A stretch of DNA of 42,666 nt, taken from Actinomycetes bacterium (GTDB taxonomy: Bacteria > Actinomycetota > Acidimicrobiia > Acidimicrobiales > GCA-2861595). Below are positions 1-42,666 of the stretch, one piece after another (position 1 is the stretch's first letter; each line of letters opens with the position of its first letter). Below the pieces are notes generated by a model. That model worked only from the letters and a program-made list of their open reading frames with translations. It ran no database searches and was not told the origin of the DNA. The position numbers were made by a program, and so were the translations under genes. Where the stretch lies: contig JAHFUS010000034.1 in NCBI GenBank assembly GCA_023264975.1, positions 1 through 42,666 of the forward strand. Reading direction: 5' to 3'.

Positions 1-357
1 AATCGATTTCAGCTCGTCCCTGGCTGTCCTCAAGCCGGCGACCTGGGCAAACGGGGCCTCCTCGTCGAAGAGGTTGAACCGGTCCAGGTGGGCGTCGAGG
101 TACCGGTCGAGGCCAGCCCGATCGAGGGTCCCGGCCAGACGACGCTCGGCCCAGTTGTCCTCCCCTGTGGGTGCCCCCAGCGCGTCGAGGACGACGGGGA
201 GGAGCACCTGGCGGAGGACGGCGACGAGAACGGTCGGAGCGAGCACCAGATCCTTGATCTGGTGGCTGTCGACCAAGGCTCGCCGGAGGGACACCTTGGC
301 CGGCCCGCCACCCGTGCTGATCGGGAGCCAGGGGTCGTCGATCAGGTTGCATCGCAC
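1..357 (-). CDS. cse1: Cse1/Cas8e (type I-E Cascade large subunit), 5' part only
   Basis: This is the N-terminal 119 codons of the large subunit of the type I-E Cascade, which recognises the PAM; the gene runs off the left edge. The frame is fully open from a GTG at 357, with GGAG seven bases upstream. The product begins VRCNLIDDPWLPIST, the usual Cse1 opening, and contains RFNLFDEEAPFAQVAGL at about residues 91-107, matching the conserved 'F.LF....PF.Q' block near the N-terminus of the family. It lies 182 bp downstream of cas3 on the same strand, the standard I-E order cas3-cse1. Function is from family knowledge; only the N-terminus is visible, so completeness cannot be judged. Confidence 0.85.
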   Translation of the reverse strand, partial: MRCNLIDDPWLPISTGGGPAKVSLRRALVDSHQIKDLVLAPTVLVAVLRQVLLPVVLDALGAPTGEDNWAERRLAGTLDRAGLDRYLDAHLDRFNLFDEEAPFAQVAGLRTARDELKSI

Positions 358-378
358 AGGGCCACTCCTTCAGCGCCT

Positions 379-384
379 AGATTA
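379..384 (-). promoter_or_regulatory. Possible -10 element for cse1
   Basis: TAATCT on the minus strand lies about 22 bases upstream of the cse1 GTG. No good -35 is visible 17 bases further up. The 182-bp gap between cas3 and cse1 leaves room for a separate Cascade promoter, but this is only a plausible hexamer. Confidence 0.25.
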
Positions 385-418
385 CGCAAGTAGCTGGTCG
401 GGGAAGACACTAGTTCGT

Positions 419-437
419 CCTGGCGATCCACGCCAGG
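419..437. promoter_or_regulatory. Inverted repeat in the cas3-cse1 gap, possible operator
   Basis: CCTGGCG-ATCCA-CGCCAGG is a perfect 7-bp inverted repeat with a 5-base centre, 35 bases upstream of the possible cse1 -10. It could be a repressor site for the Cascade genes; no regulator gene is visible nearby. Confidence 0.3.
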
Positions 438-477
438 GTTATCCATGGCTCGTCGGCGAACCCATCGCCAGCCACTG

Positions 478-507
478 GTCGTCCCCGCCCCGCGGGGTTT
501 CCCCGAC
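478..507. repeat. GC hairpin in the cas3-cse1 gap, resembling a degenerate I-E repeat
   Basis: The stretch contains the palindrome CCCCGCGGGG and, read on the minus strand, CGGGG-AAA-CCCCG just beyond the cas3 stop. The plus-strand start GTCGTCCCCGC followed by GCGGGG looks like the stem of actinobacterial type I-E CRISPR repeats, but there is only one copy and no spacers. It may equally be a terminator for cas3. Confidence 0.3.
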
Positions 508-539
508 AAGCTGCGACGAGCTGCAAGGTCCGCGGGCGG

Positions 540-3425
540 TCATCGCCGTTGTCCGATCTCAAGGCCGTTCTCGTCGTCGTACGTCACCAGGCGGCCGTCG
601 AGCTCGGCCCGGCGCGATCGATCCAGTCGGAGCGCACGGGCCTTGCCGAGCCACGGGTCGCCGTCCCAACCCGGCAGGGGCCGTAGCTCGTACACCGCCG
701 CGGCGATGGCGGCGTCGTACGCCGGGAGTCGGACGCTCGACCCCAGGACCTCCTCGGGACGGTTGCAACCTGCCTCCCCGGTAGGACCAAGCCTCAGCCC
801 CTCAACGGTTCGCAAGTCACCGTCGTCGTCGATGACGACGACCACCTCCTCGCCCATCTCGCCATCACGGACTCGCACGTGCCGCTCGACATCGGTTGCC
901 TGCCCGCCACGGGTATGCAACCCCGCAAGCGTCGGGACGTAGCGCTGGTCAGCCGCGGTCAACAGGTAGGGCTTGGCGGCCCTGCGCCGCTCGGCTTCCT
1001 TGATGGCCCACTCCGCCGCAGCCTGGGCCTCGTCGGCGGCCCACTCGCCTGGGACAGCGTGGCACTCCTGGCCGGTCCCGTAAGCGGTGGCCACCAGCGC
1101 AGGGACATCGGCGGGCACAGACCACCCCGTTCCACCGGCGGCGGCGTTCACCAGTGCCGCCGACCGGAGCAGGTGATGGCGGCCGTAGATCGCCTCGCTC
1201 CCCGCCGGGAACCATGGATTTCCCGCCCCGAAGCGGAGCCCGGTGACGACGATCTCAGGCAGCCGTACGGCCGCGGGCCGGGCAGAGGTGGGGCGGTCGT
1301 GGCGGTGGACCCGGCCGGCTCGCTGCAGCAGGAGGTCGACCGGGGCAAGGTCGGTGACGAGGACATCGGCGTCGATGTCGAAGGACTGCTCGGCGACTTG
1401 GGTCGCGACGACGACCAGCCGGTCCGGCCGCAACCGGCCATCTGCGCCGAGGCGGTTCAGGAGCACCTTCGTCTTGCGGGCGCGGGCTTCCGCGGTGAAG
1501 CGGCTGTGCAGGAGGACAACGTCGTCCCCGAAGCTCTCCCGCAAGCGCCGGTAGGTCTGCTGCGCCCGAGCCACGGTGTTCCGGATGACGAGCGCGCACC
1601 CGCCCCCGCGCAGCCTGCCCGCGAGGGCGTCGAGGACTGCGCCGTCGCTGTCCGTCCCGTCCTCCTCGCAGAGTGACACCTCCATCTCGAGGCTCTGGCG
1701 CCATGCGCCAGCCGAGCGCACGTCGTACTGGGCAGCAGCGGGCCCGGGCCAGGCGCAGGTCACGCCCGGGTAGCCGTTCACGGCCGGGACCGGCGCAGCC
1801 GCCGTGGTCGTCGCAACCGTGGCGCCCTCGAGATACTGCGTGACGAGGCTGTCCCGCTGGGCCGGTGCGAGCGTGGCCGAGAGCAGCACTACGGGGACCG
1901 TGCCGTTTCCCAGCCACCAGAGGACCTCGGCGAGGAACTGCGCCATCGAGGTATCGGTGGCGTGGACCTCGTCGAAGATGACCACCTTCCCGGCCAGGCC
2001 GGCGTAGCGGAGGGCGACGTACTTGGTGCGCGTGCCGGCGTAGAGAACCTGGTCGATGGTGCCGACGCAGTTGGCGGCGAGCAACCCGCGGTGCCGCCCG
2101 AAAAACCACTCGGCGGGTCGGCCGGCCTCGTCCTCCCCCGCCGGAAGGTCCTCGCACACGCTCGCGAACGACGGCGCACCGGTCGCCATGCCGTACCCGT
2201 CGACATCCTCCCCCTGGCCGTCGTGAGCCGTGACGGAGCGCTCCCGGGCCCGGATGCGTTCGCTCAGTAGCCTGCGACCGTGGAGGAGAGCGAGGTCGGG
2301 CCGGGCCTCGAACGACCCGAGCCACCTGTTCACCCGGTCGTACATCGCATCGCTGGTGGCCTGGGTCGGCATGGCGACATAGACCCCGTCGCACCCGAAT
2401 CGGGCGGCGAGGATCTCGGCGGCAGCCAGTGCTGCCTCGGTCTTGCCCTCTCCCATCGGTGCCTCCACGACCATCAGCCCGGGCACGGGCATGGACTCGG
2501 CTGCTTCGACCACCATGGCCTGAAAGGGTCGGGGCGCCTGGCCGAACCGCTCCAGGAAGTGGCCGGCGCCTGGTGAGTCAAGGGAACCCCAGCCGCCACG
2601 GAGTCCGAGCCAGGACCATGCAGCGACGGCCCTATGGCGCGCGCCCTCCATGCTGACGTCGTCGAAACACGCGACCCCGCGGAAGTGGGTCTCGTCGCTG
2701 GCGCTGGCGATCCAGTCGGCCATCGAGATGAAGCCGCTCAGCGCCAACTGATCGGCACGTGACGGGGCGCGAACCGGCTGCGCCGACTCCAGGTCCGGCC
2801 AACCGGCGGCGGCCGTGACTATCCGAACGAGGAGGTCCTGGACCGGGACCCACGTCGCGTCGCCGTGGACGAGCCGGCGCAGCTTGGAACGCAGAGGAGA
2901 GGACATGTCGACCTGGCCTGTCGACGGAAAGGCGCCGTGATGGCCGGCGGCGAGCGGCCAGATCCAGTCGCTCTGGAGGCGCCCGCCGGGCCAGGCGGCC
3001 TTGAGCACCTCCCGGAGAATGCAGGCACTGGCGCGCTCATGGCGCCAGCCCGAACGATCCTCCTTGCTCGGCGGGCTGGAGGGCCAGGTCAGGCCCGAGT
3101 CCAGCACGCGCTGGCCCAACTCCAGGACGACCCCCTGGAAGGCCGGGCTGGCCTTGCCCACGTCGTGGAGGCCGCAGAGCCAGGCGTAGAGCCGCCGGCC
3201 CTCGCCGCCCGCCACTTCGTCGAGACGACCGCAGAGCGCCGGCGCGAGATAGCGGTCCCAGACGAGTTCGCCGACGGCCATCGTGTCGAACAGGTGCTGG
3301 AGGAGGAGGTTCTCCCGCCCACCCCCGAACTCCTTTGACTTGCCCCACAGGACCGCAACCTGCCCGGCAAGAATCGGATCGGTGACGAGCCGACGCCAGT
3401 CGTTGTCGGGGTCAGTGGGAGCCAC
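540..3425 (-). CDS. cas3: CRISPR-associated helicase/nuclease Cas3, type I-E
   Basis: Cas3 is recruited by target-bound Cascade to unwind and degrade DNA. The 961-residue product has an N-terminal HD nuclease domain (QHLFDT with H44, HDVGKASPAFQ at 87-97, GHH at 161-163, SMADWIAS at 234-241), then a superfamily 2 helicase: Walker A APMGEGKTE 322-330, DEVH 485-488, SAT 516-518, and QRAGRVHRH near the end of the helicase core, followed by the Cas3 C-terminal domain. The open frame extends upstream, but the GTG at 3425 is preferred because AGAGGAG sits six bases before it and it matches the family start. It overlaps the exonuclease gene upstream by 14 bp, so the two are probably translated together. 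All key catalytic motifs are present. Confidence 0.93.
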   Translation of the reverse strand: MAPTDPDNDWRRLVTDPILAGQVAVLWGKSKEFGGGRENLLLQHLFDTMAVGELVWDRYLAPALCGRLDEVAGGEGRRLYAWLCGLHDVGKASPAFQGVVLELGQRVLDSGLTWPSSPPSKEDRSGWRHERASACILREVLKAAWPGGRLQSDWIWPLAAGHHGAFPSTGQVDMSSPLRSKLRRLVHGDATWVPVQDLLVRIVTAAAGWPDLESAQPVRAPSRADQLALSGFISMADWIASASDETHFRGVACFDDVSMEGARHRAVAAWSWLGLRGGWGSLDSPGAGHFLERFGQAPRPFQAMVVEAAESMPVPGLMVVEAPMGEGKTEAALAAAEILAARFGCDGVYVAMPTQATSDAMYDRVNRWLGSFEARPDLALLHGRRLLSERIRARERSVTAHDGQGEDVDGYGMATGAPSFASVCEDLPAGEDEAGRPAEWFFGRHRGLLAANCVGTIDQVLYAGTRTKYVALRYAGLAGKVVIFDEVHATDTSMAQFLAEVLWWLGNGTVPVVLLSATLAPAQRDSLVTQYLEGATVATTTAAAPVPAVNGYPGVTCAWPGPAAAQYDVRSAGAWRQSLEMEVSLCEEDGTDSDGAVLDALAGRLRGGGCALVIRNTVARAQQTYRRLRESFGDDVVLLHSRFTAEARARKTKVLLNRLGADGRLRPDRLVVVATQVAEQSFDIDADVLVTDLAPVDLLLQRAGRVHRHDRPTSARPAAVRLPEIVVTGLRFGAGNPWFPAGSEAIYGRHHLLRSAALVNAAAGGTGWSVPADVPALVATAYGTGQECHAVPGEWAADEAQAAAEWAIKEAERRRAAKPYLLTAADQRYVPTLAGLHTRGGQATDVERHVRVRDGEMGEEVVVVIDDDGDLRTVEGLRLGPTGEAGCNRPEEVLGSSVRLPAYDAAIAAAVYELRPLPGWDGDPWLGKARALRLDRSRRAELDGRLVTYDDENGLEIGQRR

Positions 3426-4125
3426 GAGGCTCCTCTGCTTCCATCCACCCGGCGCTCCGTTCGCCAGTGACTGCGATGCTCGTGAGCCGGACCATCGGGG
3501 CCGTCGACTGAGCCAGCCGCCATGCGCCGGGGAACGGCGGGCACGGCCGGCCCGAGCCGCCGCGCCGCAGCGCATGACGCAGGGCGAGGAAGACCGCAGC
3601 AGTCGCAGCCGCGTCGGGACCAGCACGATGCGGGTGTTGATGGGTGATGCCAAGCCGTTGGCAGATCTGAGGGAGGGACACTCCGCCGCCGAGGACGAGT
3701 CGGGCAAGCTGAACGGTGCAAACGCCGGCAGGCGCGAACGGAAGGTCCACTCCGAGTGGCGCATAGGCCCGCCGGAGCACGTCCCAGTCGAAGCGAAGGT
3801 TGTGGGCGACGGGAATCCGATCGCGGAACAGCCGCTGAATGTCCCCCGCTACATCGGCGAACGACGGGGCGCCGGCCAACATGGCTGCGTCCAAACCATG
3901 AAGCCACGTGGGCCCCGGGCCTGAGCCTGGGTTGACAAGCGTTTCATACCGATCGACCGTGGCACCTAAGCGGTCCAGTACAAGGCCGGCAAACTCAACG
4001 ATCCTGCATCGCCGACCGACCCCGGTGGTCTCGACATCGAACACGACGTAGCTGGATCCCCGCCCCGATGCTCGGGCTCCAATCTTGGAACGTACCCCTC
4101 GTGCCGTACCCACGCCGTTGAACAT
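3412..4125 (-). CDS. DnaQ-like DEDDh 3'-5' exonuclease linked to cas3
   Basis: A 237-residue stand-alone exonuclease of the DnaQ (DEDDh) superfamily. Exo I is FDVETTG (D and E), Exo II is HNLRFDWDVL (central D), and Exo III is HRAGPDAAAT (H and D), so the metal-binding set looks complete. The N-terminal about 25 residues and the Ser/Arg-rich C-terminal about 45 residues lie outside the fold. Its end overlaps the start of cas3 by 14 bp on the same strand, placing it first in the visible cas operon. In some I-E systems a DnaQ-type domain is fused to Cas2 or supplied by the host to trim prespacers; a role in adaptation or target clean-up is an inference from position. The ATG lacks a clear ribosome site, so the start is uncertain. 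Confidence 0.82.
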   Translation of the reverse strand: MFNGVGTARGVRSKIGARASGRGSSYVVFDVETTGVGRRCRIVEFAGLVLDRLGATVDRYETLVNPGSGPGPTWLHGLDAAMLAGAPSFADVAGDIQRLFRDRIPVAHNLRFDWDVLRRAYAPLGVDLPFAPAGVCTVQLARLVLGGGVSLPQICQRLGITHQHPHRAGPDAAATAAVFLALRHALRRGGSGRPCPPFPGAWRLAQSTAPMVRLTSIAVTGERSAGWMEAEEPRGSH

Positions 4126-4358
4126 ACGACGGAGGTGTGACAGCCACCCTCAGGGGGGCCGGATCGAGACGCCATTGGCTGGGGCACCAGCCCCGCGAGA
4201 TCTCGTCCAGGCCATCGACCTGAAACTGTCTGACGACAGATCGGGCGGCCCCGCGACGCTCTCTCGACCAAGGCCTTGGCCAGGGGCTCGACGAGGGCTG
4301 CATCCATGACGGCGGGGTGCATGCGGATGGCGATGGCCTCGAGCGGCCACTCCTCCCG
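4126..4358. other. Gap between exonuclease and ATPase, no gene called
   Basis: Minus-strand frames are open here, for example a stretch reading MHPAVMDAALVEPLAKALVE from about 4322, which runs into the exonuclease region out of frame. It has protein-like composition but no recognised domain or ribosome site. It may be a decayed gene fragment or spacer. No hairpin or strong promoter was seen. Confidence 0.3.
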
Positions 4359-5771
4359 TCAAGTCCACGCCTGGAGCAGGTCCTCGGGCCCGAGGATGAC
4401 GGCGCCGGTCGCGGTTGCTCCGCTGCGGGAGATGGCGACGAGCGGCGTGTGCTCGTCGGCGCCGGCGACCGCTCCGAGGTCGCCGATCAGCTTGCGTATG
4501 TCGCCCTGGTCGAGCGGGGCGTTGTCGAGCCACTTGATGGTGCCGGCGTAGGCGATCTTCCTGGCGACGGGCGCCCGGTCGGCGCCGATGACGTCGATCT
4601 CGGGGTTGTTGGTCCGTGTCCAGAAGCCGCCCACGGCGTCGGCCGCCGGCAGGCCTTCGATCGGCGACATGCGCACGAGCGCTTCGCGGATGACGGGCTC
4701 GATCGCCCGACCCCGCCAGGTCGCCCAGTCCCGTCGGATGCGACCGAGGATGCGATCACCCCGGGCCCGTTCGATCTCGCCGGTGTGCTTGCCGATGAAC
4801 CGGAGCCAGAAGCGCAGGTACGGGTCGGCGACCCGGTAGCGGGCCTCTTTGCTGCGCGACGTGGACAACGGCACATCCCGGGCGACCACCCTCTTCGTGC
4901 CGAGAAGGTCGAGCGAGCGCGTCACCGAGGCGGCGGTGAGCCCACCGGCGGCCCGGGCCACGTTCGTGAACGTCCGCTCGCCGGAGCCGATCGCCTCGAG
5001 CACGATCCGGGCCTGGGCGTCGGAGGGGAACTCGGCGGCGAGGGCGCGCTCGCCGCTCACGACCAGAGCCGACACCTGCTCGTTGAGCGCCGCTTCGAGG
5101 TACCCCCACATGGACATACCTGCCGGCCACTCGACGCAGACAAGCGGCAGGCCACCGGTGATCAGGTAGGCGTCGAAGGCGTCAGCCGCGCTCTCGATCT
5201 GCGTGATGTCCCGGACCTCGACCGGCGACATCGGATGAACGACGAGCTCGGTACCCCGCTGATGGAACGCACGGTCATGGTCGTCGAGGGACTCCATCAT
5301 CGCCAGGTCCGAACCCACGAGGATCAGGAGGATCCGCTTCTTGGACAGCACGCGATCCCACAGCTTCTGGAACGTCGCCTCCAGTGACGGGTCGTCCTTT
5401 ACGAGGTACGGGAACTCGTCGAGGACGACGACGGCAGGAAGCTGGTCCTCGACGCCGGCACCAAGGAGCCGCAGCGCCGCCTCCCATGTAGCCGGGTTCG
5501 CGTCTGCGAACAGGTCACGCCCACCGAGGTCGGAGTCGGCGACCTCCCTGGCGAACAGGGGTACCTCCGCCGCACCTTGGCGTGATGCGGCGAAGAACAC
5601 ATGGGGGACACCGGCCCGGGCACAGAACTCTTCGATGAGCCGGGACTTCCCGACGCGGCGCCTGCCGCGCACCATGATGCACCGGCCGGGTTGCTCCTGA
5701 TCGGACCGCACCCGTGCCAGCTCCCTCTCCAACGACGCCAGCTCCCGCCTGCGACCGACGAACCCCGACAT
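4359..5771 (-). CDS. MNS-clade AAA+ ATPase with C-terminal DUF234-like nuclease domain
   Basis: A 470-residue ATPase of the archaeal-type ATPase_2/DUF234 group. It opens with FVGRRRELASLERELARVR, has Walker A VRGRRRVGKSRLIEEF near residue 40, Walker B VVVLDEFPYL near 115, a sensor VGSDLAMM, then a winged-helix segment (TNVARAAGGLTAASVTRSLDLL). The C-terminal half contains RYRVADPYLRFWLRF and ends in a region with EIDVIGADR and KIAYAGTIKW, resembling the restriction-like domain of this family. Such proteins are common in mobile or accessory DNA; their role is poorly known. ATG at 5771 is chosen over the preceding GTG because AGGAGG sits five bases before it. It starts 10 bp after the helicase stop, so the two are likely one operon. 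Confidence 0.8.
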   Translation of the reverse strand: MSGFVGRRRELASLERELARVRSDQEQPGRCIMVRGRRRVGKSRLIEEFCARAGVPHVFFAASRQGAAEVPLFAREVADSDLGGRDLFADANPATWEAALRLLGAGVEDQLPAVVVLDEFPYLVKDDPSLEATFQKLWDRVLSKKRILLILVGSDLAMMESLDDHDRAFHQRGTELVVHPMSPVEVRDITQIESAADAFDAYLITGGLPLVCVEWPAGMSMWGYLEAALNEQVSALVVSGERALAAEFPSDAQARIVLEAIGSGERTFTNVARAAGGLTAASVTRSLDLLGTKRVVARDVPLSTSRSKEARYRVADPYLRFWLRFIGKHTGEIERARGDRILGRIRRDWATWRGRAIEPVIREALVRMSPIEGLPAADAVGGFWTRTNNPEIDVIGADRAPVARKIAYAGTIKWLDNAPLDQGDIRKLIGDLGAVAGADEHTPLVAISRSGATATGAVILGPEDLLQAWT

Positions 5772-5781
5772 CACTACCTCC

Positions 5782-7479
5782 TCAGAGACTATCTGAATTG
5801 ATAGTATCTCTTAGAGTAGTATTGAGCCAACCGGGGGCACGGCGGGCGGAGGCCTGGCGGAGCCACGCCTCCGCCTTGTGGAGGCGCTTCTCCAGCTGCT
5901 CGACGGTGGCCTCGCTGATCTTGCGCAGGCCGCTGACCCGGTTGAGCTCGGCGTTGACCTTGGCGTGGGTCATGCCCGTGTGGTGGGCGATGAGGCGCGT
6001 CTTGGCCGCGTTGGCGTCCCGGAGCTGGGCCTTGTGCTCACGCCGGGTGCGGCCGCCGAAGGCGGCTGCCGCGCCGCCCCGGGGTGCCAGAGGTGGCAAC
6101 GCCACGGTGAGGCTCGCGTCGTCCGCCGGGTCGAGCAGCGCATCGTCGTCGTGGGCCCAGTCGGGCACGGGCCCGTCGCCCAGGGGGACGGCCGAGATGA
6201 CGGCGAACAGGGAGGGTTGCGCGTCGGCGTCGCCCGCCTCGCCGGCGACCGTGTCGAACATCGGAGCCTTCGGGTCACGGTCCTCGTGACGCAGCGAGTG
6301 GCGGCGCTGCTCCGCGATGGCGAAGGCCCGGGCCCGCAAGCGCGGCTCGTCGGGGATGTAGAAGAAGGACTTCTGGCCGCGGGTGCCCCGGGTCCAGCGC
6401 ACAAGGCGGCCGACGGCCTGGCGGAAGAACAGCTCGGTGGTGACCGTGGTGGCGAACACGCCGACCCGCAGGCGCGGGATGTCGACGCCTTCTGACACCA
6501 TGCGCACGGCCACGATCCACGGCTGGGTGCCGGTGACGTAGCGGGAGATGTGGTCGGAGGCGTCCGGGTCGTCGGACGTCGCCACCACGGCCCTCACGCC
6601 GATGCGGTCCCGGAGCATGCGGGCGATGCCCTTGGCATGGTCCTGGTCGGTGGCGATCACCAGGCCGCCGGCGTCGGGCTGGCGCTCCCGGATGGCCAGG
6701 AGCTGGGTATGGGCCTGGCGCAGCACGTGGGGAAGCCACTCGCCCTCGAGCGAGTAGGCCGTGCGCAGGCGCTGGCCGGCCAGGGCGGTCCCGAGGGCGT
6801 CGTCGAAGGCGTGGGCGTGCACCTTTCCGTCGGGGGCGCTCCACTCCATCATCCCGTCGATGCGGGGGAAGTAGACGGGCCGCACCACCCCCCCGTCGGC
6901 CAGGGCGTCGCCGTAGCCGTACTCGTAGTCGGCCACCGCCTCCTCATGCAGGTAACGCACGAAGGGGATGGCCTGGGTGTCCGAGCGGAAGGGCGTGCCC
7001 GACAGGGACAGCCGACGGGCGGCGGGCTCGAAGGCGGTGCGCACGGCGTCGCCCCAGGCCCGGTCGTCGGCCGCGTGGTGCACCTCGTCGAACACCACGA
7101 AGGCGCCAGAGGCCATGGAACGGATGAGCGGCGCGCAGCCGGCGATCTGCTGGTAGGTGGTCACCACCCCGTGCATGTCATGGGGCAGGAAGCCGTCGGA
7201 CGCCGACCACTGCGGGTCGAGGTGCAGGTCGAGGGCGGCCGCCGCACGTGCCCACTGGGCCTTCAGGTGGGCGGTGGGTACGACCACCAGCAGGCGCCGG
7301 CTCACGTCCGCGGCGAGGGCGTGGCGGGCGGCGGTGAGGGCGAAGGTGGTCTTGCCCGCCCCGGGCGTGGCCACGGCCAGGAAATCGGGCGAGGTGGCGG
7401 CGGCGAAGCGATCGAGGGCGGCCTTCTGCCAGGGGCGGAGAGTGACGGAGCGCGGCATGGGGGACGTTGATGATTGCAT
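5782..7479 (-). CDS. DEAD/DEAH-box superfamily 2 helicase (SSL2/Res type)
   Basis: A 565-residue superfamily 2 helicase. Motifs in order: Q-like LRPWQKAALDRF near 15-26, Walker A ATPGAGKTT, motif Ia VVVPTAHLKAQW, DEVHH, motif III LSGTPFRSDTQ, helicase C-terminal motifs MVSEGVDIPRLRVGVFATTV and RQAVGRLVRW. The last about 110 residues are charged and helical, with no recognised domain. ATG 7479 has GGAGGG eleven bases upstream; ATG 7458 is the alternative. The final 20 residues (from WLNTTLRDTI) come from unusually AT-rich DNA. It runs directly into the ATPase gene. It is a general DNA-dependent ATPase by family; a defence or repair role is inference from the neighbouring cas operon. Confidence 0.82.
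   Translation of the reverse strand: MQSSTSPMPRSVTLRPWQKAALDRFAAATSPDFLAVATPGAGKTTFALTAARHALAADVSRRLLVVVPTAHLKAQWARAAAALDLHLDPQWSASDGFLPHDMHGVVTTYQQIAGCAPLIRSMASGAFVVFDEVHHAADDRAWGDAVRTAFEPAARRLSLSGTPFRSDTQAIPFVRYLHEEAVADYEYGYGDALADGGVVRPVYFPRIDGMMEWSAPDGKVHAHAFDDALGTALAGQRLRTAYSLEGEWLPHVLRQAHTQLLAIRERQPDAGGLVIATDQDHAKGIARMLRDRIGVRAVVATSDDPDASDHISRYVTGTQPWIVAVRMVSEGVDIPRLRVGVFATTVTTELFFRQAVGRLVRWTRGTRGQKSFFYIPDEPRLRARAFAIAEQRRHSLRHEDRDPKAPMFDTVAGEAGDADAQPSLFAVISAVPLGDGPVPDWAHDDDALLDPADDASLTVALPPLAPRGGAAAAFGGRTRREHKAQLRDANAAKTRLIAHHTGMTHAKVNAELNRVSGLRKISEATVEQLEKRLHKAEAWLRQASARRAPGWLNTTLRDTINSDSL
5789..5818. promoter_or_regulatory. AT-rich inverted repeat over the helicase 3' end
   Basis: On the minus strand ACTATC-AATTCA-GATAGT lies in a region where the arms extend with one mismatch to about AGATACTATC and GATAGTCTCT. 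It overlaps the last codons of the helicase (ending INSDSL) and sits just before the ATPase ribosome site. Its AT content is far above the surrounding DNA. It could be a regulatory site, a processing hairpin or a recombination scar. Confidence 0.4.
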
Positions 7480-7517
7480 GCACCAGCCGTCCCTCCGGGT
7501 ATCCGGCGCCGTAGGAA

Positions 7518-7535
7518 CCGGGAACTGTCTCCCGG
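7518..7535. promoter_or_regulatory. Inverted repeat in the divergent helicase/methyltransferase gap
   Basis: CCGGGA-ACTGTC-TCCCGG is a perfect 6-bp inverted repeat with a 6-base centre in the 155-bp gap between divergent genes. It may be an operator for either gene. No clear -10/-35 pair was recognised around it. Confidence 0.25.
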
Positions 7536-7634
7536 GACCATCCTCCCCGCCCCCTTCGTCGCACTCCAAGGATCGATGGACAACCTGCCTGACCCTGCCT
7601 CCGCCTGTCCTGCCCGCGCCGGCGCGCCCCGGCG

Positions 7635-8612
7635 GTGACTAGTCCCAACCTCCTCGACCAGGCCCTGGTCGCCCTCGCCGCAGGCGACAGACGGACGATC
7701 CTGGAGCTCGTCCGTGACCAGCCGGGCCCCCTCGGCGCCATGGCCGAACGGCTCGGGACGTCGCACGACGCCGTGTCGCGCGACCTGTCCGTGTTCCACG
7801 ACCTCGAGTACGAGGGCGCCCTCGAACAACTGGCGTCGGGCTACGACAAGGCGCTCCTCGAGGCGGCCGGTCTGGAGGGCGGCTACCGGGTGCTCGACGT
7901 CGGATGCGGGTCGGGCTCATCCTCCCGCTCCGCTGCCAGGGCCATCGGCACCGGGTCGGTGCTGGGCGTCGACCTGTCGGCCGCCACGGTGCGACGAGCC
8001 GAGACGCTGGCCCGGGCCGAGGGCCTCTCCAACGTCGCCTTTCACCAGGGTGATGCGGCCACCGCCGCCTTCGACCCGGCCTCGTTCGACGTGGTCATCA
8101 GCCGCTTCGGGGCCATGTACTTCGGCCACCCGGCGCACGCATTCACCAACCTGGCCCAGGCCCTCCGACCCGGTGGCCGCCTCGCCCTCGCCGCCCGGCG
8201 GGACGCGGAGCGCAACAAGTGCATGACCGAGGTGGCGGGCGCCCTCGCCATGGGACGCACCCTGCCCGAGCGACCGGGCGCCTTCGGCCTGGCCCGCGAG
8301 GCCCACGTGCGCAGCATGCTCGGGGAGGCCGGCTTCGTCGACGTCATCCTCGAGGAGCGCAGCGAGCCGGTGACCTTCGGTCCCGACGCGGCCGCCGCCT
8401 ACGCCCTGGTGAGCACCCAGGGGCTGGCCAGGGGACTACTGGGCGGGCTCGACGTCGCCGCCAGGAAGACGGCCCTCGCCCGGCTAAGGGCCGTGCTGGA
8501 GGCCCACGAGACGCCGCATGGCGTCCTGTTCGGCTCCACCTGCTGGCTGGTCACCGCCCGCCGCCCTGAAACGCCGGCGTCGCCCACCGTTCAGGTCGGC
8601 GGACCGCCGTGA
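7635..8612 (+). CDS. SAM-dependent methyltransferase with N-terminal winged-helix domain
   Basis: A 325-residue protein. Residues about 5-55 form an ArsR-like helix-turn-helix (DRRTILELVRDQ, then MAERLGTSHDAVSRDL). Residues about 75-200 form a class I methyltransferase: glycine-rich motif I LDVGCGSGSSSRSAA, acidic motif II VLGVDLS, then FDVVISRFGAMYF and LRPGGRLALAA. This arrangement resembles ArsM-like or UbiE-like fusions where an ArsR head sits on a methyltransferase, but the cysteine pattern of arsenite methyltransferases is not seen. The substrate is unknown. GTG 7635 keeps the helix-turn-helix; it has no ribosome site, so a leaderless transcript or the internal ATG at 7741 is possible. 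It converges on sucD with a 29-bp gap. Confidence 0.78.
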   Translation: MTSPNLLDQALVALAAGDRRTILELVRDQPGPLGAMAERLGTSHDAVSRDLSVFHDLEYEGALEQLASGYDKALLEAAGLEGGYRVLDVGCGSGSSSRSAARAIGTGSVLGVDLSAATVRRAETLARAEGLSNVAFHQGDAATAAFDPASFDVVISRFGAMYFGHPAHAFTNLAQALRPGGRLALAARRDAERNKCMTEVAGALAMGRTLPERPGAFGLAREAHVRSMLGEAGFVDVILEERSEPVTFGPDAAAAYALVSTQGLARGLLGGLDVAARKTALARLRAVLEAHETPHGVLFGSTCWLVTARRPETPASPTVQVGGPP

Positions 8613-8641
8613 AGTTCACAGCGATCTGCCGGCCAGAACGG

Positions 8642-9526
8642 CTAGAGGCCGGCGACCACCGCGGCCATGAGGAAGCCGGCCTCGGTGGGGTTGGCCGCCA
8701 CCTGGGCGCCGGCCGCCCGCAGGGCGTCGATCTTGGCCCTGGCCGTGCCCTTCGAGCCCGACACGATGGCGCCGGCATGGCCCATGCGCCGCCCCGGCGG
8801 GGCGGTGAGGCCGGCCACGTAGGCCACCACCGGCTTCGTCATCATCGCCTTGATGTACTCCGCCGCCTCTTCCTCGGCCGAGCCGCCGATCTCGCCGATG
8901 AGCATCACCGCCGACGTCTCCGAGTCGGCCTCGAAGGCGGCCAGGCAGTCGATGAAGCTGGTGCCGGGTACAGGGTCGCCACCGATGCCGACGCAGGTGG
9001 TGACACCGATGCCCGCCTGCTGCAGCTCGTAGAGGGCCTGGTAGGTGAGGGTGCCCGACCGGCTGACGATGCCGACGGGCCCGCCGCCCAGGGCGATCTC
9101 GCCCGCCGTGATGCCGATGTTGCAGCGGTCGGGCGTGATGATGCCCGGGCAGTTGGGGCCGAGCAGCCGGGTGCCGGGGAAGTCGCGGCACAACAGGTTG
9201 TAGAGACGGGCCTCGTCCTGGGCAGGCACACCCTCGGTGATCACCACGATCAGCTCCATGCCGCCCTCGGCCGCCTCCAGCACGGCGCCGAACACGCCCG
9301 GCGCCGGGATGAAGATGCACGAGGCGGTGGCGCCCGTGGCGGCGGCGGCCTCGCCCACGGTGGCGAACACCGGGATGCCCTCGATGTCGGTGCCCGCCTT
9401 GCGGGGGTTGGTACCGGCCACGACCTGCGTGCCGTAGTCCCGATTGCGCAGGCCGTAGAAGCGACCCTGGCTGCCGGTGAGACCCTGCACCACGACCTTG
9501 GTGGTCTCGTCCACGAAGATGGCCAC
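8642..9526 (-). CDS. sucD: Succinyl-CoA ligase, alpha subunit
   Basis: SucD carries the phosphohistidine and the CoA-binding fold of the enzyme that interconverts succinyl-CoA and succinate with nucleotide phosphorylation. The 294-residue product is of normal length. It has [53 protein letters not shown], the active-site block [18 protein letters not shown] (catalytic His), and the C-terminal AANPTEAG. The GTG start at 9526 comes two bases after the sucC stop, with GGAAGGGG upstream, so it is cotranscribed and coupled with sucC. Confidence 0.95.
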
Positions 9527-9528
9527 GT

Positions 9529-10680
9529 CTACCCCTTCCCGCCGCCGGCCAGCTCCACCGCGGCACGGGCGGCGTCGAGCATGGTGGCCCGGCTCTGGAG
9601 GCGGTCGGACTCGTGCCTGGCCAGGATGGCCCGCCCCTCCGCCGCGTTGGTGCCGTCGAGGCGCACCACCAGGGGCGAGGTCAGCTCGACCCGGCCCATG
9701 GCCTCCACGATGCCCTTGGCCACCTCCTCGCCCCGGGTGATGCCTCCGAAGACGTTGACGAAGATGGCCCGCACGTTCTCGTCGGTGTTGATGACCTCGA
9801 GGGCGTTTGCCATCACCGCCGCGCTGGCGCCGCCGCCGATGTCGAGGAAGTTGGCGGGACGCCCGCCCGCCTGGTTCACCACATCCAGGGTGCTCATGGC
9901 CAGGCCGGCGCCGTTGGCGATGATGCCCACGCTGCCGTCGAGGCCGATGTACTGGAGGCCCTTCTCCCGAGCCAGCCGCTCCCGCTCGTCGAGCTCCTGG
10001 GTGCCCTCGTACTCCTTCCACTCCGGATGGCGGAAGGCGGCGTTGTCGTCGAGGGTCACCTTGGCGTCGAGGGCCAGCACCCGGCCGTCGGTGGTGAGCA
10101 CCAGCGGGTTGACCTCGGCCAGGTCGGCGTCGCCCTCCACGAAGCACCGGTACAGGGCGAGCAGCAGTTCGACGGTGCCGGCGACCGCCTCCTCGCGCAG
10201 GCCGGCGCCCGCCACCCACACCCGGCACAATGCCTCGCTGAGCCCGTCGACAGGGTCGATGGGGAGCCGGGCAATGGCGCCTGGCGTGTCGACCGCCACC
10301 TGCTCGATGTCGACCCCGCCTTCGGCCGACAGCATCCCGAGATGAAGCTTGGCCGCCCGGTCGAGGGTGAACGAGGCGTAGTACTCCTCCGCGATGTCGG
10401 TGGCGTGCTCCACCAGCACGGTGTGCACGACGTGGCCCTTGATCGACATGCCGAGGATCGCCGTGGCCGCCGCCTCGGCCTCGGCCCGGTCGGCCACCAC
10501 CCTCACGCCGCCCGCCTTGCCGCGACCGCCCACGTGGACCTGGGCCTTCACCACCACCGGGTAGCCCGCCCCGTCGGCGACATCGAGTGCCTCCTCGACC
10601 GTCGCCGCCACCCCGCCGGTCGAGACCGGGATGGCGAACCGGGCGAAGTACGACTTGCCCTGGTGCTCCAGAAGGTCCAC
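9529..10680 (-). CDS. sucC: Succinyl-CoA ligase, beta subunit
   Basis: The 383-residue ATP-grasp subunit binds nucleotide and succinate. It opens MDLLEHQGKSYFARFAIPVS and carries VVKAQVHVGGRGKAGGV, EEYYASFTLDR, EVNPLVLTTDGRVLALDAK, NGAGLAMSTLDV, FLDIGGGAS and FVNVFGGITR, all typical of SucC. The GTG start shares one base with the TAG stop of the B12 subunit gene upstream (TAGTG), so the three genes B12 subunit-sucC-sucD form one translationally coupled unit. Confidence 0.95.
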   Translation of the reverse strand: MDLLEHQGKSYFARFAIPVSTGGVAATVEEALDVADGAGYPVVVKAQVHVGGRGKAGGVRVVADRAEAEAAATAILGMSIKGHVVHTVLVEHATDIAEEYYASFTLDRAAKLHLGMLSAEGGVDIEQVAVDTPGAIARLPIDPVDGLSEALCRVWVAGAGLREEAVAGTVELLLALYRCFVEGDADLAEVNPLVLTTDGRVLALDAKVTLDDNAAFRHPEWKEYEGTQELDERERLAREKGLQYIGLDGSVGIIANGAGLAMSTLDVVNQAGGRPANFLDIGGGASAAVMANALEVINTDENVRAIFVNVFGGITRGEEVAKGIVEAMGRVELTSPLVVRLDGTNAAEGRAILARHESDRLQSRATMLDAARAAVELAGGGKG

Positions 10681-11093
10681 TACGTCGCTGCCTCCTCACG
10701 GGCGTCGAGGGCGCCGGCCAACCACTCCGCGATGCGCTGCAGCGGAGCGCCGGGCGTGAACACCTCGGCCACGCCGGCCTGCTTCAGCACTGGGATGTCA
10801 GCGTCGGGGATGATGCCGCCGCACACCACCAACACGTCGCTCCTGCCCTGCTCGGCCAGCAGCTTCATGATGCGGGGCACCAGCGTCATGTGGGCGCCGG
10901 ACAGGAGGGACAGGCCCACCGCGTCGGCGTCCTCCTGGACCACCGCGACGACCACCTGCTCCGGCGTCTGGTGGAGCCCGGTGTAGATCACCTCGAAGCC
11001 GGCGTCACGCAGGGCCCGGGCGATCACCTTGGCGCCCCTGTCGTGGCCGTCGAGGCCAGGCTTGGCCACCACGACTCGGTACGGGCGCTGCAC
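10680..11093 (-). CDS. Methylmalonyl-CoA mutase B12-binding subunit (C-terminal domain protein)
   Basis: A 137-residue stand-alone cobalamin-binding domain. It shows the DxHxxG signature as GLDGHDRG with base-on ligand His17, then [20 protein letters not shown], the SLLSGAHM segment and [10 protein letters not shown], matching the small subunit of two-part methylmalonyl-CoA mutases. The catalytic large subunit is not in the window. The mutase makes succinyl-CoA, which the next two genes convert to succinate, so the operon is a propionyl-CoA exit route into the TCA cycle. The GTG start is two bases from the opposite gene's GTG, so the mRNA is either leaderless or starts inside the neighbour. 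Confidence 0.9.
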
Positions 11094-11098
11094 GCGTG
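11091..11098. promoter_or_regulatory. Shared palindrome carrying two divergent GTG starts
   Basis: CACGCGTG is an 8-bp palindrome in which each strand's GTG is the start codon of the gene reading away from it. There is no room for a leader on either side if both starts are right, which suggests leaderless mRNAs with promoters inside the opposite coding region. Confidence 0.5.
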
Positions 11099-11620
11099 AA
11101 TACTACGCAGGTGCCCCCTGCTACCCGCCCCGCCGCCCGGCGCAGCCCCACCCGGCTCGTGGTCGTCGCCGTCGGCGGCATCGGCCTGTCGGCCCTGCTG
11201 GTGTGGTCGGTGGTGAAGTTCGCCTCCCAGAACCCGGAGAAGGCCAACCTCGGCGATCCGGTGTTCAACGTGGGCGGCGCCGAGCGGCTGTCGAAGGAGA
11301 TCGACGACCGTGGCCCGTTCCTGTTCCAGGATCCCTTGTCGCTCGGGCGGGGCCGCAACCTCTACGTCCAGCACCTGGGCGACGACCCGGGCACCGGCTG
11401 GTCCGCCATCGAAGCCCGCCTCCCCGACGACGAGGCGTGCGCCGTCACCTTCGACCGCGACCGGGAGGAGTTCGTCGACTGCCGGGGCGATGCCCACCCT
11501 CCCGACGGGGAGGGCCTAGTCACCTATCCCGGCGTGGTGAAGGGGGGCCGGGTGCGGGTCGACCTGCGAACCGGATCGAACAACGGGACCACCTCGACCA
11601 GCGGGGCGGCGAACTCCTAG
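11096..11620 (+). CDS. Membrane-anchored protein of unknown function
   Basis: The 174-residue product has a basic N-terminus ([11 protein letters not shown]), one hydrophobic segment at about residues 21-41 ([20 protein letters not shown]), and an extracytoplasmic domain of about 130 residues. The order of motifs [53 protein letters not shown] and [15 protein letters not shown] resembles the beta-rich Rieske-like fold, but the CxH...CxxH cluster ligands are missing. The first codon lies in an 8-bp palindrome with the divergent gene, and its TAG stop shares CTAG with the convergent PadR gene. Function unknown. Confidence 0.7.
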
Positions 11621-12174
11621 CCCGCTTCAGTGGCGCGGATGGACACGCCGCCGGTGGTGCGCACGTCGGTGTCGAGCACATGGGGCTGGCCGAAGGCCCG
11701 CTCGAGCTTGCGGCGGGCCGACGTCTCGTCGATCGCCTGCACGGACAGCTGCGCCTCGACGGTGAACTCGAAGACATGCTTGTTGTTCGACAGCACCCGC
11801 AGGCGACTCAGGATGTAGCGGGCCAGGCGGTCGTCGACCGACTTGGCCTGCCGGCGCAGGGTGGCGGCCGAGATCTCAAGGGCGTGGCGACCGGACGGCG
11901 ACAGCTCGTAGACGCGGCGGGCCGGGCCCACGCCGGTGGTCTCCCAGGTGGGCTGCACGAACCCGGCACCCTCCAGCCATCGCAGGGCGCGGTAGACCCG
12001 GCCGGGGTTGCTGCGCTCGAACCCGAGGGGCTCGAGGCGGGTGAGCAGGTCGTAGCCGTGCCCGGCCCGCTCTTCGAGCAGCAGGAGCAGGCAGGCCCGG
12101 AGGATCTTCCGGGGTGACGAGAGCTCGTCCTCGAATCGCCGGATCGCTGTGTCGTCCTGCATCAGCTGCACCAT
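11617..12174 (-). CDS. PadR-family transcriptional regulator
   Basis: A 185-residue regulator with a PadR winged helix: ILRACLLLLLEERAGHGYDLLTRL, then NPGRVYRALRWLEGAGFVQ and GPARRVYELSPSGRHALEI. The usual PadR helical tail is replaced or extended by a region with SNNKHVFEFTVEAQLSVQAID that looks like a small alpha/beta domain. ATG 12174 follows AGAGG at eight bases. The stop shares the CTAG tetranucleotide with the convergent anchored protein. PadR proteins often repress their own gene and an adjacent membrane or efflux gene; the target here is not evident. Confidence 0.85.
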   Translation of the reverse strand: MVQLMQDDTAIRRFEDELSSPRKILRACLLLLLEERAGHGYDLLTRLEPLGFERSNPGRVYRALRWLEGAGFVQPTWETTGVGPARRVYELSPSGRHALEISAATLRRQAKSVDDRLARYILSRLRVLSNNKHVFEFTVEAQLSVQAIDETSARRKLERAFGQPHVLDTDVRTTGGVSIRATEAG

Positions 12175-12248
12175 CCAGGGGCCTCTTCTCGAATGCCCGA
12201 CGGTCGTCGGGGATGGTCGACGCAAGCGCTGGTCGCACTCACACTGTA

Positions 12249-12274
12249 GTCCTACTGACTCTAGGTGTGCACAC
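12249..12274. promoter_or_regulatory. Inverted repeats upstream of the PadR gene
   Basis: AGTC-CTACT-GACT and the palindrome GTGTGCACAC lie next to each other about 80-100 bp upstream of the PadR start and beyond the end of pcrA. PadR operators are short dyads, so this is a reasonable autoregulatory site, but no -10/-35 pair is convincing. Confidence 0.3.
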
Positions 12275-12342
12275 GTTACGAGGTGTCCCTAAGGGCCAGG
12301 TCAAGTGCAGGTCGCACGTTCCCGATTTGTCCGAAGGGCCGC

Positions 12343-14568
12343 TCAGGCTCGCTTGAGCGGGGTCATGGAGAGGAGGAGGCGCTTCTCGCCCAGGCCGGGG
12401 AACCGAACGACGGCCTCGGCCTTGTCCCCCGAGCCCATGATCTCGAGCACGACGCCCTCGCCCCACTTCCCGTGCACCACGTCCTCGCCCACCCGCAGCC
12501 CGAGGTCCTCGGCGCCCGTGGTCTTCACCGGCGAGGCCACGCGGCCACGCAAAGCCGCCTCCACGACGTCGCGGCGGTGGTCGCGCGAGTTCGTCCCGCC
12601 GCCGAGGCGCGGGCCGGCGCCGCCGGAGGAGGCGTACGCCGACGGCCGGGGCCGGCCCCCGCCCGCCAGCTTGGTGAGCTCCTCGGGGATCTCGGCCAGG
12701 AACCTGCTGGGCGGGTTGTACTGGGTGGACCCCCACAGAGTGCGGCACCAGGCGTGCGACAGGTAGAGCCGCTGGCGCGCACGGGTGATGCCCACGTAGG
12801 CGAGGCGGCGCTCCTCCTCGAGCTCGGAGGGCTCGCCCAGCGAGCGCAGGTGGGGGAAGACGCCCTCCTCCAGACCGATCACGAACACGGCCGGGAACTC
12901 CAGGCCCTTGGCCGTATGGAGGGTCATCAGCACGGCCTTGCTCTCGTCGCCGTCGATGTCCTCGGCATCGGAGACCAGGCTCGCCGCCTCGAGGAAGTCG
13001 TCGAGGGAGTCGTGCTCGTCGGCCACGCCCAGCAGCTCGGCGATGTTCTCCAGCCGGCCGGCTGCCTCGACGGTGCCCTCGGTCTCCAGATCGTGGCCGT
13101 AGCCGGTGCGGTCGAGCACATCGGACAGCAGCCTGGCCGGTGACGCGCCCTCCTCCAGCGAGCCCCGCAGCTGCCCCAGCAGGTCGCGCAGTTCCAGGAC
13201 GCCCCCGAGGGCCCGCCCGGTGACGCCGCTGCGCTCGACTGCCTCCAGCGCCGCCGCGAAGGTGGTGTCGTTGGCCGCCGCCCACCCGTCGAGCCGGGCG
13301 ACGCTGGTGTCCCCCACCCCCCGCTTGGGGACGTTGACGATGCGCTTGAGCGACACCTCGTCGCTCGGGTTGGCCACCGCCCGCAGGTAGGCGAGCAGGT
13401 CCTTCACCTCGCGGCGGTCGAAGAACCGGGTGCCCCCCACCACCTTGTAAGGGATGTTCCGCTTCACCAACTGTTCCTCGAGCACCCGGCTCTGGGCGTT
13501 GGTGCGGTAGAAGACCGCCATCTCGGCCCACGTGGTGTCGGCGAGGTCGTGGAGACGCAGCATCTCCCCCGCCACCCACGCCGCCTCGTCGTGCTCGTCC
13601 TCGGCGTGGTAGCGGCTGATGACCTCGCCGCCCACCTGCTCGGTCCACAGCGCCTTCGGCTTGCGCATGGCGTTGTTGGCGATGACGGCGTTGGCGGCGT
13701 CGAGGATCGTCTGGGTGGAGCGGTAGTTCTGTTCCAGCACGACGATGGTGGCGTCGGGGTAGGCCTCCTCGAACTCGAGGATGTTGCGGATGTCGGCGCC
13801 GCGAAATCGGTACACGCTCTGGTCGCTGTCCCCCACGACGCAGACGTTGCGGTGGCGCCGGCCGAGCAGGAGGATGAGCTCGTTCTGAGCCCGGTTGGTG
13901 TCCTGGTACTCGTCCACGAGGATGTGGGTGAAGCGGTCTTGGTAGTGGGCCAGCACGTCGGGCGCGGTGCGCAGCAGCTCGACGGTGACGGTGAGCAGGT
14001 CGTCGAAGTCCATGGCGCTGGCCGCCCGAAGGCGCTTCTGGTACTCGGTGTAGACGTCGGCGATGCGCCTCTCGTAGACGGTCCGGGCCCGGGCCGCGTA
14101 GGCGGCGGCGTCGACCAGCTCGTTCTTGGCTGCGCTGATGGCGCCGTGGACGGCCCGGGGGGTGAACTTCTTGGCGTCGATGTCGAGGTCGCGCAGGACG
14201 TAGCCGGTGAGGCGGTTGGCGTCGGCCTCGTCGTAGATCGTGAACGACGACCGGTAGCCCAGGCGCCCCCCGTCGCGCCGCAGTATCCGCACGCAGGCGG
14301 CGTGGAAGGTCGACACCCACATGCGCTGGGCAACCGGCCCCACCAGTGCGCCGACCCGGCCCTTCATCTCGTCGGCCGCCTTGTTGGTGAAGGTGATGGC
14401 CAGTATGGAGAAGGGCGAGACCCCCCGCTCGCGGATCAGATAGGCGATGCGGTGGGTGAGGACCCGGGTCTTGCCCGACCCGGCGCCGGCCACGATCAGC
14501 AGCGGCCCCTCGTCGTGCAGCACCGCTTCCCGCTGGACGGGGTTGAGGCCGTCGAGCAGCGATTCCAC
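12343..14568 (-). CDS. pcrA: UvrD/PcrA-type ATP-dependent DNA helicase
   Basis: A superfamily 1A 3'-5' helicase of repair and rolling-circle replication, 741 residues. It has the Q motif LNPVQREAV, Walker A AGAGSGKTRVL, motif Ia ITFTNKAADEM, motif II ILVDEYQDTN, motif III VVGDSDQSVYRFRGA, motif IV LEQNYRST, motif V LMTLHTAKGLEFPAVFV and motif VI LAYVGITRARQRLYL. The C-terminal GEDVVHGKWGEGVVLEI is the Tudor-like PcrA tail that contacts RNA polymerase. GTG 14568 fits the family start; the frame is open to an ATG at 14667, which would add 33 Arg-rich residues. It is divergent from pstS. Confidence 0.93.
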   Translation of the reverse strand: MESLLDGLNPVQREAVLHDEGPLLIVAGAGSGKTRVLTHRIAYLIRERGVSPFSILAITFTNKAADEMKGRVGALVGPVAQRMWVSTFHAACVRILRRDGGRLGYRSSFTIYDEADANRLTGYVLRDLDIDAKKFTPRAVHGAISAAKNELVDAAAYAARARTVYERRIADVYTEYQKRLRAASAMDFDDLLTVTVELLRTAPDVLAHYQDRFTHILVDEYQDTNRAQNELILLLGRRHRNVCVVGDSDQSVYRFRGADIRNILEFEEAYPDATIVVLEQNYRSTQTILDAANAVIANNAMRKPKALWTEQVGGEVISRYHAEDEHDEAAWVAGEMLRLHDLADTTWAEMAVFYRTNAQSRVLEEQLVKRNIPYKVVGGTRFFDRREVKDLLAYLRAVANPSDEVSLKRIVNVPKRGVGDTSVARLDGWAAANDTTFAAALEAVERSGVTGRALGGVLELRDLLGQLRGSLEEGASPARLLSDVLDRTGYGHDLETEGTVEAAGRLENIAELLGVADEHDSLDDFLEAASLVSDAEDIDGDESKAVLMTLHTAKGLEFPAVFVIGLEEGVFPHLRSLGEPSELEEERRLAYVGITRARQRLYLSHAWCRTLWGSTQYNPPSRFLAEIPEELTKLAGGGRPRPSAYASSGGAGPRLGGGTNSRDHRRDVVEAALRGRVASPVKTTGAEDLGLRVGEDVVHGKWGEGVVLEIMGSGDKAEAVVRFPGLGEKRLLLSMTPLKRA

Positions 14569-14726
14569 CCGTCGCAGGCTACCGGTGACCGGTGACCCGC
14601 ACGGCCGCCTCCGCCGGGCCCGGGTCGCCGACTTCAGCGCCGCCCTGTGCAGCCTGCAGGACGGCACGGCCCCGCCGGCCCGGCGGGTTGACCGCAGGGG
14701 CCGGCTTCTGAAAGAGTCCCGCCGGT

Positions 14727-14742
14727 ATCAACCCATATTGAT
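14727..14742. promoter_or_regulatory. ATCAA-N6-TTGAT dyad upstream of pstS
   Basis: A perfect 5-bp inverted repeat with 6-base centre, 28 bp before the pstS start, in a locally AT-rich patch that includes CATATT as a possible -10. It is not a recognisable PHO box; it may be the operator of another regulator or the promoter core. Confidence 0.3.
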
Positions 14743-14769
14743 CGTTCCCCGGGAAGAAAGAGGTCGACG

Positions 14770-15675
14770 GTGTCCAGAACAGCGCACGCCCGGTGGACGG
14801 GCCTGGTGGCGGTGGCGGCCATCGTCGCCGGCGCCTGCGGGAACGGGGGGCCCACCTCCGACGCCGGCGGGGCAGCGGGCGGCACGGGCTCGGGCACGCT
14901 GCGGGTGAGCGGCTCCACCACCGTGAACCCCGTGGCCGCCGACGCGGCCGAGGTTCTGCGGGCCAAGGGGATGAGGATCACGGTCGACAGCCAGGGCGGC
15001 TCAGCAGGCGGCCTCGCCCAGCTGGGCGCCGGCCAGGTCGAGATCGCCATGAGCTCGAAGGAGGTGTCCGACGCCGACAAGGCCCGGTTCCCCGACGTCG
15101 ACTTCGTGAGCACCGAGATCGGCCAGGACGCAGTCGGCGTGATCCTGCGCAGGGAGGTCGCCGACGGCGGCGTCACCGTCCTCGACAAGGCCCAGCTCCA
15201 GGCCCTCTTCGAGGGGCGGGTGGCGAACTGGAAGGAGCTCGGCGGGCCCGACCTGGCCGTCTTCGTCTACGACAAGGAGCCGGGCAGGGGCACCCGGGAG
15301 GTGCTGGACAAGTACCTCTACGGCAAGGACGTCAAGGCGCCGCCGCCGCCGCAGTCCGACAACTACGCCATCGTGGGCGGCAACGAGGAGACGCGGGCCA
15401 AGCTCGAGTCCACGCCTGGCTCTGTGGGGCCACTGTCGACGTCGTTCATCTCCGGCCACCCCAAGCTGGCCGCCCTGGAGGTTGACGGCGTGGCCCCCAC
15501 GCCAGCCACCGTGAAGGACGGCTCGTACCCCATGTCACGCCCGTTGTTCCTGGTGACCGACGGGCCGCCCGCCGGCGCGGCCGAGAAGTTCATCGACTAC
15601 GTCCTGTCGGCCGAGGGGCAGAAGCTGGTCAACAGGCACGGCTACCTCAACCGCGCCGACCTCGGGCTGGCGTGA
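14770..15675 (+). CDS. pstS: Phosphate-binding lipoprotein of the Pst ABC transporter
   Basis: A 301-residue periplasmic-type binding protein. The signal peptide ends in the lipobox VAGAC (Cys23), followed by a Gly/Ser linker. The mature part starts LRVSGSTTVNPVAADAAE, the PstS phosphate-binding opening, then QGGSAGGL, IAMSSKEV, VFVYDKEPGRGTREV and GSVGPLSTSFI, and ends in the FIDYVLSAEGQKLV tail. The GTG start has GAAAGAGG six bases upstream. It heads the pstS-pstCA-pstB operon; the next gene begins about 70 bp later. No phoU or two-component genes are in the window. Confidence 0.92.
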   Translation: MSRTAHARWTGLVAVAAIVAGACGNGGPTSDAGGAAGGTGSGTLRVSGSTTVNPVAADAAEVLRAKGMRITVDSQGGSAGGLAQLGAGQVEIAMSSKEVSDADKARFPDVDFVSTEIGQDAVGVILRREVADGGVTVLDKAQLQALFEGRVANWKELGGPDLAVFVYDKEPGRGTREVLDKYLYGKDVKAPPPPQSDNYAIVGGNEETRAKLESTPGSVGPLSTSFISGHPKLAALEVDGVAPTPATVKDGSYPMSRPLFLVTDGPPAGAAEKFIDYVLSAEGQKLVNRHGYLNRADLGLA

Positions 15676-15742
15676 GCTGAGCGCCAACGTCGCCACCGTC
15701 GTCGGCGGCAACCGCCGGCGCCCGCCCGCCCGGCTGCGCTGG

Positions 15743-17527
15743 GTGCCCGTGGGCACCGGGCTGGCGGCGGCTGCCGCCGGCGCCGCCTTGGCCGCCCTCG
15801 TGGCCTTCCTGGTCATCGGCGTGCGGTCGGGCCCGGTCGACTGGGCCGCGCTCGTCACCTCGTCGGTGTGGGACCCGGCCCGCCAGCACTTCGGCGCCAC
15901 GGCGATGCTCTGGGGCACCGTCGCCGTCGCCGTCGTGGCCCTGTCTCTCGCCGCGCCGCTCGGGTGGGCCGCCGCCATCGCCATCGTCGAGCTCGCCCCC
16001 CGGCGGTGGAGGGGCGTCCTACGGGGCGGGGCGGAGCTGCTGGCCGTGGTGCCGTCGATCGTCTACGGCCTCATCGGCATCGCCTACCTCCGCCCGTTCG
16101 TGGCCAACCTGGCCGGTGTCCCGGGGGGGGACAGCCTGCTGGCCGCCGGCCTGGTGCTGGCCGTGATGGTGCTGCCCACCATCGTGGCCGTGTCCGCCGA
16201 CGCCCTCGAGGCCGTGCCCGCCGGCCACCGGGAGGCGGCGGCCGCCTGCGGCCTCACCCGCACCGAGGTCATCCGCTCGGCCGTCCTGCCCTCGGCCCGC
16301 CGGGGCATGGGCGCGGCCGCCCTCCTGGCCCTGGCCCGGGCCCTGGGCGAGACCATCGCCGTGTTCCTACTGGTCGGGCGGGCCGACGGCCGCTTCCCGT
16401 CGTCGGTGGGCGACGTCACCCAGCGGCTAGTGCGCCCGGGCCAGACGCTCACCACCAAGCTGAACGGGCCCGAGAGCGTCCTGGCGGGGACGGCGGGCGC
16501 GCACTGGGCCGCCCTGTGCGCCATCGGTCTCGTGCTGCTGGCCGGCGTGGCCCTGCTCACCGTCGCCGGCCAGCGGCGGGCCGGCCGGAGCGACGATGGC
16601 GGTGCCGTGGCCGCGGCCCCGGGCCGGCGGTTGGCGCTCCGGCGGGGGGCGGGGCGGGTCGAACGGGTCGGCGGGGCGGCCCCGGCGCGGGTCGGGCGCG
16701 ACCGGGTGCTGCGCGTGCTCCTCGGGGCCGCTCTCGGCGCGAACCTGCTCCTGGTGGCGGCGGTCGTCTTGGCCGTCGTGGGCCCGGCGGGCGCAGCGCT
16801 GCACCCCTCCTTCTGGTGGTCGCCGTCGGTCGGCAGCAGCGGTGGCGGCATCCGCGACCAGCTGGCGGGCACCGTCCTGCTCGTCGCCGTGGCGGGCGCC
16901 ATCGCTGCGCCGGTGGGCCTAGGCCTGGGGCTGGTCGTGGCCGAGTACGCCGGTCCCCGCACCGCCCGGTGGCTGCGCTCGCTTACCCTCACCCTGGGCG
17001 GGGTGCCCTCCATCCTCCTCGGCCTGTGGGGCTACTGGCTGTTCGCCACCCGTCTCGGGTGGGGCAAGAGCTGGCTGACCGGGAGCATCGTGCTGGCCAT
17101 GGTGGTGATCCCGCCGATCACCGTGTCGGTGGCCGCCGCCCTCGGCGCCCTGCCGGCGGAGCGGCGGGAGGCAGCCCTCGGTCTCGGGCTACGGCGGGCG
17201 CAGCTGGTGCGATCGGTCCTGGTGCCCCAGGCCGTCCCCGGCCTGGTGACCGGGCTGCTCCTGGGCCTGGCCAGGGCGGCGGGCGAGACGGCGCCGCTGC
17301 TGTTCACGGCGGCCGTGTTCTCCGGCGCCCCCACCGTCCCGGCCGGCGTACGCAACGCCCCGGTCGCGTCGCTCCCCACCCACATCTTCACCCTCGCCCA
17401 GGACTCGGCCGAACCGGCCGCCCGCCAGGCCGCCTGGGGCGCCGCCCTGGCCCTGATCGTGGTCGCGACGCTCCTCGTCCTGGCCGCCGTCCCCGCCCGG
17501 CGCCGGCTCGGAGCGAGGGCGGCATGA
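15743..17527 (+). CDS. pstCA: Fused PstC-PstA phosphate ABC permease
   Basis: A single 594-residue polypeptide carries both permease halves. The first half (about 1-285) has about six hydrophobic segments and the PstC-type EAA loop EAVPAGHREAAAACGL; the second half (about 315-590) has six more and the PstA-type loop GALPAERREAALGLGL, then LLGLARAAGETAPLLFTA. The two are joined by an Arg/Gly-rich cytoplasmic linker of about 35 residues. In most bacteria PstC and PstA are separate genes. No frame break is seen. GTG 15743 is the first standard start, but the coding-like frame continues upstream towards the pstS stop (to a CTG at 15677), so a few N-terminal residues may be missing. The ATGA at the end couples it to pstB. 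Confidence 0.88.
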   Translation: MPVGTGLAAAAAGAALAALVAFLVIGVRSGPVDWAALVTSSVWDPARQHFGATAMLWGTVAVAVVALSLAAPLGWAAAIAIVELAPRRWRGVLRGGAELLAVVPSIVYGLIGIAYLRPFVANLAGVPGGDSLLAAGLVLAVMVLPTIVAVSADALEAVPAGHREAAAACGLTRTEVIRSAVLPSARRGMGAAALLALARALGETIAVFLLVGRADGRFPSSVGDVTQRLVRPGQTLTTKLNGPESVLAGTAGAHWAALCAIGLVLLAGVALLTVAGQRRAGRSDDGGAVAAAPGRRLALRRGAGRVERVGGAAPARVGRDRVLRVLLGAALGANLLLVAAVVLAVVGPAGAALHPSFWWSPSVGSSGGGIRDQLAGTVLLVAVAGAIAAPVGLGLGLVVAEYAGPRTARWLRSLTLTLGGVPSILLGLWGYWLFATRLGWGKSWLTGSIVLAMVVIPPITVSVAAALGALPAERREAALGLGLRRAQLVRSVLVPQAVPGLVTGLLLGLARAAGETAPLLFTAAVFSGAPTVPAGVRNAPVASLPTHIFTLAQDSAEPAARQAAWGAALALIVVATLLVLAAVPARRRLGARAA

Positions 17528-18264
17528 GCGACGGGCGGGAGGGTGCGGTGTCGGTCGATGACCGGGCCGCGGCGGGCGCGGTACGGGTCGACGGCTTGAC
17601 CGTCTCGGCCGGCCGGAGCCGGCTGGTCGGCCCCGTCTCCTTCGGCCTCCCGACCGGCGCCGCCCTCGGGCTCCAGGGACCGTCAGGGGCAGGCAAGTCC
17701 ACCCTGCTGCGGGCGCTCGTGGGCCTGCTCCCCCCGGAGCTCGAGCTGGGGGGCGACGTGCGCGTGCTGGGCGTCGACGTGAGGCCCGGCACGGCCGACC
17801 TCCACGCCCTCCGGGCCCGCGCCGTTTTGGTCAGCCAGGCGCCGGTGGTCTTCCCCGCCTCCATCCAGGCCAACGCCGCGTTCGGCCTCAGGCACCTGGA
17901 GCGGTTGCCGCGCCCCGAGATGCGGGCCCGGTGCCAGAGCGCCCTGGAGGAGGCGGGGTTGTGGGACGAGGTCGCCGACCGCCTCGACGCCCCCGCCAGC
18001 CAGCTCAGCACCGGGCAGCGCCAGCGCCTGTGCCTGGCCCGCGCGTTGGCCCTCGATCCCAGCCTACTGCTCCTCGACGAGCCCACCAGTGCACTCGACG
18101 CCGCCGCCACCGCCACCGTCGAGGCCGCCGTCGCCGGCCTGCGCGGCCGGCGCACCGTGCTGATGGTGTCCCATGACCGCGCCCAGCTCGACCGCCTGTG
18201 CGACGGCGTAGTTACGCTCCCCGACCCCTTCCGAGCGGCCGGCGAGTCCCCGCCGGCAGCCTGA
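17524..18264 (+). CDS. pstB: Phosphate ABC transporter ATP-binding protein
   Basis: The 246-residue ATPase powers phosphate import. It has Walker A GPSGAGKST, a Q-loop VLVSQAPVVFPASI, the signature LSTGQRQRLCLARAL (Thr for the usual Gly at the third position), Walker B LLLLDEPTSALD and the H-loop VSHDRAQ. It is slightly shorter at the N-terminus than the usual PstB. The ATG overlaps the pstCA stop as ATGA. The 'FP.SI..N..FG' after the Q-loop is typical of PstB. Confidence 0.85.
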   Translation: MSDGREGAVSVDDRAAAGAVRVDGLTVSAGRSRLVGPVSFGLPTGAALGLQGPSGAGKSTLLRALVGLLPPELELGGDVRVLGVDVRPGTADLHALRARAVLVSQAPVVFPASIQANAAFGLRHLERLPRPEMRARCQSALEEAGLWDEVADRLDAPASQLSTGQRQRLCLARALALDPSLLLLDEPTSALDAAATATVEAAVAGLRGRRTVLMVSHDRAQLDRLCDGVVTLPDPFRAAGESPPAA

Positions 18265-18450
18265 CGGCCCTCCACTGGGGCCTCCACGACGGTGCCGGCG
18301 AGCGTCGGGCCGGGTCACCAGCGGCGCTGCTCGGCCATCGGCCCATTGGCCCGAATCGGGAACGAGGAACCTGCAAGCACTCGCCCGGGAGTCCTGGTCC
18401 ATGGCCCGACCCCGGCGGGGCGTGCCCGGAACGGCGCCGCCGTCCCCTGG

Positions 18451-19026
18451 TCAGCCGGGGCCGAAGTCGCCGGCCGCGCCCAGGTTCACCACCGTGCCGT
18501 CGGCCGCCGTGATCCAGTAGCCGTCGCCCTTCGGCGTGCGGGTGAGAGCGACCGTCGGCGACGCGATCCCCCGGCCGGCGGCGGAACCGAGGAAGGTCGC
18601 GTCGCCGAAGGCGAAGACCCCACCGTCGGACGCGACCAGCCAGTAGCCGGCGCCGCCGGCCGACGGCGCCATAGCCACGATGGGCTGGGCCAGGCGGATG
18701 TTCCCGGTGCTGCCCTTGAAGGCGGCGCTGCCGAAGTTGAAGATGCCGCCGTCGGCCGCCACCAGCCAATAGCCCTTGCCGTCGGCCGTCGCCGAGATGC
18801 CCACCACCGGCGAGTTGAGGCGCATGGCGCCGGTGCTGCCATAGAACGTGGCGTTCCCGAAGCTGAAGACGCCGCCGTCGCTCGCCACCAGCCAGTACCC
18901 GCCGCCGTTCGGCGTCGGCGCCATGGCGATGATCGGGGCATTGAGCCTGAGGTCGCCCGTGCTGCCGTGGAAGGCGGCGCTGCCGAAGTTGAAGATGCCG
19001 CCGTCGGCGCCGAGGAGCCAGTAGCC
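18451..19026 (-). repeat. 126-bp tandem repeats in the M15 peptidase gene
   Basis: The codons for Gly-Tyr-Trp recur with right edges at 19026, 18900, 18774, 18648 and 18522, an exact 126-bp (42-codon) spacing with no indel, giving four full units and a partial fifth. Units two and four, and one and three, are most alike, suggesting pairwise duplication. Confidence 0.9.
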
Positions 19027-19803
19027 GTCGCGGTCGGGGGTGGGGGCGGCGCCGACGATCACCCAGCTGAGTGGCACTGCGTCAACTGCGCCGAACGAGC
19101 GGGCGCTGCCCTTCGGGATGACGGCGCCGAGCCCGGTGACGGCCGCGTACCCGCCACCGTCGGCCGCCGGTAGGAGGGACACCACGTCGGCCCGCACGGG
19201 GCCGCCGCCGACGGTGCCGCCGTCGCCCACCCACTCCCAGTGCCACTGCTCGGGGCACGCGCTGCCGCCCGGCTCGGCCCAGCCGGGGTGGTTCCACCCG
19301 ACCGCCGCGCCACGCGCCTTGAGGAACCGGTAACCCGGCGACGAGAAGGTGATGCCACGCGGCTCGGAGAAGTCGACCGCCTTGCCCCACCCGTGCATGG
19401 AGGTGCCTCGGGGCCGGCCGTCGGGATAGGTGGCAGGTGTGGCCGCACAGGCGCTGTTGCCAGCTGCGGTGGCGTTGGCCGACGCCGAGACCTGCCCGCT
19501 CAGGGGCCGGTAGCAGTCCCGGGCGCCGAGACCGACGTTGGCGCCGGCCGCCATGCGGTAGAGCAGGGCCAGGCTGGGCGCCGCCTCACGGGACACCCTG
19601 CAGCCGGGGATCACCGTGATTAGCCGGTCGCCGCCGACATACCCGTTCTCGGCGCCGGCCAACGCGGTGGGGCGGTTGCCCGGCTGGATGGCGGGAACGG
19701 CGGCCATCGCCGGCGAGGAGACGGCGACCGACGTCGCCGCCGCAAGAACGGCGGCCGCGGTGCTGGTGGCGAGAAAGAAGAGCGGTCGCCGTGTGCTGCG
19801 CAT
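18451..19803 (-). CDS. Secreted M15-type D-Ala-D-Ala carboxypeptidase with beta-propeller-like repeats
   Basis: A 450-residue secreted protein. A basic start (MRSTRRP) and hydrophobic segment ending SSPAMAA form a signal peptide. Residues about 40-185 are a VanY/DacB-like peptidase of family M15: SMHGWGKAVDF supplies His and Asp ligands and EQWHWEWVG the last His with the catalytic Glu; CRVS...CYRP and CAATP may form disulfides. From about residue 255 come four and a half 42-residue repeats of the form GYWLVASDGGVFSFG...F.GSTG..RL..P, a likely propeller that may bind wall polymers. This repeat family is frequent in Acidimicrobiia. ATG 19803 gives a clean signal peptide; ATG 19818 adds five residues. 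The gene converges on pstB. Confidence 0.8.
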   Translation of the reverse strand: MRSTRRPLFFLATSTAAAVLAAATSVAVSSPAMAAVPAIQPGNRPTALAGAENGYVGGDRLITVIPGCRVSREAAPSLALLYRMAAGANVGLGARDCYRPLSGQVSASANATAAGNSACAATPATYPDGRPRGTSMHGWGKAVDFSEPRGITFSSPGYRFLKARGAAVGWNHPGWAEPGGSACPEQWHWEWVGDGGTVGGGPVRADVVSLLPAADGGGYAAVTGLGAVIPKGSARSFGAVDAVPLSWVIVGAAPTPDRDGYWLLGADGGIFNFGSAAFHGSTGDLRLNAPIIAMAPTPNGGGYWLVASDGGVFSFGNATFYGSTGAMRLNSPVVGISATADGKGYWLVAADGGIFNFGSAAFKGSTGNIRLAQPIVAMAPSAGGAGYWLVASDGGVFAFGDATFLGSAAGRGIASPTVALTRTPKGDGYWITAADGTVVNLGAAGDFGPG

Positions 19804-19846
19804 GCCAGATTCAACCATCCGCAGCGGTGTCCGTCGCAACGGCGGC

Positions 19847-20314
19847 TCAGCCGGCGCCGCCGCCCATCGCCTCGGCCGCCCGGCGCCCAATCTCCTCGGG
19901 CGAGACGTCCTCCACGTGCGACGCCACGCTCCAGCGGTGGCCGAACGGATCCTCGAGCAGGCCCATCCGGTCACCGTAGAACTGCGTCTCCACCGGCCGC
20001 AGTTCGGTGGCGCCGGCGGACAGCGCACGCGAGAAAACGTCGTCGACGTCCTCCACGTACAGACTGAGGGTGACCGGCGTGCCCCCGACGCTCTTGGGCG
20101 AGCGGTTGCCCATCTCCGGGAACTCGTCGGAGAGCATGATGACCGAGTCGCCCAGCTGGAGCTCGGCATGGCCGATCGTGCCGCCGGGCGCCGGCACGCG
20201 GGACCGCTCCTTGGCGCCGAACACGTCGGTGTAGAAGTCGATGGCGGCGCCGGCGCCGGCGATGCGGAGGTACGGGGACAGCTGCGGATAGCCGTCGGGA
20301 ATCGCCTTGGCCAT
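19847..20314 (-). CDS. VOC-family (glyoxalase/bleomycin-resistance, PhnB-like) protein
   Basis: A 155-residue vicinal-oxygen-chelate protein: YPQLSPYLRIAGAGAAIDFYTDVFGAKERSR, then GHAELQLGDSVIMLSDE, LYVEDVDDVFSRALSAGATEL and the FYGDRMGLLEDPFGHRWSVASHVEDVSPEEI tail characteristic of the PhnB-like 'glyoxalase' subgroup. The metal ligands (His in GHAEL, Glu/His in the tail) appear present. ATG 20314 follows AGGAG at seven bases. It sits downstream of an ArsR gene with a perfect palindrome between them. The substrate is unknown. Confidence 0.85.
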   Translation of the reverse strand: MAKAIPDGYPQLSPYLRIAGAGAAIDFYTDVFGAKERSRVPAPGGTIGHAELQLGDSVIMLSDEFPEMGNRSPKSVGGTPVTLSLYVEDVDDVFSRALSAGATELRPVETQFYGDRMGLLEDPFGHRWSVASHVEDVSPEEIGRRAAEAMGGGAG

Positions 20315-20340
20315 GGGAACGCTCCTGTCGTCAGGTGAAC

Positions 20341-20354
20341 CGAACGTACGTTCG
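20341..20354. promoter_or_regulatory. Perfect palindrome upstream of the VOC gene
   Basis: CGAACGTACGTTCG is a perfect 14-bp palindrome ending 27 bp upstream of the VOC start. It has the look of a TetR-family operator, so the VOC gene is probably controlled by a TetR-like repressor encoded elsewhere, or by the adjacent ArsR protein. Confidence 0.5.
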
Positions 20355-20427
20355 ATTAGTCTACCGCTCGGAAGGAACGGCCGCAAGGCCCGGGCCCAGG
20401 ACTCGTTACGGCGCACCTGAAGGCCCG

Positions 20428-20784
20428 TCAGGTGGAGCAGCACTCCTGGTTGCCGCCCGGCATGGCTACGGGGTCGAGCAGATCGGTGTCCAGCAGGGCC
20501 ACGACCGCGTCCCGGGCCCGGGCCATGCCGCCCGGGTCCACGGCGTACATGGTGAAGCCGTCGGCCCGCCGGCTCCTCACCAGGCCGGCCTCCACCAGTA
20601 CCCGCAGGTGGTGGCTCACCAGCGGCTGGGCCATGCCCTCGCCGTCCACCAGGTCGCGCACGCAGCGCTCCTTCTCCCGGAGGGCGGACAGCAGCCTGAA
20701 CCGCTTGGGGTCGGCCAGAGCCCGCAGCACCGTGAGCACATCGGCGTCCCCTGGAGTGGTGGCCGACGATGGGGCCCGCGCCAT
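20428..20784 (-). CDS. ArsR/SmtB-family metalloregulator-like repressor
   Basis: A 118-residue winged-helix regulator: VLRALADPKRFRLLSALREKERCVRDLV, then the recognition helix MAQPLVSHHLRVLVEAGLVRSRRADGFTMYAVD. Only one Cys is in the 'CVxDLV' site, where ArsR has Cys-Val-Cys, but the tail ends NQECCST with a vicinal Cys pair. The Cys combination suggests a thiophilic metal or metalloid sensor. It lies downstream of guaA and 113 bp upstream of the VOC gene. ATG 20784 lacks a strong ribosome site. Confidence 0.8.
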   Translation of the reverse strand: MARAPSSATTPGDADVLTVLRALADPKRFRLLSALREKERCVRDLVDGEGMAQPLVSHHLRVLVEAGLVRSRRADGFTMYAVDPGGMARARDAVVALLDTDLLDPVAMPGGNQECCST

Positions 20785-20834
20785 CGGACGAGGGTCGCAG
20801 AGCACACCCGCGGCGTCAAGGAGGGGCGCCGGCG

Positions 20835-22364
20835 TCACTCCCACTCGATGGTGCCGGGTGGCTTGGAGGTGATGTCGAAGGCCACCCGATTGACGCCCGG
20901 CACCTCGTTGATGATCCGGCTCGACATGCGCTCGAGCACGTCGTAGGGGACCCGGGCCCAGTCGGCCGTCATGGCGTCGTCGGACGTGACGGCCCGGATG
21001 ACGATCGGGTAGGCGTAGGTGCGCTCGTCGCCCATCACGCCCACGGTGCGCACGGCGATCAGGACGGCGAAGCTCTGCCACACCTCGCGCTCGAGGCCGA
21101 CCCGGCGCATCTCCTGGAGCACGATTGCGTCAGCCAGCCGAAGGATCTCGAGCCGCTCCGGCGTCACCGTGCCCACGATGCGCACGGCCAGACCAGGCCC
21201 CGGGAAGGGCTGGCGCCAGACGATCTCCTCGGGCAGGCCCAACTCCTCGCCCACCGCCCGCACCTCGTCCTTGAACAGGTTGCGCAGCGGCTCGACCAGC
21301 TCGAAGTCCATGTCCTCGGGCAGGCCGCCCACGTTGTGGTGGCTCTTGATACGGGCCGCGTCCTTGGTGCCCGACTCGATGATGTCGGGGTAGAGCGTGC
21401 CCTGGACAAGGAAGCGGGCGTCCTGGAGATCGCGAGCGACCTCCTCGAAGACCCGGATGAACGTCTCCCCGATGATCTTGCGCTTGCGCTCGGGATCTAC
21501 GACGTCGTCCAGCGCCTCCACGAACCGGTCGGCAGCCTTCACGTGCACCAGGTCGACATGGAACTGGCGCCGGAACGTGTCCTCGACCTGCTCGGCCTCG
21601 CCCGCCCGCATGAGGCCGGTGTCGACGAACACGCACGTGAGATTGTCGCCCACCGCCTTGTGGACGATGGCGGCGGCGACGGCCGAGTCGACCCCGCCGG
21701 AAAGGCCGCAGATGACCTTCTCGTCGCCCACCTGGGCACGGATGGCGTCCACCTGCTGCTCGATGACAGACGTCATCGTCCACGACGGGCGGCAACCTGC
21801 CACGTCGTAGAGGAAGTGCTTGAGGATCTCCTGGCCCCGTGCCGTGTGGGCCACCTCGGGGTGGAACTGCAGGCCGTAGAGGCGCCGCTCGGGATGCTCG
21901 AGGGCGGCCGCCGCTCCCGGCGTTGTGGCCACCACCCGGAACCCCGGCGGGGCCGCGGAGATGGAGTCGAAGTGGCTCATCCACACGTCCTGGGTGAGCG
22001 GCAGGTCGGCGAACAGCACCGAGCTGTCCGTCACCGTCATGGCCGTGCGGCCGTACTCGCCCTGGCCGGTGCGCGACACCTCGCCGCCCAGTTGCCGGGC
22101 CAGGAGTTGGGCGCCGTAACAAATGCCGAGGACGGCGGTGCCCGAGTCGTAGAGGGCGGGGTCGATGACCGGCGCGCCCTCCACGTGGACCGACTTGGGG
22201 CCGCCACTCAGGATCACGGCGGCCGGCCGCTTGGCCATCATCTCGGCCGCCGACATCGTGTGGGGCACGATCTCGGAGTACACGTGGGCCTCCCGCACGC
22301 GCCGGGCAATCAACTGGGCGTACTGAGCGCCGAAGTCGACGACCAGGACGGTGTCGAAACTCAT
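20835..22364 (-). CDS. guaA: GMP synthase (glutamine-hydrolysing)
   Basis: The 509-residue enzyme converts XMP to GMP using glutamine. The class I glutaminase domain has [26 protein letters not shown] and the nucleophile site GICYGAQLL with [10 protein letters not shown]; the synthetase has the PP-loop [22 protein letters not shown] and [13 protein letters not shown], and ends [10 protein letters not shown], the typical dimerisation tail. Length is normal. The ATG has no clear Shine-Dalgarno and lies 14 bp from a long hairpin that separates it from guaB3 upstream. Confidence 0.96.
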
Positions 22365-22378
22365 CGGAGAAACCCGAC

Positions 22379-22421
22379 TTCGAGTAAATAGGGTGTCATT
22401 TTGACACCCTATTTACTCGAA
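22379..22421. repeat. Long perfect inverted repeat between guaB3 and guaA
   Basis: Two perfectly complementary 20-bp arms (left arm TTCGAGTAAATAGGGTGTCA) are separated by TTT. The element is about 60 percent AT in a GC-rich region. It lies 9 bp after the guaB3 stop and 14 bp before the guaA ATG. As RNA it would be a 20-bp stem without a downstream U-run; as DNA it is a possible dimer-binding or recombination site. Confidence 0.9.
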
Positions 22422-22430
22422 AGCAGGGAC

Positions 22431-23594
22431 TCACTGCCCCATGCCGACCTGCTGCGAGCGTTGGAGACCCTTGCCCTCGGTCTGCAGCGAGGGCGCCACC
22501 ATGACCTCGGCCTTCTGGAACTCCTTCACCGTCTGGTAACCGCAGGTGGCCATGGACGTGCGCAGGGCGCCGAACAGGTTGAGCCGTCCGTCGTTCTCGT
22601 GGGCGGGGCCGACGAGGATCTCCCTGAGGCTGCCCCGGGCTTGCGTGCGCACGCGGGTGCCACGCGGCAGGGTGGGGTGGAAGGTGGCCATGCCCCAGTG
22701 GTAGCCCCGGCCGGGGGCCTCGTGGGCGGCAGCGAGGGGCGAGCCCATCATCACCGCGTCGGCGCCCATGGCGATGGCCTTGGCGATGTCGCCGCCCCGG
22801 CTGATGCCGCCGTCGGCGATGACGTGCACGTACACGCCCGTCTCGTCGAGGTGGCGCATTCGGGCGCCGGCCGCATCGGCGATGGCGGTGGCCTGGGGAA
22901 CGCCGATGCCCAGCACGCCCCGGGTGGTGCACGCGTTGCCCGGGCCGACACCGACGAGTATCCCGACGGCGCCGGTGCGCATCAGATGGTGGGCGGCGTT
23001 GAACGAGGCGCAGCCGCCCACGATCACGGGGACCTCGAGCTTGCGGATGAACTGCTTGAGGTTCAGCGGCTCGACCGACTTGGACACGTGCTCGGCCGAC
23101 ACCACAGTGCCCTGGATGACGAGCAGGTCGATCTCGGCGTCAACCACCGCCTTGGCGAACTGCTCAGCCCGCTGGGGCGTGACCGAGGCGCAGGACGTGA
23201 CGCCCGCCTCCCGGATCTCACGGATGCGTTCGGTGACCAGCGCCGGCTTCACGGGCTCGGAGTAGATCTGCTGCATCCGGGCGGTGGCCTTCTCGTTGTC
23301 GAGGCCGGCGATCTCTTCGAACAGGGGCTCGGGGTCCTCGTAGCGGGTCCAGAGGCCCTCGAGGTTGAGCACACCCACGCCGCCGAGCCGGCCCACCTCG
23401 ATGGCGGTTGCCGGGCTCACCACGCCGTCCATGGCCGAGGCCATGAGGGGCAGGTCGAAGCTGAAGGCGTCGATCTCCCAGGTGATGTCGACATCCTCCG
23501 GGTCCCTCGTACGCCGGCTGGGCACGATCGCTATGTCGTCGAACCCGTACGCCCTGCGCCCGGACTTGCCGATGCCGATCTCGACCTCAGGCAC
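22431..23594 (-). CDS. guaB3: GuaB3-type IMP dehydrogenase/GMP reductase family protein
   Basis: A 387-residue member of the IMPDH/GMPR family. It has YGFDDIAIVPSRRT, PLMASAMDGVV, VGGCASFNAAHHLMRTGAVGILVGVGPG with the catalytic cysteine loop NACTTRGVLGIG (Cys222), and VIADGGISRGGDIAKAIAMGADAVMMG. The CBS pair of true IMPDH (about 120 residues) is absent, which with the length marks GuaB3. GuaB3 was reported to act as a GMP reductase in a cyanobacterium (from memory), so it may recycle GMP rather than make XMP. GTG 23594 follows AAGGGG at six bases. It precedes guaA. Confidence 0.88.
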   Translation of the reverse strand: MPEVEIGIGKSGRRAYGFDDIAIVPSRRTRDPEDVDITWEIDAFSFDLPLMASAMDGVVSPATAIEVGRLGGVGVLNLEGLWTRYEDPEPLFEEIAGLDNEKATARMQQIYSEPVKPALVTERIREIREAGVTSCASVTPQRAEQFAKAVVDAEIDLLVIQGTVVSAEHVSKSVEPLNLKQFIRKLEVPVIVGGCASFNAAHHLMRTGAVGILVGVGPGNACTTRGVLGIGVPQATAIADAAGARMRHLDETGVYVHVIADGGISRGGDIAKAIAMGADAVMMGSPLAAAHEAPGRGYHWGMATFHPTLPRGTRVRTQARGSLREILVGPAHENDGRLNLFGALRTSMATCGYQTVKEFQKAEVMVAPSLQTEGKGLQRSQQVGMGQ

Positions 23595-23703
23595 GTGCCA
23601 CCCCTTCCGCTCCCGAAAGGAGGATCCTACGCGTCCGTCGCGGCCCTACTCCGGAGCCGGGGACGTGACTGGCGCCCGACGACTCCCTTTTCGCACAAGG
23701 CGG

Positions 23704-24105
23704 TCAGCGCCGGCCCGAGCCCGACGTCCGGGTCGACGCCCTTGTCCCTACGGGCGGAGTGGAGGCGACGCCGGGTCGTGTCTTGCGCACCCTCCGGCGC
23801 ACCGGCTCGGCCGCCTCCGCCTCCTCGGGGAGCGGATCGTCCACCTCGGGGTCGAGGCCCTGCGGCTCCGCGGCCTCGGCTTTCCCCCACTGTTGGTCGA
23901 CCTCGTGTGGCGCCGGGACGGCCCCGGTCACCACGTCCTCGGCCGGCGCATCGGCGGCCGCTGGCGGCGGTTGCCACCCCTCCGGCGGCATGGGAACACC
24001 CAGCGCCTCGGTCGCCCGGCGGATCTCCTCCGCCGCTTCGGCCTCGGCGCCGACCGCCCCAGGGCTCGCGGCGGTCGCAGACGTCTTCTTTCCGAACAGT
24101 CGCAT
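23704..24105 (-). CDS. Small Ala/Pro/Glu-rich hypothetical protein
   Basis: A 133-residue product starting MRLFGKKTSATAAS, with AGGAG seven bases before the ATG. The middle is acidic and low in complexity (for example EVDDPLPEEAEAAEP), with a basic, disordered C-terminus. A short stretch IRRATEALGVPMPPEGWQP at about 28-46 is the only segment that looks ordered. No domain was recognised. It is between the GAF gene and guaB3 on the same strand. The ribosome site argues for a real gene. Confidence 0.5.
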   Translation of the reverse strand: MRLFGKKTSATAASPGAVGAEAEAAEEIRRATEALGVPMPPEGWQPPPAAADAPAEDVVTGAVPAPHEVDQQWGKAEAAEPQGLDPEVDDPLPEEAEAAEPVRRRVRKTRPGVASTPPVGTRASTRTSGSGRR

Positions 24106-24176
24106 CAGTGGCTCCTCGTCGCAGGACGGACGCCTCAGGTCGCCATGGAACTCGCCGGCCGGCGGCCGGCTCGGGC

Positions 24177-24707
24177 TCAGTTCACGGCGCGCGAACGTTC
24201 GCGCCCGCCGGGCCGGTGGACAGGGAGCGGCAGCAGATGGTGCAGTCCCGCTTCGATCTGGGACAGGGCCGCCGCCGCCTCGCTCGCGAAGTGCAGGCCC
24301 AGCTGCTCGGCCCCATCGAAGGCGGCCGGTTCGGTCGAGTAGAGGTCGAGGGCGCCGAGGGCGCGCCCCCGCAGGATGATGGGTACGGCCAGGCAACTGG
24401 CCACGCCCCGGGCGATGGCCTGGCGCACGAACAGCGACCACGACCGGGCGGTGGCCAGGCAGGCCACGTTGAACACCTGGAGTTGGCCGATGGCGTCGAT
24501 CCCCGGGCCGTCGCCCGAGTCCCACTGGGCACGTGCCATCTGGGCGCCGAGGAGCGAGGTGCCCAGGATCAGCGGCAGCCCCTCCGGTCGTACGACCGTC
24601 ACTCCGGCCGCCACACAACCGGCCGCCGAGCACGCCTGCTCCGCCACGAGACGGAGCGTTTGTTCCTCCACCTCTTCGGGCACCGGCAACGTCAACGGCA
24701 AGGCCAT
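24177..24707 (-). CDS. GAF-domain protein
   Basis: The 176-residue product is essentially one GAF domain: LRLVAEQACSAAGCVAAGVTVV, QWDSGDGPGIDAIGQLQVFNV, RGVASCLAVPIILRGRALGALDLYS and a closing helix FASEAAAALSQIEAGLHHLL. The 'GPG..A' and 'VPI...GR..GALD' blocks are those of actinobacterial GAF-ANTAR sensors, but no ANTAR or kinase domain follows. ATG 24707 is preceded by AGGGGAAG. It may sense a small ligand or redox state. Its partner is not evident. Confidence 0.82.
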   Translation of the reverse strand: MALPLTLPVPEEVEEQTLRLVAEQACSAAGCVAAGVTVVRPEGLPLILGTSLLGAQMARAQWDSGDGPGIDAIGQLQVFNVACLATARSWSLFVRQAIARGVASCLAVPIILRGRALGALDLYSTEPAAFDGAEQLGLHFASEAAAALSQIEAGLHHLLPLPVHRPGGRERSRAVN

Positions 24708-24820
24708 GCACTTCCCCTCGGTCTCGGGACCCCGTGGATGCGACGGTACCCAAATCCGACACGCCGGGTAAGGCGCGCGAACACTGTGCGCGCGACCGGT
24801 AAGTAAGCCACAGAACGTGC

Positions 24821-24848
24821 CGGAGCCCCTGCCGAGGCAGGGGCTCCG
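24821..24848 (-). terminator. Hairpin terminator after the groESL unit
   Basis: CGGAGCCCCTGCC and its complement form a perfect 13-bp stem with a two-base GA centre, 42 bp beyond the stop of the 55-codon gene that follows groEL. There is no long U-run, as is common for actinobacterial terminators. Confidence 0.75.
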
Positions 24849-24889
24849 AGGTGCTCCGTGGTCGTGCTTTCAGCTATCAGCTACCACTG

Positions 24890-25057
24890 TCAGCCCGCCG
24901 CCATCTCCTGGTGGGCCTGGACGGTCGACTCGAGCAGGTCGCGTAACCCGCCCTTCTTGAGGTCGGCCATGACCCGCCCGGGTGTGATCTCGCCCTTCTC
25001 CCACTGCATCCAGGTGACGAGCAGCTTCTCGGGGTCCGGCGGAGGGATCTCCGGCAC
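24890..25057 (-). CDS. 55-residue conserved-looking small protein directly after groEL
   Basis: The frame starts with GTG at 25057, the base right after the groEL TAG, and ends with TGA at 24890. The product begins VPEIPPPDPEKLLVTWMQWE and continues with GEITPGRVMADLKKGG and LRDLLESTVQAHQEM. It is amphipathic and helical, with a Pro-rich head and two Trp. Zero spacing to groEL implies translational coupling and heat-shock co-expression; a hairpin follows. I believe similar short proteins with 'PGR.MA.LK..GL..LLE' exist in other actinobacteria but cannot confirm it. The function is unknown; a chaperonin-related helper is only a guess. Confidence 0.75.
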   Translation of the reverse strand: MPEIPPPDPEKLLVTWMQWEKGEITPGRVMADLKKGGLRDLLESTVQAHQEMAAG

Positions 25058-27021
<1,964 letters not shown>

Positions 27022-27042
27022 GATTTTCGGCCTCCGGCTTCG

Positions 27043-27069
27043 TTAGCACTCTCGCCTGTCGAGTGCTAA
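27043..27069. promoter_or_regulatory. CIRCE operator (HrcA binding site)
   Basis: TTAGCACTC-N9-GAGTGCTAA matches the CIRCE consensus perfectly. It lies between the groES promoter and start, so HrcA will repress the groES-groEL transcript until heat stress. hrcA itself is not in the window. Confidence 0.97.
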
Positions 27070-27097
27070 CGATAGGCGCGAGTGGCGCACACGGCAA
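27069..27097 (-). promoter_or_regulatory. Sigma-70-type promoter of groES-groEL
   Basis: On the minus strand TTGCCG (27092-27097), a 17-base spacer and TATCGT (27069-27074) form a good -35/-10 pair directly upstream of CIRCE; transcription would start inside the operator. Confidence 0.7.
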
Positions 27098-27517
27098 GTG
27101 GCCCGGCCCAGCGCCCGACAGGGCAGTCACGGCCGGCTGCGGCCACCCGCCCGTCAGGGGCCTGTGTCCTCGTCCGCCGGGGGACCGTCAGCGCCCGATC
27201 ATCCTCCACCCGCGGGCCGACGTGCGTATCGGTCCGCCGGGGGACGGGCACCGCGCGCAGTGCCGGACGAGGAGGTGGCGATGCCGGACGCCGTCGTGGG
27301 CGCTTGATCCGGCCCGGAAGGAGCCCAAGCCCGAACTCGGCGAACTTCTGGATCTCGGGGCCCCCCGACCCCACGCCGCCTCGCTCGCCGCCGCCCCACC
27401 ACCTCCGGGCGTAGCGCCGGCCGGTCGCGCCGGCGTGAGGGCCCGGAATCCGGACGCTGGTGCCGTCACGAAACGCCGGCACGGTTGCGCCCGGAGCGCA
27501 CCGTCGGGAGCCGCCGC
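27098..27517. other. Intergenic region between tsaD and groES with small repeats
   Basis: This gap lies downstream of tsaD and holds no convincing gene. GTCCGCCGGGGGAC occurs twice, at 27172 and 27232, exactly 60 bp apart. A plus-strand AGGAGGTGGCG is followed by an 8-codon frame (MPDAVVGA, ending 27307), possibly chance. CCGGAATCCGG (27443-27453) and GTGCCG/CGGCAC near 27465-27487 could end the tsaD transcript. The rest is featureless GC-rich sequence. Confidence 0.5.
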
Positions 27518-28519
27518 TCAGGTGGTGATGAGGGGCAGCCCGAGGCCCGGGTCGGCGCCGGCGCCGAGGGGCGTGGGGCCGTCGGACCGGAGGCGCCACC
27601 ACCCGGCGGCGGCGATCATGGCGGCGTTGTCGGTGCACATGGCCCGGCTGGGCAGGAAGGCCCGGAGGCCGTCGGCGATGCACGCATCGAGGATGCGCTC
27701 CCGCAGGCGGGAGTTGGCCGCCACCCCTCCGCCCAGGACGATGCCGGTGGCGCCGATCTCGGCCGCCGCCCGCTGCGCCTTGGTGACGAGCACGTCGACC
27801 ACGGCCTCTTGGAACGACGCGGCCACGTCGGCTGTGCCCACGCTCGGGTGCTTGCGGACGTAGGTGACCACCGACGTCTTGATGCCGCTGAACGAGAAGT
27901 CGTAGCCCTCCCGCAGGAGCCCGCGCGGGAAGTCGATGGCCGACGGGTCTCCCTCGAGGGCCAAGGCGTCGATGGCGGGCCCGCCCGGGTAGCCGAGGCC
28001 GAGATACCGGGCCACCTTGTCGTAGGCCTCGCCGGCGGCGTCGTCCAGCGTGGCGCCCAGGAGCCGGTAGCGCCCGTGGGCCTCCATGGCGATGAGCATG
28101 GTGTGACCCCCCGAGACGAGGAGCACCACCAGCGGGGGCTCGAGGTCGGGCTCCTCGAGGAAGGCGGCGTAGATGTGGCCCTCCAGGTGGTTCACTCCGA
28201 CGAAGGGCACGCCCCACACCAGGGCCAGGGCCTTGGCCGCGCTGAGGCCCACCAGCAGCGAGCCCACCAGCCCGGGACCGACGGTGGCAGCCACCGCCCC
28301 GAGGTCCCTGCCCTCGACACCCGCCTCCAGCATGGCCTCGGCGATCACCGGCGTAAGCAGCTCGACGTGGGCACGGCTCGCCAGCTCGGGCACCACGCCT
28401 CCGAAGGCGGCGTGGAGGTCTACCTGGCTGCTCACCACCGACGAGAGGACCTGCTCGCCGTCGACCACCACCGCGGCGGCCGTCTCGTCGCACGACGTCT
28501 CCACCCCGAGTACCTTCAT
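27518..28519 (-). CDS. tsaD: tRNA N6-threonylcarbamoyladenosine synthase subunit TsaD
   Basis: TsaD transfers threonylcarbamoyl to A37 of ANN-decoding tRNAs. The 333-residue Kae1-type protein has VLGVETSCDETAAAVV, GPGLVGSLLVGLSAAKALAL, the metal site NHLEGHIYA, VLLVSGGHTML, DDAAGEAYDKVAR and GGGVAANSRLR. The ATG overlaps the rimI stop as ATGA. It ends the udg-tsaE-tsaB-rimI-tsaD chain. Confidence 0.96.
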   Translation of the reverse strand: MKVLGVETSCDETAAAVVVDGEQVLSSVVSSQVDLHAAFGGVVPELASRAHVELLTPVIAEAMLEAGVEGRDLGAVAATVGPGLVGSLLVGLSAAKALALVWGVPFVGVNHLEGHIYAAFLEEPDLEPPLVVLLVSGGHTMLIAMEAHGRYRLLGATLDDAAGEAYDKVARYLGLGYPGGPAIDALALEGDPSAIDFPRGLLREGYDFSFSGIKTSVVTYVRKHPSVGTADVAASFQEAVVDVLVTKAQRAAAEIGATGIVLGGGVAANSRLRERILDACIADGLRAFLPSRAMCTDNAAMIAAAGWWRLRSDGPTPLGAGADPGLGLPLITT

Positions 28520-29169
28520 CCCTGCTCTCCTTCCGGCGCCGCCGGCCCGCCGCCCGCCGGCGCGCTCCGGTCCTGCACCGGCGGGTCGGTGGGAGGCACC
28601 GGCGCCGGCAGGGCCGCTTCGATGCGGGCGAGTCGGGCATGGTACTCGGGGGCGTCGATGTCGTTGGCCCACATCACCAGGGCGTCCTCGTTGGTCTCGA
28701 CGTAGTAGTTCTTGCGCACGCCGGCAGGGGCGAACCCGAAGGCACCGTAGAGCTTCTTGGCCGCCTCGTTCGACATCCGCACCTCGAGTGTGAGGTGCTG
28801 CGCGCCCTGCTCGACCGCCGCACGCGCCATCTGCAACAGGAGCCGGGAGCCGATGCCCTGGCGGTGCCAGCTGGGGTCAACGGCGATCGTGGTGACGTGG
28901 GCGTCGTCCCCTTGCACCATCAGGCCCGAGTAGCCGGCCACACCGCTGTCGACCAGGGCGACGGTGTACGTGCGCGTGGAGCGCAGCGCCAGCTCGCTCA
29001 TGAACAGTCGCAGCGACCAGGGCCGGGGGTACACCTGGGCCTCGATGCGGAGAACGGCCCGGAGATGGCGGCGGCGCATGGGTGCAAGGGTGACGTCCGA
29101 CGCTGCGTAGAACTCCTCCTCGGCCCTCACCGCCACGTCAGGCGCCCTGCGGTCGAGGGCGGCCGTCAC
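28516..29169 (-). CDS. rimI: Ribosomal-protein-alanine N-acetyltransferase RimI
   Basis: A GNAT acetyltransferase of the RimI type (217 residues). The core covers about residues 33-170: RRRHLRAVLRIEAQVYPRPWS, TTIAVDPSWHRQGIGSRLLLQM (acetyl-CoA-binding Q-x-x-G-x-G/A), LTLEVRMSNEAAKKLYGAFGFAPAGVRKNYY. An N-terminal about 25 residues and an Arg/Pro-rich tail of about 40 residues are extra. GTG 29169 forms a GTGA overlap with the tsaB stop. RimI genes are classically next to tsaB/tsaD. Confidence 0.92.
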   Translation of the reverse strand: MTAALDRRAPDVAVRAEEEFYAASDVTLAPMRRRHLRAVLRIEAQVYPRPWSLRLFMSELALRSTRTYTVALVDSGVAGYSGLMVQGDDAHVTTIAVDPSWHRQGIGSRLLLQMARAAVEQGAQHLTLEVRMSNEAAKKLYGAFGFAPAGVRKNYYVETNEDALVMWANDIDAPEYHARLARIEAALPAPVPPTDPPVQDRSAPAGGGPAAPEGEQG

Positions 29170-29864
29170 ACACGCGCCCGGCGCTCCCAGTTGATCTCGG
29201 CGTCGGCCTTGCGCAGGTACATCGGCTCCAGCTCGGAGGGCTGCACGAACTCCTCCCGCACGGCCCGGGCGTGGGCCAGTTGCACGAGGGCGGCCGGGGA
29301 AGGATGGGCGAAGGCCCCGTCGGCGATGCTCAGGTGGCGGGCGTCGTCGAACGAGGAGGCATAGCGGACGGCCCCGTCCCCCACCAGCAGGCAGTCCTCG
29401 CCCATGGCCATCAGCTCTCCTGCCAGGTCGCCCGGGGAGCACACGCGAGGCTCGGCCACCCGCTGCACCCCGCCCGGCACCGGGCGGTACATGGCGGCGA
29501 AGACCTCGCCCCGGCGGGCATCGACCACGGTGGCGATGAGGCCGTCGGTGTGATGCAGGGCGAAGGCCAGCAGGTCCAGGCTCGACAGGCCCACCATGGG
29601 CACCCGTAGGGCAAGGGCCAGCGCCTTGGCCGTGGCCACGCCGACCCGCAGCCCGGTGAACAGCCCGGGGCCGACATCGACAGCCACCACGCTCACCTCG
29701 TCCAGGTCGACCTGGGCCTGGGCGCACACGAACTGCACGGCCGGCACCAGCGTCTCGGCGTGGCGGCGGCCACGCGTGGCGGTGAACGACGCCAGGGCGC
29801 CCTCCACACCACCGACGGCGCACCCCACCTGGAGCGTGGCCGTCTCGATGCCGAGAATGATCAC
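29166..29864 (-). CDS. tsaB: tRNA threonylcarbamoyladenosine biosynthesis protein TsaB
   Basis: TsaB is the inactive Kae1 paralogue that scaffolds TsaD and TsaE. The 232-residue product begins VIILGIETATLQVGCAV and carries RRHAETLVPAVQ, VDVGPGLFTGLRVGVATAKALAL and ATVVDARRGEVFAAMY. GTG 29864 is chosen because it overlaps the tsaE stop as GTGA, the pattern of the whole chain; GTG 29873 would add three residues. Confidence 0.93.
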   Translation of the reverse strand: MIILGIETATLQVGCAVGGVEGALASFTATRGRRHAETLVPAVQFVCAQAQVDLDEVSVVAVDVGPGLFTGLRVGVATAKALALALRVPMVGLSSLDLLAFALHHTDGLIATVVDARRGEVFAAMYRPVPGGVQRVAEPRVCSPGDLAGELMAMGEDCLLVGDGAVRYASSFDDARHLSIADGAFAHPSPAALVQLAHARAVREEFVQPSELEPMYLRKADAEINWERRARV

Positions 29865-30340
29865 AACGGCCACCGTTCCATGGCGGCGCCCACAGCGGCC
29901 GCCCTCGGCGCCCAGCGGGGGCCCACCGTCCGGATGGTGAACCTGCGGTCGTCGTCGGCCTCGCCCAACTCAATGGCGACGTCGAGGTAGTCGGCCGGCA
30001 GCGTCGGAGCGATCACGTCGCCCCACTCCACCAGGGCCACGCCTCCCTCGTCCAGCAGCTCGGGCAGGTCGAAGTCGGTGACCTCGTCAAGGTTGTCCAT
30101 CCGGTAGGCGTCGGCATGGATCAGGGGCAGCCTGCCCCGGTAGAGGCGGACGAGCACGAAGGTGGGGCTCACGATCTGGTCGGTGACGCCGAGGCCGCGG
30201 GCGAAGCCCTGGGCGAGGGTGGTCTTGCCGGCGCCGAGGTCGCCCGAGAGCAGGACGATGTCGCCCGGCTTCACCAGGCGCGACAGGGCTTCTCCGAGAC
30301 CCCTGGTGTCCTCGGCCGACTTGGTGACTGCCGTGATCAC
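29861..30340 (-). CDS. tsaE: tRNA threonylcarbamoyladenosine biosynthesis ATPase TsaE
   Basis: A 159-residue P-loop ATPase that drives t6A synthesis with TsaB/TsaD. It has LSGDLGAGKTTLAQGFARGLG (Walker A), the FVLVRLYRG segment, HADAYRMDNLDEV and LVEWGDV. GTG 30340 overlaps the UDG stop as GTGA. Confidence 0.94.
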   Translation of the reverse strand: MITAVTKSAEDTRGLGEALSRLVKPGDIVLLSGDLGAGKTTLAQGFARGLGVTDQIVSPTFVLVRLYRGRLPLIHADAYRMDNLDEVTDFDLPELLDEGGVALVEWGDVIAPTLPADYLDVAIELGEADDDRRFTIRTVGPRWAPRAAAVGAAMERWPL

Positions 30341-30924
30341 ACGGCCACCGCCAGGTGCTCCTTGGCCCGGACGAGGTCGGCCCGGATGCCGGCCATGGCC
30401 TCACCCACCGACCCGCTGCGCAGGACGTACGAGGGGTGGTAGGTGGGTACGACGAAGGCTGCGCCGTAGGGGTAGGAGCGGCCCCGGAGCGTCTTGATGC
30501 CCGATCTGGTGTCGAGGAGCAGCTGGGCTGCGAAGTTCCCGAGCGTGACGATGACGCGCGGCGAGATCAGCTCGATCTGCTGCTCCAGCCAGGGCCGGCA
30601 GGCGGCGACCTCCTCGGGAAGCGGGTTGCGGTTGCCCGGCGGCCGGCACTTCACCACGTTGGCGATATACACGCGCTCGCGCCCGACGCCCACCTCCTCG
30701 TGCAGCAGGCGGTCCAGGAGCCGGCCGGACCGGCCGACGAACGGCTCGCCCTGCAGGTCCTCCTGCTCCCCCGGGCCCTCGCCCACGAACATGAGGTCGG
30801 CGACCGGGTCACCCACGCCGAACACCACCTGCGTCCGCCCCTTCGCCAACGGGCAACGGGTGCAGGCCAGGGCGTCCCGGCGGAGCTCGGCGAGAGCGGG
30901 CACGACCGGGCATGCTACTGCCAC
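30337..30924 (-). CDS. udg: Family 4 uracil-DNA glycosylase with iron-sulfur cluster
   Basis: It removes uracil from DNA in base-excision repair. The 195-residue product has the four cluster cysteines C21, C24 (ACTRCPL), C93 and C109, motif [18 protein letters not shown] and the closing HPSYVLR. The Glu/Asp pattern of motif 1 fits family 4 (UDGa), not family 5. GTG 30924 is the longest start; GTG 30903 is possible. It begins the coupled chain with tsaE. Confidence 0.92.
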
Positions 30925-30953
30925 GCCCGCGTCAGACCGGCCAGGCCTCCCGC

Positions 30954-31002
30954 TTCCGGGTACGGGATCGAGCGCCCCGGGGCGGCGATCCCGTGCCCGG
31001 AA
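30954..31002. repeat. Long inverted repeat between nnr and udg
   Basis: Arms of 17 bp (left arm TTCCGGGTACGGGATCG; one mismatch to its partner) flank a 15-base centre that contains the palindrome GCCCCGGGGC. It starts 17 bp beyond the nnr stop and ends 30 bp before the UDG start. It resembles the hairpin after acpS in starting TTC, sharing GGTAC and a downstream ATCG, and ending GAA. Confidence 0.85.
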
Positions 31003-31018
31003 CGCCGGACCGCCCGGT

Positions 31019-32359
31019 TCAGGCGTGATGCGAGAGCCAGCGGGGCAACAGCTCCACGATGTCGCCGGCCACCAGCCCGCGCTCGGGACCGAGGGCGGCG
31101 GCCGCCCCGTGGGCGTGGGCCCCGAGCGACGCCGCGTCGAGGCCGTCGAGGCCGCAGGCCAGGAAGGCGCCGATGACGCCGGAGAGGACGTCGCCCGACC
31201 CGGCCGTGGCCAGCCGTGGTCCGCCGCTCGTCACGAACCGGACCTCGCCACCCGGCGCGGCGACGACGGTGGTCGGGCCCTTGAGCAGGGCGACGGCACC
31301 GGTCCGCTCGGCCAGCGCCCGCACTGCGCCCACACGGTCGGCCCCGGGCGCCGACCCGCAGAGCCTGCGGTATTCACCCTCGTGGGGCGTGAGCACCCGC
31401 GGGGCCTCGCCGGGCACCAGCCCGTCGACGGCGGCCAGCCCGTCCGCGTCAACCACCGCCGGGTGCGACGCCCCGCCCAGTAGGCGGCGCACCTCGCCCA
31501 CCGTGCGGCTGTCCCGGCCCAGCCCGGGGCCCACGACGAGCGACCTGCAGCGCTCAGCCGCCTCGAGGGCAGCGGCGGCCCAGCCCTCGGCCGGCAGCGG
31601 CACACCTACCATCTCGGCCAGCGGCAGCAAGGCCAGGTCGGCGCCCGGGACGCCGAGGCGCACGCTGCCTGCTCCCGCCCGCATGGCGGCCCGACCGGCG
31701 AGCAGGGCCGCCCCGGTCAAGCCCGGCGACCCCGCAGCCACGAACACCGCCGCCTGCCACTTGTGCGACTCCCGCGGGCGCCGGGGCAGGCGGGCGGCGA
31801 CGTCGGCATCCTCCAGCAGGTGCATGCGGGCGCCGTCCACGTCGAGACCGATGTCGGCCACCTCGACCCGCCCGCTGTGGTCAGGGCCGGCGGCGAGGAG
31901 GAGGCCCGGCTTGAGGGCGGCGAAGGTGACGGTGACGTCGGCCCGCACGGCGCCGTCCTCCGCCTCTCCGGTGAGCCCGTCGACGCCCGAAGGTATGTCG
32001 ACGGCCAGCACCCGCACGCCCGCCGGGGAGCGGGGCGCCACGTACGAGCCGTGGAACCCGGTGCCGTAGGCGGCGTCGATGACGAGGTCGCACGGCGGCA
32101 GGTCGGCCGGCGACGAGGCGGCGTCGACCACCACCACGCGGGCGCCCCGCCGCCGCAGGCGGTCCGCCGCCGCCCGCCCGTCGGCCCCGTTGTTCCCCTT
32201 CCCGGCCACCACGACCACCCGACGGCCGTAGGTGCCGCCGAGCATCCGCTCCGCCTCCCGCGCCACTGCTGCCGCCGCCCGCTCCACCAGCATGTCCAAT
32301 GGCTCCGGCGCGGCGGCGTCCACCGCCGTCATCTCCTCGGGCGTGAGGACCGGGATCAC
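31019..32359 (-). CDS. nnr: Bifunctional NAD(P)H-hydrate epimerase/ADP-dependent dehydratase
   Basis: It repairs hydrated NAD(P)H. Residues about 1-205 are the YjeF_N epimerase ([55 protein letters not shown]); 206-446 the YjeF_C dehydratase ([69 protein letters not shown]). Length is normal. GTG 32359 is the likely start. It follows acpS but a 48-bp hairpin separates them. Confidence 0.95.
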
Positions 32360-32383
32360 GTGCCCGTGCGCCCCCTCTGCGCC

Positions 32384-32431
32384 TTCTGGTACCGGAAATC
32401 GACCGCCAGCGGTCGATTTCCGGTACCAGAA
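32384..32431. repeat. Long perfect inverted repeat between acpS and nnr
   Basis: Two perfect 23-bp arms (left arm starts TTCTGGTACCGGAAATCGAC) with only CA between. It starts 22 bp beyond the acpS stop and ends 24 bp before the nnr GTG. As RNA it would be a 23-bp near-loopless stem with no U-run. Confidence 0.92.
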
Positions 32432-32453
32432 CGACTGGCGCGGCGGGTGGTGG

Positions 32454-32819
32454 TCACAGGGCGGCGACCACCGCTTCCGCCATGGTGTCGGTGTGGGTGA
32501 TCGAGACCCGGAAGGAGGTGACGCCCCGCTCCCCCGCCAGGGCGGCGGCCCGGCCCGAGAGCAGCAGCGACGGGGCGCCGCCCGGAGCGTTGCGCACCTC
32601 GACGTCGTGGAAGCCGAAGGCGCCGAGGCCCACGCCGAGCGCCTTCATGGTGGCCTCCTTCGCCGCGAAGCGGGCGGCCAGGCGGGGCGCCGGGTCGGTG
32701 AAGCGGGCGCTGTAGGCCCGCTCCCCCTCGGTGAACAGCCGCTCGGCCACGCCCGGCGTGCGGGCCAGCACGCGTCGGAACCGGCCGATCTCCACCACGT
32801 CGAGACCGAGGCCGATCAC
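32454..32819 (-). CDS. acpS: Holo-[acyl-carrier-protein] synthase
   Basis: AcpS adds 4'-phosphopantetheine to ACP. The 121-residue product has the Mg2+ site GLGLDVVEIGRF and FAAKEATMKALGVGLG, and ends in VSITHTDTMAEAVVAAL. The GTG start overlaps the glmS stop as GTGA. Confidence 0.95.
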   Translation of the reverse strand: MIGLGLDVVEIGRFRRVLARTPGVAERLFTEGERAYSARFTDPAPRLAARFAAKEATMKALGVGLGAFGFHDVEVRNAPGGAPSLLLSGRAAALAGERGVTSFRVSITHTDTMAEAVVAAL

Positions 32820-35800
32820 GTTCGCCAGCGGTCGGCCAGGATGTGGACGGGCTGGGTGAGCAGGTCGATCAGGTCCACGCGGTTCAAAACCTCCTCGTCG
32901 AACACCGGCTCCGTCTCGGTGACGGCGTCGACCAGGGCGTCGTAGCGGTCGCGGTAGCCCTGGAGCACGGCCAGTGCGCCGGCCGGCGGAAGCCGGTCGT
33001 GGAACCGGGCGTGCAGCAGCGTCATCCCCACCACCTGGGCGTCCTTGGTCTCGGGCACGAGCACGAAGGTGCGCCCGTCACGGCGGCCCCGGGCCACCGT
33101 GACCTCGCGCTCGCTGGCCGCCCGGTGCTTGGTACCGAGCAGCGCGGGGTTGTCGTTGACCCGAGACGACAGGTCGGCCGCCACGCCGCCCCGGTCGAGC
33201 ACACCGATGGTGGCAGTGCCGTCGGCCACCGATCCCTCGATGCGGTAGCGGATGTAGCCGGTGACCTCGGCCACCGCCGCGTCGAGGGCGGCAAGGGTGC
33301 GCAAGGCCCGGTAGCCCAGGCGGTCGCGCGCGGCGCCGGCGGCCAGCAGCTCGCCCACCAGCGGGACCCGGTACAACGCCTCCTCGGAGCGGGAGATGCC
33401 CACGGTGACGGTCTTGGCCTGGTGCTTGATGGCGTCGACCGGGCGAGTGAGCGCCTCGATGGCGCGGGTGAGAGCGTCGGTGAGGTCCTGGATGACGGCG
33501 CTGGGCGTGCCCACCTTGCCGAACTCCAGCTCGTAGCCGTCGAGGGGCGAGTGCTCCCGGGCGTAGCGGAGCAGCGAGCTCACCCGCACCGCCGTGGCCG
33601 CGTCGAGGCTGCCGTCGTAGACGCCGCCCCGCAGCGCCTCGAGGAACCGCCCGGCCGGTGCGTCGAGCCGGGGGGCCAGGTCGTGCAGCAGGTCGGCGCC
33701 GTCAGTCGCCGACGACACCACCGCCTCCACAGCGGCCCGGGCCTCCCGGAACGGCAGGGCCTGGGCATCGATGGCGAGGGCCGCCTCGTAGCCGAACAGG
33801 TGGCCCACCATGGCCGACAGGACGAACGCCAGCATGGGGTGTGCGGGCGGCACCTCGAGCACGTCGAGGGCGGCCGGATAGCGGGCCGCGCCCTCGGTGG
33901 CGATGACCACGGGCGCCGCCTTGTGGGCCCGGTAGATCGCCACCTCCTTGGCCACGTCGTCGGCGTTGGGGCCGGACAGACCGGCCGCGCACACGAGGAT
34001 CAGCGGCTCGGAGGACAGGTCGATGTGCTTCTTGTCCTCGGTGGCGTCGCAGGCGATCGACTTGTAACAGAGCTCCGACAGCTTGATCCGCACCTCGGCT
34101 GCGGCCACCCGGTTGGGCCCATTCCCCACGATCGCCCAGTGGCGACGCGACGGGGCGTGACTGGCGGCGGCGGCGCCGATGACAGCCCTCCGGGCCAGCA
34201 CCTCCTCCATGGCCGCCGGCAGGTCGCGCAGGCCGACCAGCAGCTCGGTCGCCCGCCGGCGGTCGCCGCACCCGGCCTCGTCGGCCACAGCCAGCGCCAG
34301 GAGGAACCCGGCTGCCACCTGGGCGTAGAAGGCTTTGGTGGACGGCACCGCCATCTCCACGTCCCGCCCGTCCGACGTGTAGAGCACGCCGTCAGCCCGC
34401 TGGGTGAGGTCGCTGTCACGCCGGTTCACGATGGCCACGACCGCCGCCCCGCGCGCCCTTACCAGGTCGACGGTGCGGTTGGTGTCGGTGGTCGTGCCCG
34501 ACTGACTGATGGCCACCACCAATGTGTCACTCATGTCGTCGTCGAGGCCGAATCCCGACAGTTCGGTGGCGGGCAGGGCGTCGACCATGATGCCGGCGCC
34601 GGCGAGCCAGCCCGACAGGGCGGTGGCCAGGCTCTGGCCGGCGACCACGGCGGTGCCCTGGCCGATCACGCGGGCACGCCGGATGCCACCGCTGCGCAAC
34701 CGCTCCCGCAGCTCCGGTGGCAGCGTCTCGTTGCCGAGGACGACCCGCAGCTCGTTGCCGTCGCCGGTGATCTTGCCCCGGAGGGTCTTGCGAAACGACG
34801 ACGGCGCCTCGGTGACCTCCTTCAGCAGGAAGTGGCGGAAGCCGGCCCGGTCGATGTCGCGCGTGGTGATCTCGGCCGTGCGGATGTCGTCGTCGGTGAC
34901 GGGAAGGGGCGTGCCGTCGTATGCAAGGCGGGTGATGCCGTCGGTGGTGCCGGCGCCGGCCGCGTCGAGCACGACCACCTGGCCCGACCGGGCGCCGCCC
35001 TCGGGCGCCGACTCGCCGTCCATGCGCAGGTACCGGCTCGTCTCCTCCACCAGCCCGTAGGGCTCGCTGGCCACCACGAAGGCGTCCTCGGCCAGGCCCA
35101 CGTAGAGCGCCTGGCCGCTGCCGCGCAGGGCCAACAGCAGCTGGTCCGGAGCGTCGGCCGCCACCGCGCCGACAGCGGTGGAGCCCTCGAAGGAGTCGAC
35201 AGTGGCCCGGAAGGCATCGGCCACCCCGGCGCCGCCGCGCAGACGCCGCGACACCAGAATGGGGATCACCTTGGCGTCGGTGGTGAAGGCAGCCGGGATC
35301 GAAAGGCCGGCTGCGGCGATGAGCTCGGCGTAGTTGTCGACGTCGCCGTTGAGGGCGGCCGCCACGTAGGGCCCGCCTGCGTCGTCGTCCTCCTCCTGGT
35401 TGAGCGGGTGGGTGTTGGCCTGCGAGATGATGCCCACGCTCGCCCACCGGGTGTGCCCGAGCACCGTGGCCCGGGCCGTGCCGGCGGTGAGGGCCAGTTG
35501 CAGGAGCGGGTCGGCGGAGATGGCGGTGCGCAGGGTGCGGGTGTTGTCACCCAGCTCGCCGATCTCGGCCGCCGCCTTGTAGACGAAGGCCAGGTGGCCG
35601 GCGGGCGTGCGCACGGCCATGGACGGGAACAGCGGGTCGGTCGTGCGGCCGTCCAGCAACGAGTCGATGTGCTCGTCGTCGAAGTCGAGCCCGTGGCCGC
35701 TCACGAGCACGTGCAGGCCGGCCGAGTCACGACCGCGCACCTCCAGCCGGTCGATGCTCGAGAGGGCCGAGTGGATGGAGGAGTAGGCGGCGACGGTGGC

Positions 35801-36220
35801 CTCGCCCGCCCCGGGCCACGCCAGGCTGGCCACCGCCCGGGCGGCGGGGATGCGGTCGTGGCCGAGCGACCAGGACGCGTCCTTGATGCGCACGATGGCG
35901 GCGTTCACCGCCTCGAGATCGTCGGGCGACAGGCCAAGGTCGCCGGCGTCGAGCGCCGCCTCGAGCCGATCGACCGCCTGGTCGATCAGGCCGAGGGCCG
36001 CCTCCAGCACGGCAATCAGGTCGTGGGTGTCGAGCAGAGCCCGCATGCCGGGCGTGCCCCGCAGCGCGGTGTCGACCGACTCGAGGGCGGTGGCCGCGTC
36101 ACCGAGGGTGCCGGTGGCCCCGAGGGCGGCCCGGGCCGCTTCCAGGCCAGCCGTGATCTCGGCGACAGGGGGGGGTGGGCGCCGGCTGGGCCGGCGCAGG
36201 ATGGCGACGATGCCGCACAT
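32816..36220 (-). CDS. glmS: Oversized glutamine-fructose-6-phosphate aminotransferase (GlmS)
   Basis: GlmS makes glucosamine-6-phosphate for the wall. Canonical enzymes are about 610 residues; this one is 1134 with no frame break. The glutaminase domain keeps Cys2 (MCGIVAI), then a helical insertion of about 130 residues precedes RGRDSAG (162-168), GHTRWAS (255-261) and NGDVDNY (291-297). The isomerase half has KEVTEAP (467), SQSGTTTDT (572-580), PSTKAF (626-631), and in the second SIS domain E715 and KKH 730-732. AKTVTV with K936 matches the tail lysine of E. coli GlmS that binds fructose-6-phosphate, so the extra about 194 residues follow the catalytic end. The extension has no recognised domain. 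glmM lies upstream and acpS overlaps its end. Confidence 0.88.
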   Translation of the reverse strand: MCGIVAILRRPSRRPPPPVAEITAGLEAARAALGATGTLGDAATALESVDTALRGTPGMRALLDTHDLIAVLEAALGLIDQAVDRLEAALDAGDLGLSPDDLEAVNAAIVRIKDASWSLGHDRIPAARAVASLAWPGAGEATVAAYSSIHSALSSIDRLEVRGRDSAGLHVLVSGHGLDFDDEHIDSLLDGRTTDPLFPSMAVRTPAGHLAFVYKAAAEIGELGDNTRTLRTAISADPLLQLALTAGTARATVLGHTRWASVGIISQANTHPLNQEEDDDAGGPYVAAALNGDVDNYAELIAAAGLSIPAAFTTDAKVIPILVSRRLRGGAGVADAFRATVDSFEGSTAVGAVAADAPDQLLLALRGSGQALYVGLAEDAFVVASEPYGLVEETSRYLRMDGESAPEGGARSGQVVVLDAAGAGTTDGITRLAYDGTPLPVTDDDIRTAEITTRDIDRAGFRHFLLKEVTEAPSSFRKTLRGKITGDGNELRVVLGNETLPPELRERLRSGGIRRARVIGQGTAVVAGQSLATALSGWLAGAGIMVDALPATELSGFGLDDDMSDTLVVAISQSGTTTDTNRTVDLVRARGAAVVAIVNRRDSDLTQRADGVLYTSDGRDVEMAVPSTKAFYAQVAAGFLLALAVADEAGCGDRRRATELLVGLRDLPAAMEEVLARRAVIGAAAASHAPSRRHWAIVGNGPNRVAAAEVRIKLSELCYKSIACDATEDKKHIDLSSEPLILVCAAGLSGPNADDVAKEVAIYRAHKAAPVVIATEGAARYPAALDVLEVPPAHPMLAFVLSAMVGHLFGYEAALAIDAQALPFREARAAVEAVVSSATDGADLLHDLAPRLDAPAGRFLEALRGGVYDGSLDAATAVRVSSLLRYAREHSPLDGYELEFGKVGTPSAVIQDLTDALTRAIEALTRPVDAIKHQAKTVTVGISRSEEALYRVPLVGELLAAGAARDRLGYRALRTLAALDAAVAEVTGYIRYRIEGSVADGTATIGVLDRGGVAADLSSRVNDNPALLGTKHRAASEREVTVARGRRDGRTFVLVPETKDAQVVGMTLLHARFHDRLPPAGALAVLQGYRDRYDALVDAVTETEPVFDEEVLNRVDLIDLLTQPVHILADRWRT

Positions 36221-36283
36221 GGCCTAGCGCACCACCCCGCAGGTTCCCGTGGCGTCACCTACAGGATGGAACACCGGAAAAGC

Positions 36284-37624
36284 TTACGGCCCGAGGACCC
36301 GGGCCACCTCCGCCGCCAGGCGCAGAGCGACCCCTTCCGCCTGCTCCTCGGTCTGGGCCTCCACCATCACCCGTACGACCGGCTCGGTGCCGCTCGGGCG
36401 CACGAGCACGCGACCGCCGGCGCCCAGGCGGGCCTGCTCGGCCTCGACCGCGGGTGCCATCAACCGGATGGCGTCGCCGTCGGCCCTTGCCGCAACCGCC
36501 ACGTTGCGCAGGACCTGGGGCAACCGGGTCATGGCCTTCGATGCCAGGTCGGCCAGCGGGCGGCCCGTCCGGGCGACGATGTCGAGCACCTGCAACCCGG
36601 TGAGGATGCCGTCGCCGGTGGTGGCCAGGGCCCGGAAGATCAGGTGCCCGGACTGCTCGCCTCCGAGCGACCAGCCGCCGGCGTCGAGCGCCTCGAGCAC
36701 GTGGCGGTCGCCCACCGGCGTCTCATGCACTGCGATCCCGGCCGCCTCCATGGCGCGGCGGAACCCGAGGTTGGTCATCACCGTGACGACCACCGTGTCG
36801 TCCTTCAGGCGGCCCCGCCCGCGCAGGTCGAGGGCGCACAGGGCGATGAGGTGGTCGCCGTCGACAACGCCACCGGCTGCGTCGACCGCCAGCACCCGGT
36901 CGGCGTCGCCGTCGAAAGCAAAGCCCACGTCGGCGCCGAGCTCCACCACCGCCGTGCGCAGCGGGCCCAGGTCGGTCGACCCGCAGCCGGCGTTCACGTT
37001 GACGCCGTCCGGCGCCGCCCCGAGCACGTGGACGGTGGCGCCGGTGATGGCGAGGACGTCGGGAGCCACCGTCGACGCCGCCCCGTGACCGCAGTCGACC
37101 ACCACGGTGAGGTCTTCGAGAGTGCGCCCTTCGAGGGAGGAGATCAGGTGGGCTGCATAGGCCTCGACCGCAGCGGGGTCGAGGTCGAGGTGGCCGACGC
37201 CGGCGCCGGTGGGCCGGTCGCCCCCGGCCGTGCCCGCCACCAGCGCGTGCAGCTCCTGCTCGAGGGTCTGCTCCTCGGCGTCCGTGAGCTTGCGCCCGCC
37301 AGGCGCGAACAGCTTCACACCGTTGTCGGGGAAGGGGTTGTGCGACGCCGAGATGACGGCGCCCGGTGCGTCCCAGCGGGCCGACACGTAGGCCACACCC
37401 GGCGTGGGCAGCACGCCCAGGTCCACCACGGCCACGCCCTCCGACGCGGCGCCGGCCGAGAAGGCGGCCTGCAGCATGGGCCCCGACCGCCGGGTGTCAC
37501 GCCCCACCAGGAACGGCCCGCCCAACACGCGCGCCGCCGCCCGCCCGAGGGCGAGCACCAGCTCCGGGGTCAGCTCGGCGTTGGCCAGGCCCCGCACGCC
37601 GTCGGTGCCGAACTCGAGCGGCAC
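36284..37624 (-). CDS. glmM: Phosphoglucosamine mutase
   Basis: It converts GlcN-6-P from the next gene to GlcN-1-P. The 446-residue product has LEFGTDGVRG, the phosphoserine loop VISASHNPFPDNGVKLF, the Mg2+ loop FDGDADRVLAVD, GEQSGHLIF and the phosphate-binding RPSGTEPVVRVMVEA. GTG 37624 is the start. Ten bases separate it from rpsI. Confidence 0.96.
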   Translation of the reverse strand: MPLEFGTDGVRGLANAELTPELVLALGRAAARVLGGPFLVGRDTRRSGPMLQAAFSAGAASEGVAVVDLGVLPTPGVAYVSARWDAPGAVISASHNPFPDNGVKLFAPGGRKLTDAEEQTLEQELHALVAGTAGGDRPTGAGVGHLDLDPAAVEAYAAHLISSLEGRTLEDLTVVVDCGHGAASTVAPDVLAITGATVHVLGAAPDGVNVNAGCGSTDLGPLRTAVVELGADVGFAFDGDADRVLAVDAAGGVVDGDHLIALCALDLRGRGRLKDDTVVVTVMTNLGFRRAMEAAGIAVHETPVGDRHVLEALDAGGWSLGGEQSGHLIFRALATTGDGILTGLQVLDIVARTGRPLADLASKAMTRLPQVLRNVAVAARADGDAIRLMAPAVEAEQARLGAGGRVLVRPSGTEPVVRVMVEAQTEEQAEGVALRLAAEVARVLGP

Positions 37625-37634
37625 GGGTGTCCGC

Positions 37635-38027
37635 TCAGCGCTTCGAGTACTGCGGCGCCTTGCGGGCCTTCTTCAGGCCGTACTTCTTGCTTTCCTTCTC
37701 CCTGGCATCGCGGGTGAGAAAGCCTGCCTTCTTCAGCGTCGCCCGCTGCTCGGGGTCGAGTTCGACCAGGGCCCGGGCGATACCGAGGCGCAGGGCGCCG
37801 GCCTGGCCGGACGTGCCGCCGCCGTCGATGGTGGCGTCGATGTCGTAGACATCGGCCGTGTTTGTCGCCCGGAGCGGCTCGGTGGCCAGCGTGACCTGCA
37901 CTGCCGACGGGAAGTACTCCTCCACCGGGCGCTTGTTGATCGTGACGGTGCCGGTGCCGGGGCGGACCCGGACCCGGGCGACGGCCCGCTTGCGACGGCC
38001 GGTGGACTGGATGAGCGGCTTGGGCAT
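37635..38027 (-). CDS. rpsI: 30S ribosomal protein S9 (uS9)
   Basis: 130 residues: [32 protein letters not shown] at the start, [19 protein letters not shown] in the middle and the tRNA-contacting tail [17 protein letters not shown]. It follows rplM by 8 bp. Confidence 0.98.
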
Positions 38028-38035
38028 CTGGAGTC

Positions 38036-38497
38036 CTAGTTCTGGCCGGCGGGGGCCCGACGGGCGTGCGCCAGCTCGAGCGGCTGCGGCTTCTGGGCCG
38101 AATGGGGATGGGTGGGGCCGGCGTGCACCTTCAGCTTGCCGAGCATCTGGGCGCCGAGCGTGTTCTTCGGCAGCATGCCCTTGACCGCCCGCCGCACGAC
38201 CTCCTGGGGCTTGGTGGCCAGTTGGACTGCGTAGCTCTGGCTGCGGAGGCCGCCCGGGTACCCGGAGTGGCGGTAGGCCAGCTTCTTGTCGGCCTTGTCG
38301 CTGGTCATGACGACCTTGGCGGCGTTGACCACGATGACGTGGTCACCCATGTCCATGTGGGGGGCGAACGTCGGCTTGTGCTTCCCCCGCAGCAGGCGCG
38401 CCACTTCGGTGCACAGGCGGCCGAGCACCATGCCGTCGGCGTCGATCACGTGCCAGACGCGCTGGACGTCTGCAGGCTTCGGGGAGTACGTACGCAA
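38036..38497 (-). CDS. rplM: 50S ribosomal protein L13 (uL13)
   Basis: 153 residues, starting (L/M)[20 protein letters not shown], with [39 protein letters not shown] and [15 protein letters not shown]. The family N-terminus fits a TTG start at 38497 with GAAGG eight bases upstream; the frame stays open further up but without similarity. A promoter lies just ahead. Confidence 0.96.
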
Positions 38498-38546
38498 GGA
38501 GGTCGCCTTCGTGGGTCGGCTCGGGCCGCGCGTCGGCGGGCGCACA

Positions 38547-38576
38547 AGGATAGGGCGGACGGCGGACGGTCGCCAA
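38547..38576 (-). promoter_or_regulatory. Promoter of the rplM-rpsI operon
   Basis: TTGGCG (38571-38576), an 18-base spacer and TATCCT (38547-38552) on the minus strand give a good sigma-70 match about 45 bp upstream of the rplM start. Confidence 0.65.
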
Positions 38577-38960
38577 CCGGGGCTTCCTCCTGAGCCACCT
38601 GGTCAGGCGCCGGCGGTCGCTCGACCCGCGACCGAGCGCACACGTCGCTCGACCGCCGGGCCCGATGTCAGTCCTCGACAGTGAGCCGGTGAGGCGCCCC
38701 GACCCGGCGGGAAGAGACACCACGACGGTCGGGCGGGGCGTCACCGGCGCCTCCACCCACACCGACGCCCGGCGCACGTCGCCCCGGTCAAGCGTTCGAT
38801 CGCCTACCCGCTGGTTGCCATCGCGGGCCCGGAGGTGGCCCAGGTGCTGCAGGTGTGCGCCCGTGTGGGTTCGACGGCCAGGCTCTCCCGCCCGTCGCCC
38901 CCGCATCCCGCCCGCTCGTACCTTCCCCCCCCCGATCGATCCCGCCGGTAGCCTCCGGTC
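38577..38960. other. Gene-free divergent region rplM/ilvA
   Basis: GC-rich sequence with short open frames on both strands, none with a ribosome site or recognisable product. No clear ilvA promoter was recognised. Nothing else notable. Confidence 0.5.
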
Positions 38961-40160
38961 GTGATCGGCCCCGCCGACATCGAGGCGGCCAGGGCCCGGG
39001 TCGCGGGTGTGCTGCGGCCCACGCCCGTCGACCGGTCCGACTCACTGTCACGGTTGGCCGGGCGGCCGGTGCTGCTCAAGCCCGAGCACCTCCAGCGCAC
39101 CGGGTCGTTCAAGATCCGGGGGGCCTACAACTTCCTTGCCGTCCTCGACCCCGCCGTCGCCGAGGTGGTGGCGGGGTCGGCGGGGAACCATGCCCAGGGC
39201 GTCGCCCTCGCCGCCTCCCTCACCGGCCGCCGGGCGACGGTGTTCATGCCCGTTGGCGCGTCGCTGCCCAAGGTGGAGGCCACCCGGGGTTACGGCGCCG
39301 ACGTGCGCCTCACGGGCGACTCGGTCGACGACTGCATCGCCGCCGCCCGCGACCACGCGGCCACGACCGGGGCCGTGTTCGTGCCTCCGTTCGACGACCT
39401 CCTCGTCATCGCCGGGCAGGGCACGATCGGCCTCGAGATCGCCGAGGAGGCGCCCGAGGCCTCGACCGTCGTGGTGCCGGTCGGCGGTGGCGGCCTCATC
39501 TCGGGCATAGCGGCTGCCCTGGCCGCCGTGCGACCGGGCACGAGGGTGGTCGGTGTGGAAGCGGCGGGCGCCGCCGGTATGCGCGCCGCCCTCGACGCGG
39601 GGCGCTGCGTGCAAGTGCCGGTGCTCTCCACCATGGCGGACGGCATCGCCGTGAAGTCGGCGTCCGAGCTGACCCTGGAGCACGTCAGGGCGTTCGTGGA
39701 CGACGTCGTGTCGGTGACCGAGGAGGAGATCAGCGGGGCGGTCCTCCTGCTGCTCGAGCGGGCCAAGGCGGTCGTGGAGCCGTCCGGCGCGGTGGCCCTG
39801 GCCGCCGTGCTGAACGGCAGCGTCGGCGGCGACGGGCCGGTCGTGGCCGTGCTGTCGGGCGGCAACGTCGATCCCCAGCTGCTCATCAAACTGATCGACC
39901 ACGGCCTGTCGGCATCGGGCCGGTACCTGATCCTGCGCATCGTGCTCCCCGACCACCCCGGCGCCCTCGCCGCGCTCACCAGCGATGTCGCCCGCCTCGG
40001 CCTCAACGTGCTCGATGTGGAGCACCACCGAGCCGGGGTGGACCTGGCCCTCGACGAGGTCGAGGTCATGCTCACCCTCCAGACCCGCGACGCCGAGCAC
40101 CGCCACCTGGTCGTACTCGCCCTCGCCGGCGCCGGCTACCGGGTCGAGCAGGGCCGCTGA
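38961..40160 (+). CDS. ilvA: Threonine ammonia-lyase with C-terminal ACT domain
   Basis: A PLP enzyme that deaminates threonine to 2-oxobutanoate. The 399-residue product has the Schiff-base lysine K51 in TGSFKIRGAYNFL, SAGNHAQG, PVGGGGLISG and VLSGGNVDP. The last about 75 residues (RYLILRIVLPDHPGALAAL...) form a single ACT domain of the TdcB/short IlvA type, so allosteric control by an amino acid is likely. GTG 38961 lacks a ribosome site. It converges on the FGGY kinase. Confidence 0.93.
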   Translation: MIGPADIEAARARVAGVLRPTPVDRSDSLSRLAGRPVLLKPEHLQRTGSFKIRGAYNFLAVLDPAVAEVVAGSAGNHAQGVALAASLTGRRATVFMPVGASLPKVEATRGYGADVRLTGDSVDDCIAAARDHAATTGAVFVPPFDDLLVIAGQGTIGLEIAEEAPEASTVVVPVGGGGLISGIAAALAAVRPGTRVVGVEAAGAAGMRAALDAGRCVQVPVLSTMADGIAVKSASELTLEHVRAFVDDVVSVTEEEISGAVLLLLERAKAVVEPSGAVALAAVLNGSVGGDGPVVAVLSGGNVDPQLLIKLIDHGLSASGRYLILRIVLPDHPGALAALTSDVARLGLNVLDVEHHRAGVDLALDEVEVMLTLQTRDAEHRHLVVLALAGAGYRVEQGR

Positions 40161-40203
40161 ACTCCGGCCTGCCGGCCCGGACCTCGACTTCGGCGGCGCC
40201 AGA

Positions 40204-40218
40204 CCCCGGAATCCGGGG
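40204..40218 (+). terminator. CCGGAATCCGG-type hairpin after ilvA
   Basis: CCCCGGAATCCGGGG, a stem of five to seven pairs around GAATC, 44 bp after the ilvA stop. A degenerate copy follows at 40263-40276. Confidence 0.45.
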
Positions 40219-40224
40219 GCGCAT

Positions 40225-40242
40225 GCCGCCGGGACCGGCGGC
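40225..40242. terminator. Second hairpin between ilvA and the kinase
   Basis: GCCGCCGG-GA-CCGGCGGC, a perfect 8-bp stem in the convergent gap; probably works in both directions. Confidence 0.55.
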
Positions 40243-40280
40243 TCCGACTCTGCCGGCGACAGCCCTGGAATCCGGGACGC

Positions 40281-40309
40281 CCGCCGTCGAGGTCGCGGCG
40301 CGACGGCGG
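40281..40309 (-). terminator. Hairpin directly after the FGGY kinase
   Basis: CCGCCGTCG and CGACGGCGG form a perfect 9-bp stem with an 11-base loop, ending five bases from the kinase stop on its strand. Confidence 0.6.
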
Positions 40310-40313
40310 CCGG

Positions 40314-41744
40314 TCAGATCGGCTCTAGGCCCGGCGCGGGGGCGTCGTCGACCGACTGCCACCAGCCGGCGGCCACGCCGGCGAAGAGAGCGGCGCCGCG
40401 CGCGGCCGGTTCGCCCGCCGTCGACCGCAGGACCGGCAGGCGACCGAGCGCCGCCTTGGTCTCCAGCCACGGCCGGCTGCGGCTGCCACCGCCGAACACG
40501 ACCAGCCGGCGGCCCGGCCCGGCCACCGCCTCGACCCGGTCGACCGCATCCCACGTTCGCACGGCCAGCGCCCGGAGCACGCCGTTCCACAGGGCGCCCG
40601 GTGGCCCGGCAGGCGCAGGCGACCCATGGGCCATCGGCACTCCCGAGCGTGCCGCGCCGTCCAGGGTGTCGACCCATCCGGCTGCATCGACCGTCCCTGC
40701 CTGCAGCGCCAGTGAGTCGAGCTCAGCCGGCGAGGCGCCCAGGGCGGAGCTCGCGGCAGCCAGCACCAGGCCCGCCCGCGCCGCGCCGGCCAGCACCGCC
40801 CACCCCTCGCCGTCCGGCCACACCGTCACGAAGGCCCGGCGGTCGATGGCGGCGCGCACGTCCGGAAGCGTGGCGCTCCGGTACACCACCGACTCGGCCG
40901 TACCCACCGAGTTGCCCAGGTCGCCGGCGGCGACGCCCGCCCCCACCAACCCGGCCAGGTGGTCGTGGCCGGCCACGGTGACCGGGAGGCCGGCCTCCAG
41001 GCCCGACCAGGCGGCGCCGGCCGCCGAGACCGTGCCCATCACCGACCCGGCGGGCTCCGGCAACGAGAAGACGTCCTCCGGCAGACCGAGGGTGCTGAGC
41101 ACGTCGGGCATGGGCTCCCGCCGGCGCACGTCGTAGGCGCCCGTGCGGGCGGCCAGCGAGAAGTCGGTGGCCCGGATCCCCGCGAGGTGGTGCAGGCAGA
41201 GCTCGGGGACGCCCAGCCACCACCGCACCGAATCTGCGCCATGCGCCGCCTGCCACCCGAGCTTGGCGACGGACGACACGGTGCGGAGACGCTGGCCCAT
41301 GGCGCGGGATACGTCCTCCCCGAACCGGTGCTCCAGTCGCTCCACGACCTCGGCGCCGCGTCGGTCGTGCCAGGCGATCACGGGGCCGAGGAAGCGGCCG
41401 CCGGCGTCGAGGGGCGTACCACTCTCCGCAACGCCGGCGATCCCCACCGCCACCACGTCCGCCAACCACCCGCCCAGCTCCTCCAGCCCGGCGGCCACCG
41501 CTGCCAGCACCGCGTCGACGTCCGCTTCGACGCCCGCTGTCGTCGCCCGGAACGGGGTGGGCCGTGCGGCCGATGCCACCTCCACGCCCCCCTCATCGAC
41601 CACCACCACCTTGGTGCCGCTGGTGCCGAGGTCGATGCCGAGCAGGAGCGGGGCGTCGGGCGGGATCGCCCAAGGTACCGCCCTACAGGTATACGGCGCC
41701 GGGCGGCGCGACCAGTTGCTCGTGGAGCGCCAGGCACGCAGCAA
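40314..41744 (-). CDS. FGGY-family carbohydrate kinase
   Basis: A sugar or polyol kinase of the FGGY family. The N-terminal ATPase-fold domain shows LLLGIDLGTSGTKVVVVD, VVAVGIAGVAESG and GPVIAWHDRRGAEV; the C-terminal half has GHDHLAGLVGAGV and VVFGGGSRSRPWLETKAALG with the GEPAARGAALFAG tail. The substrate is unclear; xylulose or gluconate-type kinases are nearest by eye. The only upstream ATG/GTG/TTG in frame is TTG 41744, which overlaps the DUF1385 gene by 62 bp; the true start is probably nearer 41650-41690 with an unusual codon. It follows DUF1385 on the same strand. Confidence 0.8.
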   Translation of the reverse strand: MLRAWRSTSNWSRRPAPYTCRAVPWAIPPDAPLLLGIDLGTSGTKVVVVDEGGVEVASAARPTPFRATTAGVEADVDAVLAAVAAGLEELGGWLADVVAVGIAGVAESGTPLDAGGRFLGPVIAWHDRRGAEVVERLEHRFGEDVSRAMGQRLRTVSSVAKLGWQAAHGADSVRWWLGVPELCLHHLAGIRATDFSLAARTGAYDVRRREPMPDVLSTLGLPEDVFSLPEPAGSVMGTVSAAGAAWSGLEAGLPVTVAGHDHLAGLVGAGVAAGDLGNSVGTAESVVYRSATLPDVRAAIDRRAFVTVWPDGEGWAVLAGAARAGLVLAAASSALGASPAELDSLALQAGTVDAAGWVDTLDGAARSGVPMAHGSPAPAGPPGALWNGVLRALAVRTWDAVDRVEAVAGPGRRLVVFGGGSRSRPWLETKAALGRLPVLRSTAGEPAARGAALFAGVAAGWWQSVDDAPAPGLEPI

Positions 41745-42507
41745 GCGCCCGGCAGCCGACGGCCTGCTCAGCGGTGGTGGGCTCGGCGGTGGTGACGTAG
41801 CGCTGGAGGGCCCGCCCGCCGGCCAGCACCAGCCGGCTCACCGGCGACCGGGGGCGGCCCGCCGCCTGCGTCACCGCCTCGGCCGTCGTGGCCATTAGCA
41901 GCACGAAGGCGGGGACCTGGAAGGCGGCGGGCAGGCCACCGACCGCGAGGCCGCCGATCATGGCCAGAAAGACCAGGTTGGTGCCGCACCGGTCGTGGAC
42001 CCGGGGTGCGGCCAGCACCGCCTGCACGTCGTCCATGGCGACACCGGCCTCGTGGGCGGCCACCGCCTTGTGCTCGGCCCCGTGGTACCGCCACAGCGAA
42101 CCGGGCGTCAGCAGCCGGAGCACGGCGAAGGCCATGACCCATGGACCGGCGGTGGCGGCGGTGCCGGCCCACAGCGGCAGCGTCCGCCCGTCGACCAAGA
42201 ACGAGAAGGACAGGCCGACGATCTCGACCTCCAGGAGGACCCACAGGAACCGCGCGTTGCGGCGCCTGGCCCGGGTGGCGGCGGCGGCGCCGGCGCCCCT
42301 GCCGAGCATGCCCCGGCCGACAGCCAGACGCATGCCGCCGGCCAAGCCGACGAGGAAGCGCAGCACCGGGATGTTGGCCGTGCGGCGGGGCGCCAGGGCG
42401 CCGACCTCCACCGAGCCGTCGTCGCGGGCCACCGCCCACGCCCGGCTCGTGCGCATGAGCACGCCGTCCGCCAGCGCCTGCCCCCCAATACGAACCGTGC
42501 CGCTCAC
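41683..42507 (-). CDS. DUF1385 (YqhQ-like) membrane protein
   Basis: A 274-residue polytopic membrane protein: IGGQALADGVLMRTSRAWAVA at the start, PVLRFLVGLAGGMRLAVGRG, several hydrophobic segments, and the family signature LWRYHGAEHKAVAAHEAG with the later RVHDRCGTNLVFL. The conserved His/Glu/Lys/Cys suggests a metal site, but the function is unknown. GTG 42507 follows GAGGAGG at four bases. Confidence 0.88.
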   Translation of the reverse strand: MSGTVRIGGQALADGVLMRTSRAWAVARDDGSVEVGALAPRRTANIPVLRFLVGLAGGMRLAVGRGMLGRGAGAAAATRARRRNARFLWVLLEVEIVGLSFSFLVDGRTLPLWAGTAATAGPWVMAFAVLRLLTPGSLWRYHGAEHKAVAAHEAGVAMDDVQAVLAAPRVHDRCGTNLVFLAMIGGLAVGGLPAAFQVPAFVLLMATTAEAVTQAAGRPRSPVSRLVLAGGRALQRYVTTAEPTTAEQAVGCRALAACLALHEQLVAPPGAVYL

Positions 42508-42666
42508 TGCTCCTCCTCGAGCCCCGCCGGTGTGCTCCGCAACAAGCCTAACCCCGATCATTCACCCGACGATCCCATTCGCCGAACGGACGCAGGAAAC
42601 GCGCTCGTGTTGGGGTGGGGGGAGTCGATCGCCATAGCTGCGGCACGGGCGCGGCCGTCGGCACGC
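42508..42666. other. Window edge upstream of DUF1385
   Basis: Minus-strand frames here are open to the edge and stop near 42545-42560, so the 3' end of another minus-strand gene may enter from the right; no family was recognised. No clear promoter for DUF1385 was seen. Confidence 0.35.

Follow-up and report, generated by a model that had tools for sequence, protein, structure and literature searches.

Long GlmS proteins with a predicted GAF/PAS-like domain beyond the C-loop in Acidimicrobiia and in genomes labelled Planctomycetota

Introduction

GlmS is the enzyme that commits carbon and nitrogen to cell-wall synthesis. The canonical enzyme (TIGR01135), as in E. coli (PDB 2j6h, 1jxa), combines a glutaminase domain with two SIS lobes, and its chain finishes in the C-loop with the motif AKTVTV. 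Eukaryotic GFAT-1 is regulated. In the C-loop of the human protein, Lys676 is the Schiff-base lysine and Thr679 takes part in glutamine hydrolysis (PMC7000685). Ordering of the C-loop accompanies ring opening and channel formation, as the title of reference 41 in that paper puts it. Among these enzymes, UDP-GlcNAc is a reported feedback inhibitor of the eukaryotic form alone (PMC7000685).

Canonical bacterial GlmS is under the control of partner proteins. In Salmonella, GlmS is controlled in trans, via EIIANtr, by a GAF domain that senses glutamine and 2-oxoglutarate (PMC5024086). GlmR is a second named partner controlling canonical bacterial GlmS. To our knowledge, direct on/off switching has not been described for a bacterial GlmS. 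In glutamate/glutamine metabolism, the enzyme L-GDH180 of M. smegmatis (PDB 7jsr) contains a fused sensor-like domain, and its ACT/PAS segment was proposed to be a metabolic sensor (PMC8175468).

Here we describe a GlmS of 1134 amino acids encoded in a stretch of 42,666 nucleotides (positions 1 to 42,666 of contig JAHFUS010000034.1; hereafter the window) from an Acidimicrobiia genome. We found no GlmS of such size, or with a GAF domain, in the open-access literature. Our reading, to which we give a probability of roughly 0.55, is that the long GlmS is the cell's only GlcN6P synthase and bears a C-terminal GAF/PAS-like regulatory domain on its C-loop.

Results

The long glmS occupies positions 32816 to 36220 of the window on the reverse strand. 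The open reading frame has an ATG start and no internal stops, and the protein begins MCGI, with Cys2 as the catalytic cysteine; MCGI is invariant in 32 homologues. The original prediction of a GlmS-type enzyme about twice the normal size was correct. Aligned with E. coli GlmS (from NC_000913, whose numbering, C1 to K603, we use for reference residues), the protein has 525 extra residues, most of them in five places: 135 between Cys1 and Arg26, 49 between Arg26 and Arg73, 33 between Asp123 and Ser347, 105 between His504 and Lys603, and 193 past the E. coli C-terminus. A further 7 lie between Arg73 and Asp123 and 3 between Ser347 and Glu488. The insertions of about 130 residues near the N-terminus and about 100 before AKTVTV had both been anticipated, while the 49-residue insert was absent from that tally. 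A long tail had been anticipated as well, at about 194 residues after K936; 198 follow this lysine, and 194 is approximately the count after AKTVTV.

All parts of the gene lie on the reverse strand. Residues 1-9 (36194 to 36220) comprise the initial Met, Cys2 and the first strand of the glutaminase domain (3-9 in the predicted model). They are followed by an all-helical insert, residues 10-150 (35771 to 36193), that by alignment and model leads from this strand to the Arg26 region, with predicted helices at 19-32, 36-52, 55-64, 66-91 and 99-133; it is the least conserved part of the protein, with a dN/dS of 0.14 within the genus. The remainder of the glutaminase (class II amidotransferase) domain, residues 151-452 (34865 to 35770), has a smaller insert at about 175-210, a Pfam GATase_6 match at 251-386 and the residues R162, R258, W259, N291, G292 and D315, and the modelled glutaminase part matches 1xff with Z 30.5 over 2..452. 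Two SIS (isomerase) lobes, recognised by Pfam (SIS, 515-643), structure match and alignment, span residues 453-817 (33770 to 34864) and hold S572-Q573-S574-T577, V625, S627, K713, E716 and H732. A second helical insert, placed by alignment and model at residues 818-928 (33437 to 33769), precedes the conserved C-loop, residues 929-947 (DAIKHQAKTVTVGISR; 33380 to 33436), in which the Schiff-base lysine is K936 (codon 33413-33415), the counterpart of Lys676 in GFAT-1. The GAF/PAS-like tail domain and its closing helices, residues 948-1134 (32819 to 33379), were delimited from a separate model, Foldseek and VIA matches and dN/dS.

An Rfam scan of the window detected neither a glmS ribozyme nor any other Rfam element. 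A 1624-codon open frame on the forward strand (32843-37717) covers glmS and glmM; high G+C is the most likely reason for it. Elsewhere in the window, a tandem repeat of 126 bases in 3.4 copies (18604-19037) lies inside a long open frame at 18451-20169 on the reverse strand.

Seventeen catalytic or substrate residues are kept and are invariant in 39 long homologues: C1, R26, R73, W74, N98, G99, D123, S347, Q348, S349, T352, V399, S401, K485, E488, H504 and K603. These include, as expected of a GlmS/GFAT enzyme, the glutamine-site residues C2, R258, W259, N291, G292 and D315 of the long protein, its isomerase set K713, E716, H732 and K936, and its phosphate loop S572-Q573-S574-T577. The original statement that all key residues are kept holds for these seventeen, with the reservation that five other positions carry fixed changes in the long set: T76 to S, H77 to V (also I or M), C300 to Q, S303 to A and the terminal E608 to G. 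The loop around H504 is rewritten in the alignment. With H77, C300 and S303 replaced, the site for the sugar or for glutamine differs from that of canonical GlmS. The protein scores 218.9 bits against TIGR01135, about half the equivalog cut-off of 418.05, and long forms of both groups described below score about 160-240 bits; the family is therefore probably under-annotated.

The altered positions, the rewritten loop and a score so far under the curated cut-off could mean that the long form makes a different amino sugar phosphate, or that its added parts hold a second catalytic activity. We consider such a change of chemistry improbable, as the S303 to A replacement is also present in 2 of 10 canonical relatives, the gene sits in an operon with glmM, genomes that have glmM and glmU show by homology no GlmS besides the long form, and no catalytic domain in Pfam or in the sequences of solved structures matches the tail.

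The predicted structure places the GlmS core and its end. The whole-protein model (a monomer; pLDDT 86, pTM 0.74) matches E. coli GlmS 2j6h with Z 38.0 over 594 aligned residues, 2..942 on chain residues 1..608, and matches GFAT/GlmS isomerase domains and full-length GFAT-1/GlmS with Z 38-39. GFAT-1 (PDB 6r4e and others) shares the core fold (Z about 39), but its PDB chains, of about 680 residues, end at the C-loop, and its inhibitor UDP-GlcNAc binds in the isomerase domain (PMC7000685). Since model residue 942 superposes on E. coli residue 608, AKTVTV is, by sequence alignment and predicted structure alike, the true GlmS C-loop, as originally proposed, and the tail starts after it.

The C-loop itself is strongly conserved. 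Residues 929-947 are 100% identical in 5 of 5 comparisons with near relatives. HQAKTVTVG is invariant in the Acidimicrobiia long set and, in some of the planctomycete-labelled proteins, differs by one residue at the Thr or Val, and HQAK is invariant in 54 long members from both phyla. The model is of low confidence at 719-733, the loop with the His504 equivalent, and at 935-947 in the C-loop; given the low pLDDT there, the C-loop is possibly mobile. It had been argued that so long an extension must alter the covering of the fructose-6-phosphate site. As written, this is not supported, because the covering loop is conserved and only after it does the tail begin, as a domain of its own.

A model of the tail by itself, built with 54 homologues, was confident (pLDDT 92, pTM 0.85). 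The best structural match was the PAS-type region (174-358) of L-GDH180, with Z 10.0 over 157 residues and rmsd 4.0. The next were the GAF domain of PtsP/EINtr (PDB 3ci6; Z 7.5) and other GAF, PAS and Cache sensor domains (Z 6-7.5), all of which fall within the range that the tool calls 'common'. At these scores, the predicted sheet with flanking helices resembles the five-stranded GAF/PAS fold. By sequence, the tail in the window has no Pfam match, the best GAF_3 match among family members (L139) reaches 20.1 bits (E 9e-4, positions 4-114 of 129) against a gathering cut-off of 27, and a search of solved-structure sequences returned only noise (E 0.35). When profiles of the tail and of the PAS region of L-GDH were compared with hhalign, the probability was 1-2%, comparison of the inserts with L-GDH180 gave no support for homology, and the organism's own genome has no L-GDH match. 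As sequence profiles provide no link between the tail and L-GDH, we claim only a GAF/PAS-like fold for the tail. The arrangements also differ. In L-GDH180 the PAS domain is N-terminal, accompanied by ACT domains and attached to a different enzyme, and the tail, unlike the PtsP GAF domain, is fused to GlmS rather than to a kinase or phosphotransferase. With a GAF/PAS-like tail, the link to regulation that had been suggested for the extension is plausible.

The tail is most likely functional, since purifying selection on it equals that on the glutaminase domain: within the genus, dN/dS is 0.18 for both, 0.14 for the SIS lobes and 0.10-0.18 across all regions of the long form. Among 21 related genomes, the tail domain has a single match per genome in 17, and no stand-alone copy was seen; two short tail frames are explained by a frameshift (G450) and a contig edge (G451). 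In the former, a two-contig genome, the long glmS (L196, on G450:C1) is broken into two overlapping frames, which probably reflects a sequencing error.

A functional tail need not bind a ligand. GAF/PAS domains often act as dimerisation modules, and the helical inserts and tail may instead form, or lend stability to, a larger oligomer or the dimer interface. Two of the extra parts are helical inserts, of which one lies between the isomerase lobes and the C-loop, and in L-GDH180 the ACT domains make intersubunit contacts (PMC8175468). On the other hand, the most conserved tail positions include the charged or polar S1019, R1020, K1031, D1048, R1050 and H1070, with E1102 a further conserved charged residue. 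This pattern slightly favours a binding site but is not decisive, as these residues could contact the enzyme core rather than line a ligand pocket. We regard a purely structural role as unlikely, if the most serious of the alternatives.

The genomic context fits a working GlmS. Upstream in the same operon is glmM (36284 to 37624, reverse strand; TIGR01455, 491.6 bits, cut-off 447.55), encoding the next enzyme of the pathway. Downstream, the start of acpS (32454 to 32819, reverse strand) and the stop of glmS share 4 bases (GTGA), and a gene for an nnrD-type NAD(P)H-hydrate dehydratase/epimerase follows (31019 to 32359, reverse strand), both assigned by profile matches. The match of the latter protein to the YjeF N-terminal epimerase domain is partial, with its best stretch at 87-152. 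At 116 Acidimicrobiia loci, some on contigs too short to tell, glmM was found at 103, acpS at 88 and nnrD at 83. The order glmM-glmS-acpS-nnrD also occurs at several canonical loci, and in Acidimicrobiia the long form fills the slot that canonical glmS has in sister lineages, within Actinomycetota. None of these three genes was found near the planctomycete-labelled long glmS.

These neighbours bear on whether the tail binds a partner protein, as EIIANtr binds canonical GlmS, rather than a small ligand. The control of canonical GlmS by EIIANtr in Salmonella (PMC5024086) and by GlmR gives this idea precedent. However, no candidate partner gene is fused to the long glmS, the tested neighbours glmM, acpS and nnrD are housekeeping genes, and a search beside the planctomycete-labelled members found none of the three. 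We doubt that a protein partner accounts for the tail.

The long GlmS is the only one in its genome. This assembly, 98% complete, encodes no other GlmS over the cut-off and has glmU in addition to the glmM of the window; the absence of a standard glmS, whose presence would have counted against the original prediction, leaves that prediction standing. The best other TIGR01135 match (C72) is PurF by its sequence, and two weak matches (C73, C102) look like asparagine-synthetase-type amidotransferases. Among 22 further genomes with the long form, some of them single-contig, it is the sole GlmS in 21, with a second gene over the cut-off only in G321.

Nor is the long form a one-off, since GlmS proteins of more than 1000 residues form a widespread clade. 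In a class sample of 100 genomes, 96 of which had a match, the long form was found in 41 and the canonical form of about 610 amino acids in 55, with both at full length in none. Long and canonical forms thus nearly exclude each other. The long homologues in this sample have about 1,120-1,200 residues, a few being split over contig ends. With the architecture shared by 41 class-sample genomes, and found in a second phylum, the gene is neither a chance product nor an artefact of assembly fusion or frameshift. We also rejected a pseudogene, given the invariant catalytic sites and a within-genus dN/dS of 0.10-0.18 in the long regions.

Our in-depth sampling covered two phyla. Within Actinomycetota, the long form also occurs in other families (f36, f66, f63 and f43); the f43 genome carries a canonical copy as well and has 5% contamination. 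A contig scan found at least 80 long-form loci, mostly in Acidimicrobiia and a few labelled Planctomycetota, and 30 of 149 genomes of this second phylum have the long form. PF07596, a family that we take to be typical of Planctomycetes, is present in 4 of 9 long-bearing genomes with this label and absent from 5, so the label is probable rather than proved. No match in plasmid records covered 80% of the query, and only canonical-size relatives appeared among the best rows.

In a tree of 593 core columns, one branch parts the long from the canonical forms with SH-aLRT 100. The actinobacterial long forms nest among the planctomycete-labelled ones, and the root is not fixed. This topology fits a transfer of the long glmS between phyla. 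The long proteins, of 1,114-1,338 amino acids, constitute a separate clade, apparently undescribed.

Discussion

If the long GlmS is a sole GlcN6P synthase with its own regulatory domain, it would make GlcN6P from fructose-6-phosphate and glutamine by the usual chemistry, with a GAF/PAS-like domain joined straight to the C-loop that holds the Schiff-base lysine. A small metabolite may bind in or beside the tail as a nitrogen or amino-sugar signal, glutamine/2-oxoglutarate and UDP-GlcNAc being among the candidates. Binding would make the C-loop more or less ordered, tuning both closure over the sugar and transfer of ammonia; because the chain runs from the C-loop into the sensor-like domain, a ligand of the tail could act on the lid directly. 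The sensor would then lie in cis, as opposed to the control in trans of Salmonella GlmS.

Such an arrangement would place the first amino-sugar step of bacteria under direct allosteric control, so far reported for eukaryotic GFAT only. A whole bacterial clade, including complete genomes without another GlmS, relies on an enzyme whose catalytic C-loop bears a sensor-like domain, and the long GlmS offers a concrete, easily tested model of allosteric control in bacterial GlmS. It also shows an essential gene in two deeply diverged forms, each replacing the other in one operon position.

The planctomycete-labelled proteins differ at the N-terminus. In several of them (L146, L148, L149, L150, L152 and L153, and also L156 and L157) the catalytic Cys is internal, tens of codons into the frame, and this branch has no start codon beside the CG motif. 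In the first six, the leader upstream of CG is conserved (GTxVFFP......CG or similar). The internal Cys and the conserved leader suggest a propeptide that would have to be removed to expose the catalytic Cys, as in PurF. More tentatively, and at somewhat less than even odds in our judgement, the long proteins of both phyla would represent a second class of GlmS whose fused GAF/PAS-like domain acts as a metabolite sensor in cis, gating the C-loop for direct allosteric control, with the planctomycete-labelled branch also maturing its Cys by propeptide removal.

Long and canonical forms do meet in one complete genome, that of Aquihabitans sp. G128 (G287; L179, 1478722-1480530), which encodes both. 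Its canonical copy clusters with an actinobacterial copy (L170), away from the copies usual in the class.
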